In this document: in pieces, positions 1 through 64,000 of the stretch
How the letters are laid out: each line of letters opens with the position of its first letter
Numbering within the stretch: position 1 is the first letter of the stretch
DNA from: Polyangium mundeleinium
GTDB lineage: Bacteria; Myxococcota_A; Polyangia; Polyangiales; Polyangiaceae
Reading direction: 5' to 3'
Length of the DNA: 64,000 nt
Assembly: GCF_028369105.1 (NCBI RefSeq)
Contig: NZ_JAQNDO010000001.1
Location: 682,001 to 746,000, forward strand
Notes under the pieces: model-generated
Database searches by the model: none
The model's input: only the letters and a program-made list of their open reading frames with translations
Told to the model about the DNA's origin: nothing
Program-made: the position numbers and the translations under genes

Positions 1-3000
1 GGAGCTGCGAGAGGAGCAGCGTGGCCTGCTCGTGCGTGCGCTCCTCGTCGAGGATCGCGCGCAGGTGCTCCATCGCCTCGCTCGTCGCGTCGAGCTTCTC
101 GATGCAGATCCGCGCGCTCTCCAGGCGGAGCGTGGCGCGGGACGCAGGCGTCTCCGCGAGGTCCACGAGGCGCGAGAGGACGTTCAGGAGCTCCTTGTGC
201 TTGCCGCCCTTCGCATAGAGCTCGCGCAGCGCGTCGGAGGCCTTCGCGTCGTTCGGCTCGTCCTCGAAGATCTGGCTGTAGAGGTCGAGGGCCTTCTTGT
301 CGTCCGAGAGTTTCTCCCGGGCGACCGAGGCCGCGCGGTGCTTGAGGTCCCGGATCTTCTCGCCCTCGGCCGCGAGCTCGGCCTGGCGCACGAGGAGATC
401 AAAGACCTCCTTCGAATCGCCCGCCTTGTCGCGCACCTTCGTGAGCTCCGCGAGCGCCCACGCATCGCTGTCGTCGGCCTTGATCATGTCGCGGAGGATC
501 GCCTCGCTGAGCGCGTCGTCCGCGAGCACGCCCTCGGCCAGGCCCTTCGCCTCGCGGCGCAGGTCGGAGGCGAGGTGGCCGAGGCCGTCGAGCCCGGCGA
601 GGCGGCGCAGCGTGCCCACGAGGTCACGCTCGCGGCCGGCCGCGCGCTGCAGGCCCTCGATGTTGCGCAGGATCGTCTCGCTCGTCGGGTCGTGCTTCAG
701 CGCCTGTTCGAGCGCGCGTTCGGCAGCGGCGTTGTCGGCGAGCTTGTCCTTGCGCCACTCGGCGATGCGCATCCACAGGTCGCGCGCCGCGTCCGTCGAG
801 AGGTCGCTCTTCTCGGACACGGCCTTCTCCAGCGCGTCCGCGGCGCTCGCCCACCCGCCCGTGATCGGGGCGAGGCGCTCGAGCTCCGCGAGCACGTCGA
901 CGTCGGCCGGGTCGTCCTTGAGCGCGGCTTCGAGCGCGCCCTGGGCCGCCTTCGGATCGCCGGAGCGATCTTCGAGGACCTTGGCGAGATCGAGCCGGAG
1001 CCGCACGCGCTCGGCGGGCGTCCCGACGAACCCGATGCGCTTCTCGTAGAGCTTCGCGAGCGCTGCGTGATCGCCCTGCGACTTGTAGACGCTCTCCAGG
1101 GCCTCGGCGGCCTCCTCGAAGAGCGACCGCTCGTCGGTGAGCTTCTCCAGCGCCTCGCGCGAGGGCCCGTGATCGGGCGCCCGCTCGAGGGCCTGCTTCA
1201 GCGTTGCGAGGCCCTGCGACTTCTCGCCGAACGCCTCGATCTGGATCGTGGCGAGCCGGTGGTGGAAGTTCGCCTGCTCGCGCTCGTCGGAGATCGCGGC
1301 GACGCGACGTTCGAGGACGTCGGCGAGCGCCTTGTTGTCCCCGAGCCGCGAGTAGAGACGGTCGAGGGCCTCGAGCAGCGCGGGCTCGTCGCCAGCTTGC
1401 TCGACCGCCTTCGCGTACGCCTCGACGCTGCGCCGATCGTCCTTGAGCTTGTCCTCGGCGATGCGACCGACGCGCAGCCACAGGTCTTTCGCGATGACCG
1501 CGTCGAACGTCGCCGCGGCGCGCTGCGAGAGGGCGTCGCAGTAACGGCCGAAGCCCTCGGAGCGCTCGGCGAGCCGCTCGATCTCGGCGTGGAGCTCGGG
1601 ATCGTCCGGCGTGTCTTCGAGCGCGCGGAGCAGCGCGCCTTCAGCGGCGAGCGGCTTGCTGAGCTTCTCGTCTTCGACGATCGCGATCGCGCGGAGCGTG
1701 CGGGCGCGGTCGATGCCCTCGGTCTGCGCCTTGAGGCGCATTTCGAGGACGCCGACGAGCTCTTCCCAGCGCGAGGCCGCGCGGAGGACGGGCTCGAGGG
1801 CGTCGGCCGCGTCGAGGCGCAGCTCCTCGCGACCCTCGCCGATCGCGCGGATCGCCTTGATCGCGTGATCGTTCGTGGCGTCGTCGTCGAGCACCATGCG
1901 GTAGTGTTCGAGCGCGTCCTGCGGGCTCGCGAGCTCGGCGGCGTAGAGGTCGCCGATCGCGGTCCGGAGCTTGACGCGCGTCTCACGCGTGTCCGCCGTG
2001 CTCGCCTGGAGCTTCAGGTTGTCGAGCAGCTCGTCCCACATCTTCTCGGCGCGGTAGAGCCGTTCGAGCGAGGTGAGGACCGTCGCGTCCGAGGGGCGCG
2101 CGTCGAGCGCTGCGTTGAGCGCGTTGATCGCCTCCCGACGGTTGTCGAGGGACTTCTCGTAACGCTCGGCCGCGCGGACGTTGAGGTCGTACCGGAGGTC
2201 GGCCTCACCCGAGCCCGCGAGCTCCACGCGACGCGCGTAGAGTTCGACGAGGCGTTGGGCGGCGTCGCGTGGCTCGTACAGCGGGATGAGCGCGTCGACC
2301 GTGACCGTGCTCTCCGGATCGAGCTCGAGGGCGCGCTCGTATGCCTTGATGGCGCCCTCCTCGTCGTCGAGCATCTGCAGCTTCGTCTCGGCGATCCGGC
2401 GCCAGATGGCGGCGTTCTCGTCGTCCGAGGCAAGCTCGCTCTTCTTTTCGAGGACCGCGATCAAGGTCTGCCAGTCGGAGAGCAGCATCGACAGCATGTC
2501 GATCGCTTCGAGCGGATCACGCTCGGTCGGATCGAGCTCGCTGAGCCTCCGGTAGGCGCCGAGGGCGCGCCGCGGATCGTCGACCTTCTCGTCGTAGACC
2601 TTGGCCACGGCGAGCAGAAGCTCGCGCTTGACCACGTCGTCGGTCGTCTTCTCGATGCCCTGCTCGTAGCTCTCGCAGAGCCGCTCCCAGGCGCCCAGCA
2701 TCGTCGCGAGGCGCTCGAGCTCGGCCCGCGTCTCTCCGTCCTCGGGGTCGAGGGCGAAGGCCGCGCGCATCGAGCGGAAGGCGAGGCCTCGATCGTTGCC
2801 ACGCGTCTCCCAGAGCTGCGCGGTCTCGCGCAGCACGGCGACCTTCTCGTGCACCTCGCTCGCGAGGTGGTAGCGCTCCTCGTTCAGCTTCACGAGCAAG
2901 CGCCAGTCGTCGCTGCGCTCGTAGAGCGGGCGGAGGATCTCCACCACGCGCGCCTTGTGCTCCTCATCGCGCGTGAGGGCTTCGAGCTCCTTGATCGCCT

Positions 3001-6000
3001 CCTGATGCCACGGCACGTCGGTGACGATCGCTTCGAGCTGATCGATCGCGGACGACGTGTCCTTGATCTTGTCGCGGAGCAGCCGCGCGAGCGCGAGGCG
3101 GTACGGAGCGCCGGCCTCGCCGTTCGCCGCGGCCGCGGCGCGCCGCAGGTAGAGATCGGCGAGGTCCTGATCACGGCCGAGCTCCGCGTAGAGCTCGGTC
3201 AGCGCGTCGAGCGCGCGCGCGTCGGACTCGTCGACGTCGAGGGCCGCCCGGTACGTCTCGATCGACTTCTCGGGCTGCTTGAGCTCGATCCGTTCGAGGC
3301 GCGCGATCGTGTGCAGCGCGTCGAGCCGCTCCTTGTCGTAGCGGTAGTCGAGCGATGAGCGGTAGAGCTCGACGCGCTCCTCGTGGCGGCGCTCCCGCAC
3401 GAGCAGGCCGTCAATCGCGGAGAACAGCTCGCGCGACTCCGGCTCGAACTCGTGCGCGCGCCGGTACCACTTGAGCGCGCTCGTGACGTCGTTCAGGTCC
3501 GCGTAGATCTCGCCCGTCCGGCGGCAGAGCTTCGCGCTCTGTCCGTCGTCGACCGTGATCTCGGTGAGCTCGGCCGAGTAGATCTCGGCGAGCCTCCGCT
3601 CCGCGCTCGCCACCTTCGCGAGGCGCTCGAGCTCGTGCCACACGCCCTCGTCGCCGAGGTCTTCGTGCAGGAGCTTCGCCACCGTCTCGAGGGCGGCCTT
3701 GTAATCCTCGAGCTGCTCCTCGTGCAGCGTTGCCAGGCGCGTGAGCAGATCGCGCCGCTCCGACGGGTCCTCGCTCGCGGCGAGCCGCGCGTCGAGGGCC
3801 ATCTTCACGCGCGCCCAGTCGGCGCGGCGGAGGTAGACCGGCTCCAGCATCTCGCCCGCGCGCGCCCGGTGCGCCGGGTTCTCCGACGCTTCGAGCAACG
3901 CTTCGAGCTCGCCCACGGCGCCCACGTGCGCCGCGTCGATCACGAGCGCCTCGGCGAGCTCGTCGAACGCGCGGGACACGTCCTCGAGCCGCTCGTGTGC
4001 GACCTTCGCGATCTTCACGCGGAGCTCGGCCGGCGCCCCCACCGCTCCATCGAGCTGACGCTCGTAGAGCTTGATGAGGTCCTCCCAGCGCGTCGACTCC
4101 TTGTAGAGCGTCTCCAGGGCGTCGATCGCCTTCGGGTTGAGCTCGACGTCGAGCAGCGCCTCGTACGTCTCGATCGCGCCGCTCGGATCCTTGAGCGCGT
4201 CGCGCTGCAGCTCCGCCTGGCGGAAGAGGAGGCGCTTCTTCTCGACGTCGTCTGCGGCGTTGTCGACGCGCTGCCGGAGGATCTCCAAGAGGTTCGGCGC
4301 GTCGTTCGCCTCGCCATAGAGCTCTTCGAGCGCCACCATCGCGCGACGATCGTCGCTCCTCGCTTCGAGCGCGTTCTTGTACCACTCGACCGCGAGCGCC
4401 TTGTCGTCGAGCTTCGTCCGGGCGAGCTCGCCGACGCGCAGCCGCACGTCCTGCTGCACGTCGCCGTCGAGGATCGAGTCCACGACCGAGCGGTAGAGCT
4501 CCGACAGCTCCGCCCACCGGCCCGTCGCCTTCGCGAGGCGCTCGACGGTCTCGATCCACTGCGCGACCTCGGGCTCACCCGCGGCCTCGCGCACACCGCG
4601 CACCGCGTACCCGAAGGCCCGGCCCGTGTCGCTGAGCGGACCCTCCGCCGTGCGGAGCGCGCTCTGCAGGTTCGAGAGACGCTCGCCCGTGCTGTCCGCC
4701 GTCTCCACCTCGATCTCGAGGACACGCAAGAGCTTCTCGCTGTCGCCGTCGGCCTCGTAGAGCGGGTGCAGCGTCTCGGCCGCGTCGCGCCGCGCCTCGG
4801 GATCCTCGAGCAAGGCTTCGAGCGCGTTCCTGCAGCGCACGTTCGCCGGATCGAGGACGAGCGCCTGGCGGTACGCGTCGAGCGCGCCCGGCAGATCACT
4901 CTGGTGCAGGCGCCGCACGTCGCCGAGCCGCGCGAACAGATCGAGCCGCTCCGAGAGCTCGTTCGCGAGCGAGAGATGCACGTCGAGGGTGTCGGCGAGA
5001 TCCGACCACCGCTCGGCCTTCTCGTAGAGCGCTTCGAGCGCCGAGAGCGTGGCCGGCTCGGGGCCGAACTCGTCGGAGACGTTGCGCCAGCCGGAGATCG
5101 CGCCGGACACGTCGTCGAGCTTGCTCGCGAGCGTCTCGGCCGCGCGCACCATCGTCCGCTTGCGCTCGTTCGCGTCGTTCGAGAGCGTCTGCCGCGCCTC
5201 CAAGATGGAGACGAGCTCGCGCCACTCGCCCGTGCGCTCGTAGAGACGTTCGAGCGCGGCGAGCGCTTCGAGGTCCTCCGGATCGTCTGACATGCGCGCG
5301 CGCCAGGCCCCGATCGCCTTGTCGGGCGCTTCGAGGACCGACTCGTACACCTCGCCGATGCGGCGGTAGAGGTTCTGGCGTTTTTCGAGATCCTCTTCGA
5401 GGCGCACCTCGATGCCGAGCACCTCGGCGAGCGCCTCGTGCTTGCCCTTGCCCGTGTAGATTTCGGCGAGCGCCTGCGCCGCCGGGATCACCAGGTTCGG
5501 ATCCGTCTCGTCGATCGAGAGGACGCGCCGGTAGACCTTCTCGGCCCGATCCAGGTCGCCCAGCATGTCCGCGCAGATCTGCGCGACGACCATGAGGATC
5601 TCGCCCTGGGTCGGCGGCGTGCTGCACGCGTCGGCGGCCGCCGTGAGGACCGTCGCCATCTTCTCGTGCTCGGCGAGCCTGCGGCCGATGTCCACGAAGC
5701 GCTCACGGACGACCGCGTCGTCGGGCTCGAGCGGCACGAGCTCGCTCAACGTGGCGAACGCGCCCGCGTCGTCGCGCAGCCGGTCGTCGCGCAGCGTGCT
5801 CACGCGGCGCAAGAGCTCGCGACGCTCGTGCTCCTCCGTTGCGCCTTCGCGCCGGATTTCGAGCACACGCACGAGCTGACGCACCTCGTCGCGCGCCTCG
5901 TACACGACCTCCAGCACGCGCGCGGCGCGCAGGCGCAGGCTGCCCACTTCGAGCAGACGCTCGACGAGCTGGCGCGCCTCCGCGTCACCCTGCCGATGCT

Positions 6001-9000
6001 CCAGCACACGCTCGAGGTGTTCGAGCGAGAGCGCCGGCTCGTGCAGGCGATCGAGGTAGATCCGCCCGAGGCTCAGCTTGATGTCGGCCGCTTCCTCGTC
6101 GGTCGACGTCTCCAGCCGTCGCTCCAGGAGCGCCGCGAGGTCTTTCCACCGCCCCTCGCGTTCGTAGAGCCTCTGCAGCGCGTCGAGCGCCGGCTCGTAG
6201 AACGCGTCGAGCGTGAGGATGCGCTCGTAGTAACGGATGGCCTTCGCCGCATCGCTCATGATCTCCTCGGCGATCACGGCGACGTCGTTGAGCAGCGAGA
6301 TCCGCGTCGTTTGATCCGGCGTACCCTGCGCGGCCTTGTCGTAGAGCGCTTCGAGCTCGCCCCACCGCTCCGCGTTGGTCAGGATCTGCTTCAGGCGCGA
6401 GAACGCCCGCTCGTTCGTCGGGTCCACCGCGAGCACGCGATCGAGGTAGGGCATCGCGCCCTCCGGATCGCCGAGCTGGTCGTCGTGGAGCATCGCCGCG
6501 CGCTCGCAGAGCTCGATCTCCACGTCGTCGGGCAGCTTCTTGTCACCCTCGACGTTGCGCGCCGCGACGAGGTGGGTCCGGTACGCCTCGGCGAGATCCG
6601 TCGGGCGACCGGCCCGCGCGGCGAGCTCGGAGGCCCGATCCCAGACCGTGAGCTCGCTCGAGAACTCGTTCAGCGCGCCGAGCACCACGTCGAGCGCCGT
6701 GCCCACCGCGCGGAGCTTCTCCTCGTTGACGTCCGCGAGCTTGAGGAAGAGCGCGAGCCGCGTCGACGTGTCGGTCTCGGTTTCGAGCAGCACCCGGAGC
6801 GCGTGTGCCTCGCGGCGCGCGTCACCGGTCTCGGCGTACTCGCTCGACAGGACCTGCGCCGCCTGCGCGCGCGTCTCCGGTTTGTCGAGCAGGCGCGCGA
6901 GGATGCTCACCGCATCGGCTTCGTGCGGGAGGATCTCCAGCGCACGCACCGCCGCGTCGAACGCGTCCACCGGCCGTTCGAGTTTCTCCAGGTACAGCGT
7001 GGCGAGCTCGACCTCGCACCGACCGCGCTGCTCGCCGTCGGACACGTCGCGGTGACGCGCCACGACCTCGGCGCCCGCCGCCGCCTCGCCCGCCGCGATG
7101 AGCAGGCGCGAGAGAGCACGCAGCGCTTCCCCACGCGCGGGCGTCACCTCGACGACCTTGTGCAGGAGCAGGATCGCCTGCGCGTTGTCGCCGAACACCT
7201 CCTCTTCGAGTGTCGCCCACTCTTCGAGGATCTCGGCACGGGCCTCGCCCTCGACCTGATCGGCGCGGAGCTGGAAGAGCCAGCGCAGATCGTCCTTCTT
7301 CTCGTTCGCGCGGAGCAGCGCGTCGAGCTCGCGGATCGTCTCCTCGTCGGTCGGATCCGACTCGACGAGCTCGCGGTACGTCGCCGCCGCCTCGTCCACC
7401 TTGCCGAGCTCGCGCGCGTACACCTCCGCGAGCCGGAGCTTCAGCGCGCGCCGCGTCGCGCTGTCGATCTCCTCGTCGCGCTTCAGCCGCGCCTCGACGG
7501 CCTCGACGAACGGACCCCACGAGCTCGCCGCGCGCGACCACGCTTCGAGCAGCGACAGACCATCCTCGCTCGCGTCGAGCTCGTAGGCGCGTCGCGCGTA
7601 GCCGAGTGCCTTCTGCTTGTCTGCGAGCGGCCCGCCCGTCACCGCGGCGAGCTTGCGCAGCATCGAGACCTGCTCCTCCACGTCCGATGTGGCGCCGAGC
7701 AGGATCTCGTAGAGCGCGGGCAGACGCGCCCACTTCTCTTCCTTCTCGTAGATCGGCACGAGCGCAGCGGCCGCGCGCGCGTCGGTCGGCGACACGCTGA
7801 GGACACGCTCGTACGACCGCACGGCCCGCTCGGGCGCGCCGAGTTGCTCCTCGTAGATCCGCGCCGCGCGGAACGAGATGTCGAGCTTGACGTTCGGCTC
7901 GGTCGTCTTGTCGGCCGCGCCCGAGAGGAACTCGACGAGCCCCTCCCAGTCGTTCTGCGACGCGTAGAGCTCTTCGAGCCCGTCCCAGTCGCCCGACGCC
8001 ACGTACGACTCGCGCAGCACGCGGAGCGCGCGCGCATGCCCCGGCGAGAGCACGAGCACGCGGCGCCACGTGCGCGCCGCCGCCACCGGATCCTTGAGCC
8101 GCTCCGCGTACACCGCGCCGAGCTTCTGCAGCGCGTTGAGCCTGCCGGCGTCGTCCGTCGCCGCGTCCACGCGCCGCTCGAGCACCTCGGCGACCGTCGC
8201 GAAATCCTTGTCGCGCTCGGCTTGCTTCTCCAGCGCGTCGAGCACACCTGGCGCCGACGCGTCGAGCTCCAGGATCTGCTTGTAGTGCGCAATCGCGTCC
8301 GCGCCGCGATCGAGGCGCTCGGCCGCGAGCTTCGCCATCTCGCCGAGCAGCTCGATGCGCGCCGCGTCCTCCGTCCTTGGAAGCTGCGCCTCGTAGAGCG
8401 CGTAGAGCTGCGCCCACGAGCGCCGCTTCAGGTAGAGCTCCTTCAGCCGCGACTCGGCCTCGTCGTCGCCCGGCGCCACCGCGAGCAGCGACTCGTAGGC
8501 CGACACCGCGTTCTGGACGTTCGAGAACTGGTCGACCCAGCGCCGCGCCACCGCGCGGTAGAGGTTCGCCTTCTCCGCGTCGCTCGTGGACAGCTCCGCG
8601 AGCTTCTGCTGGTACGCGAGCAGGTCACGCCAGCGACCCAGCGTCTCGTAGACCCGCGTCAGCTCACGCACCGCGTCGATGTCGCGTTCGTCGAGCTGCG
8701 CGATCTGCGTGAGCACCGTGACGAGCGCCGCGTCGTTCTTCGCGCGGTCGCGGTAGACCGAGGCGATGTCACGCAGCACCTGGATGCGACCTTGCACGTC
8801 CGTTTGCGGCGTGCGCTCGAGCTCCTGCCGGTAGAGCTCGACGAGGGCGTTGTAGCCCTCCGTCTGCATGTAGAGCCGCTTCAGGGCGTCGCGCGCGTCG
8901 CGGTTGTCCGGGTCCGTGCGCAGGATGTTCTTGTACTGATCGATCGCCTTGTGCGCGTTCTCGGTCGACTCGGCGAGCTTGGCGAGCTCCGAGGCGATCG

Positions 9001-10108
9001 CGCGTTTGTCGGCCCCGTCGGGCAGCGCGCGCTGGGCGTCGGTGAGGATCGCGTAGAGCCGCGCCTTGTCGCCCTTGGCGAGCAGGTGCTCCCGGAAAAA
9101 CGCGAGCATGCCGGCGTGCGTCGGATCGGCGCGACGCACGCGATCGAAGTACGCCTCCGCCGCTTGCGGCTGGCCCCGCATCCGCCAGTGCACCATGGCG
9201 ATCTGGACGAGCACACCGAGCTCCTCGCCCGGCTTCACGCCGCCGCCCTTGAGCTGATCCTCGTAGAGCGCGACGAGCTCGTCCCATTGCTCGTTCGAGG
9301 TGAAATGTTCGGCGAGGAACGCGAGCGCGTCCGCCTGGCCGGGCTGCATGTCGAGCACCTGCGCGAAGGCGTCGCGGGCGCGGCCCTTGTCGCCGAGCTT
9401 CTCCGCCGCGACGCGCCCGAGCCTGAGCCCTGCCGCGATCCGATCTTCCTTCGTCGCGCCCTCGCGCAGCGTGAACGAGAGCGCCCGCGTCACGCCGTCC
9501 CAGTCGGCAACCTTCACGCTCGCGCGCTCGAGCAGCCGCGTCGCGCGGCTGTTCTTCGGATCGAGCGCCAGCGCGAGTCCGATGAGCTCGTCGATTCGAT
9601 CACGCGCCTCGGCGTGCCCGTACCGGAGCGCCACGTCCGCCGCGCTCGCCAGAAGCGAGCTCTTGAAGGCGGGGCCGTCTGCGTTCTCGGACTCGGCCAC
9701 GTAGCGGTCGACGATCTCGCTCCACCGCTCGCGCTTCGTCGCGTCGCTCTCCAGCGCCTCGGCTGCGGCGTCGTCGTTCGGCCGAAGCTCGAGCAGGCGC
9801 TCGTAGGCGGCTCGCGCCTTGTCGGCGTCGGCGAGCTCCTCGTTGTAGATGCGCGCGAGCTCCGCCTGCATCGGCGGCTCGACGGGCGTCTCTGAGGCGA
9901 AGGAGATCTCCAGCTCGAGGAGCTTGGCGACCGCGCCCCATTCTTTCCGCTCCTCTTGCTTGGCCCGTGCGAGCCCCAGGAGACGCTCCACGTCGTTCGT
10001 CGACGTGTCGGGGGCCGTCACTGCCTCCGCGAGATCGTTCCAGGCCGCCTCGTTCTCGGGATCGGACTGCAGGACCCCGAGGGCCACGCGAATTTTCTCA
10101 ACGCTCAT
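1..10108 (-). CDS. Giant TPR-type repeat protein (3' end outside window)
   Basis: One uninterrupted minus-strand frame runs from an ATG at 10108 to the window edge, at least 3,369 codons. The N-terminus reads MSVEKIRVALGVLQSDPENE. The start is preceded by a GGGGTAA Shine-Dalgarno-like stretch. The whole protein is built of helical units of about 72-75 residues, each two TPR-like hairpins, with a recurring core of the type LxxLYxxxGRWxDLxxLLExR followed by a DxxxAxxxYxxxLxxDP hairpin; I estimate about 45 units in the window. There is no signal peptide, membrane segment or catalytic motif, so a cytoplasmic scaffold is the likely role, though partners are unknown. Long open frames on the opposite strand here are codon-bias shadows. 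The existence of the gene is certain; its function is not. Confidence 0.93.
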   Translation of the reverse strand, partial: MSVEKIRVALGVLQSDPENEAAWNDLAEAVTAPDTSTNDVERLLGLARAKQEERKEWGAVAKLLELEISFASETPVEPPMQAELARIYNEELADADKARAAYERLLELRPNDDAAAEALESDATKRERWSEIVDRYVAESENADGPAFKSSLLASAADVALRYGHAEARDRIDELIGLALALDPKNSRATRLLERASVKVADWDGVTRALSFTLREGATKEDRIAAGLRLGRVAAEKLGDKGRARDAFAQVLDMQPGQADALAFLAEHFTSNEQWDELVALYEDQLKGGGVKPGEELGVLVQIAMVHWRMRGQPQAAEAYFDRVRRADPTHAGMLAFFREHLLAKGDKARLYAILTDAQRALPDGADKRAIASELAKLAESTENAHKAIDQYKNILRTDPDNRDARDALKRLYMQTEGYNALVELYRQELERTPQTDVQGRIQVLRDIASVYRDRAKNDAALVTVLTQIAQLDERDIDAVRELTRVYETLGRWRDLLAYQQKLAELSTSDAEKANLYRAVARRWVDQFSNVQNAVSAYESLLAVAPGDDEAESRLKELYLKRRSWAQLYALYEAQLPRTEDAARIELLGEMAKLAAERLDRGADAIAHYKQILELDASAPGVLDALEKQAERDKDFATVAEVLERRVDAATDDAGRLNALQKLGAVYAERLKDPVAAARTWRRVLVLSPGHARALRVLRESYVASGDWDGLEELYASQNDWEGLVEFLSGAADKTTEPNVKLDISFRAARIYEEQLGAPERAVRSYERVLSVSPTDARAAAALVPIYEKEEKWARLPALYEILLGATSDVEEQVSMLRKLAAVTGGPLADKQKALGYARRAYELDASEDGLSLLEAWSRAASSWGPFVEAVEARLKRDEEIDSATRRALKLRLAEVYARELGKVDEAAATYRELVESDPTDEETIRELDALLRANEKKDDLRWLFQLRADQVEGEARAEILEEWATLEEEVFGDNAQAILLLHKVVEVTPARGEALRALSRLLIAAGEAAAGAEVVARHRDVSDGEQRGRCEVELATLYLEKLERPVDAFDAAVRALEILPHEADAVSILARLLDKPETRAQAAQVLSSEYAETGDARREAHALRVLLETETDTSTRLALFLKLADVNEEKLRAVGTALDVVLGALNEFSSELTVWDRASELAARAGRPTDLAEAYRTHLVAARNVEGDKKLPDDVEIELCERAAMLHDDQLGDPEGAMPYLDRVLAVDPTNERAFSRLKQILTNAERWGELEALYDKAAQGTPDQTTRISLLNDVAVIAEEIMSDAAKAIRYYERILTLDAFYEPALDALQRLYEREGRWKDLAALLERRLETSTDEEAADIKLSLGRIYLDRLHEPALSLEHLERVLEHRQGDAEARQLVERLLEVGSLRLRAARVLEVVYEARDEVRQLVRVLEIRREGATEEHERRELLRRVSTLRDDRLRDDAGAFATLSELVPLEPDDAVVRERFVDIGRRLAEHEKMATVLTAAADACSTPPTQGEILMVVAQICADMLGDLDRAEKVYRRVLSIDETDPNLVIPAAQALAEIYTGKGKHEALAEVLGIEVRLEEDLEKRQNLYRRIGEVYESVLEAPDKAIGAWRARMSDDPEDLEALAALERLYERTGEWRELVSILEARQTLSNDANERKRTMVRAAETLASKLDDVSGAISGWRNVSDEFGPEPATLSALEALYEKAERWSDLADTLDVHLSLANELSERLDLFARLGDVRRLHQSDLPGALDAYRQALVLDPANVRCRNALEALLEDPEARRDAAETLHPLYEADGDSEKLLRVLEIEVETADSTGERLSNLQSALRTAEGPLSDTGRAFGYAVRGVREAAGEPEVAQWIETVERLAKATGRWAELSELYRSVVDSILDGDVQQDVRLRVGELARTKLDDKALAVEWYKNALEARSDDRRAMVALEELYGEANDAPNLLEILRQRVDNAADDVEKKRLLFRQAELQRDALKDPSGAIETYEALLDVELNPKAIDALETLYKESTRWEDLIKLYERQLDGAVGAPAELRVKIAKVAHERLEDVSRAFDELAEALVIDAAHVGAVGELEALLEASENPAHRARAGEMLEPVYLRRADWARVKMALDARLAASEDPSERRDLLTRLATLHEEQLEDYKAALETVAKLLHEDLGDEGVWHELERLAKVASAERRLAEIYSAELTEITVDDGQSAKLCRRTGEIYADLNDVTSALKWYRRAHEFEPESRELFSAIDGLLVRERRHEERVELYRSSLDYRYDKERLDALHTIARLERIELKQPEKSIETYRAALDVDESDARALDALTELYAELGRDQDLADLYLRRAAAAANGEAGAPYRLALARLLRDKIKDTSSAIDQLEAIVTDVPWHQEAIKELEALTRDEEHKARVVEILRPLYERSDDWRLLVKLNEERYHLASEVHEKVAVLRETAQLWETRGNDRGLAFRSMRAAFALDPEDGETRAELERLATMLGAWERLCESYEQGIEKTTDDVVKRELLLAVAKVYDEKVDDPRRALGAYRRLSELDPTERDPLEAIDMLSMLLSDWQTLIAVLEKKSELASDDENAAIWRRIAETKLQMLDDEEGAIKAYERALELDPESTVTVDALIPLYEPRDAAQRLVELYARRVELAGSGEADLRYDLNVRAAERYEKSLDNRREAINALNAALDARPSDATVLTSLERLYRAEKMWDELLDNLKLQASTADTRETRVKLRTAIGDLYAAELASPQDALEHYRMVLDDDATNDHAIKAIRAIGEGREELRLDAADALEPVLRAASRWEELVGVLEMRLKAQTEGIDRARTLRAIAIVEDEKLSKPLAAEGALLRALEDTPDDPELHAEIERLAERSEGFGRYCDALSQRAAATFDAVIAKDLWLRVGRIAEDKLKDDRRSVEAYAKAVEQAGDEPALLEALDRLYSRLGDNKALADVLERRVAAISDEREQANFHHRLATIQIEAFGEKSQGLATLKQALERAPDHGPSREALEKLTDERSLFEEAAEALESVYKSQGDHAALAKLYEKRIGFVGTPAERVRLRLDLAKVLEDRSGDPKAAQGALEAALKDDPADVDVLAELERLAPITGGWASAADALEKAVSEKSDLSTDAARDLWMRIAEWRKDKLADNAAAERALEQALKHDPTSETILRNIEGLQRAAGRERDLVGTLRRLAGLDGLGHLASDLRREAKGLAEGVLADDALSEAILRDMIKADDSDAWALAELTKVRDKAGDSKEVFDLLVRQAELAAEGEKIRDLKHRAASVAREKLSDDKKALDLYSQIFEDEPNDAKASDALRELYAKGGKHKELLNVLSRLVDLAETPASRATLRLESARICIEKLDATSEAMEHLRAILDEERTHEQATLLLSQL

Positions 10109-10423
10109 CGTTACCCCGGTCGGCGAAGCACAACGACACGATCATCCGGTCACCCATACGCTGCACCTCGACGTGCAGCGCAAGGCTCCTTGGACCAGAC
10201 AGCTCGTCCTTCTCCCGCCATGCGTCGTCGAGAGAAGGATCCTCGGATTTATTTGACGCGAGCCGACTCTACGCTGCATTCGACCGGCGTTTCAAGGCGC
10301 CGTTTCCATCCCGGCCCGGCCGTCCGCTCGCGGCGCGGCAAACCCCGCGGGAAAGCCCCCGTCCTGCCCTCGCGCGCCCTCGGCCGTTCCACGCGGCCGC
10401 ACCTTGGGTTATCAAGCGGGCCC
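10109..10423. other. Divergent intergenic region
   Basis: This 315-base gap separates the divergently transcribed giant TPR gene and the 3-hydroxybutyryl-CoA dehydrogenase gene. I see no convincing coding frame. It holds one clean dyad (10159-10180, listed separately) and a TATCAA hexamer at 10410-10415, eight bases before the dehydrogenase ATG, that could be a -10 element. Promoters for both genes must lie here. Confidence 0.6.
10159..10180. promoter_or_regulatory. 8-bp perfect inverted repeat upstream of giant TPR gene
   Basis: CGCTGCAC and GTGCAGCG form perfect 8-base arms around a 6-base CTCGAC centre, 51 bases upstream of the TPR gene start. It could be a repressor operator or, if transcribed, a leader hairpin. 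No consensus is recognised. Confidence 0.4.
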
Positions 10424-11319
10424 ATGAACGCTTCCTCCGTGAAACGGATTGGTGTCATCGGCGCAGGCCAGATGGGTCGTGGCATCGCTCAGGTTGCCGC
10501 CGCGGCCGGGATCGAGGTCGTCCTCTGCGACGCATCCCTGGAGATCGCGGACAAGGGCAAGTCGCTGATCGGCAGTATCCTCGGAAAGCAGGTAGAGAAA
10601 GGGAAGATGTCGGCCGACGAGCATCGCGCATTGCTCGATCGCATCGTCCCCGCCGGCAGCATGACCGCCTTCTCTTCCGTCGAGCTCGCCGTCGAGGCAG
10701 CGACGGAGAACGTCGATCTCAAGATCGACCTCTTCCGCAAGGTCGACGCCGCGCTCGCGCCGGGCGCGATCCTCGCCTCGAACACCTCGTCGATCTCGAT
10801 CACGCGCCTCGCTGCCGCGACCTCGCGCCCCGAGCGTGTCATCGGCATGCACTTCATGAACCCCGTTCCGCTCATGAAGCTCGTGGAGATCGTGCGTGGC
10901 GTGCAGACCTCGCCCGAGACCTACACGCTCGTGCACGAGCTCTCGGTTCGTCTCGGCAAGACCGTGATCACGTCCGAGGATCGACCGGGCTTTTTGGTCA
11001 ACCGTATGTTGATTCCGTTCCTCAACGAGGCGTGCTTCACCCTGCAGGAGGGCGTGGGCAGCCCCGAGGACATCGACACGGGCGCGAAGCTCGGCCTGAA
11101 CCACCCGATGGGCCCGCTCGAGCTCGCCGACCTCATCGGCCTCGACACGGTGCTCGCCATCGCCGAGGTGCTCCACAAGGATCTCGGCGAGGACAAGTAC
11201 CGCCCGCGGCGTTGCTCCGGAACCTCGTCGCGGCCGGCTGGCTCGGCAAGAAGAGCGGCCGCGGCTTCTACGTGTACGACGAGAAGGGCCAGAAGACGAA
11301 GAACAGCCTCGCGCGCTAG
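10424..11319 (+). pseudogene. hbd: 3-hydroxybutyryl-CoA dehydrogenase, broken by a one-base frameshift
   Basis: NAD-dependent oxidation of 3-hydroxyacyl-CoA, as in beta-oxidation or butyrate/PHB metabolism. From ATG 10424 the frame encodes the Rossmann domain (GAGQMGRG at the N-terminus), the catalytic HFMNPVPLMKLVE segment and NRMLIPFLNEA of the C-terminal domain. After residue 260 (DKYRP, about 11203-11210) the family C-terminus continues in another frame (LLRNLVAAGWLGKKSGRGFY) and stops at 11317-11319. One missing base restores a protein of about 298 residues, normal for the family. Everything on both sides is conserved, so a sequencing deletion is as likely as a real mutation. The stop codon overlaps that of the convergent hydratase gene. 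Confidence 0.85.
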
Positions 11320-12110
11320 CGCCCGAGGAACGAAGGCTTCGTCTTCCCCAAAAACGCCTTCATCCCCTCCCGCTGATCCTCCGACCCGAACAGCCCCGCG
11401 AACGCCTGCGCCTCGTGCTCGCACGCCGACGCGAGGTCGACCCCCTCGCCGTGCAGCATCACGCGCTTCGCCGCCGCCACCGCGAGCGGCCCCCGCGACG
11501 CGATCTTCTGCGCCGTCTCCCTCGCCTTGAGGACGAGCTCCGCCGCCGGGTGCACCGCGTTCACGAGCCCCATCACGAGCGCTTGCTCCGCGCTCACCAT
11601 GTCGCCCGTGTACACGAGCTCCCGCGCCCGCGCCGCGCCCACCCGCCGGAGCAGCCGCTGCGTTCCGCCGAAGCCCGGCATCACGCCGAGCGTCACCTCG
11701 GGCAGCCCGAGCTTCGCGCCCTCGGCCGCGTAGATGAAGTCGCACGCCAGCGCGAGCTCGCAGCCCCCGCCGAGCGCGAACCCGTTCACCGCGGCGATCA
11801 CCGGGAACGGCAGCGCCTCGATCCGATGGCACAGCCGCTGCCCCGCGTCGGCAAACCGCTTCGCCGCCACCGGCGTCATCTCCGCCATCTCCCCGATGTC
11901 CGCGCCTGCCACGAACGCCTTGCCCGCGCCCGTGAGGATCGCCGCGCGCACGGCGTCTTCCCCGTCGGCCGAGGCCGCGAGCGCCTCGAACGCTCGCGCG
12001 AGCTCCGCCACGAGGTGCGCGTTCAGCGCGTTCATCTTGGTGGGCCGGTTGATCGTGAGCGTCGCGATCGGGCCGGTCCGCTCCACGAGGACGAGGTCGG
12101 TATCCGTCAT
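11316..12110 (-). CDS. Enoyl-CoA hydratase / crotonase
   Basis: A 264-residue crotonase-fold protein that hydrates trans-2-enoyl-CoA, the step before the convergent dehydrogenase. The oxyanion-hole AGADIGEM motif and both family glutamates (NGFALGGGCEL and LPEVTLGVMPGFGGTQR) are present, so it should be an active hydratase rather than an isomerase-only member. The ATG at 12110 begins MTDTDLVLVERTGPIATLTI, the usual N-terminal beta strand. Its TAG stop shares the palindrome CTAG (11316-11319) with the dehydrogenase stop on the other strand. Together the genes suggest short-chain fatty acid, butyrate or PHB turnover. The exact substrate cannot be read from sequence. Confidence 0.92.
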   Translation of the reverse strand: MTDTDLVLVERTGPIATLTINRPTKMNALNAHLVAELARAFEALAASADGEDAVRAAILTGAGKAFVAGADIGEMAEMTPVAAKRFADAGQRLCHRIEALPFPVIAAVNGFALGGGCELALACDFIYAAEGAKLGLPEVTLGVMPGFGGTQRLLRRVGAARARELVYTGDMVSAEQALVMGLVNAVHPAAELVLKARETAQKIASRGPLAVAAAKRVMLHGEGVDLASACEHEAQAFAGLFGSEDQREGMKAFLGKTKPSFLGR

Positions 12111-12544
12111 GGCGCCGCGTTACCAGGGCGCGGCCTCGGTGGGAAGACGGGACGAGGGGCCGGCGCGGCTTGCCGTGAGGGCAAAAAAAAGTCGCGCAGC
12201 GCACCGGTTGGGGGGGGCGGACCGGCACGCGCGCGACGAGTTGGAGTGTGACACCCGCGCGCTCCTTGTCGAGCGCAAGTGCGCGACTCGTGCACGGAAA
12301 CGACGATCGACCGGGCCGATCCGACTCGTTCGCATGGTCACCTCGCCGCCGAGGTGGCTCCGTCATGCGCAGTCGTTGTGCTCGGGACTACGTGACGACG
12401 GAAGAGGGCGGAGCGGGCAGAACCGAGCCTTTCGGAACGTGATGCGTGGTCCCTCCGCGGGCCGGCCTCCAAACGGCGTTCGAGGCTCGACCGGAACGCA
12501 ACCGATCTTGTCCCCGCGTGCGTCTCGGGGTGAAACTGCCGGGT
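12111..12544. other. Divergent intergenic region
   Basis: About 430 bases between the divergent hydratase and STAND NTPase genes. It contains an A8 tract near 12182, a G8 tract near 12212 and a weak TTGCC/GGCAA hairpin just before the A tract. The frame of the STAND gene is open back to a GTG at 12446, but that extension has no domain and no ribosome site. I recognise no promoter with confidence. Confidence 0.5.
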
Positions 12545-15022
12545 ATGGTCCTTACCAAGGCCGGTCTGAACCGGCTGTTCGCGGAAGTCCTGCCTCAAGA
12601 CGCAGACGTCGAAGCGTTCGTCGCACAGAACTTCGGCACCATCGCCCGGCGCGTCGCGCGCGGAGCCGATCGAGCCGGCAAGATCGCGCTCCTCGTGGAC
12701 AACGCCGATCTCAAGGTTCTGCTCGACAAGATCTCCGGCGCGCACCCCGTTGCCGTCGCTCGGAACGAGCACCTGCTCGCCGAGGACAAACGGGTCGCCG
12801 GAACGCCGGTGCCCGACGCAGGACCCTGCGTGGGTCGGGACGCGCTCCTCGCCGAGCTCGCGGCACACGTCCATCGCGACGCGCCCGGGCCCGTGCTCCT
12901 CGTCGGCGACGCCGGCCTCGGCAAGACGACACTCGCGCTCGCGCTCCTCCACGCGGACGCGTCCGTTCGTCGTTTCGGCGGCCGCAGGTACGTCGCGCAC
13001 CTCGACACGGCGGCCGACACCGAAGCGGCTGTCGTCGAGGTCAGCCGCGCCCTCGGCGTCACGCCCGAGGCGCCGCTCCTCAACCGCATCGCGGAGTCGC
13101 TGCGCCGCGCGCCGGCCTTGATCGTCCTCGACGATCTCGACGTGCCCCTCGCGAAGGACCCCGCGAACGTGCGCGACCTTCTCCAGAGGCTCACGGCCAT
13201 CCCCGGCGTCGCCGTCATCGCCACGTCGCGATCGAGCGCGGCGCCGCCCGACGGCTTCCACGTCGCCGCGGTCAAACCCCTCGACGAGGCCTCCGCGCGG
13301 GCCGCGTTCCTCGCGATCGCCGGCGACGCGCGCCGCTCCGATCCGGGCCTCTCGTTCGCGCTCACCGAGGCCGCGGGCAATCCCCTCGCGCTCGCCTTGC
13401 TCGCGCGCGCGGCCGGTGACGGTCCGCTCGACCTCGCGGTCCGCGCCTGGCACCAGAAGCAGAACGAGCTCCTCATGCGCGAGGACGGCCCCGAGTCGGC
13501 GAGCGCCATCGAGATCGCCGTCGCCCTCGCGCTCGCGAGCGGCCGCCTCTCGGACGAAGCGCGCCGCCTCGCGCCGCTCTTCGCTGCGCTGCCGAACGGC
13601 GTCCGCGCCGAGGACCTCGCGGCCTTCGCGTCCTCGGGCACCGCCGACGCGGGCGCTGCGCTCGTGGCCCTCGGCCTCGCGCAGGATGCGTCGGGGCGTT
13701 CCCGCTTGCGCCGCGCCGTCCGTGAGATCGTCGCCTTGCAGCGCCCTGGCGCTGACGAGTCGGCGAAGGCGACGCAGCGGTACACCGGCCTCGCGCTCTC
13801 GAACGGTCCGAACGTCGGATGGCCGGCGGGGGACGAGAGCGCGGCGCGCCTCGCGGCGGACAGCGACAACATCGAGGCGATGATCCTGCGTGGCATCGAC
13901 GGCCCGCACCGCATCGCGTGCATCGACGCGTCCGTCGCGCTCGCCACGTTCATCGGCTCCTCGGGCCACTGCACGCCGCGCGTCGTCGAGCGCGCGCGCG
14001 ACGCGGCGCGGGAAGGCGGCGACAAGCTTGGCGAGGCCGACTGCACGCAGGCGCTCGGCGACATCGCGCTCGCGCGTGGTGAGGTCGACGAGGCGCGCGC
14101 GCGCTACCTCGACGCGCTCCCGCTCTTCCATCAGGCGCGCGCGGGCCTCAGCATCGCGGCGTGCCTCATGCGCCTCGGCGACATCGCGAGCGAGCGCGAC
14201 GAGTACGACGAGGCGAAGCTCCGCTACACCGACGCCGCGCCGTACTACCGGCACATCGGCGACAAGCTCGGCGAGGCCAACTGCCTGCGCAACCTCGCCG
14301 AGATCGCGGCCTTGCGCGACGACTACGAGGAGTCGCGCGCGCGGTACAAGGAAGCGCTGCCGATCTACAACGAGCTCGGCGACAAGGCGGCGAGCGCGAA
14401 CTGCATGAAGGGCATCGCGGACATCGCCTTCCAGGGCACGCAGTACGACGAGGCGCGCGCGCTCTACCAGGAGGTCGGCCCGCTCCTCGAAGAGCTCGGC
14501 GATCGCCTCTCGATGGCGCAGTGCCTGCAGAACCTCGGCGACATCGCGTTCGCGCTCGGCGAGCACTCCGTGGCCGAGAAGCATTACCAGAAGGCCCTGC
14601 CCATCCTGAAGGAGCTTGGCGACAAACTCGCCGAGGGCACGTGCCTGTCGACCCTCGGCGACGTCGCGCTCGCGTGCACGGAGATCGAGGACGCGCAGGC
14701 GTACTACCTCGCGGCGCTCCCGCTGCTCCGCGAGGTCGGCGAGAAAATGGGCGAGGCGAACTGCATCCAGAGCCTCGGCGACATCGCGCTCACGCAGTTC
14801 GAGCACGACGCGGCCCGGTCGCATTACGAGAACGCCCTCGGCCTCTTCGCGGCCCTCAAGGACGATTACTCGATCGGCTGGACGCATTACCGCCTGGCCC
14901 AGGTCGCCGCGGACCCGGACATCTTCAAGAACCACCTTTACGCGGCGCGCGACGCCTGGTTGCGCATCGGTCGTCAGGACCTCATCGACGACGTCAACAC
15001 CGAGTTCCCCGGGATTCTTTAA
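12545..15022 (+). CDS. STAND NTPase with N-terminal effector-associated-type domain and TPR repeats
   Basis: An 825-residue signalling ATPase. Residues 1-70 (MVLTKAGLNRLFAEVLPQDA onward) resemble the small helical effector-associated/death-like adaptor domains at the N-terminus of bacterial STAND proteins. The NTPase core has the P-loop GDAGLGKT at 121-128, Walker B LIVLDDLD and a sensor ATSR, followed by winged-helix-like sequence. From about 490 to 800 lie eight 40-residue TPR repeats (GDKLGEANCLxNLxxIA...YxxALPxY). A cysteine recurs at the same helix position in seven of the eight. ATG 12545 is chosen because the N-terminal domain begins there and GGGGTGA lies upstream. Such proteins act as ligand-triggered switches; no effector or partner gene is adjacent. 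Confidence 0.85.
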   Translation: MVLTKAGLNRLFAEVLPQDADVEAFVAQNFGTIARRVARGADRAGKIALLVDNADLKVLLDKISGAHPVAVARNEHLLAEDKRVAGTPVPDAGPCVGRDALLAELAAHVHRDAPGPVLLVGDAGLGKTTLALALLHADASVRRFGGRRYVAHLDTAADTEAAVVEVSRALGVTPEAPLLNRIAESLRRAPALIVLDDLDVPLAKDPANVRDLLQRLTAIPGVAVIATSRSSAAPPDGFHVAAVKPLDEASARAAFLAIAGDARRSDPGLSFALTEAAGNPLALALLARAAGDGPLDLAVRAWHQKQNELLMREDGPESASAIEIAVALALASGRLSDEARRLAPLFAALPNGVRAEDLAAFASSGTADAGAALVALGLAQDASGRSRLRRAVREIVALQRPGADESAKATQRYTGLALSNGPNVGWPAGDESAARLAADSDNIEAMILRGIDGPHRIACIDASVALATFIGSSGHCTPRVVERARDAAREGGDKLGEADCTQALGDIALARGEVDEARARYLDALPLFHQARAGLSIAACLMRLGDIASERDEYDEAKLRYTDAAPYYRHIGDKLGEANCLRNLAEIAALRDDYEESRARYKEALPIYNELGDKAASANCMKGIADIAFQGTQYDEARALYQEVGPLLEELGDRLSMAQCLQNLGDIAFALGEHSVAEKHYQKALPILKELGDKLAEGTCLSTLGDVALACTEIEDAQAYYLAALPLLREVGEKMGEANCIQSLGDIALTQFEHDAARSHYENALGLFAALKDDYSIGWTHYRLAQVAADPDIFKNHLYAARDAWLRIGRQDLIDDVNTEFPGIL

Positions 15023-15037
15023 AAAGGGGATGGCGTG

Positions 15038-15074
15038 TCCTCCGCGCCCGGTATAGTGCCGGGCGCACGGAGGA
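15038..15074 (+). promoter_or_regulatory. Hairpin enclosing the ribosome binding site of the SDR gene
   Basis: TCCTCC (15038-15043) plus GCGCCCGG (15044-15051) can pair with CCGGGCGC (15059-15066) and GGAGGA (15069-15074), leaving loop TATAGTG and a 2-base AC bulge. GGAGGA is the Shine-Dalgarno of the SDR gene, 10 bases before its ATG, so the fold would hide it. The loop is also a good -10 hexamer (TATAGT), so the palindrome may instead be an operator around a promoter; in that case the transcript would start within the stem and lack its left arm. Confidence 0.55.
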
Positions 15075-15084
15075 CCGATCATCC

Positions 15085-16065
15085 ATGAATGTCGTCGTTA
15101 CCGGGGCCACGGGGCACGTGGGCGCGAACCTCACGCGCGCGCTCGTCGAGCGCGGCCATCGCGTGCATGTGCTTTATCGACATGGGCCGCGCGCGCTCGA
15201 CGGCGTCGATTGCGAGCGAACCACGGGCGACGTCCGTGACGCCGACACTGTCGATCGCGTCATCCGCGGCGCCGAGCTCGTCTACCACTGCGCCGCCAAG
15301 ATATCGCTCGAATCCGTCGACCCCGAGGTCGAGCCCATCAACGTCGAAGGCGTCCGCAACATCACGAACGCGTGCATGCGCCACGGCGTCCGAAGGCTCG
15401 TGCATTTCAGCTCGATCCACGCCTTCGCCACCGAACCTGCGGCCGAGGTCCTCGACGAGAAGCGCCCGCTCATCACCGACCCTCGCCAGCCTCCGTACGA
15501 CCGCTCCAAGGCCGCGGGCCAGCGCGTCGTCCTCTCCGCCGTCGAGAAGGGCCTCGACGCTGTCGTCTTGCATCCCGCGGCCGTCCTTGGCCCGCACGAT
15601 TACATGCCCTCGCGCATGGGCCGCGTCCTCTTATCGCTCGCCCGCGGCCGCATGCCTGGGCTCGTCGAGGGCGGCTTCTCCTGGGTCGACGTCCGTGACA
15701 TCGTGGCAGCGGCTCTCGCGGCCGATATCCGCGGTCGCCGTGGGGAAAACTACCTCCTTTCCGGCCACTGGCTCACCTTTGGGCAGCTCGCGTCGGTCGC
15801 GGGCGAGGTCACGGGCCGCCGCCCGCCGCGCCTCACCACGCCCATGTGGCTCGCGCGCGCCGTCGCGCCGCTTGCGGGAGGCATTGCGAAGCTCCTCCGC
15901 ACCGACCCCCTCTTCAACAGCGTCTCTTTGCACGCGCTCCGCATTCACCGCCATACGAGCCATCAAAAGGCCCAGGCCGAGCTCGGGTTCACGCCGCGCC
16001 CCACGAAAGAGACCCTGGAGGCGACGTATGCGTGGTTCCGCGAGACCGGCATGCTTCCCCGCTGA
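15085..16065 (+). CDS. Extended SDR, NAD(P)-dependent epimerase / 3-beta-hydroxysteroid dehydrogenase-like
   Basis: 326 residues from ATG 15085, behind GGAGGA. The N-terminal TGATGHVG is the extended-SDR nucleotide motif; SSIHAFA and YDRSK supply the Ser/Tyr/Lys catalytic set. The C-terminal half resembles the 3-beta-HSD, dihydroflavonol reductase and HpnA-like group rather than sugar epimerases. The next gene starts three bases after this stop and encodes a steroid 5-alpha-reductase-like enzyme, so oxidoreduction of a sterol, hopanoid or other polycyclic lipid is the best inference. The exact substrate is unknown. Confidence 0.85.
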   Translation: MNVVVTGATGHVGANLTRALVERGHRVHVLYRHGPRALDGVDCERTTGDVRDADTVDRVIRGAELVYHCAAKISLESVDPEVEPINVEGVRNITNACMRHGVRRLVHFSSIHAFATEPAAEVLDEKRPLITDPRQPPYDRSKAAGQRVVLSAVEKGLDAVVLHPAAVLGPHDYMPSRMGRVLLSLARGRMPGLVEGGFSWVDVRDIVAAALAADIRGRRGENYLLSGHWLTFGQLASVAGEVTGRRPPRLTTPMWLARAVAPLAGGIAKLLRTDPLFNSVSLHALRIHRHTSHQKAQAELGFTPRPTKETLEATYAWFRETGMLPR

Positions 16066-16068
16066 TCC

Positions 16069-16836
16069 ATGGACGAGCCCACGCTCTATCGATACATCCT
16101 TTGGGGATTCCTCGTCGTCGCGGCCCTGACCTTCCCGGCTCTGTTTTTCATCACCGCGCCGTACGGCCGCCACGAGGCGAAATCCTGGGGCCCGACGTTC
16201 AGCAACCGCACAGGCTGGCTCGTCATGGAGTCACCGTCGGTCCTCGTCTTTTTCGCCTGCTGGTACTTCGGCGGCTGCCCCACGGATGCGGCCTCGCTCG
16301 GCTTCCTCTTCCTCTGGCAGCTCCACTACGTCCACCGCGCCTACATCTTCCCGTTCCGCATCAAGAGCGGCCCCAAGCGAATGCCGGTCGCCATTGCCGC
16401 GTTCGGTTTCGCGTTTACCTCGACCAACGCCTACCTCAATGGCCGCTGGCTCTTCAGCTTCGCCGGCCCCGATCGATATGACTCGGCGTGGTTCTCGGAT
16501 CCTCGCTTCTTCCTCGGCGCGGCCATCTTCCTCGCGGGATTCGCCATCAACCAGCAGGCGGACTGGATCCTCCTCCACCTGCGCAAACCCGGCGAAACCG
16601 GCTACAAGATCCCCCGCGGCGGCTTCTACCGCTGGGTGAGCTGCCCCAATTATTTCGGCGAGATCATCGAATGGCTCGGCTTTGCGATCTGCACCTGGTC
16701 GCTGCCGGGCCTCGCGTTCGCGCTCTGGACCATCGCGAACCTCCTGCCGCGCGCTCTCTCCCACCACCGCTGGTACCGCGAAAAATTCCCGGATTACCCG
16801 CCCGAGCGCAAGGCCCTCGTCCCGGGCTTATTCTGA
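16069..16836 (+). CDS. Steroid 5-alpha-reductase-like membrane enzyme (SRD5A family)
   Basis: 255 residues with about six membrane segments. The C-terminal part has the 3-oxo-5-alpha-steroid 4-dehydrogenase signature: GYKIPRGGFYRWVSCPNYFGE, then WxGFAICTW, then HHRWYREKFPDYPPERKALVPGLF. The family reduces the delta-4 double bond of 3-oxosteroids with NADPH; relatives reduce polyprenols or enoyl-CoAs. The ATG follows the SDR stop by three bases, so the two are almost certainly cotranscribed. The 3' end overlaps the convergent amidohydrolase gene by nine bases. Family placement is firm and substrate is not. Confidence 0.9.
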   Translation: MDEPTLYRYILWGFLVVAALTFPALFFITAPYGRHEAKSWGPTFSNRTGWLVMESPSVLVFFACWYFGGCPTDAASLGFLFLWQLHYVHRAYIFPFRIKSGPKRMPVAIAAFGFAFTSTNAYLNGRWLFSFAGPDRYDSAWFSDPRFFLGAAIFLAGFAINQQADWILLHLRKPGETGYKIPRGGFYRWVSCPNYFGEIIEWLGFAICTWSLPGLAFALWTIANLLPRALSHHRWYREKFPDYPPERKALVPGLF

Positions 16837-17796
16837 CCCGTACAACCTCGTCGCATTGCCCCCGACGAGCGCCGCGAGCTCTTCCTCCCGCATGCCGAGC
16901 GCCGCGAGCCGCTTGATCTCCCGGTCCCACGCATACGGCACGTTCGGGAAATCCGACCCGTAAAGGACCCGCTCCGGCCGGCAATGAAGGAGCCGCAACG
17001 GCGGCGCGCCCGTGAAGTATTCGGCCATCGCCATCGTCGTATCGAGCCAGAGATTGTCGTACCGTTCGAGCATCCGCTCGTACGCGTCGAACTCGTCGGC
17101 CCCGAGGTGTGGCACGCAGAGCTTCAATCCCGGATACTCCGCGAGCACCCGCTCCACCCGCTCGGCCGAACAGAGCACGTACGGATCACACTTGTAGGCC
17201 GGGCTCTTCGGCTCCCGACCCGCGTGCACCACGAGCGGCCGGTTTGCCCGGACGCACGCCTCGTACACGTCGTGCAGGGACTCCTCGTCCGGCGAAAAAC
17301 ATTGCACGTGGCAATGCAGCTTCACGCCCCGCAGCCCCATCGCGAACCCCTCCGCGAGAATCTCCTTCGCGCCCGGCTCCCCGGGCAGCACCGTCGCGAG
17401 CCCGAGGATTCGCGGCTCCTCCCGGCAGAGCCCCGCCACGAATTGATTCAGCGCCCGCGCCATCCCCGGCTTGTGCGCATAATGCAGCGCCACGATCCGC
17501 GACACCCCGCGCGACAGCAGGAATCGCACCACATCAAGCGCCTTCAGCTTGTACCGGATCGGCCATCCATACTGTTCGAACCATCGCCAGAGCGCCTCGA
17601 ACACCGGGTCCGGGAACAGGTGCACGTGCGCGTCGATCACCTCGGGCAGCGACGCCGACAGGCGCTCGCCTTCCTCGTCGTTCGCGGCGGGCAGCGGGGC
17701 CCGATCCGCCGAAAGCCATCCACCGAAGGCTTCCTTGGGCGGCGCGTGATCGGCGAGGCAGGGCAGGGGACAGTCGTGCATGGCGGACGCGAGCAT
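16828..17796 (-). CDS. Amidohydrolase-2 family metal-dependent hydrolase
   Basis: A TIM-barrel hydrolase or decarboxylase of the amidohydrolase-related (ACMSD-like) family, up to 322 residues. DAHVHLFPD carries the first metal-binding H-x-H; VKLHCHVQ, VVHAGREP and the late GSDFPN aspartate complete the expected metal/catalytic set. The frame opens with ATG at 17796; a second ATG at 17781 is equally possible and neither has a clear ribosome site. A poorly conserved 50-residue leader precedes the barrel. Natural substrate unknown. It is convergent with and overlaps the SRD5A-like gene. Confidence 0.85.
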   Translation of the reverse strand: MLASAMHDCPLPCLADHAPPKEAFGGWLSADRAPLPAANDEEGERLSASLPEVIDAHVHLFPDPVFEALWRWFEQYGWPIRYKLKALDVVRFLLSRGVSRIVALHYAHKPGMARALNQFVAGLCREEPRILGLATVLPGEPGAKEILAEGFAMGLRGVKLHCHVQCFSPDEESLHDVYEACVRANRPLVVHAGREPKSPAYKCDPYVLCSAERVERVLAEYPGLKLCVPHLGADEFDAYERMLERYDNLWLDTTMAMAEYFTGAPPLRLLHCRPERVLYGSDFPNVPYAWDREIKRLAALGMREEELAALVGGNATRLYGSE

Positions 17797-17849
17797 GCCT
17801 CAAAGAGGCTCCGCGGGACAGGGGCAGGCGTCGTGGTACGCTCGGGCCC

Positions 17850-19367
17850 GTGACGGTCATCTTCCCGCACCAGAAGATTCGCGACGAGGAGGACCGCTCC
17901 TTCACGTTTGCCCTCCTCGCTTGCCTCGCCGAGCCTGATCTCCCCGAGGACGAGCGCCACGAGATTGCCGATACGCTCGAACGCCTCGACGACCCCCGGG
18001 CCGAGCCTCGGCTCCTCGAATGGCTCCAGGATCGCGCGGCCCCTCCGCCCGTGCGTGAAGCAGCGAGTTCGATCCTCCGCTCGGCCGGCGCCCAAAATCG
18101 ATCCCAGCTCGCTGCGATGCTCCGCGACGGCGATTCCCTCGTGCAGCGGTATGCCGTCCTCGGCATGGATCACCGCCATGCCGACTTCCTCGAACCCCTC
18201 GCGCGGGATCCCGGACATCCGCTCCACCGCGAGGCCATCCAGGCCGTGGAATGGGGATTCGAGGAACCGCGTTTCCAGGTACTCAAGATCGCGGCGCTCT
18301 CGCACCCGGACCCGAGCCTACGCGAGACCGCGGCGAACGTGCTCCTCTGGGACGAACCCGTGGCTGCCGAGGAGCCCTTGCTCGCTGCGCTCGACGATAC
18401 GGAGGAGCGCGTCGCCGCCTCCGCGGCCAATACCCTCCAGTATTATCCGACCCGCCGCACCCTCGCGCGTCTCGCCGAGCTTTCGGCGCGCGAGGGAAAA
18501 CTCGGCGAGGTGATCAGGTCCAGTTTCGATGACCTGCGCGCGCGGTTTCAATACGACCTGAAGGAGGCCGAGGGCGCCGAACGCGAGGCGCTCCTCGCCT
18601 GGATGCAGCCGGTCTGGTCGGTCCTCGCATTCACCGACGACGAGATATGCCACGAGCCACCGGAGTCGTTCGTCCGAACGAACCCCGTGCATGATATCGT
18701 CACGGCGGACGAACTCCTCTCGTCGCTCTCCCACGCCGACGGCCCCTGGGCCGAAAAGAAGCGCCGCCTCCGGAGTGCCGACCCGGCAGCCTTTTCCCCT
18801 TCCGACATCGAACGCCTCACACCGTTCGTCACGACGCACCCCGATCCGGACGTCCGCGACGAGGGCGCGCGGCTCCTCGCGGCGTGGAATCGGTACGACG
18901 AGCTCTTCGCTCTGCTCGACGACCCGCGCTTCCACATCTCGAAGACCGCAATGTATTACCTCGGCAAAACGACGCCGAACGCGCTCGTCGCCGAGCGCGC
19001 GTTTCGCCACATCTTCGATCCGCGCACCACGACCACCCACGCCTACGAGACCCTCGAAACCTACGTCGCCCACACGCCAGCCGAGGAGGCGATTCTTCGC
19101 CTCGCCAAACTCGCCGCCCACGACGAGCGCGAGACCCTCCGCCTCCACGCGATCTACGCCCTCACGAGGCTCGACGCCGCCCGCGCGATCGCGCCGCTCC
19201 TCTCGCTCCTCGAAGCCCCGCCCCTCAAGACGTGGTCCGTCCACGTCGCCCTCCTCGAAGCTTGCCGCACGCTCGGCCTCGCCCCCCACGGGCTCGACGC
19301 GCTCCGCGAGCTCGACAACCTCAACGTACAGCAAGCAATCGCCCGGATCGGTCGCCCTTCGTCTTGA
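17850..19367 (+). CDS. HEAT-repeat protein
   Basis: 505 residues from GTG 17850. The protein is a run of HEAT/PBS-lyase-type hairpins (for example DPSLRETAANVLLWDE, EERVAASAANTLQYYP, DPDVRDEGARLLAAW and ETLRLHAIYALTRL). There is no signal peptide or catalytic motif, so it is probably a cytoplasmic binding scaffold. No ribosome site precedes the GTG; instead TACGCT at 17837-17842 lies seven bases upstream, so the mRNA may be leaderless. Its TGA overlaps a possible TTG start of the YqiJ-like gene, placing it first in a run with YqiJ-like, flotillin and pore-like genes. Confidence 0.85.
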   Translation: MTVIFPHQKIRDEEDRSFTFALLACLAEPDLPEDERHEIADTLERLDDPRAEPRLLEWLQDRAAPPPVREAASSILRSAGAQNRSQLAAMLRDGDSLVQRYAVLGMDHRHADFLEPLARDPGHPLHREAIQAVEWGFEEPRFQVLKIAALSHPDPSLRETAANVLLWDEPVAAEEPLLAALDDTEERVAASAANTLQYYPTRRTLARLAELSAREGKLGEVIRSSFDDLRARFQYDLKEAEGAEREALLAWMQPVWSVLAFTDDEICHEPPESFVRTNPVHDIVTADELLSSLSHADGPWAEKKRRLRSADPAAFSPSDIERLTPFVTTHPDPDVRDEGARLLAAWNRYDELFALLDDPRFHISKTAMYYLGKTTPNALVAERAFRHIFDPRTTTTHAYETLETYVAHTPAEEAILRLAKLAAHDERETLRLHAIYALTRLDAARAIAPLLSLLEAPPLKTWSVHVALLEACRTLGLAPHGLDALRELDNLNVQQAIARIGRPSS

Positions 19368-19408
19368 CCCCGCACCGCAGCGACCACACCATCCTGCGCC
19401 AAGCCCCC

Positions 19409-20233
19409 TTGGACTTCCTCCAATCCCTCTTCGTCTGGGCGAACCTTCCTTACGCAATCGTATTCACGGTCGCGATCCTCTTCGCGCTCCTGCAAATGAC
19501 CGGCGTCCTCGGCCTGCTCGTCGGCGGCTCCGATCACGACGCCGACGCGGATGCCGATCACGATGCGGACGTCGACGCCGATCACGACCTCGACGCGGAC
19601 GCGGACGCCGATCACGACCACGATCACGACGCCGACCACGACCACGACGCGAGCCTCGGCGGCAAGATCCTCGTCGATCTCGGCGCGGGCCGCGTCCCGT
19701 TTTCGGTTCTCTGGCAGACCTTCGCCGTCACGTTCGGCATCACCGGCCTCGCGCTCAACACCCTTTATTTCGGCCGCGCCGGCGCCCTCGCGTCCTCGAC
19801 CCTCGCGTTCAGCCTGCCCGCTTCGCTCCTCGTCGCTTACCTCGTCACGCGCACCGCCTCGCGCCTCCTCGGCAAGGTCGTCGCGCCGTCCGGCGAGGAA
19901 GCCACGAGTCGCAGGAACCTCGTGGGCTGCTCGGGTGTCGTCATCTCGACCCGCGTCACCAGTGAATTCGGCGAGATTCGTGCCAAGGACCGGGCGGGGC
20001 ATTTCGTGCACGTCATCTGCCGCATTCGTGAGGGCGAACCCGTCCTCGGCGCCGGCCGCGAGGTGGTCATCGTCGATTACGACAGCAAGGACGGTCGCAT
20101 CTTCGTCGCGCCCCTCGACGACGACGCGCCGCCCGCGCCCGCGCTCCGCATCGCGGGCGATACGCGGGCCGAAAGCGAAGCAGAGGCAGAAGCGGAAGCC
20201 TCGGAAACGAAAGCTAAAACCCGAGCGCTTTGA
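19409..20233 (+). CDS. YqiJ/NfeD-like membrane protein with His/Asp-rich loop
   Basis: About 274 residues from TTG 19409 (MDFLQSLFVWANLPYAIVFT), or 289 from TTG 19364, which overlaps the upstream TGA; neither has a good ribosome site, and the shorter form begins just before the first membrane helix. Layout is one helix, a roughly 40-residue loop made almost only of Asp, His and Ala (19532-19648), two further helices, then an OB-fold-like domain (LVGCSGVVISTRVTSEFGEI...GREVVIVDYD) and an acidic tail. This is the architecture of E. coli YqiJ, which is encoded beside flotillin YqiK; here too a flotillin gene follows. The loop looks metal-binding. Confidence 0.8.
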   Translation: MDFLQSLFVWANLPYAIVFTVAILFALLQMTGVLGLLVGGSDHDADADADHDADVDADHDLDADADADHDHDHDADHDHDASLGGKILVDLGAGRVPFSVLWQTFAVTFGITGLALNTLYFGRAGALASSTLAFSLPASLLVAYLVTRTASRLLGKVVAPSGEEATSRRNLVGCSGVVISTRVTSEFGEIRAKDRAGHFVHVICRIREGEPVLGAGREVVIVDYDSKDGRIFVAPLDDDAPPAPALRIAGDTRAESEAEAEAEASETKAKTRAL

Positions 20234-20332
20234 GCGAGCGAGCGCGTTCTCCCTTGCCACGGCCCCCTGCGAGGCGGTCTCATCGACCGGCCGCGTTCGC
20301 GGTGGAGCTTTTTCGATCGGAGCATCCGAGCC

Positions 20333-22507
20333 ATGCCGCAGCTCTTCCAGAAACCCGAGTTTCAATTGTTCGCCCTCGGAACGGGCGGTATCCTGGTCCT
20401 CCTCGTCGCCTTCTTCGTCACCCTGGCGAAGTTTTATCGACGTTGTGGTGCGGACGAGGCCCTCGTCCGCACCGGCGCTGGCGGCAACAAGGTCGTGATC
20501 GGCGGCGGTATCACCGTCTATCCGATCCTCCACCAGCTCCTGCGCGTCTCGCTCCACTCGATCAAGCTCTCCGTCGAGCGCTCGGGCAAGAACGCCCTCG
20601 TCACGCGGGACAAGATCAAGGCCAACGTCACGACCGAGCTCTACATCAAGGTCGAGCCCATCGCCGAGGACGTCCTCGCCGCCGCGCGCTCGTTCGGCGA
20701 GCGAAACTTCGACGAGCAGGCCATCGGCGACCTCATCGAGGGCAAGTTGACCGACGCCCTCCGCTCCGTCTCGGCGAACCAGACCTTCATGGAGCTGCAC
20801 GGCCAGCGCAAGCAGTTCGCCGAGCACATCCAGAGCACGCTCTCCGACGAGCTCAAGAAAAACGGCCTCACGCTGGAGAACGTCTCGATCACCGCGCTCG
20901 CGATGGTGCCCGTGAAAGAGCTCGATCCGCAGGACGTCTTCGACGCCGAGGGCCTTCGCGCCATCACCGACAGCGTCCAGTCGAACGCCGAGCAGACCAC
21001 GAAGATCCAGCGCGAAAAAGAGCTCGCCATCCAGCTCACGAACGCCGAGGCGAAGAAACGCGCCCTCACGATCGAGCAGGATCAGAAGCAAGCCGAGGCC
21101 GACCAGGCCCGCCGCGTCTCCGAATACGCCGCCACGCAGAAGGCCGAGACCGCGAAGGCCGTCTACATCCAGGAGCAGGCCCAGGAGCTCGCCGCGCTCG
21201 AAAAACGCAAAGCCACCGAGACCGCGCGTATCCAGCAGGAGCAAGCGATCGCCGTCGCCGAGGCCGCGCGCCAGCGAGGCCAGCGCGAGGCGCAGATCGC
21301 CGCGGAAAAGGCGCAGCAGGCCGCCGAAATCGCCAAGCAGCGCGAGATCGAGGCCTCGATGATCGAGAAGGAAAAGGTCGTCCAGGCCGCCGAGGTCGAT
21401 CGGCAGAAGGCCCTCGAAACGGCCTCGATCGACAAGCAAAAGGCCGTCGAGAGCGCCGAGATCGTCAAGCAGCAGGCCGTCGAGACCGCGCGCATCGCCA
21501 AGCAGATCGCGGTCACCCAGAGCGAAGAGCAGGCCGCGCGCGCCGCCGCCCTGAAGGCCCAGGCCGAGGCTGAGCAGCAGCAAGCGATGCAGGGCATCAT
21601 CACGGTCGAGGAGACCGCGAAGGCGAACCGCGAAAAGGCCATCGCCGTCATCAAGAGCGAAGAGGACGCGCAACGCTCGCGCATCGCCGCCGAGCGCGAG
21701 GCCTTCAAGCTCAAGCTCGAAGCCGAGACGCAGGCCGCCGCGCTCAAGGCGCACGCCGAAGGTGAAGCCGCGGTCAAACGCGCCGCGGCCGAGGGCGAGA
21801 TCGCCCGCGCACAAGGCCTCGCGCAGGCCCGCGAGCTCGAAGCGCAGGCGAGCGCCAACGTCATGCGCAAGGGCGCCGAGGCCGACGGCGACCGCGTCCG
21901 CATCTCCGCCGAGGCCAAGGCCCAAGCCGCCTCGCAGGAAGCGCAGGCCTTGATCGCCCTCGCCGAGGCCACGCGCAAGAAGGGCGAGGCCGAGGCCGAC
22001 GCCAAGCGCAAGCTCGTCGAGGCCGAGAACGCCGTCGCCACGAAGTTCCTCCTCCGCGACGTCGCCGTGAAGGCGCTCGACGTCCTGCCCGCCGTCACCC
22101 GCGAGCTCATGACCCCGGCCCGCGCCATCAGCGAGATCAAGGTCCTGCAGCTCCAGGGCACGGGCGGCGCCGCCGCGACGAACGGCGAGGGCGCCCCGAG
22201 CGCGCCCTTCGGCAACGTCGCTTCGCCCATCCTCAAGACCATCCTCGAAGCGGGCGCCGCATACCCGCTCCTTCGCGAGATGCTCGCCTTCTCGCAGGTC
22301 GATGAGCGCGGCCTCGCGGACAAGGCCCGCTCCTTCCTCGCCACGCTCCCGACCGAGCTTCGCGCCGTGATCGACAAAGACCCGGAGCTCGCGAAGAAGC
22401 TCGACGACCTCGGCGTCGCCCACGCCGCGCCCTCCGGCGCCGGCATCCAGGTCCACGAGGTCGACCCTCCGACGATCCCGCCTGCGGCCCCGGTCGCGGG
22501 CGAGTGA
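20333..22507 (+). CDS. Flotillin family protein (YqiK-like)
   Basis: 724 residues from ATG 20333 with GGAG upstream. One N-terminal membrane helix (residues 13-32) is followed by an SPFH/band-7 domain (about 40-210: CGADEALVRTGAGGNKVVIG, then LSDELKKNGLTLENVSITAL). A very long Ala/Glu/Lys/Gln coiled coil spans about 230-570, ending in a small helical C-terminal region and a Pro-rich tail. Flotillins oligomerise on the cytoplasmic membrane and organise lipid/protein microdomains. Coexpression with the upstream YqiJ-like protein is expected from the E. coli yqiJK pair. The next gene begins four bases after this stop. Confidence 0.94.
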   Translation: MPQLFQKPEFQLFALGTGGILVLLVAFFVTLAKFYRRCGADEALVRTGAGGNKVVIGGGITVYPILHQLLRVSLHSIKLSVERSGKNALVTRDKIKANVTTELYIKVEPIAEDVLAAARSFGERNFDEQAIGDLIEGKLTDALRSVSANQTFMELHGQRKQFAEHIQSTLSDELKKNGLTLENVSITALAMVPVKELDPQDVFDAEGLRAITDSVQSNAEQTTKIQREKELAIQLTNAEAKKRALTIEQDQKQAEADQARRVSEYAATQKAETAKAVYIQEQAQELAALEKRKATETARIQQEQAIAVAEAARQRGQREAQIAAEKAQQAAEIAKQREIEASMIEKEKVVQAAEVDRQKALETASIDKQKAVESAEIVKQQAVETARIAKQIAVTQSEEQAARAAALKAQAEAEQQQAMQGIITVEETAKANREKAIAVIKSEEDAQRSRIAAEREAFKLKLEAETQAAALKAHAEGEAAVKRAAAEGEIARAQGLAQARELEAQASANVMRKGAEADGDRVRISAEAKAQAASQEAQALIALAEATRKKGEAEADAKRKLVEAENAVATKFLLRDVAVKALDVLPAVTRELMTPARAISEIKVLQLQGTGGAAATNGEGAPSAPFGNVASPILKTILEAGAAYPLLREMLAFSQVDERGLADKARSFLATLPTELRAVIDKDPELAKKLDDLGVAHAAPSGAGIQVHEVDPPTIPPAAPVAGE

Positions 22508-22511
22508 ATCG

Positions 22512-23066
22512 ATGACCCCGCCTCGCCGAGATCCGGACGAAGCCGCGCTCTCTGCGCTCGCGCAGATCGCGCGTGGCCTCGTCTCGACCCCGGGCGCGCA
22601 GGGCGGCGCGCTCGGGTATGGCACGTGGAAGCAAGGTTTTCGCGAGCTCGTCCAGCGGGATCCGCTGGACACGCTCCTCGTCTCCGTGCTTGGCGGCGCT
22701 TACCTCTTTTGGCTCGCCGAGAAAGACAAGAACCCGCGGTGCCGCACGTTCTGGGACGCCGCGGTGTTCGTCTCGACCTGCCTCTCTGTCGGGTACGACA
22801 ACAAGTTCGCGCAAACTGAATCGGGCAAGGCCCTCGCCACCTTCCTCATGACGTTTGGCCCGAGCGTCGCGGCGAACGCGTTCGCCCGGCCCGCCGCCGC
22901 GCAGCAAAATTCCGTCGGACCGCCCACCAATGGGGCCGACGCGCAGGTTTCCGCCGCCACGGCGGAGTCGATCGCCCTGCAAAAGGCCATTCTCGCGCGC
23001 CTCGACACGATCCTCGCCGAGCTCCAGAGCGCCCGCCCGCCGTCCGAGCGGAACGTGCGGGGCTGA
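22512..23066 (+). CDS. Small membrane protein with degenerate K+-channel-like pore motif
   Basis: 184 residues, ATG four bases after the flotillin stop, hence the same operon. A hydrophobic segment (TLLVSVLGGAYLFWLA) is followed by WDAAVFVSTCLSVGYDNKFA and a second helix (GKALATFLMTFGPSVAANAF), the spacing of a two-helix pore domain with a reentrant loop. The would-be selectivity filter reads SVGYD rather than TVGYG, so potassium selectivity is doubtful. The C-terminal 60 residues are polar, with a short coiled-coil-like end. It may be an ion channel relative or a non-conducting membrane partner of the flotillin. Confidence 0.7.
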   Translation: MTPPRRDPDEAALSALAQIARGLVSTPGAQGGALGYGTWKQGFRELVQRDPLDTLLVSVLGGAYLFWLAEKDKNPRCRTFWDAAVFVSTCLSVGYDNKFAQTESGKALATFLMTFGPSVAANAFARPAAAQQNSVGPPTNGADAQVSAATAESIALQKAILARLDTILAELQSARPPSERNVRG

Positions 23067-23161
23067 CAGGAAATTCCGTTTCGACTATCATGAGCGGCCG
23101 CTCCCGGACCACGGGCCTTTGCCTGACCGCCGCCCGGTCCGGTTTGTCGAGGAGGACGGCC

Positions 23162-24559
23162 ATGACGTTTACTGCGACGCACGGATCCGGAAGGCATGCC
23201 ATCGTCATTGGTGGTGGTATCGCGGGCCTCTCCGCCGCGCGCGTGCTCACCGAGCATTTCGACCGCATCACCGTGCTCGAGCGCGACAAACCGCAGAGCA
23301 GCGCCGAGCACCGTGCCGGCGTCCCCCAGGCCCGGCACGTCCACATCCTGCTCGCGGGCGGTGAGCAGGCGCTGGAGGCGCTCTTCCCGGGCCTCCGCGA
23401 AGAGCTCACCAGGGCCGGGGCGCCGTGGGGCGACTATGCCGGCACATCGCTCATCAATTTCCCGATATTCCGCCTGCCGCACTCGACGAGCGGCGTCGAG
23501 GTGAGCTTCGCGAGCCGTCCGTTTCGGGAGTACACGATGCGGTGTCGGCTCGAGCGTGACGGCCGGGTCGAGTTTCGCAATGGCATCCAGGTGAAGGGCC
23601 TCGTCGGCGAGGGCCACGGGGTTTCCGGCGTCAAGGTTCGCGACAGCCGCGGCGAGGACGTCCTGCGGGCCGACTTCGTGGTCGCGGCGTGTGGCCGCGA
23701 GGGCCGGGTGGACGAATGGCTCGCGGAACTCGGCTTTCCGACGCCGCGCGAGGAGACGGTCGACGCGGCCCTGTCTTATGCGACCCGCTGGTATCGTGGC
23801 CCCCGTAGCATCTCGCGGTACAACCTCGTGGTGGACCTCCCGAGCCCCCCGGATCTGCCGCGGGGCGGAGGCTTCATGTCGTGCGAGGACGGCAAGTGGT
23901 TCGTCACGCTGATGGGCATCGCGGGCGAACGCGCGCCGCTCGACGAAGAGGGATTCAACGCATGGATCCGCAACCTGCGATTCCCCGAGGTATGGGATCT
24001 CGTGCAGAAAGCCGAGCCGGCCTCGCCGATCTACGGCTCGGCGAAGACGGAGAACCGGCACCGCCATTTCGAGGAGCTGAAGCGTTTTCCGGACCGCTTC
24101 GTGGCACTCGGCGACGCGGTCGCCTCCTTCAACCCGATGTACGGCCAGGGCATGACGATGGCGGTGCTCGGCGCGATGGAGCTCGCCTCCTGCCTTGCGG
24201 AGCAACGCGAGCGCATTGGTGGCCCGAGCCTCGTAGGTTTGTCGCGCCGATTCCAGCGACGCCTCGAGCGGGTCCTGCGCTCGGTGTGGGGAATGGCGCT
24301 CGCCGAGGATTTCCGCTGGCCGGAGACGCGGGGCGAGCGCCCTGGGGCGATGAGCCGGGTGGTGGGCAAGTACATGGACGAGCTGATGCATACCATCGCG
24401 GAGGACACGGTGGTGTTCCAGCAGTTCGTCCGGGTGCAACACCTGCTGGACCCGGTCTCGGCGCTGCTCGCGCCGGAGGTGGCGGGACGCGTGATCAAGA
24501 GGGCGACGCGGCCGATGCGCGAGGTGGTGGGAGGGCTCGTGCAGCAGGTGGGCGGGTAG
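23162..24559 (+). CDS. FAD-dependent monooxygenase / oxidoreductase
   Basis: 465 residues from ATG 23162, eight bases or so behind GAGGAGG. The frame is open upstream to 23090 but the ribosome site decides this start. The N-terminal GGGIAGLSAARVL is the FAD Rossmann motif, and GDAVASFNPMYGQGMTMAVLGA is the second FAD (GD) motif of group A flavin monooxygenases. The spacing resembles squalene-epoxidase/geranylgeranyl-reductase-like enzymes. It stands alone, between the flotillin operon and convergent rsmB. Substrate unknown; a secondary-metabolite or lipid role is possible. Confidence 0.85.
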   Translation: MTFTATHGSGRHAIVIGGGIAGLSAARVLTEHFDRITVLERDKPQSSAEHRAGVPQARHVHILLAGGEQALEALFPGLREELTRAGAPWGDYAGTSLINFPIFRLPHSTSGVEVSFASRPFREYTMRCRLERDGRVEFRNGIQVKGLVGEGHGVSGVKVRDSRGEDVLRADFVVAACGREGRVDEWLAELGFPTPREETVDAALSYATRWYRGPRSISRYNLVVDLPSPPDLPRGGGFMSCEDGKWFVTLMGIAGERAPLDEEGFNAWIRNLRFPEVWDLVQKAEPASPIYGSAKTENRHRHFEELKRFPDRFVALGDAVASFNPMYGQGMTMAVLGAMELASCLAEQRERIGGPSLVGLSRRFQRRLERVLRSVWGMALAEDFRWPETRGERPGAMSRVVGKYMDELMHTIAEDTVVFQQFVRVQHLLDPVSALLAPEVAGRVIKRATRPMREVVGGLVQQVGG

Positions 24560-24610
24560 GGGTATCGAATCCCCCTCCTATCGTGGCCTGCCCCTGAACC
24601 GCGCTGCCTG

Positions 24611-25960
24611 TCATTCCTTCCGCACCAAAAACCCCGCCACGAAATACCCATCCGTCCCCTGCACGTGTGGCAGGAGCCGGAAGCTCGTCGCCCCCTCGCC
24701 CAGAATGTCCCGCGGAAGCTCCGCCTCGATCGGCTGTTTTTCCAGCCGCACCCCCGTGCCCGACGGCTCCCCCGCGAGCCGCTCGACCACCTCCTCGGCC
24801 TCCTCCCGCAGCACGCTGCACACCGCGAAGACCAGCCGCCCCCCGTCCTTCACCCGCGTCGCCGCGTTCCGCACGATCGCAATCTGCAGTTCCGACAAAC
24901 GTTTCACGTCCTCCGCCGTCCGCCGCAGCGCGATCTCCGGCCGCCGCCGCAGCGTCCCCACGCCGGAGCACGGCGCGTCCACCAGCACCCGGTCATAATC
25001 ACGAGGCACGTCCTCGAACGCCCCCGTCCTGGCTGCCCAGTCGACCGCATATGCCGCCCGTGCTCCCCGCCCCGCCGGGCCCTCCTTCAATCGTTCGAGC
25101 TTTGCTGCATAGAGGTCCGCCGCATCGACCGCGCCCTCGGGGCCCACCTCGTCCGCGAGCAGCCACGTCTTGTTTCCTCGCCCTGCGCAGGCGTCGAGCA
25201 CCCGCTCGCCCCGCCGCGCCCCGAGCGCGAGCGCCACCACCTGCGCCCCTTCCTCCTGCACGATCCACGCGGTCCCCGCGCCCTGCAACCGCCGCACGTC
25301 TCCGGCTCCGCGCACCAGGATCGCCCGCGACGAAGCGTGCCCCTCCTCGAACGTTCCCTCCGGACAAACCTCCCGCAATCGCGTGACCCACGCCGCGCGA
25401 TCCTCCGAAAGCGCGAGCGACAAACCCAGCGGCGGCGGCACCGGCCCTGCCGCGAGATAGGCCTCCGCTGCGCTCCGCCCGAGCGACCGACGCAGCGATC
25501 CCCGGAGCCACCCCGGCGCCGACGCGCTCGCCGCCTCCAGCAGCGACGGCCGCCCCTTCGCCTCGACCTCCGCCGCGAGCTTCCGCAAAATCGCATTCGC
25601 GAACGACCCCGTCCGCACGTCCCCCTCCGCGCGGATCGCCCCGACCGCTTCGTTCACCGCGGCGAATGCCGGCACCCGATCCAGAAAGCAGATCGCATAC
25701 CCCGCCATGAGCACGTGTGCCCGCGCGATCGGCGACGGCAGGTCGAGCTTGTGTTTCGACGTCAATGCCGAAAGCCTCGCGACGAGCGCGGCTTCCGTCC
25801 GCAAAACACCATACACGAGCTCGGTCGCGAGCCCTGCGTCGCGCGGATCCATTCCGGACCGCCGCCCGAGTTCGGCGTCGAGCGCCGCGGCCGCGAACGC
25901 CTCCGCGCTCCACACCCGCGCGAGCACCCGCGCCGCGATGAGCCTTGCTTCGCTAATCAA
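24611..25960 (-). CDS. rsmB: 16S rRNA (cytosine-967 C5) methyltransferase
   Basis: 449 residues, normal for RsmB. The N-terminal NusB-like domain (RLIAARVLARV, DAGLATELVYGVLR, NAILRKLA) is joined to a SAM-dependent methyltransferase domain with LDACAGRGNKT (SAM binding), VDAPCSGVGTLRRRPE (catalytic motif with Cys) and FAVCSVLREEAEEVV (second Cys). It methylates C967 of 16S rRNA on free ribosomal RNA. The ATG overlaps the end of rseP by eight bases, so the two are cotranscribed and probably translationally coupled. It ends facing the monooxygenase gene. Confidence 0.93.
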   Translation of the reverse strand: MISEARLIAARVLARVWSAEAFAAAALDAELGRRSGMDPRDAGLATELVYGVLRTEAALVARLSALTSKHKLDLPSPIARAHVLMAGYAICFLDRVPAFAAVNEAVGAIRAEGDVRTGSFANAILRKLAAEVEAKGRPSLLEAASASAPGWLRGSLRRSLGRSAAEAYLAAGPVPPPLGLSLALSEDRAAWVTRLREVCPEGTFEEGHASSRAILVRGAGDVRRLQGAGTAWIVQEEGAQVVALALGARRGERVLDACAGRGNKTWLLADEVGPEGAVDAADLYAAKLERLKEGPAGRGARAAYAVDWAARTGAFEDVPRDYDRVLVDAPCSGVGTLRRRPEIALRRTAEDVKRLSELQIAIVRNAATRVKDGGRLVFAVCSVLREEAEEVVERLAGEPSGTGVRLEKQPIEAELPRDILGEGATSFRLLPHVQGTDGYFVAGFLVRKE

Positions 25961-27626
25961 CGAGCTCCCTCAACTGCCCTTGGATCACGTCCCACCGTCG
26001 CTCCACGTCATTCTTGAACGCCACCCCCATCAATGCAAAGAGCACGAGCAGGCCCACGAGGCTCGCGATCTCCCGCACCCGCAGCGGCAGAGGCCGCCTC
26101 GATACGGCCTCGAACAGGAAAAACAGAAGGTGACCGCCGTCGAGCACCGGGATCGGGAGCAGATTCACGAGCCCGAGGTTGATGGAAATCACGGCCATCG
26201 CCCACACGAAGTACGAGACGCCCTTCGAGCCCTCCTCGCCGACCACGTCGTAGACCGTGATGGGCCCGCCCAGCGTCGAGATGCTCACCTTGCCCTCGAC
26301 GATCCGCACGATCCCCACCACGATGAACCGGATCACGTCGTACGTCTCATCGAGCGCGCTCCTCAGCGCGAACGGCAAAAGCGACGCGTGCTCCACGTAC
26401 GCCTCCGGCACCACCGGCGACCAGTTCGACGCCCGCACGAAATACCGCGGCCGGTGCTGGCCGTATTCGTCGATCCAGTCCTCGCGCCGCAGCAGGATCG
26501 TCCCGCTCTTCTTCACCCCGCCCCGCAGCCACGTCACCATGTGCGGCCGATCCGGCGCTACGAGCAGCCGTTCGAGGAACGTCGCCCACGCCGTCACCGC
26601 CGCCTGGTCGACCTCGACGATGCGATCCCCGGGTCGCATATCGGCGTTCCATTCCGCCGAACCCTCCGCCACGTCGAATACGTACAGGTCTGCCGATTCG
26701 AGCCCCGTTCGCGACTCCAGATCGCCGTGCCCGCTCGCCTCCGGCGTCAGCGCCGCCACGCCCGACTCGTACACGGCCATGTCCGCGAGCCCGCCGAACG
26801 CGCGGGGCACCTTCACTGGCCGCAAATACGTCACCGGCACCGTCTCGCCGTGGTTCTCCGACAGCGCCGTTTCGAGGTCTGCGAACGTCTTCACCGGCCG
26901 GCCGCGCACCTCTGTCACGAGGTCGAACGTCCGGAGCCCTGCGCGGTAGGCCGGCGAATCCGGCCGCGAAATTCCCACGACGGCCGCGGGCCGACTCGGC
27001 TTGATGCCGATTTCGCCGACCTTCTCCACGATGTCGAGTGGCTTCCGGACGACCTTCTCCTCCGGCACCACCACGACTTCGACGTGCTCGTTGTTGCGAA
27101 ACACCTTGAGCCGCAGCTCTTTGCCAGGGCTCTCCCCGATGATCCGCGCGAGCTCGGCGAACGTCGAGATTCGCTCGCCGTCCACCTCGAGCACCCGATC
27201 GCCCGGCGTGAGTTTTCCCTCCGCCGGATGTCCGGGCAAAACGAAGCCGACCGTGGGGGGCGAAAAACGCGTCTCTCCCACGAAAACGGAGAAATAGAGG
27301 AGAACGGGGAACAGGATGTTCATCGCCGGGCCCGCGATGACGATGATCACCCGTTTCCAGAGCGCCTGCGCCTCGAACGTACGCTTGCGATCCTCGGGCA
27401 GCACCGGCTCCTGCCGGTTCTCCTCCAGCATCTTCACGAAGCCGCCGAGGGGCAAGAGCCCCACGCAATACTCCGTCTCTCGTCCTCGAAACCGCAGCAC
27501 CTTCGGCCCGAAACCGATCGAGAACGTGAGCACCTTCACGCCGAAGATCTTCGCCCACACGAAGTGGCCGAGCTCGTGCACGAAGATCAGCACGGAGCAG
27601 AGAAGCGCGAAGTAGAGCAGATCCAC
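25953..27626 (-). CDS. rseP: RIP metalloprotease RseP (site-2 protease family)
   Basis: 557 residues from GTG 27626. HELGH at residues 17-21 in the first membrane helix and LDGGH near 495 are the zinc-binding motifs of site-2 proteases, which cut within membranes, for example to release anti-sigma factors. Between them lie at least two PDZ-like domains (around GFVLPGHPAEGKLTPGDRVL and DVAEGSAEWNADMRPGDRIVEVD), and possibly a third, making it about 100 residues longer than E. coli RseP (about 450). Membrane helices flank both motifs. rsmB follows with an eight-base overlap. Confidence 0.93.
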   Translation of the reverse strand: MDLLYFALLCSVLIFVHELGHFVWAKIFGVKVLTFSIGFGPKVLRFRGRETEYCVGLLPLGGFVKMLEENRQEPVLPEDRKRTFEAQALWKRVIIVIAGPAMNILFPVLLYFSVFVGETRFSPPTVGFVLPGHPAEGKLTPGDRVLEVDGERISTFAELARIIGESPGKELRLKVFRNNEHVEVVVVPEEKVVRKPLDIVEKVGEIGIKPSRPAAVVGISRPDSPAYRAGLRTFDLVTEVRGRPVKTFADLETALSENHGETVPVTYLRPVKVPRAFGGLADMAVYESGVAALTPEASGHGDLESRTGLESADLYVFDVAEGSAEWNADMRPGDRIVEVDQAAVTAWATFLERLLVAPDRPHMVTWLRGGVKKSGTILLRREDWIDEYGQHRPRYFVRASNWSPVVPEAYVEHASLLPFALRSALDETYDVIRFIVVGIVRIVEGKVSISTLGGPITVYDVVGEEGSKGVSYFVWAMAVISINLGLVNLLPIPVLDGGHLLFFLFEAVSRRPLPLRVREIASLVGLLVLFALMGVAFKNDVERRWDVIQGQLRELVD

Positions 27627-27775
27627 GGCAGGCGTATCTCTACGCGAGATCCCGTCGGGGCGCCAAGGACAAAACCGCGCCCAGGACGCTCTTTCCGCTC
27701 ACACCGGGCCCCCATTTGCCCGGCCCGCGCCGCCGTGCAATCGTTGGCCCGGCATTTCACGCGGGGGGGTCGGTC

Positions 27776-29086
27776 TTGCGCCTGCTCATCGTTTCGTATG
27801 CTTTTCCGCCCGTTGGCGGCGTCGCCGTCCAGCGCGTCACCAAGTTTGCCAAGTACCTACCTTCGTGGGGCGTCGAGACCACCGTGCTCACGGCGGAAAA
27901 CCCGTCCGTCCCCATCCGGGACGAGAGCTTGCTCCGCGACGTCCCGGCCGAAGTGAAGGTCGTCCGCGTCCGCACCCTCGAACCGAGCTACGAGAAAAAG
28001 GCCGCCGTCTGGCGCGGCGCCGCCTCGAAAGGCCGCTTCGCCGGTGCGCGCCGCGCCCTCGCGCGCCTCGCCTCCGCCGCGCTCGTCCCGGACCCGCAGA
28101 TCCTTTGGCTCCCTGCGGCCGCGGCCGCGATTCGCCGCCTCTCGGCGAACGTCGACGCCGTCCTCGTCAGCGGCCCGCCCTTCTCGCCCTTTTTGCTCGG
28201 CCCGCTCTCGCGGGTCCCGTTCGTCCTCGATTATCGCGACGAATGGCGCACCGCGGCCACCTATGAAATGCACGGCGGGCCGCTCCTCTCGCGCGCCATC
28301 GACACGATCGAGCCTGCCCTCGTCCGGCGCGCCGCGCGTATCCTCACGGCCACCGAGGAGTTTCGCCAGAACCTGCTCGCGCGGTATCGCGACCTCGACG
28401 CGCGGCGCGTGATCACCTTGACGAACGGCTACGATCCTGACGATTTCGCGCACATCGCCGCGACGCCTCCGCCGCCGTATGCGCCCGGACGCAAGCTCGT
28501 CGCGACCTATGCCGGCACGACGTTCTGGCATACCTCGCCGCGTGGCCTCTTCGCGGGCCTCCGCCTCCTCGCGGAGCGCGCGCCCGCGCTCGCAAACCTC
28601 TTCGACATTCGCTTCGTCGGCCGTGTCGTCGATACCGAGCGCGCCGTCTTCGACGAGGCCCCGCTCCCCATGGTCCGGCACCTCGGCTTTCGCCCGCACG
28701 ACGAGGCGCTTTCGCTCCTCGCGGAGAGCCACCTCGCGCTCGTCGTCGTCGACGACATCCCTGGCAATGCGGCCATCTATCCAGGCAAGATCTTCGACAT
28801 CATGGCGGTCGGCCGGCCTTGCCTCGCGCTCGCGCCCGAGGGAGCGCTCTCGTGTCTCATCGTGCGTCATCGCCTCGGCGTCGTCGTCCACCCGCGCGAG
28901 CCCGCTGCCATTGCCGCGGCGCTCGAACGGATCGCGCGCTCCTTCCAGCGCGGCGAACCCCTCCTTCCTTCCCGACCCGAGGGCCTCGAACCATTTCACC
29001 GCCGCGCGATCGCCGGCCGCCTCGCGGAGGTGGTCCGCGAGATCGCTGGTTCGCAGGGACAAACGCGCGCGCCTTCGGCCGCTTAA
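27776..29086 (+). CDS. Glycosyltransferase family 4-like protein
   Basis: 436 residues from TTG 27776, preceded by GCGGGGGGG about eight bases upstream; the longer open frame to 27716 has no ribosome site. The N-terminus (RLLIVSYAFPPVGGVAVQRV) is the typical GT4 start with the glycine-rich acceptor loop. The C-terminal half has the donor-binding region (GRKLVATYAGTTFWHTSPR, then IYPGKIFDIMAVGRPCLALA). It likely transfers a sugar from an NDP-sugar in surface polysaccharide or glycolipid synthesis. No other glycosylation genes are adjacent. Its TAA overlaps the convergent hydrolase stop in the palindrome TTAA. Confidence 0.87.
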   Translation: MRLLIVSYAFPPVGGVAVQRVTKFAKYLPSWGVETTVLTAENPSVPIRDESLLRDVPAEVKVVRVRTLEPSYEKKAAVWRGAASKGRFAGARRALARLASAALVPDPQILWLPAAAAAIRRLSANVDAVLVSGPPFSPFLLGPLSRVPFVLDYRDEWRTAATYEMHGGPLLSRAIDTIEPALVRRAARILTATEEFRQNLLARYRDLDARRVITLTNGYDPDDFAHIAATPPPPYAPGRKLVATYAGTTFWHTSPRGLFAGLRLLAERAPALANLFDIRFVGRVVDTERAVFDEAPLPMVRHLGFRPHDEALSLLAESHLALVVVDDIPGNAAIYPGKIFDIMAVGRPCLALAPEGALSCLIVRHRLGVVVHPREPAAIAAALERIARSFQRGEPLLPSRPEGLEPFHRRAIAGRLAEVVREIAGSQGQTRAPSAA

Positions 29087-29820
29087 CGAGCGGAGGAGGC
29101 GATCCTTTCGAGCACCTCGGCGAGCTCCTTCGGGTGGCTGATCATGGGGAACAGACCCGCGGTCAACTCGTAGAACGCGAACCCGTCCGCGCGCGCTTTT
29201 TCCACGAAATGGGCGATCGGATCGGCCTTCAAGAAGGCGATCAGGTCCTCACGCGCCGTGCCGTAGACGTAGGCGCGGGGCATCCGGGGTTCTCCGTGCG
29301 CGAGCACGATCGGCTCCTCGAGACATTTCATCGGATGCGGCGTCAGCCTCGGCCCCACCCACGCCCGATCCTCGGGCTCGTAAATGCCCATCGCCTCGAA
29401 GGGAAAGGGCGGCAAGAGCCGGGGCCCTTCCTCGCCCGACATCTCGCCGAGCTTATCGGCTGTTCCTCCGCCAAACCCGCCCATCGCATTCCGCCCGTTC
29501 GTCGGCACGTGCCCGTTGACGTAAACGAGCTGCGCGATCCGCTCCGGCACGCGGTCCGCGACGCCGGTGATCACCATGCCGCCGTAGCTTTGCCCCACGA
29601 GGATCACGTCGCGAAGATCCTCGTACACGAGCACGTTCGTGATGTCCTCGATGTGCGTCGACAGCCCCACGTGCGGTCCGAGCAGGTGCGAGCGCTCGCC
29701 GATGCCCGTCAGCGTCGGCGTGAAAACGTTATGCCCTGCGCGTTCGAGCTGCGAAGCCACGCGCCGGAAGCCCCATCCGCCGAGGAAAGGACCGTGGACC
29801 AGGACGAAGGTCGCCGTCAT
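29083..29820 (-). CDS. Alpha/beta hydrolase
   Basis: 245 residues. HGPFLGGWGFR supplies the oxyanion-hole HG motif and GQSYGG the nucleophile elbow with catalytic Ser; a late histidine (ISHPKELAEVLE) is the likely triad base. The family resembles small esterases of the hydroxynitrile-lyase/methyl-esterase type (VHGxxxGGW, then GQSYGGMV). The ATG overlaps the TGA of the upstream lectin lipoprotein gene (ATGA), so the two are coupled. No signal peptide, so cytoplasmic. Substrate unknown. Confidence 0.87.
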   Translation of the reverse strand: MTATFVLVHGPFLGGWGFRRVASQLERAGHNVFTPTLTGIGERSHLLGPHVGLSTHIEDITNVLVYEDLRDVILVGQSYGGMVITGVADRVPERIAQLVYVNGHVPTNGRNAMGGFGGGTADKLGEMSGEEGPRLLPPFPFEAMGIYEPEDRAWVGPRLTPHPMKCLEEPIVLAHGEPRMPRAYVYGTAREDLIAFLKADPIAHFVEKARADGFAFYELTAGLFPMISHPKELAEVLERIASSAR

Positions 29821-30857
29821 CTCGCGACGCTCGCCTTCGGCTTTTCACACAAGCTCGCACGTTTTTCCTGACAGGCGAGATCGTTCGCGCGCCCGTCGCC
29901 CGGGAGCCACTCCGCGCAATCCTCGTCGCCGAGGTTGTTCGGCTCGCCGCCTCGCCACGGGGGCGCGCCGAGCGGCTCCCCCGAGGCCCACCGGAAATCG
30001 TTCTCTTGGGCTGCGTCCGAGAGGCCGATCCACATCGACCCGACGTCGATCTTCGCGCCGATCGCGGCGAACAGCGCGTCGTTCTCCTCCGCGGAATCGA
30101 GGACCGCGAGGTCCCCGCCGGATTGCACGCACCGCGCATGTGCATTTGACCACGTCGCGGCATCCTGCAAACAATACTCGCGTTTTCCGACGATGATCCG
30201 CCTGTCCTCGCCGCACTTGAGCGCGCCTCTCGTCCCGGCGGGCGACCGGCTCTCGCAGAGCGCCATGCGCGGGACGAAACAATCGACGTCGTTCCAGCGA
30301 CCGCTCCCGATGAGCCACGCGCCGCAGTTTTCCGCGCCGCCGTCATTGTTCGGCTCCCCGTCGTTCCACGCGAAAAAACGCACGGGCTTGGCGTCGGGGC
30401 CGAGCCATCGCCCCTCCGTCGGCTCGACGAGCCCGAGCCATACGTTCTCGCTGGTCACGGGCGAGACGATCGCCGCGCGGATCACCTGCGCCTCGGCCTC
30501 GGACGTGATCGAGGCGAGGTGCCCGCCGTGCTCCTCGCAATGCCGCTCGGCGTCCTGCCACGAGCGCAGCTCCGTGAACACGCAATACGTGCCCGTCGCC
30601 GCCACGATTTCCTTGCCTTTGCCGCACGAAAAAGGTGGCAGCGGCAGCGCGCCGCCTGCCACTTCGAGCTTCGGTTTGTCGGGAGCCGAGGCGGAAGCGG
30701 AGGCCGAGGGGGCCGCGGAAGCAGACGCCGCGGCGGATGCGGACGCAAACGTTCGTGGCTTCAGCGCCTCGTCGGGGTCCGATACGATCGCCGGGCCCGG
30801 ACCACAGCCGGCGAGGGCCAGCAAGACGAGAGACCAAGGCGAAGCAGACATCCGCAT
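29817..30857 (-). CDS. Lipoprotein with two C-type lectin domains
   Basis: 346 residues. The N-terminus MRMSASPWSLVLLALAGCGP is a lipoprotein signal with lipobox LAGC. An Ala/Ser-rich linker (about residues 35-60) leads to two tandem C-type-lectin-like domains (about 77-205 and 213-340). Each has the conserved cysteines, a W-x-GL strand, an EPNN stretch (the EPN triplet goes with mannose-type calcium/sugar binding) and a closing C-E-K or C-E-S. The second domain has AND where the first has WND. The product is expected on the cell surface and could bind glycans on prey, kin or matrix. It is translationally coupled to the alpha/beta hydrolase. Confidence 0.88.
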   Translation of the reverse strand: MRMSASPWSLVLLALAGCGPGPAIVSDPDEALKPRTFASASAAASASAAPSASASASAPDKPKLEVAGGALPLPPFSCGKGKEIVAATGTYCVFTELRSWQDAERHCEEHGGHLASITSEAEAQVIRAAIVSPVTSENVWLGLVEPTEGRWLGPDAKPVRFFAWNDGEPNNDGGAENCGAWLIGSGRWNDVDCFVPRMALCESRSPAGTRGALKCGEDRRIIVGKREYCLQDAATWSNAHARCVQSGGDLAVLDSAEENDALFAAIGAKIDVGSMWIGLSDAAQENDFRWASGEPLGAPPWRGGEPNNLGDEDCAEWLPGDGRANDLACQEKRASLCEKPKASVAR

Positions 30858-30899
30858 GGCGCGGATCGCATCAGCCCCCAGGCCTGCCTGTCAAGGCAT

Positions 30900-32204
30900 T
30901 CACGCGCTCTCGGCGCGCCTGAATCGCTTCGTGCCCAGCGCGACCAGCATCCCGAGCACCAGCGTCACCCCGGCGAACAAGAACTCCGGCTTCTCCGCGC
31001 CGGCGAGCAGCGCCACAGATCCGACCGCGCCGACGAAAGGAACGAACTTCCCGCCCGGCACGCGGAACCCCTTCGAATCGCCGTCTTTCTTTCGAAGCAC
31101 CGGCACCGCGAGGCACGTGAACAGATATTGAATCACGATCGTGATGTTCGACATCCCCACGAGGCGCCGATAATCGAAGAAAAAGGCGAGCGCCGCCGTG
31201 ATGACCGTCGTCCAGAAGATCGCCACGTGTGGCGTCCCCCAGCGCCTGTGGATTCGCGCGAGCGCCGCCGGCATGAGCCCGTGCGCCGCGATCGCCTGCG
31301 CGTACCTCGGCGACCCGAGCGCGCTGCCCGCCGTGAATCCGCCGACCGAGAGCAAGCTGCCGGCGACCACGATCGCGCCGATCGTCGGCCCGATATACCG
31401 CGCGGCGTCCACGAGCGGCTGCCCCGACTCCTCGCCGATGCGCGGGTACGTCGCGACCAGCACCGCCTGCACCACGATGAAGAGCAGCGCCGAGATCGAG
31501 AGTGCGCCGAGCGTCCCGACCGGCACGTTGCGCTGGGGATTTTGCGTCTCGCCCGCCGCGATCGGCGCGACCTCGAAGCCTTGCAGCGGAAACAGCGCGA
31601 GATACACGCCTTGCCCCACGCCGAGCGCACCGAGCGGGAGTTTTCCCCCGAGCCGCGACGGATCGAACAGCGATACGGCCACGACGAGGAAACACAGGAT
31701 CGCGCCTATCTTGCCGACCGTCATCGCGTTCACGACCCACGCGCCTGGTTTCACCCCGAAATAATTCACCGCCCCGAGCGCCACCACGACCGTCGCGGCG
31801 ACGGCCGGCCCCACGAGCGGCGCGCGGATTCCCACGAGCTCCACGAAAAGGCTCGCGTTCGCCGCCCAGCTCACGAACGTGTTCGCCCAGCAAAACCAGC
31901 CGACGAGGAAACCCGCCCGGTCGCCGAACGCATTGCGCGCATAGAGGTACGTCCCGCCCGTGTCGGCGTGCCGGCCCGCGAGCTCGGCGAAGCAGAGCGC
32001 CACCGGCATGAGGAGCAGCGCGCAGAGCGCGAAGGAGAGCGGAGAAAAACCGCCCATCACCCGGTACATGTCGTCGGGCAGCGCGAACACGCCCGATCCC
32101 ACCGTGGCGTTGACCCCGATGCAGAGGACGTCGAACAACGTGAGCCTGCGCCGCAGCGAGGGCGCCTGGGCCTTGGCCTCGGCGTCGAGGGTGGAGACGC
32201 TCAT
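30900..32204 (-). CDS. APC-family amino acid permease
   Basis: 434 residues with about twelve membrane helices. The N-terminal LTLFDVLCIGVNATVGSGVF is the substrate-binding unwound helix 1 motif (G-x-G) of the amino acid/polyamine/organocation superfamily; GGTYLYARNAFG and FPLQGFEVAP are also typical. Start ATG 32204 has GGAG about twelve bases upstream. It lies 42 bases upstream of the lectin gene in the same direction and may be cotranscribed with it. The selenoprotein gene starts divergently 145 bases away. Substrate specificity cannot be assigned. Confidence 0.9.
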   Translation of the reverse strand: MSVSTLDAEAKAQAPSLRRRLTLFDVLCIGVNATVGSGVFALPDDMYRVMGGFSPLSFALCALLLMPVALCFAELAGRHADTGGTYLYARNAFGDRAGFLVGWFCWANTFVSWAANASLFVELVGIRAPLVGPAVAATVVVALGAVNYFGVKPGAWVVNAMTVGKIGAILCFLVVAVSLFDPSRLGGKLPLGALGVGQGVYLALFPLQGFEVAPIAAGETQNPQRNVPVGTLGALSISALLFIVVQAVLVATYPRIGEESGQPLVDAARYIGPTIGAIVVAGSLLSVGGFTAGSALGSPRYAQAIAAHGLMPAALARIHRRWGTPHVAIFWTTVITAALAFFFDYRRLVGMSNITIVIQYLFTCLAVPVLRKKDGDSKGFRVPGGKFVPFVGAVGSVALLAGAEKPEFLFAGVTLVLGMLVALGTKRFRRAESA

Positions 32205-32349
32205 GATGCGGACTCCATGGCAGGTAGAGAGGGGCGGAGCGGGCTGCCAGTCTAGGACGCATGCGCCACGCGAGGCAACCTCTTCGAGCGCCGAACCACT
32301 TGACGTTCCGGGTAAAACCCTTCATCGTCCGGCAAAGGAGGAATCCGGC
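32205..32349. promoter_or_regulatory. Divergent promoter region, permease / selenoprotein
   Basis: 145 bases between divergent starts. It contains the ribosome site of the selenoprotein gene, AAAGGAGG at 32334-32341, eight bases before its ATG and about the best match to the anti-Shine-Dalgarno in the window. No -10/-35 pair or operator is obvious. Confidence 0.45.
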
Positions 32350-32709
32350 ATGAACGAGCGAGCCGACTGGTATTATCATCGCAAGGGGTGAACCTCGTGC
32401 ACCCGAGCGCGGGAGTTTCTCGCGCAAGAAAATGTGTCGATCGTGGAAATGGCCGACGCCGGCAAGCTGAAGCTCGGCGAGGAAGCTGCGCTCACGCTCG
32501 CCCGGCAGGCCGAGCGTGTCGTTGCGGTGAAAGGAAAAAAGCGCGTCACGCTGGACATGCGCGCGTGTCCGCCCGACGCAGACGTGCTCGGGGCCCTGCT
32601 CGGGCCGACGGGCGGCTTGCGGGCCCCGACGATGCGGGTCGGACAAACGCTCGTGGTGGGGTTCGATCCCGAGGTTTACGCCGAGGTCCTCGGGCTCGGG
32701 AAGGGGTGA
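32350..32709 (+). CDS. ArsC-like thioredoxin-fold selenoprotein (UGA at codon 14 read as Sec)
   Basis: The gene starts at ATG 32350 behind AAAGGAGG. After MNERADWYYHRKG comes TGA (32389-32391), then the same frame continues TSCTRAREFLAQ to a stop at 32709, giving 119 residues, the normal size of arsenate-reductase/Spx-like proteins. With Sec the motif is U14-T-S-C17, replacing the CxxC or CxxS of that thioredoxin fold. The C-terminal part (LLGPTGGLRAPTMRVGQTLVVGF) holds the cis-Pro region (RAPT) typical of the fold. A SECIS-like hairpin lies just downstream of the UGA. I recall an annotated ArsC family (seleno)protein group with this layout. Likely a cytoplasmic thiol/selenol redox enzyme. 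The sel genes are not in the window. Confidence 0.87.
32407..32425 (+). promoter_or_regulatory. Bacterial SECIS-like hairpin
   Basis: GCGCGGG (32407-32413) pairs with CUCGCGC (32419-32425), seven pairs including one G-U, around loop AGUUU (32414-32418). The loop begins 22 bases after the UGA and has G in its first two positions, which fits the bacterial SECIS description (short stem, small apical loop with an early G, roughly 16-37 bases from UGA). It lies within the coding region, as bacterial SECIS elements do. Confidence 0.65.
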
Positions 32710-32719
32710 GCGAGAAGGG

Positions 32720-33589
32720 TCAATCCGCCAGGTTGCCCATGCCCATGCCCGCGAGCAGGTGTTTCTGCACCTCGGCGTGCGCCTTGTTCAGCCCCTCGGT
32801 CGCTGGCGCCGAGGTCGGGTCGACGACCACGCGCGCGGGGCGGCTGCCCGCGGGCGACTCGACGAGCGCGAGGACCGCGTCCGCCACGAGCTGCGGACTC
32901 GGCACGTTGTCGCCCGAGAACATCTGCTCGAAGCTCTTGCCCATCATCTCCAACGCGTTCGCGAACGGCCCGTAACCCTGGGCGCGTTCCTGCTCGCCGC
33001 CCACGGCGAGCTTCTGGCCGAATTCCGTGGGGAACGCGCCCGGCTGCACGATCGTGAGCTCGACGCCCGTCGCTTTGAGCTCATAACGATACGCCTCGCT
33101 CAGCGCTTCGAGTGCGAACTTGCTCGACCCGTAGGCGCCCATCACCGGGAAGACCAGGCGCCCGAGGGCGCTCGAGATCTGCACGACGAAGCCCTTGCCG
33201 CGCGCGCGCATCGACGGCAGCGCCGCGCGGAGCACGCGGTGCGGGCCGACCACGTTCACGTCGTATTGGCGGAGGAGATCCTCGCTCGTCAGCGTCTCTT
33301 CGAGGCCGAGCGCCGCGTATCCGGCGTTGTTCACCACGACGTCGAGGTGCCCGGCCTTCTCCAGCGCCGCGGCCACGGCTTTGTTCACGGACGCGTCGTC
33401 GGTCGCCGCCATCTCGAGCACGTGCACGCGGCCCTCGCCGGCCTTCGTGAGCTCTTCGGCGGCCGCCGCATTGCGGCCCGTGATGTCGCGCATCGTCGCG
33501 AAGACCGTGTGGCCCTTCTTCGCGAGCGTGAGCGTGATGAGGCGGCCGAAGCCGCTGTTCGTACCGGTGACGAAGACGTTCTGGCTCAT
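32720..33589 (-). CDS. Classical SDR family oxidoreductase
   Basis: 289 residues from ATG 33589, with GGGAGGAG upstream. TGTNSGFG is the NAD(P)-binding glycine motif, NNAG the structural motif, and S (ISSALG) with Y-x-x-x-K (YGSSK) the catalytic set. The long C-terminal extension and the GTNSGFG start resemble the short-chain dehydrogenases often annotated as retinol-dehydrogenase-like or YbbO-like. It ends 10 bases from the selenoprotein stop, convergent with it. Substrate unknown. Confidence 0.9.
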   Translation of the reverse strand: MSQNVFVTGTNSGFGRLITLTLAKKGHTVFATMRDITGRNAAAAEELTKAGEGRVHVLEMAATDDASVNKAVAAALEKAGHLDVVVNNAGYAALGLEETLTSEDLLRQYDVNVVGPHRVLRAALPSMRARGKGFVVQISSALGRLVFPVMGAYGSSKFALEALSEAYRYELKATGVELTIVQPGAFPTEFGQKLAVGGEQERAQGYGPFANALEMMGKSFEQMFSGDNVPSPQLVADAVLALVESPAGSRPARVVVDPTSAPATEGLNKAHAEVQKHLLAGMGMGNLAD

Positions 33590-33679
33590 CGGGTTCTCCT
33601 CCCAACGGGAAGGGCGCTAGATAATCACGGCTCCGTCCCGTGGGAAGGGGGCGACCCGTCACCGAGCAAAAATCGAACA

Positions 33680-35461
33680 TCAATCGCCGTTCGGCTGACC
33701 CATGCGGAGCGGGCCGCCGCGCGCGGTGGACCAGAGCAGGCAATTCTCGGCCGATCCTGGCACCGTGAACACGTCGAGCCCGTGCTCGAAGGTCTGCACG
33801 AAGATCTCGACCTGCCCGTCGCCGTCGAGGTCCCCGATGGCGGGTGCCGCGGGCGCGCCGTTGCCATTTCCATTTTGCTCGCCCGTGTTGTGGAGCGGCA
33901 CGTCGTGGAGCAGCGTCCCGTCCGCGCCGAGGACCACGAGATAGCCCGAGTCGAGCACGTTCGGATCCCCATACGTGGCGAACATCAGCTCGGGCGAGCC
34001 GTCCTGGTTCAGGTCCGCGACGGTCACCTCGGTCGCGAACATGATCGATTTGCCGTGCGTGTAATTGAAGCGCCAGATCTGCTTCGCGTCCGCGCCGAAC
34101 GCGTAGACGAACCCGTCGTTGAACGGCGCCACGATCTCGGGTTTGTCATCGCCCTGGATGTTCACCGTCGTCGCCGCGGGCACACCGCCCGGCGGGTAGT
34201 ACCCCTCCACCTCGATGGGTTTTTCCCCGCGCGGCAAGGTCTCCCAGCCGGGCTTGCGCATTGCCGAGCGGCTCCCGTCGCCGTGCGCGCCTTCGAGCAC
34301 CATGATCGCATACGCCTGCGTCTCGTACGGCTCGTTTTTTTCGACGTTCGGCACGCCCAGCACCTCGTTTTTCCCGTCCCCGTCGAGGTCGACCACGTTC
34401 GGCGGCGACGCCGTCCACTGGAGCCACTCGGCGAAGGACGGGTGCGGCCACTCGCCCGTGTGCAAATTGTAATGGTCCGCCTCCACCTTCGGATCGGCCC
34501 AACGGATGAACTGGCCCCAGGTCAGGCGCTGGCCCTCGAATTCGTTCGCGCGGTTCGTGAAGAACGGCGCGGCGTCGATCGCCACGCCATCGTGGTCGAA
34601 CGCCTGGATGTGGTGGTTGTCGTAGGTCGCGAGCACCTCGAGGTCCGGGTCGTCGTCGATGTTCCCGACCGCCACGTTGAGCCCGTAGCAGCCGTACCCG
34701 GAATGCCCCATGCCATTGCGATCCGCGTCATTCCCGGCGCCCGCGAGGCTATTGTAGCGCGGCCACGCCGGAAACCCGAGCCCCGCGGGCTGGTGGAGCG
34801 ACCCGTCGGCGCGGAACACGAAGACCTGCGCCCCGCCGTCCTCCGTGCTCGCGGTTTGCGTCGTCGTCACCACGATCTCGAGCACGCCGTCGCCGTCGAG
34901 GTCACCTGCGGCCATGCCGCGCACCTCGGGCGCGTTGTTCGCGGTCGTCGTGCTCGCGGGGAAACCAGCCTTCGGCACGAGCGTCTTGTCCTTCCACTCG
35001 TACGCCCAGACCTCGTGATCGCTGCCGTAGACGATGTCGACGAGCCCGTCGCCTTCGAGATCGGCGACGATGTGCGGGGCGTACACGCGCCCCTCGCCGC
35101 CCTCGGCCTTCGCGAGCACGTTGCCCTCCGCGTCGTGGACGAAGACCGAAGAATAGGCCGCGATGAGCTCGCGTTTTCCGTCGCCGTCGAGGTCGCGCAC
35201 GACGGGCGAGGCGAACCAGCTCGTCTCGCCGCCGAGCGTCATTTTGTATTCGGGCGCGGCCACCTCGCCCTTGCTTTCGCCCTTCTCACACGTCGTGTTG
35301 CGCGTGCCTCCCGTCGTGGAGCCCCCGGTCCGGCCCCCGGGACGACCCTCGCTCTCGCCGCAGGAGGCGGCTGCGAGGGAGAGGCCCGAGGCGAGGAGCA
35401 AGGAGAGCAGGGGTTTGCCCCACCCGGACATCGCGTGATGGAATGAGCGTATGTGGGTCAT
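33680..35461 (-). CDS. FG-GAP/VCBS beta-propeller lipoprotein
   Basis: 593 residues. Start ATG 35461 has AAGGA five bases upstream; a second ATG at 35431 is closer to the hydrophobic core but has no ribosome site. The signal ends in LAAASC (lipobox) and a Gly/Thr-rich linker follows. The body carries about eight FG-GAP repeats with Dx(D/N)xDG-type calcium loops (DLDGDGKRE, DLEGDGLVD, DLDGDGVLE, NIDDDPDLE, DLDGDGKNE, DLNQDGSPE, DLDGDGQVE), predicting an integrin-alpha-like propeller on the cell surface. No enzymatic domain is visible; adhesion or binding is inferred. Confidence 0.88.
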   Translation of the reverse strand: MTHIRSFHHAMSGWGKPLLSLLLASGLSLAAASCGESEGRPGGRTGGSTTGGTRNTTCEKGESKGEVAAPEYKMTLGGETSWFASPVVRDLDGDGKRELIAAYSSVFVHDAEGNVLAKAEGGEGRVYAPHIVADLEGDGLVDIVYGSDHEVWAYEWKDKTLVPKAGFPASTTTANNAPEVRGMAAGDLDGDGVLEIVVTTTQTASTEDGGAQVFVFRADGSLHQPAGLGFPAWPRYNSLAGAGNDADRNGMGHSGYGCYGLNVAVGNIDDDPDLEVLATYDNHHIQAFDHDGVAIDAAPFFTNRANEFEGQRLTWGQFIRWADPKVEADHYNLHTGEWPHPSFAEWLQWTASPPNVVDLDGDGKNEVLGVPNVEKNEPYETQAYAIMVLEGAHGDGSRSAMRKPGWETLPRGEKPIEVEGYYPPGGVPAATTVNIQGDDKPEIVAPFNDGFVYAFGADAKQIWRFNYTHGKSIMFATEVTVADLNQDGSPELMFATYGDPNVLDSGYLVVLGADGTLLHDVPLHNTGEQNGNGNGAPAAPAIGDLDGDGQVEIFVQTFEHGLDVFTVPGSAENCLLWSTARGGPLRMGQPNGD

Positions 35462-35576
35462 GTCGTCCTTGTCGCGCAAAAGAAAGGAGCCGCGTCCGCC
35501 CCCAGCGGCGGCGGGGCCGAGGATATCAAACTTCTTCCGGTCGTGGTAAGGTCGCCTCGTGCGACCCCGGTGAGTC

Positions 35577-36383
35577 ATGCGCGCGTCAGCCACGGAAAAC
35601 CGAGCTTTACGAACCCACGGGAGCCGCGCGGCCCGCGCCCTCCTCTGCCTCCTCGCGCCCCTCGTGCTTGGCGCGGCTTCGCCTGACGAGGCCGCGCCCT
35701 CGCAGCCGGCCGAGCCTCTGCCCGAGCTCCCGCCGCCGCCCGAGCCCGTCGCGGCGCCTTCCGCGCCGGCCGGGAACCATTCCGCGCCGCGGGAGCGCTC
35801 GACGGTCGAGATGGCGCGGCTCGACGCGGGCGTCATGTACGTCCGGGGCCTGAAAATGCTGGGGCTCGGGACGCTCGCGCGGTACCAGGTCCTCGTCGGC
35901 TTCATCGACCTCGACGTCGTGCGTTTTCCGCACGAGCGGTTCGGCTTCGAGATTCACCTGAATGGCGGCCCCATCGGATTCGACGAGAATGCGCAGGTCG
36001 AGATCGGCCTCTCCGGCGCGGGTCTCGTCGCGCCGTTCCGCTGGAAGGGCCGGGCGCCTGGCTCGTTCGTCCTCGGCGTGGGCGGCACCTTCGAGTACGG
36101 CCGCCCGGTCTGGCTCGAACCGGGCTATCACGGTGCGCCGTTTGGCCTCGCGCGGTTCCGGATTTTTCCCACGGAGACCGTTGGCCTTCAAACGGCCTAC
36201 CGCTTCGTCCCGATCACCACGAACGAGCTCGCGTTGCAGGAGCACGACGTGGAGCTCGGCGTGAGCACGGGTCTCTTGCAGGTGGGCGCGCGCGTGCGGG
36301 TCGACGAGGTGCGGGGCGGCGAGCCGACGCGGCTTTATCGATCGATCGGCGGGGGCGTCTTCGCCGGGCTCGTGGTGTTTTGA
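35577..36383 (+). CDS. Secreted envelope protein, probable outer-membrane-associated
   Basis: 268 residues. An N-terminal signal sequence (ARALLCLLAPLVLGAASP) precedes a Pro/Ala-rich spacer (about residues 40-70). The rest alternates short amphipathic strands rich in Gly and aromatics (YQVLVGFIDLDVVRF, FGFEIHLNGGPIGF, GSFVLGVGGTFEYG, GVFAGLVVF at the very end), which suggests a small beta-barrel or beta-sandwich of the outer membrane. I do not recognise the family. The next gene starts inside its stop codon (TGATG), so the two form an operon. Confidence 0.7.
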   Translation: MRASATENRALRTHGSRAARALLCLLAPLVLGAASPDEAAPSQPAEPLPELPPPPEPVAAPSAPAGNHSAPRERSTVEMARLDAGVMYVRGLKMLGLGTLARYQVLVGFIDLDVVRFPHERFGFEIHLNGGPIGFDENAQVEIGLSGAGLVAPFRWKGRAPGSFVLGVGGTFEYGRPVWLEPGYHGAPFGLARFRIFPTETVGLQTAYRFVPITTNELALQEHDVELGVSTGLLQVGARVRVDEVRGGEPTRLYRSIGGGVFAGLVVF

Positions 36384-37084
36384 TGACGACGCGCGCGCTT
36401 GGGATCGGGCTCCTCGCGCTCGCGGCGCTCGCCGGGTGCGAGGACGAGCCCGTGCGCTCGACCGACGTCTCGACCCTCGACATGCTCATTTCTCTGGACG
36501 CAACCGATAGCGGAGACGGCGCCACGGTGCGCGCCCGGATCTCCAGCCCGCTCGGTGGGTTGCGTTTGTCGGACGGAGACACTTTGCGGCTCCGCATGGG
36601 GGGAGAGCCCCTCGCGCTGCGCGAGATCGAGGAGGACGATCGCCCCGTCTACCTCGCCGAGGTCGCGGATTTGTCGGGGGATATCACGCTGGATCTGGAG
36701 CGCCGCGTGGACCGGAGCATCCTCGACCGTGTGCTCCCCGTGCCGCCGCCGATCGGGCTCACGGCGGCGCCGCTCCTCGGGGATTCTCCGCTGAAGCTCG
36801 CCTGGAATGCAGCGCCCGAGGGCAAACACGTGCTCGGCCTCGTCGTCGACGGGACGTGCATCAAGCCGCTGAGCCGCACATTGCCGAACGACGTGGGCCA
36901 ATACGAGATCCTCCAGGCCGAGCTCGCGCCCTTGGATCCGGCGGCGCCTGGCCCGTGCCCGCTCCAGGTGACGCTCGCGCGGACTGCGACGTTCCAGGAG
37001 CCGATCGCCCCGCCGGCGACGCAAATCGGGCTTTATGCCTGGTTCGTGCTGAGCCGCACCGTCGACGTGAGCTGGACGCCTTGA
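36383..37084 (+). CDS. Hypothetical lipoprotein
   Basis: 233 residues from ATG 36383, which shares one base with the upstream TGA. MTTRALGIGLLALAALAGCE is a clear lipoprotein signal with lipobox LAGC. The mature part is beta-rich and contains a GDGATVRARISSPLGGL stretch resembling an immunoglobulin-like or carboxypeptidase-regulatory fold, plus two late cysteines (GTC, GPC) that could form a disulfide. No family recognised. Coupling with the upstream envelope protein suggests the two proteins work together at the outer membrane. Confidence 0.72.
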   Translation: MTTRALGIGLLALAALAGCEDEPVRSTDVSTLDMLISLDATDSGDGATVRARISSPLGGLRLSDGDTLRLRMGGEPLALREIEEDDRPVYLAEVADLSGDITLDLERRVDRSILDRVLPVPPPIGLTAAPLLGDSPLKLAWNAAPEGKHVLGLVVDGTCIKPLSRTLPNDVGQYEILQAELAPLDPAAPGPCPLQVTLARTATFQEPIAPPATQIGLYAWFVLSRTVDVSWTP

Positions 37085-37093
37085 CGGCGGCGT

Positions 37094-38308
37094 TCAGCGA
37101 TCGGCGACAATTTGTCGGAGGATGGGCGGAAAGTCCTCGGGCTTCACGCCCTCGGTCACGAGCGGCCGACTGTTCTGCGAGTTCCAGAAGAGCACGACTT
37201 TCCCCGCGAGGCGCGTGGCGTCGTCGAGCAGAGCGGCGAGGGTTTTTCCCGTATAGGTTGGTTCGAGCGCCATGCCTTCCGTCTCCGCGGCGAGCGTGAT
37301 GGCGCGTTCTCCTTTTCGTGTCGGCGCACCATACCCGGCGCCGAGGTGGTTCGTCGAGAATCGCACACGGGCCCGGCCGAGGCGCACGTCCGGGAACGTC
37401 GGATCGAGCGAACGCGCGAAGGCCACGGTCTCCCGGGCCATCGCGAAAAACCGCGCCTCGCTCGACGTCTCGGGGCTCGACGTGCGCACGGCGACGACCT
37501 CGGTCCGGAGCCCTGACAGCTCGAGTCCGAGCGCGAGGCCAACCGCGCTGCCCATCGTGCCCATGGCGAGGTAGACACAATCGGGCAATGGGCAATGGCC
37601 GGCGCCGACCTGCTCGGCGAGTTCGAAGCCTGCATTGACGAACGCGAGGTTTCCGAGCGGCGAGGATCCGCCGGGTGGCACGAGGTATGGCGCGACGCCT
37701 TGGGCCGCCTTCGCGGCCCGCTTCGCCAGGGCCTCGGCCTCGGCGACGCCGCCCGTCACGACCCGGATCGTGGCCCCGGCGCGGCGCGCGGCGCGTAGGT
37801 TCGTCCGGACGTACGCGCTCGGCGTTTGCGGGGCGAGCAGCAGCGTGACCGCGAAGCCCTGCGCCGCGCCGTACAGGGCTGTGGCGACCGCCTGGTTCGA
37901 CCCGAAAGCGCCGAACGTGACGATCTCGCGCGCGCCTTTCGCGCGGGCATCGGCCAGGAAAAACTCGAGCTTGCGTGTCTTGCCTCCGCCATAGGCCGCG
38001 CCGGCGAGATCGTCACGTTTGACGTAGAGCCCCGCGAGCGCGGCCTTTTCGCCGAGCTTCGCGGCGCGCGCGACGGGCGTCGGCAACAGGCCGAGCGGGA
38101 GGCGCGGCAGATGCGGCGCGAGCCCGGGATGGGCGCGGAACAGGGGCGGGACGTCATCGGCGGGCGCGGGCTCGGGTGCGGCAGCGGAAGCGGGCGCAGC
38201 GGATGCGGGCGCGAACGCGGCGGCGTCCGCGGGGGTGGGTGTCCGTTCCTCACACCCGGCGAGCGTGCTGAGCGCGAGGGCCGAGAAGGTACGTCGATCG
38301 AGCTTCAT
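37094..38308 (-). CDS. PLP-dependent D-cysteine desulfhydrase / ACC deaminase family protein, apparent Tat lipoprotein
   Basis: 404 residues from ATG 38308 (CAGGGCG upstream). The N-terminus MKLDRRTFSALALSTLAGCE combines a twin-arginine motif (RRTF) with a lipobox (LAGC). An Ala/Pro linker leads to a type II-fold PLP enzyme: GGGKTRKLEFF (PLP lysine; relatives have GGNK), FGAFGSNQAVATA, and PPGGSSPLGNLAFVNAGFEL. Relatives degrade D-cysteine or 1-aminocyclopropane-1-carboxylate and are cytoplasmic, so an exported copy is unusual; the Tat route would allow export with cofactor bound. It diverges from the Rieske oxygenase genes. Substrate uncertain. Confidence 0.85.
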   Translation of the reverse strand: MKLDRRTFSALALSTLAGCEERTPTPADAAAFAPASAAPASAAAPEPAPADDVPPLFRAHPGLAPHLPRLPLGLLPTPVARAAKLGEKAALAGLYVKRDDLAGAAYGGGKTRKLEFFLADARAKGAREIVTFGAFGSNQAVATALYGAAQGFAVTLLLAPQTPSAYVRTNLRAARRAGATIRVVTGGVAEAEALAKRAAKAAQGVAPYLVPPGGSSPLGNLAFVNAGFELAEQVGAGHCPLPDCVYLAMGTMGSAVGLALGLELSGLRTEVVAVRTSSPETSSEARFFAMARETVAFARSLDPTFPDVRLGRARVRFSTNHLGAGYGAPTRKGERAITLAAETEGMALEPTYTGKTLAALLDDATRLAGKVVLFWNSQNSRPLVTEGVKPEDFPPILRQIVADR

Positions 38309-38476
38309 CCGTCGCCCTGGAACGCCCGTGATCGGGTTTTCCATTGCTGGCATGTGTTTTTCACGCAGACCGGCCTGGAGCAAGCAGGGGGGCGAGAGTC
38401 GCACAGGGGATGCGCGGACGGTCGTCTTTTCGCACTCTGCCTGGTCCCGATGTTCTCCCCGGGGATGGAGAGTCCA

Positions 38477-39724
38477 ATGACCAAGCAACCCATGCGTGTG
38501 TGGCCGGCGGAAGGCGCGAGCCGGGCTCCGTACTGGATTTACGACGACCCGGAGGTCTTCCGCGTCGAGCAGGAGCGGATCTTCGGGCAGTCCTGGTGTT
38601 ACGTGGGCCTCGCCGCGGAGGTCCCCGAACCGGGTAGCTTCCAGCGGAGCCACGTGGGCGATCGTTCCGTCATCCTGGTGCGCGACAAGGAGGGCAAGAT
38701 CAACGTCCTCGAAAACCGGTGCGCCCACCGAGGAATGGAATTTTGCCGCGCGAGCGCGGGCAAGGCCACGCGCTTCCAGTGCCCCTACCATCAATGGACG
38801 TTCGACCTCCAGGGCAACCTCTGCGGCGTGCCGTTCAAGCGGGGAATCCACGGCGAAGGCGGAATGCCGGACGATTTCGACCTCGCGGACCACCCGCTGC
38901 GTAAGCTTCGGGTGACGAACCACAACGGCGCTGTCTTCGCGTCGTATGCCGAGGAGCCCGAGCCGTTCGAGCAATACCTCGCCGAGCCGATGCGCGCCTA
39001 CTTCGATCGGGTGTTCGACGGTCGCCCCCTGCGGGTGCTCGGATACATGCGCCAGCGGATCCCCTGCAACTGGAAGCTCATCCTGGAGAACACGAAAGAC
39101 CCTTACCACGCGACCCTACTGCATTCGTTTCTCGTCACGTTTGGTCTGTTCCGCGCGGATCAAAAATCCGAAGTTCGGCTCGACGCATCCGGGCGGCATG
39201 CGGCGCTCGTCTCGCGCCACGGCGCGCGGCAGCTCACGGTGGCCGCGAGCGAGATGGCCTCGTACAAGAGCGATTACACGCTGCAAGACCGCCGGCTGCT
39301 CGACATGCAAGCAGAGTTCCGCGACGGGGTCGGGGTCGTCATGATGACCCTCTTCCCGAACCTGATTCTCCACCAGCAGGGCAATTCGCTGGCGACGCGC
39401 CACATCGTCCCGCGTGGACCCGACAGCACCGAGCTCTCGTGGACGTTCTTCGGCTACGAGGACGACGACGAGGCGCTTTCGGCGCGGCGATTGCGTCAGG
39501 CGAACCTGTTCGGCCCTGCGGGGCTGGTCTCACTCGACGACGGCGAGGCGCTGAAGGCGACGCAGGAGGGGCTTCGTAATGGCCGGGACGCGTGTGCCGT
39601 CGTCGAAATGGGCGGGCGGGATCGGGAGGACGCGAACGTCATGGTGACGGAGGTCGCGCTCCGGGCGTTCTTCCACCATTACATGCACGTGATGGGCTTC
39701 ACCAGGGCGGAGGACGAGCGATGA
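38477..39724 (+). CDS. Rieske aromatic-ring-hydroxylating dioxygenase, alpha subunit
   Basis: 415 residues from ATG 38477 with GGAG upstream; the frame is open much further upstream but without support. Rieske cluster ligands are C82-x-H84-x17-C102-x2-H105 (CAHRG, QCPYHQW). ENTKDPYHATLLHSF holds the D/H/H facial triad region for mononuclear iron. The sequence is closest in feel to the benzoate/anthranilate/terephthalate large-subunit group. The small subunit follows with an ATGA overlap. No ferredoxin or reductase gene is nearby, so electron transfer partners must be elsewhere. Substrate unknown. Confidence 0.9.
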   Translation: MTKQPMRVWPAEGASRAPYWIYDDPEVFRVEQERIFGQSWCYVGLAAEVPEPGSFQRSHVGDRSVILVRDKEGKINVLENRCAHRGMEFCRASAGKATRFQCPYHQWTFDLQGNLCGVPFKRGIHGEGGMPDDFDLADHPLRKLRVTNHNGAVFASYAEEPEPFEQYLAEPMRAYFDRVFDGRPLRVLGYMRQRIPCNWKLILENTKDPYHATLLHSFLVTFGLFRADQKSEVRLDASGRHAALVSRHGARQLTVAASEMASYKSDYTLQDRRLLDMQAEFRDGVGVVMMTLFPNLILHQQGNSLATRHIVPRGPDSTELSWTFFGYEDDDEALSARRLRQANLFGPAGLVSLDDGEALKATQEGLRNGRDACAVVEMGGRDREDANVMVTEVALRAFFHHYMHVMGFTRAEDER

Positions 39725-40209
39725 ACCCGGAGAACCTGCGCGGATATACGCTGCGGGCGGCCGTGGAGGACGTCCTCTACGACTACGCCGCCGCCCTCGA
39801 CGAGGGCGCGCTCGAACGATGGCCCTTCTTTTTCACGGAGGGGGCGCTCTACGAGGTCGTCTCCCGGGAGAACGAGGAGCGCGGATTGCCGCTCGCGCTT
39901 GTGCGTTGCGAGGGGCGCGGGATGATGATCGATCGAGCCACCGCGCTCAAAGAGGTCTTGTTTTATTCGCCGCGCACGTACCGGCATTTCATCAGCAACG
40001 TCCGGCCGATCTGGCGGAGCGAGGAGCGGATCGAGGCCGTCTCGAACTTCGTGCTGCTCCAGACGCTCGTGGAGCGTGAGACGACCGTGCTCGTCGCCGG
40101 GCAATACCGGGACACGCTCGTGGTCGCGGACGGGAAGCTCCTGTTTTCCGGCAAGCGGTGCATCTACGACACCACGATGATCCCGAATACGGTCGTGTAT
40201 CCGCTTTAG
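39721..40209 (+). CDS. Aromatic-ring-hydroxylating dioxygenase, beta subunit
   Basis: 162 residues; ATG overlaps the alpha-subunit TGA (ATGA). The SnoaL/NTF2-like fold is indicated by LYDYAAALDEGALERWPFFFTEGALYEVVSRENEERG and the closing strands ending VAGQYRDTLVVADGKLLFSGKRCIYDT. It packs with alpha subunits in the (alpha-beta)3 oxygenase and has no catalytic metals of its own. The length is typical for benzoate/anthranilate-type small subunits. The stop lies six bases from the convergent SWIM gene. Confidence 0.9.
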   Translation: MNPENLRGYTLRAAVEDVLYDYAAALDEGALERWPFFFTEGALYEVVSRENEERGLPLALVRCEGRGMMIDRATALKEVLFYSPRTYRHFISNVRPIWRSEERIEAVSNFVLLQTLVERETTVLVAGQYRDTLVVADGKLLFSGKRCIYDTTMIPNTVVYPL

Positions 40210-40215
40210 CCACGC

Positions 40216-42048
40216 TCACGCCCGTGCGAGCGCGACCGAGATCGCCGCGTCGGCCCAGGCTTTTGTCGCCTCGCCGAGGTCCCCGGCCGCCCGCGCGGCT
40301 TCGAGGCGCGTATACGTCGCCGCCATCGCCCGCAATCCGACCGTGGCGAGCGCCGGCCCGAGTGGTGGGATCCGCGCCGAAAGCACGCCGTCCTGCGCCA
40401 GCGCGTCCAGCGCGGATTCGAGCCGCCCGAGCGCGGCGCCGAGCAGATCCGCGGCCTCGGGCGCGGCGAGCGGGAGCGCGGGGATCGGCGCGGCGGGCGC
40501 GAGATCCGGGATGACGACGTGATCCGTGACCACCGCGATCGGCTCGAGCACCCGCCCGCCGCGCGATTCACGCAGCCAGCCCGAGACGTAACGCGCCGAC
40601 GGGAGCGCCTCCGCGAGCGCCGCGAGGGCGCCGGGGGCGAACCCTTCATGCGCCCGCTCCACGCGGAGCTGGGCGTCGTTGTCCTCGATCCACCCCGACA
40701 ACGTTTGACGCCCAGGCGACCACGACAACCCCTGCACGCCCCCGTTCGTCGCGACCACCCGGAGGGCCGCCGTGCGCGCGCGCGGGCGTAGGAACGAGGG
40801 CGGCCTGCCCTCTTCGTCGGCGAGGAGCGCGCTCGGACCGGGGAAACCGAAGGGCGCGGGGATGTCGCCCCACGCGCCGCGCTGCGGGACCACCGTCGTG
40901 TCCTTGCCGCGCCGGATCTCGATGGTTCGCCGCGCCAAACGCACGAGATGACGCGAGATGATCTGCCCGCCGGCCAGGACCCCGAGCGGCGTGCCCGCGA
41001 CCGCGATCACGGAGGCCGGATCGACCTTGTCGGGGATCCCCACGCTCCACGACACGACCGTGGCGCCGTCCCAGAAAAGCACCTCCAAGGAGCGCGCCGA
41101 TCCCGCCGCCGAGAGCCGCGCGCCGAGCGAGAGCAGCCGCGCCCGATCGAGCGGGACTTCGAGCGGCTCGCCGAGGCCGAGCAAGGCGGCGGGATCCCCG
41201 CCGTTTCTCGCGGCCCGCACGCGCGCCCATCCTTCGGCGACGAGCCTCCGCACCTCCCCGGCGTCGTGCAGCGCCGAGCGAATCTCCCACGCCTCGCGTT
41301 GTGCCTCGATGTCCTCGATCAAGCTGTCGAGCCAGGGAGATTCCTTCAAATGGGCGCGGACCTCCTCGCGCGCCTGCGCGAGCCCGCGCGCGTCCGCGAG
41401 CCCGCGCGCGAGGGTTCGTCCGAGGAGGCCCTCCACGCCGGCGAGCACGGCCGCGGGAATCGTGGGTTTCGGCGGCGGCCCGAGGCGCACGTGCCCCGCG
41501 CCCCGCGCCCGATCCTCGGCAGAGAGCCGCTGAAACGCCCGAACCGCGAGCGGCACGTGCACGCACGGCGGCGTCGCGCAATCACATCGCGCGTGCGCGA
41601 GATCGGCCCCCGACAAGAAACGCACGGTGCACCCGGAGAAACGCGCGATCGGCGGGTTCGTCCCGATCTCGACCTCCACCCCCGCGGCCTCCGCGGCGTC
41701 CACGAGCGGCGCCCGTTCGCCGAGCCAAACCAAAAGCTCCTCGGCGTTGATCTCCCACGGCGGCCGCGTCTCGGCCCCGGCCGCCGCCGCGTAGGCGAGC
41801 ACGGCCGCGATGCGATGCCGACACACTGTTTTCGCCCCGCAGCCGCAGGGCGTGTCCTTCAGCGCCTTGCCCGGTAGGAGCTGCGTCGAAATGCCGTCCG
41901 GGAACGTCGCGACGACGACGCCATTCTCGTCCTCGTGGACCTTCGGCCCCTGTCCAGCCTCGATTTCCCGTTGGGCGCGCTTCACGAGGCCCACGTTCGC
42001 CAGTGCGGCGAGCGCCTCGGGCGTCAGGGCTGCGAGATCGGCCCTCAT
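40216..42048 (-). CDS. SWIM zinc finger protein (YehQ-like)
   Basis: 610 residues; ATG 42048 overlaps the VWA stop (ATGA). Two SWIM-type CxCx(n)CxH motifs occur in the N-terminal quarter: C68-x-C70...C76-x-H78 and C155-x-C157...C162-x-H164, likely zinc-binding. The remaining roughly 450 residues are Ala/Arg/Leu-rich with no enzyme motif. SWIM fingers bind DNA or proteins. It is the last gene of a five-gene run matching E. coli yehI-L-M-P-Q, where YehQ is the SWIM protein. The role in that system is unknown; substrate or adaptor recognition is my inference. Confidence 0.85.
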   Translation of the reverse strand: MRADLAALTPEALAALANVGLVKRAQREIEAGQGPKVHEDENGVVVATFPDGISTQLLPGKALKDTPCGCGAKTVCRHRIAAVLAYAAAAGAETRPPWEINAEELLVWLGERAPLVDAAEAAGVEVEIGTNPPIARFSGCTVRFLSGADLAHARCDCATPPCVHVPLAVRAFQRLSAEDRARGAGHVRLGPPPKPTIPAAVLAGVEGLLGRTLARGLADARGLAQAREEVRAHLKESPWLDSLIEDIEAQREAWEIRSALHDAGEVRRLVAEGWARVRAARNGGDPAALLGLGEPLEVPLDRARLLSLGARLSAAGSARSLEVLFWDGATVVSWSVGIPDKVDPASVIAVAGTPLGVLAGGQIISRHLVRLARRTIEIRRGKDTTVVPQRGAWGDIPAPFGFPGPSALLADEEGRPPSFLRPRARTAALRVVATNGGVQGLSWSPGRQTLSGWIEDNDAQLRVERAHEGFAPGALAALAEALPSARYVSGWLRESRGGRVLEPIAVVTDHVVIPDLAPAAPIPALPLAAPEAADLLGAALGRLESALDALAQDGVLSARIPPLGPALATVGLRAMAATYTRLEAARAAGDLGEATKAWADAAISVALARA

Positions 42049-43178
42049 CGCCGCATCCTTTCCACGAGCCATCCCACGAGCTTGCTCGGCGTCGTGGCCG
42101 CCACGTGCGCGCCTGCGTCCGCGACCGCCTGCGCGACGCCGTGGTCGTAGGCGCCGCACACCTGATCGTCGAGCGAGGCCGCCCCGAACACCGTGACCCC
42201 CTCGCCGACGAGCGCGGTCACTTCACGGACGAGTTTGTCCGCGTGATCCTCGAAATCGGTGATCCAGAGCAGCACCGTCCGGTGCGGCACGTCCACGAGC
42301 TCCGCCGCGTATTGCAGCGCCTTCGCCCCGTCCGTGCCCCCGCCGAGTTGCACGCGCATGAGGAGCTCGACGGGGTCGTCCACGTATTGCGTCAGATCGA
42401 CGACCTCCGTGTCGTACACGACGAGGTGCGAGCGCGTGGACGGGAGCTTCCACAGGATCGACGCGACCACGGCCGCGTGAATGATGTTGCGCGCCATGGA
42501 GCCGGATTGGTCGACGAGCACGATGACCTGGTAGCGCGGCCCGAAGCGCCGGACGCGGGCGAAGAACTCCGGGCGCTCGATCACGAGCCGGCGTTTGTCC
42601 GGGTCCCAGTGCTGGAGGTTTCTCCGGATGGTCCGGAGCGCGTCGAGGTTCCGCGCCACGCGGAAGCGCGAGCGCCGGTGCCGGAACGGCGTCGCGCCGA
42701 GCCGATGCTCGATTTCGTCGCAGAGGCGTTTCTTCAGATCCTCCACGACTTTGTTCACGATCGCGCGCGCGGCGTCGAGCACGTGGGAATCCATGCGCGA
42801 TTTGCTGCGCAGGATCGCCTCGACGAGCGAGAGCGAAGGCGTGACGTTTTCGAGCGCCTCTTTCCGCGTGACCACGTCGAGGATGCCATAGCGGTGCAGC
42901 GCGTCCGATTCGAGGCGCTCGATGGCCTCTTTCGGAAAGAGCTCGTGGATCTTGTTGATCCATTCCGGCACGTCGAGCGGGTGCTCGGGCCCGCTGCCCG
43001 GGCCGCCGCGTGCAATCGAGCGGCTCGCCTCGCCGTCGGCCTCGCGATCGTAAAGCCAGGCGAGGGCGCGTTCGAGGTCCCCGGCATTGCCTGCTCCGGC
43101 GTCCGTGGCTCCGAGCCCGTCATTGCCGGCGGGTCCGAGGATCAGCCGCCACCGCGTCTCCGCGTCGTAGGTGCTCAT
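42045..43178 (-). CDS. VWA-domain protein (YehP-like)
   Basis: 377 residues from ATG 43178, which overlaps the upstream DUF5682 stop (ATGA). The C-terminal von Willebrand factor A domain has a full MIDAS start (D223-x-S225-x-S227 in VDQSGSM), a conserved GGGTDGAKAL segment carrying the MIDAS Thr, and ITDFEDH. The N-terminal 200 residues are helical and charged, as in VWA proteins that partner MoxR ATPases (KxxRLVIERPEFFARVRRFG precedes the domain). With the upstream MoxR gene it should form a metal-dependent AAA+/VWA chaperone pair. It corresponds to YehP in E. coli. Confidence 0.9.
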   Translation of the reverse strand: MSTYDAETRWRLILGPAGNDGLGATDAGAGNAGDLERALAWLYDREADGEASRSIARGGPGSGPEHPLDVPEWINKIHELFPKEAIERLESDALHRYGILDVVTRKEALENVTPSLSLVEAILRSKSRMDSHVLDAARAIVNKVVEDLKKRLCDEIEHRLGATPFRHRRSRFRVARNLDALRTIRRNLQHWDPDKRRLVIERPEFFARVRRFGPRYQVIVLVDQSGSMARNIIHAAVVASILWKLPSTRSHLVVYDTEVVDLTQYVDDPVELLMRVQLGGGTDGAKALQYAAELVDVPHRTVLLWITDFEDHADKLVREVTALVGEGVTVFGAASLDDQVCGAYDHGVAQAVADAGAHVAATTPSKLVGWLVERMRR

Positions 43179-45415
43179 TCGAGCACCCCGAGCGCGCGGC
43201 CCCACGAGAGCACCCGCGCGTCGAGCGCGAGGCCGGCTTGCAAGACGTTTGCGGGGACGTCCCCGATCCAGGACGCATTCGCCCGTTTGCCCCAGCGCGT
43301 GGCGAGGAGCGCGCCGAACCGCGCGCGCTCGGCCGGCGGAAACCACGAAAAAGCGAGGCGCAATGCGGGGAGCGCGATGAGGAATGCGTCGTCGTCGAGC
43401 TTGCCGAGGGCCGCATCGACCGCGCCGACGAGCTGTTCGTCACGTAGCGCAGGCCCACGCGCCAGGGCAAACAGGCCCGCGAGGTAATCGCCGAGCCGCC
43501 CTTCCGAGGAGGCGAAGAGCGCGCCGTCGATGGCCGAATCCACGGGCGCGGCTTCGGTGTCGAGGAACCAGATCGCGCCGAGCGCGGCGCCCCGCAGCAT
43601 CGCGGGCGCGGCCCGGTCCGTGACCCTGCGCGCGAGCACGGCGCGGGTATCGTCCGGATCGAGGCCGAGCGCCTCGCCATGGCGCAAAAGCTCGGCGAGC
43701 GAGCGCATCGCGGTGAGATCGGCCGGGAGCAGATCCGTCCCCTGAATGCCGGCGAGCAGCGACAACGACCGCTCGCCGGCCGCGCGCAGCACCGGCGCGA
43801 AGATCGGCGCGCCGACGACCTCCAGCCATTCGCCGTGACGCCACAGGCCGAGGAGTTTTTCGATGGCCGGTCCGAGCGCGCCAAACGAGGGCGTGGTGGC
43901 CACCGCATTCGCCACGAGATCGAGGATCTCGCCGGCGAGCTTCGTGAGCCCCACGAATGCCGCGTCCCCGAGCGCGTCCACGCGCGCGGCGAGCGAATCG
44001 GCCGCGAGCAAGCGGTGCGAGAGGAGCAAGGAGACCGCGCCTTCGAGTGTCGAGCCCCAGCGTGAGGCCTCGATGATGGCCGGATCCTGATCGTGCCGCC
44101 AGACGAGCTTGAATGCCTCGGCCATGCGCGCGTCCGTGCCCCACGCCGGCCCATGCACCCGGACGAACCCCGGGATTTCGAGCAATCGCAATCGATGCAG
44201 GACCCGCAATCGCTCGCGCTCCCCCTCGATACGCCAATCGAGCGAGACCGTCTGCGGGTTTCTCGGCGGCGACAGCCCGAGGCGGGAGAGCGTGTCGTGC
44301 ACGTCGCGGAGGAGCGGCGGTCGCTCCGTCCCCGCGGACAAACGGCCCACCCGATCGCCCGTGAATGTGCGGAGGAGCGTCGCCAGTGTCGGGTGCAGAT
44401 CGCCCGTCACGATGCCACGCCGCGACCAGGGCGGCGGGCCGGGGAGCGGCTCGCGGAGGAGGGCGGAGAGCAGCCCGTCGAGCACGTCCACGCGCTTCGG
44501 CGTCTCGTGCCCGCGCAGCGCCGCGAGCGCGCCGATGGTCGTGCGAACCGCGATATGGTCGGCGACCGTGGGCCGTTGCGTGTTCTTGCGCAAGGCTTCC
44601 AGGCTGCGATCGAGCATCGCCTCCGCCACGCCCGCGCCGAGCTTCCATTCGAGCTCCCACCACATCGGCGAGGGCATTCCGGCCTGGTAGCCGGCGAAGT
44701 TATCCATGCGGGCATAGGTCCAGGGTACGAGGTGGCTCTGGCCGCCGAGCGGGGGCGCCGGGGGAACGGGCTCGGGGCCGCCGGGCGTGATGTCGACGAG
44801 CGCGGGCGCATGATATCCGCCGCACACGAGCACGACGTCGCCGCGCGTGAGCGCCCACGACGCATGATCCCGCATGAAGGCCTCGCGGGGGCCGTCCCGC
44901 TCCCCCGCCTCCGTATCGCCGCGGATCTGCTGGAAGTAGGCTTCGAGCGCGGGTTCGAGCTCGTCCGGGGAGCGGCCCTCGAAGAGGTGATCCCACAAGG
45001 CGTCGAGGTCCGAGGTGCCCGTGCGGCGGCAAAGCGCTTCGAGCGCTCGTTCGTAGCGATCGTCCTCGTCGCGATACCGATTCTCCACGCCGACGAACGC
45101 CTTGCTCCACGAGGGCAAATCGCAGAACCGCACGGTTTTCCCGTGCTCGAAGGCCCAGCGGAGCGCGACCCACTCCGGGGAAAACGCGCAGAACGGCGTG
45201 AAGGACGAGACCGGGCCGTCCTCGGTCAGGTAATGCGTGAAGATCGCGATCGGCGGCGCGTGGTCGAGCGCGAGCTCCGCCATTTTGACGTTCCAGTCGG
45301 ACGGGCCCTCGATGAGCAGCACGGCCGGGTCGACGCGCGCGAGCACGGCCGCGACGAGCCGCGCGCACGCGGGGCTGTGGTGCCGTACGCCGACGACGTG
45401 GAGCTTTCCAGACAC
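43175..45415 (-). CDS. DUF5682 family protein (YehM-like)
   Basis: 746 residues from GTG 45415, four bases after the MoxR stop. The N-terminus (HVVGVRHHSPACARLV, then LIEGPSDWN, then FTPFCAFSPEWVALRWA) is the distinctive start of DUF5682, with conserved His/Glu that resemble TraB/PrgY-like or EreA/ChaN-like folds; HHSPAC and CGGYHAP could form a metal or active site. The rest is a helical repeat-like domain. The biochemical role is unknown. The family is nearly always found with MoxR, VWA and SWIM genes, as here, and corresponds to YehM in E. coli. Confidence 0.83.
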   Translation of the reverse strand: MSGKLHVVGVRHHSPACARLVAAVLARVDPAVLLIEGPSDWNVKMAELALDHAPPIAIFTHYLTEDGPVSSFTPFCAFSPEWVALRWAFEHGKTVRFCDLPSWSKAFVGVENRYRDEDDRYERALEALCRRTGTSDLDALWDHLFEGRSPDELEPALEAYFQQIRGDTEAGERDGPREAFMRDHASWALTRGDVVLVCGGYHAPALVDITPGGPEPVPPAPPLGGQSHLVPWTYARMDNFAGYQAGMPSPMWWELEWKLGAGVAEAMLDRSLEALRKNTQRPTVADHIAVRTTIGALAALRGHETPKRVDVLDGLLSALLREPLPGPPPWSRRGIVTGDLHPTLATLLRTFTGDRVGRLSAGTERPPLLRDVHDTLSRLGLSPPRNPQTVSLDWRIEGERERLRVLHRLRLLEIPGFVRVHGPAWGTDARMAEAFKLVWRHDQDPAIIEASRWGSTLEGAVSLLLSHRLLAADSLAARVDALGDAAFVGLTKLAGEILDLVANAVATTPSFGALGPAIEKLLGLWRHGEWLEVVGAPIFAPVLRAAGERSLSLLAGIQGTDLLPADLTAMRSLAELLRHGEALGLDPDDTRAVLARRVTDRAAPAMLRGAALGAIWFLDTEAAPVDSAIDGALFASSEGRLGDYLAGLFALARGPALRDEQLVGAVDAALGKLDDDAFLIALPALRLAFSWFPPAERARFGALLATRWGKRANASWIGDVPANVLQAGLALDARVLSWGRALGVLE

Positions 45416-45419
45416 GGGC

Positions 45420-46505
45420 TTAGAGCCTCGACCGCGCCGCGTGCAGCGCGACCCAATGCGGCGCCTTGCGTTTGCTCACCACGGTCTCGAGATATCGCCG
45501 CAGCTTCTCCAGGTCCTCGGCATTGTCCTTCACCGCGGCACCCGCGAGGCAATCGATGACGTCGCCCGGGTGCGCGGCGCCGTCGCCGAGGAACGCTGCC
45601 CGGACGCCGACGGCATGCGCGACGGAGACCGCTTCGGCCGTGGAAAGGACGGTCGAGAGCCGCTCGACGGGCTGGCCGTCGCCGGAGACGCCCGTGCGCA
45701 GCTCGCGGAACGTGGTGACGAGGACCTCGAGCACCGGCTCGGGCAAGGTCATTTTCACGCCCGAGGCGTCGAGCAGGCGCGCGGATTCGCGGCGGACGAG
45801 CTCGATCTCGGCCGCGAGATCGCCGATCGGGAAGAGGGTTTCGAAGTTGAAGCGGCGCTTGAGCGCAGCGCTCATTTCATTGACACCGCGGTCGCGGGTG
45901 TTCGCCGTGGCGATGATGTTGAAGCCCTCCCGCGCGAAGACCACGCCTTGCTCGCCAAGCTCGGGAATCGTGAGGACACGATCCGAGAGGATCGAGAGCA
46001 GCCCGTCTTGCACCTCGGCCGGGCACCGCGTGATTTCCTCGAATCGCACGACCTTGCCGTCGCGCATGCCCGTGAGCACGGGGCCGGGCACGAGCGCGCG
46101 CTCGTCCGGGCCCTCGGCGAGGAGCAAAGCGTAGTTCCACGAATGCTTGATCTGGTCCTCGCTCGTCGCCGCGCTGCCTTGCACCGTGAGCGTCGACTGC
46201 CCGGAGATCGCCGCGGCGAGGAGCTCCGAGAGCCAGCTCTTCGCCGTGCCCGGCTCGCCGATGAGCAAGAGCCCGCGCGAGGTCGCGAGCGAGACCATGG
46301 CCCGATCGATCACCGCGGAATGGCCGACGAATTTCGGCTTGATGTCGCGCGCCGGATCGCCGAGCACGAACGCCCGCACCGCCCGCGGCGAGAGCTTCCA
46401 CCCGGGCGGGCGCGGGCCCGTGTCCTCCGCGGCGAGCCGCGCGAGCTCGTCCTTGAAATGCAGCTCCGCCGGGGCGCGCTGCAAACCTGCCTGCTTCTTC
46501 TTCAC
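45420..46505 (-). CDS. MoxR-type AAA+ ATPase (YehL-like)
   Basis: 361 residues from GTG 46505, whose GTGA overlaps the stop of the upstream WGR-DUF4132 gene. Walker A is GEPGTAKS at 83-90; Walker B is VVRFEEI with ARCP-type substitution TRCP after it; sensor 1 is ATANTRDRG; a C-terminal lid follows. MoxR ATPases work as hexameric chaperones that remodel or load metal into partners, usually together with a VWA protein, which is encoded two genes on. The order and content match yehL. No membrane segment is seen, so the machine should be cytoplasmic. Confidence 0.92.
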   Translation of the reverse strand: MKKKQAGLQRAPAELHFKDELARLAAEDTGPRPPGWKLSPRAVRAFVLGDPARDIKPKFVGHSAVIDRAMVSLATSRGLLLIGEPGTAKSWLSELLAAAISGQSTLTVQGSAATSEDQIKHSWNYALLLAEGPDERALVPGPVLTGMRDGKVVRFEEITRCPAEVQDGLLSILSDRVLTIPELGEQGVVFAREGFNIIATANTRDRGVNEMSAALKRRFNFETLFPIGDLAAEIELVRRESARLLDASGVKMTLPEPVLEVLVTTFRELRTGVSGDGQPVERLSTVLSTAEAVSVAHAVGVRAAFLGDGAAHPGDVIDCLAGAAVKDNAEDLEKLRRYLETVVSKRKAPHWVALHAARSRL

Positions 46506-49500
46506 GAGGCGCTCCCGAGCTGCACGAGGTCCCGCACGAGCTCCGAGAACACCACGGGCGAGAGCGCGCCGAGCGTTTCCCCCTCGCGGTCTTTCCCGAC
46601 GTACACCTCTCCGATCTCCTGCTTCGGCTCCGTAAATTGCATGTCGGCGGATATGCCGGTGCGGAGGGAGAGCGTCGCCGTCGCGCCGCCGGGCAGGGGC
46701 TTGTACATGTCCCAGATCCAGCCAGCGTCCTGGGGCTCGCCCTTGCGCCAGCCGCGCTCGACGAGGCCGAGGAGCTTGCCCACGGGGACGAATTGCCCCG
46801 CGCGGCGCTTGATGCTGCTGTCGTTCGCCTCCACGTTCGTCGGGGCATACGTGTCGCGGCCGATCTGCGGGAAGGGCTGGACGATGCCGTAATCGCCGAG
46901 GATCTGGCCGAACGCTGCGCGCGTCGCGTCCGGGAGCGCGAGCGGGTGGACGATTCCGACGAGCGCGCCGTCGGGCAAATCGAACGCCGCGTCGTCGGCG
47001 TCGGCGAGCGAGCTGTCCTCCGCGACGCGGAAGGCGCGCAGGTATTTCCCGTCCTCGGCATAGACGCCCCAGATGAGCCGCCGCACGAGGTGCACGAGAA
47101 GCGCGTGTTCGAGGAAGAGGGCGCGGAACGAATTCACTTCCCAGCGCCGCTCCGAACACATCGCGAGTTCGAGCCGCGTGATCTGGTTCTGCGCGATCGC
47201 CTTGACGTCCTTCTTGAGCGTCTTCCAGGTCGTGTCCGCCTCTTTCGCCTTCGCGGCGTCGTCCGATTTGTTCGGCTTCGGCAGGTCCGAGAGGTTTTTT
47301 CCGGACCCATCCACGACGAACGGCTTCAAGGCCTCGTCGAACCCGACGCGGAACTGCCGGGCGCCGAAATCGAGCGTGCGCGAGCCGTCCGCGTCGAGGT
47401 CGAGGTCGGGCACGAGCCTGTCGGCGAGCTCGTCGGCGGAGAGGCCGCGGTTCTGCGCGACCGCGTCCATTTTCTCGCGCGCCTTTTCCTGCAGGCCCTT
47501 GAACTTCACCTTCTGCGCGATGCCATTGAGGTGCATCAACGCGAGGTCGGAGCCGATGCGCGCGAGGATGTCGAGGCCCGAGACGGCGCGGGCCTGGAGG
47601 TTTTCCCCGGGCCAGGCGCGAATGAGCGGCGTGAGCTTGCGCGCGACGTTGTCGCCGCCGAGCAAGGCGAGCTGCTGAAAGCCCCACGCCTCCTTGGCAG
47701 GTCCGCCGGCGCGTTGCCATTCATTGAAGAGCGCCCAGGAGAACTCCTCCAGCGAGGCCGGATCACAGGCGGTGAGCACGTCCTCGAGGCCGGCGTACAC
47801 AGTTTCGGGCGTGGAGATCGCCAGCATGAGGAAGAGGGCCTCGACGGCGGCGCGCGGCAAGGCCTTGGTCCGGCCGACGAGGAGGGGCGCTGGCAGGGCC
47901 TCGGGCTTGGCCCAATCGCCGAGCTTCGGCAGCTTCGCGGGGAACCGGTCGCGCGGGTCTGTGGAGAGGACGGCCTTCACGGCGGCCTCGACCTCGGAGC
48001 CATAGGATTCGGCGACCTCGCGGACGATCTCGCCGTGGCCCTTCGCGACCAGGAATCGCACCGCTTCCTCCGCGCGCTCGCGTGCCTGGGATTGAGGTCC
48101 GACGGCCGCGGGGATGAGGCCGACGGCCGCGGCCTTCGGGAACCTCAAGAACCACCGCTCCGCGGATTTGCGCGAGGATTTCAGCGAGCGCGCGTGGGCA
48201 AAAAAGGGCGCGAGCCGCGGGGACTCGACGACGTCCGCGAGGGCGCCCGCGAAATGCGCGGCATTGGCGGAGGCAATGCGGGGATACCCGCCGATCGCGT
48301 CTTCGCCGAGGACCACGAGCGGGACGAGCAGGCAGTAGCCGCCGTCCCACGCATTCGAGGGCCACTCCGCGAAGGCTCGTTTCACGTCCGCGTCCGAGAG
48401 CTCGTTCAGCTTCGCCGAGACGTATTTGCCGTACCAGCGTTTGCCCACGTCCTCGGAGGCATCCTCGAAGGACGTCTTCGTGGTTTTTCGCGTCTGCTCA
48501 CGGTCCGCTTTCGCCTGCGAGAGGACCCTGTACGTGTCGTGCAGCGCCTCGGGGTAAGGCTGCGTCACGACACGCACGACGATGGGCAGCATGGTGGACC
48601 ATCGGCCCGAGAGCCAAGGTGGATCCACGAGGATGCGGGGCAATTCGGCCGGGGAGGCCTCGGGCCGCGGGGCCATCTTTTCGCGGAGCTTCTGCAAGGC
48701 CGTGCGCGCGGCGGGGCGAAGGTCGAGTTTGTCGGCGAGGCCCGGGTGCGCGCGGTCGATCCCGAGGAACACGGGCGCGGCCCGGTCCCCGAGCGCCGAG
48801 GCCGCGGCGATCGCGTCGGCGAGCGAGGGGACGGCGAGCGCAGGGTTTTTCGCGAGCCACGCCTCGGCGACCTGGGCGATTTCGCGCTTCTGCGCGAGCT
48901 GCGAGACCATGAGCGAGGCGGTCTCGGGCCCGCGGACGTACCCTGCGACGTTCAGGCCCTCGACGATGATGCCCGCGTAATCGGCGCTGTCGCAATGGAG
49001 CCGGCACACCGGGACCACGTCCGCGCCGCAGAGGTCGAAGAGCGTCCAGAGATATCCGCCCAGGCATCCGCCGGAGAACGACATCCCGACGGCCTTTTTC
49101 GCGAGCTTGACGAGCATGGGGCGCGAGTACGCGAAATGGAACTCCGGCTTCATGCCGTCCTTGTCCCACGAGGGCCGGACGTACCCCTCGATGTGCCCGT
49201 CGCACGCGAGCCAGTCTTCGCCGAGCGCGTCCGCGAGCGGCGTGTGGTCGGGGATCAACGAGAGCGCGAGGCGCTTTTGCCAGTACGAGAGCGTGGGCCA
49301 GCGCGTCGTCACGGCCGCGACGAGGGCGGCGTACGTGTCGTCGGAGAGGTTTTGCGTGTAATACGCGAACTTCGAGAGGCCGTTCGAATCGAGCTCGTAG
49401 CGCCCCGAGGTCTCCGGATACAGGCGGAACCCGCTGAACTCCGTCGCCTCCTTGTTGCGGATCTGATACGGGTAGGGCTCGATCCGGACGCGCACCATCG

Positions 49501-50245
49501 CGATGGTCGCGTCGATGAGCCACCCCGGGCCGTCCTTCGCGATCGAGGGGTCGGCGAGCGCGCGGAGGAGGGGATACGCGGGCGTGCCGGAAGGCACGTC
49601 GAGCAATGCGTCGAGCATGGCGGCGGCGAGTGGCGAGACGGGCGTCGGGCCCTTGCCTTCGAGCCAGGCGCGCACCTCGCGAAGGGCCGGCGCGAGCTCG
49701 GCAGGGATCGTCATCTGATCCCAAGGGCAATGAGGCGCCCAGGCGGCCCACGCCGTCCGCACGGCCTGCCACGGATCGGCCGCGAGCTCCTCGGCCGTCG
49801 GTCGGAGGACCCCTTTGCGATGGGGCACGTGCAAATTCGGACGAATGTCCTCGAGTCGAGGGGCGTCGATGATGACGGGCGCCGCGGGCAGAGGCGCCTG
49901 CGGGGGTTCGTCCGCGGAGGCCTGCGGGGCGCTCGCCGCTTTCGGGGCCGGGGCAGGCGTCGCGCTCGGCGCGGCGGGAGCGGCGGCGGCCACAGCGGCT
50001 TTTTTGGGGGCCGGGGCCGGCGCCGCCGATGCGTCCGGGGCCGCGACCTCGACGTAGCCCTTTTTGGTCTTCTCGGCGACGAGCTTGTCGTGCTCGGCCT
50101 GGGCCTTCGAATCGCTCGGAAAATCCTTGACCTGGCTTTGACCGGCGGTGCCGATCTTGCCCCACTGGATCGAGAGCTGCGAGCCATCTCGCTCGATCTG
50201 CCAGAACTTCTTCGAGGACCCATCGACGAACTCGAACCGACGCAT
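46502..50245 (-). CDS. WGR domain plus DUF4132 protein (YehI/MolR-like)
   Basis: 1,247 residues from ATG 50245; the frame is open further upstream but the WGR domain starts here (MRRFEFVDGSSKKFWQIERD, then IQWGKIGTAGQS). WGR domains bind nucleic acid ends in PARPs. An Ala/Pro-rich linker (about residues 75-140) leads to a roughly 1,100-residue helical body ending in DUF4132 (LELAMCSERRWEVNSFRALF, LIWGVYAEDG, WIWDMYKPLPGG). E. coli YehI has this same pairing and lies beside the yehL-yehQ genes. First gene of the five-gene minus-strand run. Function unknown; a sensor of damaged nucleic acid is a reasonable guess. Confidence 0.88.
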   Translation of the reverse strand: MRRFEFVDGSSKKFWQIERDGSQLSIQWGKIGTAGQSQVKDFPSDSKAQAEHDKLVAEKTKKGYVEVAAPDASAAPAPAPKKAAVAAAAPAAPSATPAPAPKAASAPQASADEPPQAPLPAAPVIIDAPRLEDIRPNLHVPHRKGVLRPTAEELAADPWQAVRTAWAAWAPHCPWDQMTIPAELAPALREVRAWLEGKGPTPVSPLAAAMLDALLDVPSGTPAYPLLRALADPSIAKDGPGWLIDATIAMVRVRIEPYPYQIRNKEATEFSGFRLYPETSGRYELDSNGLSKFAYYTQNLSDDTYAALVAAVTTRWPTLSYWQKRLALSLIPDHTPLADALGEDWLACDGHIEGYVRPSWDKDGMKPEFHFAYSRPMLVKLAKKAVGMSFSGGCLGGYLWTLFDLCGADVVPVCRLHCDSADYAGIIVEGLNVAGYVRGPETASLMVSQLAQKREIAQVAEAWLAKNPALAVPSLADAIAAASALGDRAAPVFLGIDRAHPGLADKLDLRPAARTALQKLREKMAPRPEASPAELPRILVDPPWLSGRWSTMLPIVVRVVTQPYPEALHDTYRVLSQAKADREQTRKTTKTSFEDASEDVGKRWYGKYVSAKLNELSDADVKRAFAEWPSNAWDGGYCLLVPLVVLGEDAIGGYPRIASANAAHFAGALADVVESPRLAPFFAHARSLKSSRKSAERWFLRFPKAAAVGLIPAAVGPQSQARERAEEAVRFLVAKGHGEIVREVAESYGSEVEAAVKAVLSTDPRDRFPAKLPKLGDWAKPEALPAPLLVGRTKALPRAAVEALFLMLAISTPETVYAGLEDVLTACDPASLEEFSWALFNEWQRAGGPAKEAWGFQQLALLGGDNVARKLTPLIRAWPGENLQARAVSGLDILARIGSDLALMHLNGIAQKVKFKGLQEKAREKMDAVAQNRGLSADELADRLVPDLDLDADGSRTLDFGARQFRVGFDEALKPFVVDGSGKNLSDLPKPNKSDDAAKAKEADTTWKTLKKDVKAIAQNQITRLELAMCSERRWEVNSFRALFLEHALLVHLVRRLIWGVYAEDGKYLRAFRVAEDSSLADADDAAFDLPDGALVGIVHPLALPDATRAAFGQILGDYGIVQPFPQIGRDTYAPTNVEANDSSIKRRAGQFVPVGKLLGLVERGWRKGEPQDAGWIWDMYKPLPGGATATLSLRTGISADMQFTEPKQEIGEVYVGKDREGETLGALSPVVFSELVRDLVQLGSAS

Positions 50246-50291
50246 GGCGCGGGAGGCTACCACGCGCCCGGCGAGCGATGGTAGAACCTCC
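50246..50291. promoter_or_regulatory. 46-bp divergent promoter region with a dyad
   Basis: The WGR-DUF4132 operon and the CHAT gene start only 46 bases apart on opposite strands. The gap holds GGCGCG (50246-50251) and CGCGCC (50263-50268), a 6-base dyad with an 11-base spacer, and TAGAAC just before the CHAT ATG. Any regulator bound here would control both sides. Confidence 0.4.
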
Positions 50292-53138
50292 ATGATGCGC
50301 CGCCTCGCGAACGTCGCCTTTGCCCTCGCCCTCGCCCTCGGCACGTTCTCGGGAGGGGCCGCGCGCGCAGACGCCCCCGCGAAGCCCGCTGCGGCGATGT
50401 TCGACGACGAGGCGCTCGAAAAGGACGTCGAGGCGCTTTATGCCGCGGGGAAATATGGAGAGGCGCTCGCGGCGGCGCAGAAGCTCGTCGCGCTCCGCGA
50501 GCAGAAGTACGGAAAAGAGCACGCGAAGACGGGCTCGGCGCTCTCCGATCTCGGCGGAATGTACCTCGCGACGGGCGATTACCCGAAGGCGGAGAGTTTT
50601 TTGCGCCGCGCGGTCGAGATCCTGGAGGTGTCGAAGGGATCGGACGATTTGCTCGCCACGGCGCTCAGCAACCTCGGCACCATGCTCAAGAAGAAGGGCG
50701 ATTCGAAGGGCGCCGAGAAGCTCTACGAGCGCGCCGTCGCCCTCGAAGAGAAGGGCGGCGCGCCGCGCGAATCGGCCCTCGGGACGGTGCTCGCGAATCT
50801 CGCCGGGCTTTACATGGCGACCGGGAGGCTCCCTCAGGCCGAGAAGGTGTTTCTTCGGGCCATTGCGATTCACGAGAAGGCCGGTCCCGAGCGTTCGCTC
50901 TTGAACGACCTCGGCAGCCTCGGCGCGTTGTATCGCGGCATGGGCCGCTACGACAAAGCCGCCGACCAGTACAACCGCGCCCTGCCGCTCGCGGCGCGTG
51001 TGCACGGGACGAACCACCCCGACGTGGGCCGGTTGCATCACAACATCGCGGTGTTCCTGACGGGGTCGAACCAGAAGGATCTCGCCGAGGAGCATTATCG
51101 AAACGCCGAGGCGATCCTCACGAGGACGCTCGGGCCCCGGCACCCCGATCTCGCCACGGTCTACAGCGATTGGGCGCTCCTGCGGACGCGGAGCGATTGG
51201 AAACAGGCCACCGAACTCTACGAGAAGTCGCTCGATATCGAGGAGCAATGGCTGGAGAACGCGCTCGTCGGTGGCACGGAGGAGGACAAGACGCTGTACG
51301 CGACGCGGCTCGAGACGGTCATGGATCGCGTCGTCTCGTTCGAATACGGGGGTGATGGCAGGGGTCGGCCGGAGGTCGTGCGTCTCGCGCTCGGCGCGGT
51401 GCTGCGCAACAAGGCGCGCGTGCTCGAAGCGTCGGCCGCACACATGGGCGCGCTGCGCGAGCGCATGAGCCCCGAGGACCGCACCTTGCTGGACGAGCTC
51501 GCCCGGGTGCGCGGCGCCTATGCGGCCGCCATGACGCGGGGGCCGCGCGGAATGACCGTGGCCGAGCACAACGCCGAGACGGATCGGCTCCGCGCGGAGG
51601 CGGACGCGATCGAGGCTCGGATCGCCGAGCACAGCGCGGGCTATCGTCGCGGCCGGGCGAAGGTGACGATCGAGGCCGTCGCCGCCCGCATCCCGAAAGA
51701 CGCGGTGCTGATGGAATTCGTCCGGTACCAGCCGCGCAGCACGCATTTCTACAGCGCAGCGAGCGAGAGGCTCGGTCCACCGAAATACATGGTCTACGTG
51801 CTCTGGCCGGACGGCGGGGTCTGGCACCATCAGATGAGCGTCGACGCCGTCGAGATCGACCGGAAGGTCGATATCATCCGCAGGGGGTTGCAAGATCCGA
51901 GCGCGCGGTCGAGCGACACCGGGACGCAGCTCGCATTGTTGCACGACGTCGTCTTCGGGCAGGTCGGCGCAAGGCTCGGCCAAGTGAAGCACGTCTTGAT
52001 CTCGCCCGACGCGGCGCTCGCGCTGGTGCCATTCGGCGCGCTCATCGATCGGGAGAACAAGTTTCTGATCTCCAAGTATTCGTTCACCTACCTCTCGACC
52101 GGGCGTGATTTGCTCCGGCTCGGCGCGGGCGGGGCGCGGCGGTCTGCGCCGCTGCTCGTGGCGAACCCCGATTACGATGCGCCCGGCGAGGCGGGGGCGA
52201 CGGCGCTGCCGGACGCGCCCAAAGGCTCGTTGCCCACGATTGCACGGGTGAAATTCTCGCCACTCCCGGGCACCGCGGAGGAGGCAGATGCCATTCGACG
52301 CCTCATGCCCGATCCGTCGGTGCGACTCGAACGCGTCGCCACGGAGACGGCGCTGAAGCAGGTCTCCTCGCCGCGCATCCTGCACGTCGCGACGCATGGG
52401 TTTTTCCTGGGCAGCGACGGGAAAGCAGGGCAGGGGAAGGCACGCGGACTCGAACTCGAAGTGCCGCCCGCGAGCCTGCCGCAGGTCGCGTCGGAGGTGG
52501 AGGGGCGCAAGCTGCCGGTGCCGCATCCGATGTTTCTTTCGGGCATTGCGCTCGCCGGCGCGAACGTGCGCAAAGGGCAGGCGGACGACGGGATCCTCAC
52601 GGCGTACGAGGCCTCGTCGCTCGATCTCACGGGCACGGAGCTCGTGGTGTTGAGCGCGTGCGAGACGGGCCTCGGCGAGCGGGCCGGGAGCGAAGGCGTG
52701 CGGGGGCTGCGCCGCGCGCTCGTGCTCGCGGGATCCGAGACGCAGGTGATGAGCCTGTGGCAGGTCGACGACGAGGCGACGCGCGACCTCATGACGAGCT
52801 ACTACCAAAAGCTCTTCCGTGAAGGAAAAGGGCGCGCCGAGGCAATGCGAGAATCGCAGCTTGGTCTGCTCCAGCGGCCGGAATACAACCACCCGTACTA
52901 CTGGGCGAGCTTCATCGTGTCCGGCGCGTGGGGCCCGCTGGAAGGCGTCACGCGCGCGAAGGAAAATGCCACGTCGGCGGCGCGTGGCGTTGTTCCGCCA
53001 GGCGGGGCGCGGGGCTGCGGCTGCGAGGTCAGAGGGGCGAACGAGGGCACGCAGGCGGCCTGGGGCGGGGTCGTGGCGCTCGTCGTGCTCGCGGCCGCGC
53101 GCCGCATTCGTGTGGCTCGCGCGCGAGGACAGGGATAA
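50292..53138 (+). CDS. Secreted TPR-CHAT protease with MYXO-CTERM-like anchor
   Basis: 948 residues from ATG 50292 (or 50295). A signal peptide (MMRRLANVAFALALALGTFS...ARADAP) is followed by five or six Kinesin-light-chain-type TPRs (about 50-330), a helical linker, then a CHAT domain with catalytic His702 (HVATHGFF) and Cys790 (VVLSACETG), the caspase-like dyad. The C-terminus has GCGCEV, then a hydrophobic helix (WGGVVALVVLAAA), then an Arg-rich end, the layout of the MYXO-CTERM sorting signal that places proteins on the myxobacterial surface. An exported CHAT protease is unusual, since most act inside the cell. Divergent from the MoxR cluster. Confidence 0.88.
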   Translation: MMRRLANVAFALALALGTFSGGAARADAPAKPAAAMFDDEALEKDVEALYAAGKYGEALAAAQKLVALREQKYGKEHAKTGSALSDLGGMYLATGDYPKAESFLRRAVEILEVSKGSDDLLATALSNLGTMLKKKGDSKGAEKLYERAVALEEKGGAPRESALGTVLANLAGLYMATGRLPQAEKVFLRAIAIHEKAGPERSLLNDLGSLGALYRGMGRYDKAADQYNRALPLAARVHGTNHPDVGRLHHNIAVFLTGSNQKDLAEEHYRNAEAILTRTLGPRHPDLATVYSDWALLRTRSDWKQATELYEKSLDIEEQWLENALVGGTEEDKTLYATRLETVMDRVVSFEYGGDGRGRPEVVRLALGAVLRNKARVLEASAAHMGALRERMSPEDRTLLDELARVRGAYAAAMTRGPRGMTVAEHNAETDRLRAEADAIEARIAEHSAGYRRGRAKVTIEAVAARIPKDAVLMEFVRYQPRSTHFYSAASERLGPPKYMVYVLWPDGGVWHHQMSVDAVEIDRKVDIIRRGLQDPSARSSDTGTQLALLHDVVFGQVGARLGQVKHVLISPDAALALVPFGALIDRENKFLISKYSFTYLSTGRDLLRLGAGGARRSAPLLVANPDYDAPGEAGATALPDAPKGSLPTIARVKFSPLPGTAEEADAIRRLMPDPSVRLERVATETALKQVSSPRILHVATHGFFLGSDGKAGQGKARGLELEVPPASLPQVASEVEGRKLPVPHPMFLSGIALAGANVRKGQADDGILTAYEASSLDLTGTELVVLSACETGLGERAGSEGVRGLRRALVLAGSETQVMSLWQVDDEATRDLMTSYYQKLFREGKGRAEAMRESQLGLLQRPEYNHPYYWASFIVSGAWGPLEGVTRAKENATSAARGVVPPGGARGCGCEVRGANEGTQAAWGGVVALVVLAAARRIRVARARGQG

Positions 53139-53148
53139 GCTCGGCCCC

Positions 53149-54468
53149 ATGTCGCGAAGGCTCTCCGGCATGGGAGACGTCGATCCCCTCGCCGTACCCC
53201 TCCCGCATGGGACGGAGGTGACGACCCGCGTGGATCGGACGCTTGGCGAGCGTCTGGTCCCGCAAGGCGCGCTCGGACGTGTGGTCGGATCCGGCCGGGG
53301 GGTTTGGGGGCACAGCTCGGTCGAGCCGAGCGGAGCCCCCAACGTCGAACGGGAGTTCTTCGATGTCCTCGTCGTCGGCGTGGGGACGGTGCGGTATTCA
53401 CGCGAGGAGCTCGTGCCGCGCAAGGTTGGCCAGGTGCGGTATGCGCGGCGGCGCGAGGACGCGTGGTCGGCGCTGCTGCCTTGTGTGGTGGTCGACGCGG
53501 TCGTCGGTTCGAGGACGTGGGGTTTGTCGGACGAGACCTCGGACGAGGATCGGCGCGGCGTGTTCGTCTTGCCGTTCCCGTTCACGACCGGGCTCGTCGA
53601 GCCGCCCCAGGACCTCGTGTCCGAGGACGGGAGCCGCACGTATTGGGAGATGGGAAAGGCGATCCGGCAGGCGCTGCGGGCCGATCCGAACACGCTGGAG
53701 ATGCTGTTCGCGGCCGCGTCGCAGCCGGCGAGCGAGAAGGATCCGATGGGCCGCTGGCTCGTCGAGGCGCGTGACGCGTTCGTCTCGGTGGAGATCCACG
53801 CGAGCTTCGGGCGGTACGCGCTCTCGCAGCTCTCGCGTTTGTCGCACGATACGCGCCTCGCCGAGCATCGCGCGATCGTGCTCGGCTGGCTGCGCGAGGA
53901 TCCGACGCTCGGGCTCGACGAGGCGGCGGCGCGGCTCGCGAAGGAGACGCACATCGTGGCCCCGACGCCCGAGGACGCGCTTCTGCGCGCGCGCGAGTAC
54001 CTGAAGCAGCTTTACCGATCGATGGCCGATCAGGGCTTGCTCGAAGGGCGCGAGTGGACGGCGCTCGCCGCGTACGCGCGCGCGGGCGAGAGCGCGCTCC
54101 TGCCTTCGCCGCGCGAGCTCCGGCCGAAGAATGCCTACAACCTGGTGCGCCTCATCGATCTGTCGATCCGATGGCTCCGGACGGGCGAGCCGGAGCTTTG
54201 CGTGCGCGACGAGCTCAGGCCCGTGCTGCTCGACATCAAGAAGGGGCGCGTACCGCTCGCGGATGTGATCACGCTGGCGGAGTCGCTCACGCCGGAGCTC
54301 GAAGCGGCGCGGCGGGAGAGCAAGCTGCCGCGGCGCGCGGACGTGCGGCGGGCCGAGGCCGCGCTGCGAAGGATCCGCGAAGAGGCTGCGCGGAGGTTTT
54401 TCGAGGGCAGGGAAGGGCCCTTCGGCAAGGACGCGGCGCCCGCACCGGAGGCGCGCTGGGACGAATGA
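53149..54468 (+). CDS. RlaP-like nucleotidyltransferase with N-terminal extension
   Basis: 439 residues from ATG 53149 (a second ATG at 53170 is possible). Residues about 115-140 read VVGSRTWGLSDETSDEDRRG, the DNA polymerase beta-type nucleotidyltransferase motif hG[GS]...[DE]x[DE], as in the RlaP/COG3541 family implicated in RNA repair. The first 100 residues are beta-rich, with an SH3-like feel, and are not part of that family core. The C-terminal half is helical (NAYNLVRLIDLSIRWL is family-typical). The gene starts eleven bases after the CHAT stop and is followed by a second, shorter nucleotidyltransferase. Target unknown. Confidence 0.83.
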   Translation: MSRRLSGMGDVDPLAVPLPHGTEVTTRVDRTLGERLVPQGALGRVVGSGRGVWGHSSVEPSGAPNVEREFFDVLVVGVGTVRYSREELVPRKVGQVRYARRREDAWSALLPCVVVDAVVGSRTWGLSDETSDEDRRGVFVLPFPFTTGLVEPPQDLVSEDGSRTYWEMGKAIRQALRADPNTLEMLFAAASQPASEKDPMGRWLVEARDAFVSVEIHASFGRYALSQLSRLSHDTRLAEHRAIVLGWLREDPTLGLDEAAARLAKETHIVAPTPEDALLRAREYLKQLYRSMADQGLLEGREWTALAAYARAGESALLPSPRELRPKNAYNLVRLIDLSIRWLRTGEPELCVRDELRPVLLDIKKGRVPLADVITLAESLTPELEAARRESKLPRRADVRRAEAALRRIREEAARRFFEGREGPFGKDAAPAPEARWDE

Positions 54469-54475
54469 GGGATCA

Positions 54476-55300
54476 ATGACGAACGAGAAGGGCCGAGAGG
54501 CGATCGAGCTCGTGATGCAATTCGACGTCCTGCCCGACGGGCAAGCCAAGGTGGCCCGCGGCGTCCTGGAGGAAGAGGGCAAGGCCCGCGAGCACATCGT
54601 CGTCCTGCTGAGCGGCGCGCACGCGTATGGGTTCGCCTCGCCCGACAGTGATCTCGATTTGAAGGCGGTGCACGTGGTGCCGACGTCGCTGCTCGTGGGC
54701 CTCGACATGGCGCCGGGCGCGCGGGACCGCATGGAGGTGATCGAGGGGGTGGAGATCGATTACACCTCGAACGAGGTCGGCCCCGTGCTCGCCGGGGTCC
54801 TCGGGGGAAATGGCAATTACGTGGAGCGGCTCCTCGGCGCGCCCGCGCTCGTGGCGAGCCCGCTGCTCGAAGGGCTGCGCCCGCTCGTGCGCGCGGCGCT
54901 GTCGCGGCGCGTGTACCGGCATTACGCGGGGTTTGCCCAGAATCAGCGCAAGGCGGCCGAGGAGGAGGGCGGCACGACGGCGAAGCGCGTGCTCTACGTG
55001 CTGCGCACGGCGCTCACGGGGACGCACCTGCTCCGCGCAGGCGAGGTGGTGACGGACGTGGCCCGGCTGTTCCCCGAATACGGCTTCGAGGAGGCGAGCG
55101 AGCTCGTGACCATGAAGCGCGCGGGCGAGAAGACGAAGCTCTCGACGCGGGAGGTGAAGCGATTCCGCGCGTGCCTCGATCGGGCGATGCGCCTGCTCGA
55201 AGGGGCGCGCGAACCCTCGGTCCTGCCGGAGAAGCCGTCGGACGAGGCGTTCCGCGCGCTCTCGGGGTGGCTCATCGCGCTTCGCAAACAGCGGTTTTGA
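54476..55300 (+). CDS. RlaP-like nucleotidyltransferase
   Basis: 274 residues from ATG 54476 (GAGGGATCA upstream), seven bases after the first nucleotidyltransferase. LLSGAHAYGFASPDSDLDLKA (about 45-63) is the nucleotidyltransferase motif with the SDxDxK metal-binding aspartates. KRVLYVLRTALTGTHLLRAG and later helices match the RlaP/COG3541 type. It lacks the N-terminal extension of its neighbour. Two adjacent, divergent copies suggest a heterodimer or two targets. Both probably depend on the promoter upstream of the CHAT gene or one just inside its 3' end. Confidence 0.85.
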   Translation: MTNEKGREAIELVMQFDVLPDGQAKVARGVLEEEGKAREHIVVLLSGAHAYGFASPDSDLDLKAVHVVPTSLLVGLDMAPGARDRMEVIEGVEIDYTSNEVGPVLAGVLGGNGNYVERLLGAPALVASPLLEGLRPLVRAALSRRVYRHYAGFAQNQRKAAEEEGGTTAKRVLYVLRTALTGTHLLRAGEVVTDVARLFPEYGFEEASELVTMKRAGEKTKLSTREVKRFRACLDRAMRLLEGAREPSVLPEKPSDEAFRALSGWLIALRKQRF

Positions 55301-55306
55301 GGCGTC

Positions 55307-57079
55307 TCAGCCGCGGCCCTTTCCCATCCGCACGAGCCGCCCCGGCCGCGCCCCCGTGAGCCGCCCGTTCTCCACGATGACCTCGCCGGCCACGAGCGTC
55401 GCCACGTAGCCCTCCACCTGCTGCATGAGGCGCTGCCCCCCGGCCGGCAGGTCGCGCTGCATGAAGGGGGACCCGAGGCGCAGGTTGTCGAAATCGACGA
55501 TGTTGATGTCCGCCCGTTGCCCCGGCTTCAAGGTGCCGCGGTCGTCGAGGCCGAGGAACCGCGCGGTGTCGTGCGCCTGCATTTTGACGAGGCGCTCCAC
55601 GGGGATCTTGCCCTCGGCCCGATCACGGCCCCAGTGCGTGAGCAAGAACGTCGGGAAGCTCGCGTCGCAAATGGTACCCACGTGCGCGCCGCCGTCGCCG
55701 AGGCCCGGCAGCGAGAGCGGGTGCAGGAGCATGCGGCGCACGACGTCGAGGTTCATTTCGGTGTAATTGTAGAGCGGGAAATACAGGAGCGCGCGGCCGT
55801 CCTGTTCGAGCATCGCGTCGTAGATGACCGAGAGGAGCGGCAAACCGCCGCGCGTCGCGTCGCCCGCCAGGCTCGTGAGCCCGGACGGCTCGTAGTTCGG
55901 CGCTTCGCCGAGCCGGAAGAGGCGCATCGCCACGAGGAGCGGGTTTGCCAGGAAAAAGTCCGCGAGCGGCGGCAAGGGGCTGCCGTCGCCGGCGACCTTT
56001 CCGCTTTTCTCCGAGAGGAGCCGGGCGCGGAAGCTGGGATCCCGCATCTGCGCGACACGCGCGTCGAGCGGCAAGGAGGCGATTTCCCGGTAGCTCGGGA
56101 ATCCCATGAACGGGTGGAACGTGGCCGTGAGGCCGAGCAAGACGCCAATGGGCCGCGCCGCGACCTGGCAACGAATGTCCATGCCGGCGAGCGCGGCGCG
56201 CTCGGCGCGCTCGAAAATGCGCTCCCATTGCCGCGGGGCGTGGTCGCGTTGCATGGTGGAGACGCTGAGCGGCCGGCCGGAGACCTCGGCCATCCGTTCG
56301 AGCAGGTCGAATTCGGCCGGGAAATACTCCTCGCCGCGGAACATGTCGAAATCGCTGACGGCCTGGACGACGCCGTGCGGGAGGCCGGCGAAGGCGCGCG
56401 CGATTCCCGCGAGCTCGTCGCCCCGGGCTTCGGAGCCGGGCGTGGGTTTGCCCTGCGCGCTCCTGTGGTTGTCGGTGCGGCCCGTGGAGAAGCCAGCCGC
56501 GCCGGCGAGCAGCGCCTCCCGGAGGAGCGCGCGCATGGATTCGACGTCGGATTCGGTCGCGCTCTCCTCGGCGACGGCGCGCTCGCCCATCACGTACACG
56601 CGCAGGGCGTCGTGCGGGACCTGGCAGACGAAATCGATCGCGCGGCGCCTCTTTTCGAGGACGTTCATGTACTCCGGAAAACTCTCCCAGCCCCACGTGA
56701 GGCCCTCGGCCAGCGCGCTGCCCGGGATGTCCTCGACGCCCTCCATGAGCTCGATGAGCTTTTCGTGGTCGCTCGGCCGCACGGGCGCGAATCCGACGCC
56801 GCAATTGCCCATGACGCAGGTCGTGACGCCGTGGAGCGACGAGGGCGCGAGCTCCTCGTCCCACGAGATCTGCCCGTCGTAGTGCGTGTGGATGTCCAGA
56901 AACCCCGGGATCACCAGGGCGCCCTGGGCCGAGATCGTGCGCGCGGCGCTCTCGGGGCAGTCGCCGACGTCGACGATCTTGCCGTCCTTGATGCCGATAT
57001 CGCCGGAATGACGCGGCGCGCCCGTGCCGTCGACGAGGGTGCCGCCCACGATCTTGACGTCGTACATGGCGCCGATCAT
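55307..57079 (-). CDS. Amidohydrolase, N-acyl-D-amino-acid deacylase-like
   Basis: 590 residues from ATG 57079 (ATG 57067, MYDVKIVGG, is also possible; neither has a good ribosome site). The N-terminal beta domain (VKIVGGTLVDGTGAPRHSGDIGI) leads into the metal-dependent barrel with H64-T-H66 (LDIHTHYDGQ), the MGNCGVGFAP loop typical of D-aminoacylases, a late GDGGAHVG, and a C-terminal RADINIVDFD return to the beta domain. The enzyme likely deacylates N-acyl-D-amino acids or a related amide. Length is within the family range. It is transcribed towards the nucleotidyltransferase genes and ends seven bases from them. Confidence 0.88.
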   Translation of the reverse strand: MIGAMYDVKIVGGTLVDGTGAPRHSGDIGIKDGKIVDVGDCPESAARTISAQGALVIPGFLDIHTHYDGQISWDEELAPSSLHGVTTCVMGNCGVGFAPVRPSDHEKLIELMEGVEDIPGSALAEGLTWGWESFPEYMNVLEKRRRAIDFVCQVPHDALRVYVMGERAVAEESATESDVESMRALLREALLAGAAGFSTGRTDNHRSAQGKPTPGSEARGDELAGIARAFAGLPHGVVQAVSDFDMFRGEEYFPAEFDLLERMAEVSGRPLSVSTMQRDHAPRQWERIFERAERAALAGMDIRCQVAARPIGVLLGLTATFHPFMGFPSYREIASLPLDARVAQMRDPSFRARLLSEKSGKVAGDGSPLPPLADFFLANPLLVAMRLFRLGEAPNYEPSGLTSLAGDATRGGLPLLSVIYDAMLEQDGRALLYFPLYNYTEMNLDVVRRMLLHPLSLPGLGDGGAHVGTICDASFPTFLLTHWGRDRAEGKIPVERLVKMQAHDTARFLGLDDRGTLKPGQRADINIVDFDNLRLGSPFMQRDLPAGGQRLMQQVEGYVATLVAGEVIVENGRLTGARPGRLVRMGKGRG

Positions 57080-57158
57080 CGGCCGAAGCCCGAGGCCCTG
57101 GCAAGGGCATTCGGACCCCCCGGGCCCGGGGACGCGTCTCGGACGGAGGAGGCCTTCG

Positions 57159-57186
57159 GGGGAGCGAGGTTCGGGCCTCGCTCCCC
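57159..57186 (-). terminator. Strong hairpin downstream of the transglutaminase-like gene
   Basis: Perfect 11-base arms GGGGAGCGAGG and CCTCGCTCCCC around TTCGGG, 13 bases beyond the stop of the lipoprotein gene and 80 bases before the deacylase start. No T tract follows on the minus strand, so it may be a weak or factor-assisted terminator, or a stabilising 3' hairpin. Confidence 0.55.
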
Positions 57187-57199
57187 GGCGCCCCGGGAT

Positions 57200-58261
57200 T
57201 CACCGGCCGCGGATGCGGTCGACGAACTCGGTCCGGATTTGCGGGTTGTGGCTGCCGCGCGGGACGCGTTCGGGCACGACGATCGCGTAATCGGGGTGAT
57301 CCCATTGCGACCGGTCGGTCCAGGCGCTCGACGTCACGCCGAATCGATTGCCCTGCCACTTGCCCTTGAGGTCGTAGGTGTACTCGCGAGAGTCCTCGAG
57401 CATGCCCACGAAATTGCGATCGTCGACGTGCGGGCTCACGAGGAAGAGCCAGGTGCGGACGTGTGCCACGTTCTTGTTGCTTGCATCTCTCTCGACCCGC
57501 GTGATGGTCTTCCACGCCGGCTCGTTCCACACCTCGGGGCCCGCGTCCTCGTCGATGATGAAGGCCCGCTTCCGGCCGATGAGCTCGGTCTCGATGACAC
57601 GGTGCAGCTCGTGGGGCAGGACGTCCTCGTAGACGTCGTCCCATTCACCATTGAATCGGCTGCCCACGAGCGTGAGCGGCGGGACCTTTTCGTACGTCTT
57701 CAGAAGGAGCGCCTTCAGGTCCCCGACCGTGAACGTCACCTCGCCTTGCGTCAAAGAGCGCGTCGGCTCGGGCTCGAGGATTGACGCCAGGGCCCACGCG
57801 TCGCAGAGGCCCGACCATGAGGCCGCGCGCGGCTGGTAGAGCTCCTTGCGCTCGTAGGCCGCGGCCGACGTGCGCGTATTGCCCGCTTTCTCCACCCAGA
57901 TGTCGTATTTCTCGAGCGTCGAAGCCTCGCCGTTTTTCCCCTGGAACAGGGTGTCCTCCCAAAGGGGGTACCACCAGGACGACCAGGGCTTTCTGGTTGC
58001 TTCCGCCTTGCGTTCTCCCTCCTCGACCCAGTAGAGCGGCTGCCCCGTCGCCGAGTTTCCGCCGCCAGTGCCGCCGGTGCCGCCTGCTCCTCCCCCACCG
58101 CCGCCGGTGCCGCCGTCACCTCCATGTCCGCCGGTGTTGTCCGGGCAATCCTCCGCCTGCTCGCAATCGGGGCCGGTGGCCGTGGTGCCGCCGATGCCGC
58201 AACCGGCGCCTACGAGGCCGATCACGAGGAGGGTGGAGGTCGTCACGATACGAATCGCCAT
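57200..58261 (-). CDS. Transglutaminase-elicitor-like lipoprotein
   Basis: 353 residues from ATG 58261. The signal peptide ends at Cys21 with an imperfect lipobox (GAGC), followed by a Gly/Thr-rich spacer (about 43-70). The mature part matches the transglutaminase elicitor (GP42-type) family of Phytophthora: WYPLWEDTL, EKYDIWVEKAG, WSGLCDAWALASILEPEP with candidate catalytic Cys153, VTFTVGDLKALLLKTY, IGRKRAFIIDEDAGPEVWNEPAW. Oomycete and most bacterial members have GLCHAWA where this has GLCDAWA. It may crosslink or modify proteins at the cell surface. Recognition is by remembered motif, so moderate confidence. Confidence 0.75.
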   Translation of the reverse strand: MAIRIVTTSTLLVIGLVGAGCGIGGTTATGPDCEQAEDCPDNTGGHGGDGGTGGGGGGAGGTGGTGGGNSATGQPLYWVEEGERKAEATRKPWSSWWYPLWEDTLFQGKNGEASTLEKYDIWVEKAGNTRTSAAAYERKELYQPRAASWSGLCDAWALASILEPEPTRSLTQGEVTFTVGDLKALLLKTYEKVPPLTLVGSRFNGEWDDVYEDVLPHELHRVIETELIGRKRAFIIDEDAGPEVWNEPAWKTITRVERDASNKNVAHVRTWLFLVSPHVDDRNFVGMLEDSREYTYDLKGKWQGNRFGVTSSAWTDRSQWDHPDYAIVVPERVPRGSHNPQIRTEFVDRIRGR

Positions 58262-58303
58262 GAGCCGTCTCCTTGGATGTTTGTCCCGGAATGCTCAGGG
58301 GAT

Positions 58304-58346
58304 TTTTGCAAAAGGCCAGGCGGCCGAGCCACGCGGCCCGGCCGCC
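58304..58346 (-). terminator. Intrinsic-terminator-like hairpin after the small secreted protein gene
   Basis: GGCGGCC (58319-58325) pairs with GGCCGCC (58340-58346); on the minus strand the hairpin is followed by GGCCTTTTGC, a short T run. It lies about 37 bases beyond the stop at 58383, the expected place for termination before the next gene. The adjoining TTTTGCAAAA (58304-58313) is itself a perfect palindrome. Confidence 0.5.
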
Positions 58347-58367
58347 CGACGAGCGCGCTTCTTTCAC

Positions 58368-58395
58368 CTCAGCGCGACTTGCTCAGCGCGACTTG
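58368..58395. repeat. 14-bp tandem duplication at a gene end
   Basis: CTCAGCGCGACTTG occurs twice in direct succession (58368-58381 and 58382-58395). The second copy contains the last codons and TGA stop of the small secreted protein; the first copy is a duplicate just past the stop. Confidence 0.85.
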
Positions 58396-59075
58396 CGGCC
58401 CACGAGGCCCGGGAGCGCCGGGAGCTGCCCGCCGATGGCCGGACGCACGCCGATGGCCGGGTTGACCTGCACGCCGCCCGGAAGTCCCTTGCCGGCATTC
58501 TGGGCCGGAGCGGCCGGCGCCGGGGCCTTCGGAGGCTCATTCACGAGCGCGGGCGCCGCGCACATGTCGTACACGCGACCCGTCGGGGTGCGCGTGGCGA
58601 GCTGCTGGTTGCTCTTGATCGCGGCGTCGAGCCGGCCCTGGCAGAACTCGTTCATGTTGCCCTGGAAGCTCTGAATCTCCTGGCACGAGAGCGAGAAGCT
58701 CTGCGTGTGGGTGACCTGGACCTCCTTGAAACGCGGGCACATCGTCTGCGACACGCCGATCGACGCCGCTTGATCCTGCCGGATGACGTAATACTTGTCC
58801 GAGCTCAGAGACGCCGTGATCCGGCGCGAGTTGTCCATTTCCACGGAGTCGCTCTGCTCGGCCTCCCAGACGAGCCGGTTATCCTCGCAGGTCAGCCGAA
58901 TGGCATTCGGCTGGCGCTGGCTTTGGAATGCCGACGGGTTCTGACAGGCCGACTGGAGTTGCTGCCACGAGAGCTGCTTGAGCCCCGCGCTCTGACCAGC
59001 CCCCGTCTCCGCGAAAGCCGTGGCCCCGAGAGCGAAGGTCGAGACGAGAGCGGCGGCTGCGATGTGCTTGAGCAT
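58383..59075 (-). CDS. Small secreted protein, unknown family
   Basis: 230 residues from ATG 59075, with GGAGGAGG seven bases upstream, one of the best ribosome sites in the window. The signal peptide MLKHIAAAALVSTFALGATA ends in AFAE. The mature domain has six cysteines (for example QSACQNP, RLTCEDN, TMCPRF, LSCQEI, NEFCQG, DMCAAP) that could form three disulfides, then a Pro/Ala/Gly-rich tail. No family recognised. The strong ribosome site and terminator suggest an abundant exported protein with its own transcript. Confidence 0.8.
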   Translation of the reverse strand: MLKHIAAAALVSTFALGATAFAETGAGQSAGLKQLSWQQLQSACQNPSAFQSQRQPNAIRLTCEDNRLVWEAEQSDSVEMDNSRRITASLSSDKYYVIRQDQAASIGVSQTMCPRFKEVQVTHTQSFSLSCQEIQSFQGNMNEFCQGRLDAAIKSNQQLATRTPTGRVYDMCAAPALVNEPPKAPAPAAPAQNAGKGLPGGVQVNPAIGVRPAIGGQLPALPGLVGRKSR

Positions 59076-59090
59076 GGGTTCCTCCTCCAC

Positions 59091-59575
59091 TTCGTTCCGC
59101 GTTTCGAGACCGGGCGAGCGCGCCTCGGCCGGCTTCGTTCACGCTGCCAGACACCAATGCAAAGCCCCTGCCGTCCTCAGTTCCGCGCACATTTCCGCGT
59201 GAATCGTGGGGTCGACGCTTTGGAGGCTCCGCGGCGTCCGATCAGGACGGATACAGGGAGCGAGCGTAATTCCGCACATGACCGGCACGGACCCTCACGC
59301 CCGACCGATACGGAGGGGCCCGGCTTCCGTCCGTGCAGGGACGCATCACCCGACCCTGCACACCACGGCCAACTCGTCAGTAGCGAAAACCCGAGGAACC
59401 AGAGGAGGCCATTCGGGGTGCGCGCTGAACGTCGAGGCTCCGAGGACAGGCCGGAGAACTTGCACTCGGCGTGGCGCGGCGAAAAGCCGGCGTCCATTCC
59501 GACCATCTTGCCGTTCGTTCGTGATCGGGTGCAAGATGGTCGCTCGGGCGGGGCAGGCGAGAGAGAGGGGAGTCC
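59091..59575. other. Divergent intergenic region
   Basis: About 485 bases between the divergent secreted-protein gene and the DUF2378 gene. Several short open frames exist on both strands, none with a ribosome site or recognisable protein. The one clear element is the 12-base inverted repeat at 59500-59542. Promoters for both genes must be here but cannot be placed. Confidence 0.5.
59500..59542. promoter_or_regulatory. 12-bp perfect inverted repeat upstream of DUF2378 gene
   Basis: CGACCATCTTGC (59500-59511) and GCAAGATGGTCG (59531-59542) are exact complements separated by 19 bases, ending 33 bases before the ATG and 19 before the ribosome site. Either a two-site operator or a leader hairpin. 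A perfect 12-base match at this spacing is unlikely by chance. Confidence 0.6.
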
Positions 59576-60196
59576 ATGTTTTCGATGGATGGCATTCCAT
59601 TCGCGCCGGGGACCTCGCCGTTCCGCTGCAAAGGCGTGCTCTACGTGGACACGCTCGATTTCATCGACGAGAACGTGCGAGGCGGGCGCGCCGCAGTCCT
59701 CGAGCGGGTGACGAATGCCGCGCTGCGTGAATTCCTCGGTCGCGCGTTCGTGGTCGGCGGCTGGTACGATATCTTTCCGCTGCTCGCGGTGCACAGGTCG
59801 GCGTCCTTGACGACGGCGCAGCCCTTCCTGGAGACGATTCGAAATGTCGCCCGGGCGCGGGTCCCGCGGCAGTTCACGGGGCTCTACAGGTTCCTGCTCA
59901 AGATGGCCTCGCCCGAAATGACCATGCGGAACCTGCCTCGCATCAGCGGCACCTATTACGATTTCGTGCGCGTGGACGTGGCGGAGGTCCGGCCGAAGAC
60001 GTTCGCGGCGAGCGCCTCCGGCGTCCCGGCGATCGCGGCCTCCGCATACATGGCGGCGACGGAGTTCGGGGTGGTGCACGCGCTCGAGCTCGCGGGCGCG
60101 CGGCGGGTGCGGCATCGATGGCTTTCCCAGGTGCCGGAGGGGCGCGCGCACGGGCTCGACGTTGTGCGCGTGCGGCGCGAGGTGAGCTGGGAGTAG
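59576..60196 (+). CDS. DUF2378 (TIGR02265) family protein
   Basis: 206 residues from ATG 59576 with GAGGGGAG upstream. The start (GVLYVDTLDFIDENV), WYDIFPLLAVHRSA and the YYDFVRVDVAE strand match the roughly 180-200-residue family restricted largely to myxobacteria, often present in many copies per genome. The fold resembles heme-NO-binding-like (HNOB) or V4R relatives by general layout, but I cannot confirm ligand residues. Role unknown. It is preceded by a long inverted repeat and followed by a DedA gene 45 bases on. Confidence 0.82.
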   Translation: MFSMDGIPFAPGTSPFRCKGVLYVDTLDFIDENVRGGRAAVLERVTNAALREFLGRAFVVGGWYDIFPLLAVHRSASLTTAQPFLETIRNVARARVPRQFTGLYRFLLKMASPEMTMRNLPRISGTYYDFVRVDVAEVRPKTFAASASGVPAIAASAYMAATEFGVVHALELAGARRVRHRWLSQVPEGRAHGLDVVRVRREVSWE

Positions 60197-60230
60197 CGCA
60201 GAACGTCGACAAAAACCCGAAGGTGCGCTA
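60194..60230 (+). terminator. Weak hairpin between DUF2378 and DedA genes
   Basis: TAGCGCA (60194-60200, including the DUF2378 stop) and TGCGCTA (60224-60230) form 7-base arms across 23 bases. No T run follows. It could terminate or be chance; the dedA promoter must overlap it. Confidence 0.25.
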
Positions 60231-60241
60231 GTCGGTCGGCC

Positions 60242-60910
60242 GTGGACCTTCTACGCGAGTTCTTCACGCGCCTGCGCAACCTCGAGCAGCTCCTCGCCTG
60301 GGGCGGCTACCCGGTGCTCATGGCCATCATCTTCGCCGAGACCGGGCTGCTCGTGGGTTTTTTCCTCCCGGGCGACTCCCTTCTCGTGACGGCGGGCGTG
60401 CTCGTCAACGCGAATCTGATCAACCCGTTCCAGCTCCCCACCTTCACGAACCTCCTGCTCATGAACGCCGTGCTCTGCGTCATGGCGATCGTGGGGGATA
60501 CGGTGGGCTACTCGATCGGGTACAAAGCGGGCCCGAAGCTCTTCAACCGGGAGCAAAGCCTGTTTTTCCGGCGCGACTACCTCGTGGCCACGCAGAAGTT
60601 CTACGAGAAGCACGGCGGCAAGACGATCGTGCTCGCCCGCTTCATGCCGTTCGCCCGCACGTTCGCCCCCGTCGTCGCCGGCATCGGCAAGATGAGTTAT
60701 CGCCGCTTCGTCATGTTCAACGTCTGCGGCGGCATCGGCTGGGTCGTGTCGATGACGTTCCTCGGCTACTTCCTCGGCAAGGTGCTCGGCGCGAAGGAAA
60801 TCGAGAAAGTCGTTTACCTGATCATCGTGATTTCGGTGCTCCCGCCGATCGTTGGCGCGATCCGGACGCACTTCGCCTCGAAGAAGGCGGCGGGCGCGGA
60901 GAAGGCGTAG
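60242..60910 (+). CDS. DedA family membrane protein
   Basis: 222 residues from GTG 60242. Motifs are the family E in IIFAETGLLVGFFLPGDSLLV, the DTVGYSIGYKAGPKLF loop, HGGKTIVLARFMPFARTFAPVVAGIGKM with the essential arginines, and a final helix. DedA/VTT proteins flip phospholipids, including undecaprenyl phosphate and phosphatidylethanolamine, across the inner membrane. Length is normal. It converges on the P450 gene, whose stop is 10 bases away. Confidence 0.93.
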   Translation: MDLLREFFTRLRNLEQLLAWGGYPVLMAIIFAETGLLVGFFLPGDSLLVTAGVLVNANLINPFQLPTFTNLLLMNAVLCVMAIVGDTVGYSIGYKAGPKLFNREQSLFFRRDYLVATQKFYEKHGGKTIVLARFMPFARTFAPVVAGIGKMSYRRFVMFNVCGGIGWVVSMTFLGYFLGKVLGAKEIEKVVYLIIVISVLPPIVGAIRTHFASKKAAGAEKA

Positions 60911-60920
60911 TCGTCGTCAT

Positions 60921-62318
60921 TCAGGTCGGCAGCGGCTCGGGGACGACACGCATGTGGATGCTACCCCGGGGCCGGAGCGTGATTCCCGGCTCGGGCTCGA
61001 TGGTCTGTCCGGGGACGAGGTCGAGGCGGACGCGGCGCAGGATCGTGGCGAGCACGAGCGTCCCCTCGACCATGGCGAAGCTCGAGCCGATGCACTGGCG
61101 CGCGCCGCCACCGAACGGAAAATAAGCAAAACGAGGCATCCGCGCGAGCGCGCCGCCGGCGAAACGATCGGGATCGAAGCCCTCGGGGTTCTCCCAGTAC
61201 GCCGGGTGGCGGTGCGTGACGTACGGGGCGAGGAAGACGAGCGAATCCTTGGGGATCAAATACCCCCCGACGACGTCGTCCTCGGCCGCGCGGCGGGTGA
61301 TCATCCAGGCCGGCGGATAAAGGCGCATCGATTCCTGAAACACACGGCCGACGAGGTCGAGGGCGCCGAGATCCGCGAAATCCGGGAGGCGGCCGCCCAG
61401 GGCCGTGAGGACCTCGGCGCGGGCGCGGCGCCGGACGTCGGGATGCGTGGAGAGCAGGTAAAATGTCCAGGCGAGCGCGTTCGCCGTGGTCTCGTGGCCC
61501 GCGGCGAACATGGTCATGACCTCGTCCCGGAGCTGGCGATCGGTCATTCCTTCGCCCGTCTCGGGGTCACGCGCGGCCATGAGCATGGAGACGAGGTCCG
61601 TCCCGCCCTCGGGCGCCTTGCGGCGGTGCTCGATGATGCGGAGGACCTCGCGGTCGAGGACGGCGACCGCCTCCTGAAACCGCCGGTTGTTCGGCGTGGG
61701 CACGCTGCGGGGGATCTTGAGGATCCGCGTGACGCCCTTGCGCGTGTCCGCGAGGATGAGGTCGAGCGCGTGCGCGGTCGCGGCGGCGTCGATGGGGACG
61801 TCGGTCCCGAGCAAGGTCTCCGTGACGATTCGCAGGGCGAGGCGCATCATCTCGCTGGCGACGTCGACGGGCGCATCGGGGCGTGGCCTTCGCATCCAGC
61901 CATCGACGAGCTCGTCGGCGGCGCGGACCATGACGCCGGCGAAGGCCGCGATGCGTTGCTTGTGAAAGGCCGGCTGGGCAATCCGGCGTTGCCGGCGCCA
62001 GAGGGCGCCTTCGCTCGTGAGCAAGCCGTCGCCGAGGAGCGCGCGGACCTCGCGGACGCCGGGGGTTTGCTTGGTAAAACGATCGGCGGCGTCGATGAAG
62101 ACGTGCTTGATGTGGTCGGGGTGGCGGAGGAGGTGGCCGGTGCGCCTTTCGCCGGGGCCGAATTGAAAACGGACGACGTCGCCGTAGGTATCGGCGGCGT
62201 CGAGGAAGATGCGGATGCGGTCGCGGCGAAGATCGGGGAGGTTGCCGAGGAGCGGCGCGCCCCGAGGTCCCGGCGCGAGGGGGGCGGCGTGCGAGCGCGG
62301 GGCGGCGGCGTGGGTCAC
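60921..62318 (-). CDS. Cytochrome P450
   Basis: 465 residues from GTG 62318. AGHETTANALAW is the oxygen-binding I-helix, ESMRLYPP the ExxR of the K-helix, and FGGGARQCIG (402-411) the heme loop with axial Cys409. The N-terminus is soluble, with PGPRGAPLLGNLPDL and no membrane anchor. The sequence looks like the CYP102/CYP110-type fatty acid or terpene hydroxylases often seen in cyanobacteria and myxobacteria. No redox partner genes lie nearby, so it must use generic ferredoxins. Substrate unknown. Confidence 0.94.
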   Translation of the reverse strand: MTHAAAPRSHAAPLAPGPRGAPLLGNLPDLRRDRIRIFLDAADTYGDVVRFQFGPGERRTGHLLRHPDHIKHVFIDAADRFTKQTPGVREVRALLGDGLLTSEGALWRRQRRIAQPAFHKQRIAAFAGVMVRAADELVDGWMRRPRPDAPVDVASEMMRLALRIVTETLLGTDVPIDAAATAHALDLILADTRKGVTRILKIPRSVPTPNNRRFQEAVAVLDREVLRIIEHRRKAPEGGTDLVSMLMAARDPETGEGMTDRQLRDEVMTMFAAGHETTANALAWTFYLLSTHPDVRRRARAEVLTALGGRLPDFADLGALDLVGRVFQESMRLYPPAWMITRRAAEDDVVGGYLIPKDSLVFLAPYVTHRHPAYWENPEGFDPDRFAGGALARMPRFAYFPFGGGARQCIGSSFAMVEGTLVLATILRRVRLDLVPGQTIEPEPGITLRPRGSIHMRVVPEPLPT

Positions 62319-62374
62319 GCGAGGAACATAGCAGCGAGGCCGCGTCGCGGGGAGATCCGGTGTAAGATGCCGGT

Positions 62375-63139
62375 ATGCGAGCGCAATCGATCCTGATTTC
62401 GGTGATGTTTGCAGCCGGCCTGTCGCCGACCGTTTCGGGCTGCAACGACGAGGGCGAGGGCACCACGGGGAGCGGGGCGTCCGGCGCGGGAACGGGTGCG
62501 TCCGGGGGCGCGGGCGGGATCGGGGGCGGGAGCGGCGGCGGCGGTGGAATCGGGGGCGGGAGCGGCGGAGGCGGGGGCGGAGGCGGAATCGGGGGCGGGA
62601 GCGGCAGCGGCGGCGGGAGCGTGAGCAGCAGCGGCAGCGGCAGCGGCAGCGGCGGCGGCGGCGGCGCGGGGGGTGGCCATGGGGTCGGCGCGCCGTGCAG
62701 CGGGGGCGTCGACGGGTGTGATCCGGGTCTTTATTGCAATGCGCCGGGGTGCGGGGAGGGGGTTTGCGCGCCGAAGCCGCCGCCGGGGTTGCAATCGCAG
62801 ACGCCGGCCCTCGTGTGCGGCTGCGACGGCGTGACGTACTGGAATGCGGAGATCGCCGAGGTGTTCGGGTCGAGCGTGAAATCGGCGGGCGCCTGCCCCT
62901 CCGCGGACGCCATGGCCTGTGATCCGCAAGCGCCTTGCCCGGCCGGGCGTCAATGCAATCGCAGGGTGGAGACGGCGAACGCCTGTTCGCCCATGGCCAC
63001 GGGCGTTTGCTGGGGCATGCCCATTTCGTGTTCGACGGCGGGGGCGAAGGCGAAGGGGTGCGCCGGCGGGACGTGCTTCGATCAGTGCAGCCTGATCCAG
63101 AGCCAGAATCCCTGGTACGACGACGGCGCTTGTCCCTGA
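62375..63139 (+). CDS. Gly-rich lipoprotein with Kazal-like Cys-rich domain
   Basis: 254 residues from ATG 62375. Lipoprotein-type signal (ISVMFAAGLSPTVSGCN, lipobox VSGC) followed by about 75 residues of Gly/Ser (62475-62680). Next come APCSGGVDGCDPGLYCNAPGCGEGVC, resembling an IGFBP/EGF-like Cys knot, and LVCGCDGVTYWN...SVKSAGAC, the core of a Kazal protease inhibitor loop, then further cysteine pairs to the end. Likely on the outer membrane or cell surface, possibly a protease inhibitor. TAAGAT lies six bases before the ATG with no ribosome site, so the transcript may be leaderless. Confidence 0.82.
   Translation: MRAQSILISVMFAAGLSPTVSGCNDEGEGTTGSGASGAGTGASGGAGGIGGGSGGGGGIGGGSGGGGGGGGIGGGSGSGGGSVSSSGSGSGSGGGGGAGGGHGVGAPCSGGVDGCDPGLYCNAPGCGEGVCAPKPPPGLQSQTPALVCGCDGVTYWNAEIAEVFGSSVKSAGACPSADAMACDPQAPCPAGRQCNRRVETANACSPMATGVCWGMPISCSTAGAKAKGCAGGTCFDQCSLIQSQNPWYDDGACP
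62475..62680 (+). repeat. Gly/Ser codon repeat tract
   Basis: A G-rich low-complexity tract encoding the lipoprotein linker. An 18-base unit ATCGGGGGCGGGAGCGGC recurs three times (starting near 62519, 62549 and 62588) among irregular GGC/AGC repeats. Likely prone to length change and to G-quadruplex formation on this strand. Confidence 0.8.
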
Positions 63140-63173
63140 GGCGGGAGAACGGGGGGCGGAACGCGGGCGCGGG

Positions 63174-64000
63174 TTACTGCGTCGTGATCGCCTTGAGGTC
63201 GAGCATCTCCTCGACGCTCGGCACCACGATGACGTCGCAGCGGCGGTTCTTCTGCCGGCCCTCGTCGGTGTCGTTCGTGGCGATCGGGTCCGTGTCGCCG
63301 AAGCCGGCGGCGCTCCACTTCGCGGTCGGCATGTTGCCGCCCTTCTCGCTCACGAGGTACAGCAGCACCTCACGCGCGCGCATGAGCGAGAGGCCCCAGT
63401 TGTCGCGGAAGACGCCGCCCGCGAGGGGCTTGTTGTCCGTGTGCCCCGCGACCTGGTAGTCGCGGCCGAGCAGCGAGGCGTCGTTCTTGATGATGCCCGC
63501 CACCTTCGTGAGGATCTCCTGACCCTCTTTCTTCAGGCTCTCGCGGCCCGAGTCGAAGAGCACGTCGCCCGGGAGCGAGATGACCATGCGGTTCTTGCGG
63601 ATGTTCACCGCGAGGCCGAGCTTCGTGAGCTCGTCGAGCTTCTTGCGCAGCATCTCGAACCGCGCCTTGATCTGCTCGAGCTGCTTGGCGCGCGCCTTGT
63701 ACTCGGCGAGCGCCTTCTCGCGCTCCTCCAAGGTCGAGCTCAGCGCCGAGACCTTCGTCGCCGACGCCTGCAGGCTCTCGTTCAGCTTGCTGATGTCGAC
63801 GCCGGCGTCCGAGAGCTTCTTCGTCAGGTCAGCGACCTTCGCCTGCTCCCCCGCGAGCTCCTCCGCGAGCCTCTTCTGCGCGGCCGCCGCGGCCTGGTCG
63901 TTCGCGTTCTTGTCGGCCAGGAGCTTGTTGTACTTGTCGAGCTGCGCCTGCCACTCTTCCTCGGAATAACCGCAGCCGCTCACAGCGAGCGCCGCGGCGA
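63174..64000 (-). CDS. OmpA-family lipoprotein with coiled coil (5' end outside window)
   Basis: The frame runs to the window edge, so the start codon is not seen; the visible N-terminus AAALAVSGCGYSEEEW is the end of a lipoprotein signal (lipobox VSGC). About 100 residues of coiled coil (KYNKLLADKNANDQ... to KLDELTKLG) precede an OmpA/MotB C-terminal domain: LPGDVLFDSGRESL, VAGHTDNKPL, DNWGLSLMRAREVLLYL and a final DEGRQKNRRCDVIVVP. Such proteins tether the outer membrane to peptidoglycan; the D and R residues for diaminopimelate binding are present. 269 or more residues are in the window. Confidence 0.9.
   Translation of the reverse strand, partial: AAALAVSGCGYSEEEWQAQLDKYNKLLADKNANDQAAAAAQKRLAEELAGEQAKVADLTKKLSDAGVDISKLNESLQASATKVSALSSTLEEREKALAEYKARAKQLEQIKARFEMLRKKLDELTKLGLAVNIRKNRMVISLPGDVLFDSGRESLKKEGQEILTKVAGIIKNDASLLGRDYQVAGHTDNKPLAGGVFRDNWGLSLMRAREVLLYLVSEKGGNMPTAKWSAAGFGDTDPIATNDTDEGRQKNRRCDVIVVPSVEEMLDLKAITTQ

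Follow-up and report, generated by a model that had tools for sequence, protein, structure and literature searches.

Selenoproteins that resemble arsenate reductase appear in several catalogues. An 'ArsC-like' selenoprotein family is named in a 2006 paper (PMC1794560), the listing in PMC2398784 (2008) has an 'Arsenate reductase 2' with UxxC motif from marine metagenomes, and the listing in PMC9312934 (2022) an 'Arsenate reductase-like protein' with UxxC. In a 2026 review (PMC13188914) an entry reads 'Arsenate reductase-like protein, NF041106, UxxC', and it is likely that the three older entries are the same family as NF041106. Two other groups of small proteins are close to it. These are the Spx/MgsR/ArsC-related proteins (TIGR01617; solved structures include Spx 6gho and YffB 1rw1) and the UXX-star glutaredoxin-like selenoproteins (NF041212 and NF047338), which are families of small (seleno)proteins. 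In the library searched, no paper combines Myxococcota with selenoprotein and selenocysteine.

Here, a gene from Polyangium, a myxobacterium of the soil, is compared with these families. It lies in the middle of the stretch of 64,000 nucleotides that was analysed, called the window below, and all positions without a locus name are window positions. When its in-frame UGA is read as selenocysteine (Sec), the protein scores 122.2 bits against NCBIfam NF041106 (ArsC_rel_Se_1, 'ArsC family (seleno)protein'; curated cut-off 85). Sec stands first in the UxxC, at the position of the xxxC motif where the family has either Sec (UGA) or Cys, and no difference of importance from the family was found. Since the 2026 review already lists NF041106 with UxxC, the gene is a further member of a known family, and it is very probably a true selenoprotein. 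Our best explanation, with a probability of roughly 95%, is a selenoprotein of the NF041106 family in which the UGA is decoded as Sec14 through a hairpin and SelB, and which is predicted to be a thiol-redox protein. The proteins of TIGR01617 likely share the fold, with the redox pair after the first strand in the model, whereas the Polyangium protein has Sec for the first Cys and scores far under their cut-off. The UXX-star families, with models of 70 positions, match the first part of the protein weakly (14.4 and 13.8 bits for NF041212 and NF047338, against cut-offs of 66 and 97).

Anatomy of the gene

Direct reading gives an ATG at 32350, 13 sense codons, a TGA at 32389-32391, 105 further sense codons and a TGA stop at 32707-32709. 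The first-pass annotation had proposed a gene hidden by an in-frame UGA at this place, and its frame, coordinates, codon counts and length of 119 residues are all confirmed. With the TGA translated as Sec the protein starts MNERADWYYHRKG-U-TSC. The U-x-x-C that had been predicted is thus UTSC, residues 14-17, and the RAPT that had been pointed out is part of LRAPT. The features are as follows.

32334..32341, plus strand: Shine-Dalgarno-like AAAGGAGG, 8 nt before ATG 32350
32350..32709, plus strand: ArsC_rel_Se_1 (ArsC family selenoprotein) gene, very probably; 119 residues and TGA stop
32389..32391, plus strand: in-frame UGA (codon 14), predicted to be read as Sec14
32398..32400, plus strand: codon of Cys17, second residue of the U-x-x-C
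32407..32425, plus strand: SECIS-like hairpin, stem 32407-32413/32419-32425, loop AGUUU 32414-32418
32617..32631, plus strand: LRAPT, residues 90-94 by translation, at the place of the thioredoxin-like cis-Pro loop
30900-32204, minus strand: amino-acid permease, neighbour on the upstream side
32720-33589, minus strand: short-chain dehydrogenase, neighbour on the downstream side

AGGAGG-like motifs also precede the start in several relatives. RAP is kept in the relatives that were read, and the proline of LRAPT is presumably cis, as in the thioredoxin-like fold family. After the TGA an ORF of 91 amino acids remains, with GTG 32434 as its first start codon; this is where an ordinary gene caller had been expected to start, and the active site is indeed lost in this way. 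The case confirms that a selenoprotein gene which simple ORF calling trims to 91 residues, without the active site, can be recognised from the raw sequence. Because the family has been described (NF041106, with its entry in PMC13188914), the word hidden holds for a naive ORF caller. What the gene adds to biology is modest, a further member of a redox selenoprotein family that is uncharacterised.

Distribution and relatives

In a survey of 377 sampled genomes of the phylum at the curated cut-off of NF041106, 78 matches were found in 77 genomes, making this a common family in Myxococcota. Exactly one in-frame TGA is present in 77 of the 78 matches, and neither TAA nor TAG occurs inside any of them. 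The 78th (genome G363; 105 bits against NF041106) has Cys at the position of the UGA. Homologues that start downstream of this position and have neither Cys nor Sec there had been named as grounds for giving up the selenoprotein reading, and this outcome, UGA in 77 and Cys in one, favours it.

L056:953-1288: Cys-form gene of G363, the sole member over the cut-off without UGA, in a genome that has selA

A partial selA adjoins this Cys gene on the opposite strand (L056:1-867; 289 residues, cut off by the locus end; 289 bits). Four named Polyangium records encode a protein that is 91-97% identical and has the same UGA; the lineage of these four nearest named records is Myxococcota, Polyangiaceae. 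The UGA form is also found at L017, in a metagenome-assembled genome named Vicinamibacteraceae (100 bits).

The DNA itself was read for the 30 best of the 78 matches, that of G000 (the genome with the window) included, for G363, which makes 31, and for the four named Polyangium loci. Dropping G363 and three duplicates leaves 32 distinct sequences, the window among them. All 32 have W-aromatic/His-aromatic-x-R-x-x-UGA-x-x-Cys, a count to be read with the fact that the same motif was the search pattern, which matched 35 of 35 loci; this applies equally to Cys17, present in 32 of 32 rows located by a pattern that contains this Cys. The match at L066 (G315) was not located by the pattern. Matches below the cut-off are a mixed set: some have one TGA, most are free of stops and by score are ordinary ArsC-like proteins, and a few (G005, G350, G214) are partial. 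Those read by region are seven loci (L057-L063) and L065. The genome with the window also has a stop-free ArsC/Spx-like match at G000:C1:4118479-4118793, possibly an ordinary Cys paralogue.

Selenocysteine machinery

The first-pass annotation had named selA, selB, selC and selD as genes to look for, with absence of selB or selC speaking against a selenoprotein. All four are present in the genome with the window (13.25 Mb in 2 contigs): selA with 495 bits (cut-off 267.9), selB with 312 bits (cut-off 242.25; 649 aa), selD with 395 bits (cut-off 125) and tRNA-Sec, the product of selC, with 71.3 bits (cut-off 47). The tRNA-Sec and selB are divergent and 47 nt apart. Among 14 control genomes the same models exceeded their cut-offs in 1 (selA), 2 (selB), 2 (selD) and 5 (tRNA-Sec). 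With 5 of 14 controls passing, the tRNA-Sec model has the lowest specificity, which counts against relying on it, and for this reason ARAGORN was run as well; it gave the anticodon TCA.

Across the sampled genomes of the phylum, carriers have selA in 76 of 77 cases and the others in 165 of 300 (Fisher p 3e-16, uncorrected for kinship). The genomes with selA number 241 when strong matches are counted by hand and 238 when those over the curated cut-off are tallied automatically. The sole carrier without a selA match, G191, is a point against the association; this genome is 85% complete.

The anatomy of the gene, its conservation and the presence of the machinery support decoding of the UGA by SelB. 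SelB carrying Sec-tRNA(Sec) would bind the hairpin just past the UGA, which would then be decoded as Sec, residue 14.

Fold and probable function

The protein of 119 residues probably has a thioredoxin-like fold. An AlphaFold2 model from six sequences reached a pLDDT of 85.3 in the best of five, with the redox pair after the first strand, but the other four models had 51-68. Foldseek against solved structures gave Spx 6gho as best match (probability 1.00, E 6.6e-4); judged by its TM-score of 0.52 (rmsd 5.8), this match is weak. A sequence search of solved structures gave a glutaredoxin as best match (E 0.0042), with all others at 0.08 or weaker. The score against Pfam ArsC (PF03960) is 13.4 bits, under the gathering cut-off of 24, and that against TIGR01617 Spx/MgsR is 17.8 bits, far under the curated cut-off of 75.05. 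As both scores are under their cut-offs, the likeness to ArsC and Spx is a resemblance of fold, and membership is unproven. The 'ArsC/Spx-like thioredoxin fold' that had been proposed from the letters therefore stands as a resemblance, with Spx as the best Foldseek match, but not as an enzymatic assignment.

In the proposed mechanism, Sec14 would probably attack an oxidised substrate, such as a disulfide, and the selenyl-sulfide would then be resolved by Cys17. Such a pair would make this a small Sec/Cys thiol-redox protein, probably of the glutaredoxin/Spx/ArsC type.

Two more specific functions have to be weighed. The name of the family suggests a true ArsC that reduces arsenate, and Pfam ArsC and arsenate reductase structures are among the weak matches. 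Against this stand the Pfam ArsC score just given and the list of nine families for the protein, from which TIGR00014 arsC is absent. The two neighbours, the permease and the dehydrogenase, are both on the other strand, and in a comparison of 28 loci, within flanks of about 1.5 kb per side, no gene family adjoined more than 4. Neither the neighbours nor these short flanks, without a widely shared neighbour, give a hint of function. Arsenate reduction as the role is unsupported, and we consider it unlikely. It is equally improbable that the selenoprotein acts as a regulator of the Spx type, binding to RNA polymerase and using the U-x-x-C to sense oxidants: Spx is the best match among solved structures, but the TM-scores are weak and the TIGR01617 score of the protein falls far short. 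A general thiol-redox selenoprotein is the preferred reading over both.

Constraint on the codons before the UGA

A very different explanation would be that the UGA is a true stop, and that the ORF of 91 residues from GTG 32434 is translated separately from the upstream codons. The downstream ORF is open and does begin with a GTG. In the 32 sequences, codons -7 to -1 have a pS of 0.59 and a pN of 0.08, compared with 0.71 and 0.72 in a control upstream of the start. It is worth noting that the locating pattern fixes W at -7, Y/F/H at -6, Y/F at -5, R at -3, the UGA and Cys at +3, and therefore lowers pN at those codons. For the six Polyangium sequences the values over codons -13 to -1 are 0.128 and 0.029, against 0.565 and 0.582 in the upstream control. 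Codons +1 to +90 were left out of the pN/pS evidence, and the figures for them ignore indels. Given the amino acid constraint before the UGA, termination at the UGA with new initiation at GTG 32434 fails as an explanation. The Shine-Dalgarno-like site before ATG 32350 and the TGA kept in 77 of the 78 phylum matches over the cut-off also argue against it. The Cys form, which reads through the position, together with the constraint upstream of the UGA already contradicts a true stop, and we regard it as very improbable. Least probable of all is a sequencing error or pseudogene, in which a Cys gene would have acquired its stop by point mutation: the UGA is one base from the Cys codons, but this idea is already contradicted by the same UGA in the four other named Polyangium records and by the 78 matches, none of which contains TAA or TAG and 77 of which have a single in-frame TGA.

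The hairpin after the UGA

If the UGA is decoded as Sec, a hairpin would be expected just 3' of it. The first-pass annotation had described one of 7 pairs with an AGUUU loop, 22 bases after the UGA. The pairs (one of them G-U) and the loop are as described, but 22 nt is the distance to the start of the loop; that to the start of the stem is 15 nt. Bacterial SECIS elements have a G early in the loop, and the hairpin, with such a G and its place just 3' of the UGA, fits these rules as had been claimed. A figure legend in PMC2398784 supports the loop-G rule.

When the best stems with a G as first or second base of the loop are summed over the 32 sequences, 239 pairs are found, while 500 synonymous recodings of the same peptides gave 134.9 +/- 9.0 pairs with a maximum of 160; as the relatives are mutually dependent, this comparison is no strict probability. 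Of 500 synonymous recodings of the window sequence alone, 10 have a hairpin as good. The 73-nt stretch folds with an energy typical of its composition (z -0.32; 67 of 200 shuffles do equally well), which is a point against. The gene as such is more than a product of chance. Taken on these sequence comparisons, the case for a hairpin beyond chance is modest in the window sequence alone and strong across the relatives.

Distant lineages retain the predicted hairpin and show paired changes of bases in it, as can be seen in two alignments. Alignment A2 (5-nt loop; 10 rows, 7 of them distinct) has 100% of its cells paired, and 0 of 500 shuffles were as good on cells paired. G-C is changed to A-U in three distinct rows and to U-A in two. 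Alignment A3 (6-nt loop in a shifted register; 22 rows) has 92.9% of its cells paired, again with 0 of 500 shuffles as good, and three changes on both sides of a pair. However, 25 of 500 shuffles have at least as many pairs changed on both sides as A3. The structure slid by -2 has equally many such changes, with pairing in just 42% of its cells. Rows L038 and L041 of A3 have a truly shorter loop and several broken pairs, and L041 supplies one of the three both-side changes. The split into two registers was made after viewing the sequences, so that the counts for A2 and A3 lean towards it; the control with synonymous codons searches all registers and is independent of the split. A single register for all rows was also tried and pairs poorly in most.

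The Rfam model SECIS_1 gave no match around the gene or across the genome, which is a point against the hairpin. Because it was silent in all 14 control genomes too, this was not taken as absence.

Divergent UGA-bearing groups in relatives

Among the matches under the NF041106 cut-off are two groups with an in-frame UGA in a UxxC motif, called here FYGRAUTGC and LYLKKTUTSC, and these are the least-described part of the finding. At even odds, the ArsC-like selenoproteins of Myxococcota comprise at least three groups with UGA and AGUU hairpin, two of them maybe undescribed, with a change from Sec to Cys in G363 despite its selA. The AGUU-loop hairpins of the two smaller groups were seen by eye only.

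A model built from four FYGRAUTGC genomes found the group in 6 of 183 genomes of the window's order at E below 1e-50, two of them new, and all with one TGA. The three members that were scanned have 60-69 bits against NF041106. For LYLKKTUTSC, which is Spx-like, a model built from three genomes found 20 of 240 genomes of the window's class at E below 1e-37. At least one TGA is in the match in 17 of these 20 and none in three; among the 17, three have two TGA and four have a TAG too, possibly a gene end inside the match. The LYLKKTUTSC protein at L061 has 59.6 bits against Spx/MgsR, under the cut-off of 75.05, and 43.2 bits against Pfam ArsC, over the cut-off of 24. Set apart by their family scores, both groups may be undescribed selenoprotein subfamilies, and could then join the selenoprotein catalogue.

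L057:1056-1391: FYGR(A/I)UTGC protein
L058:1061-1399: FYGR(A/I)UTGC protein
L059:689-1030: FYGR(A/I)UTGC protein
L060:770-1096: FYGR(A/I)UTGC protein
L061:1058-1399: LYLK(K/S)TUTSC protein
L062:1015-1353: LYLK(K/S)TUTSC protein
L063:1012-1365: LYLK(K/S)TUTSC protein

At L057-L060 the in-frame UGA is followed by a hairpin-like stretch GAGUUUCUCGC, and at L061-L063, where the proteins are Spx/ArsC-like, by a stretch GCGAGGAGUUCCUUGCGC.

Other genes in the window

Two other genes were seen in passing. On the minus strand, 25953-27626 encodes an RseP-type site-2 metalloprotease of 557 aa (295 bits against TIGR00054). On the plus strand, the ORF at 37826-39724 has a CxH...CxxH spacing by eye, and its real start is probably inside the ORF; going by this motif, we take the protein to resemble a Rieske oxygenase alpha subunit.
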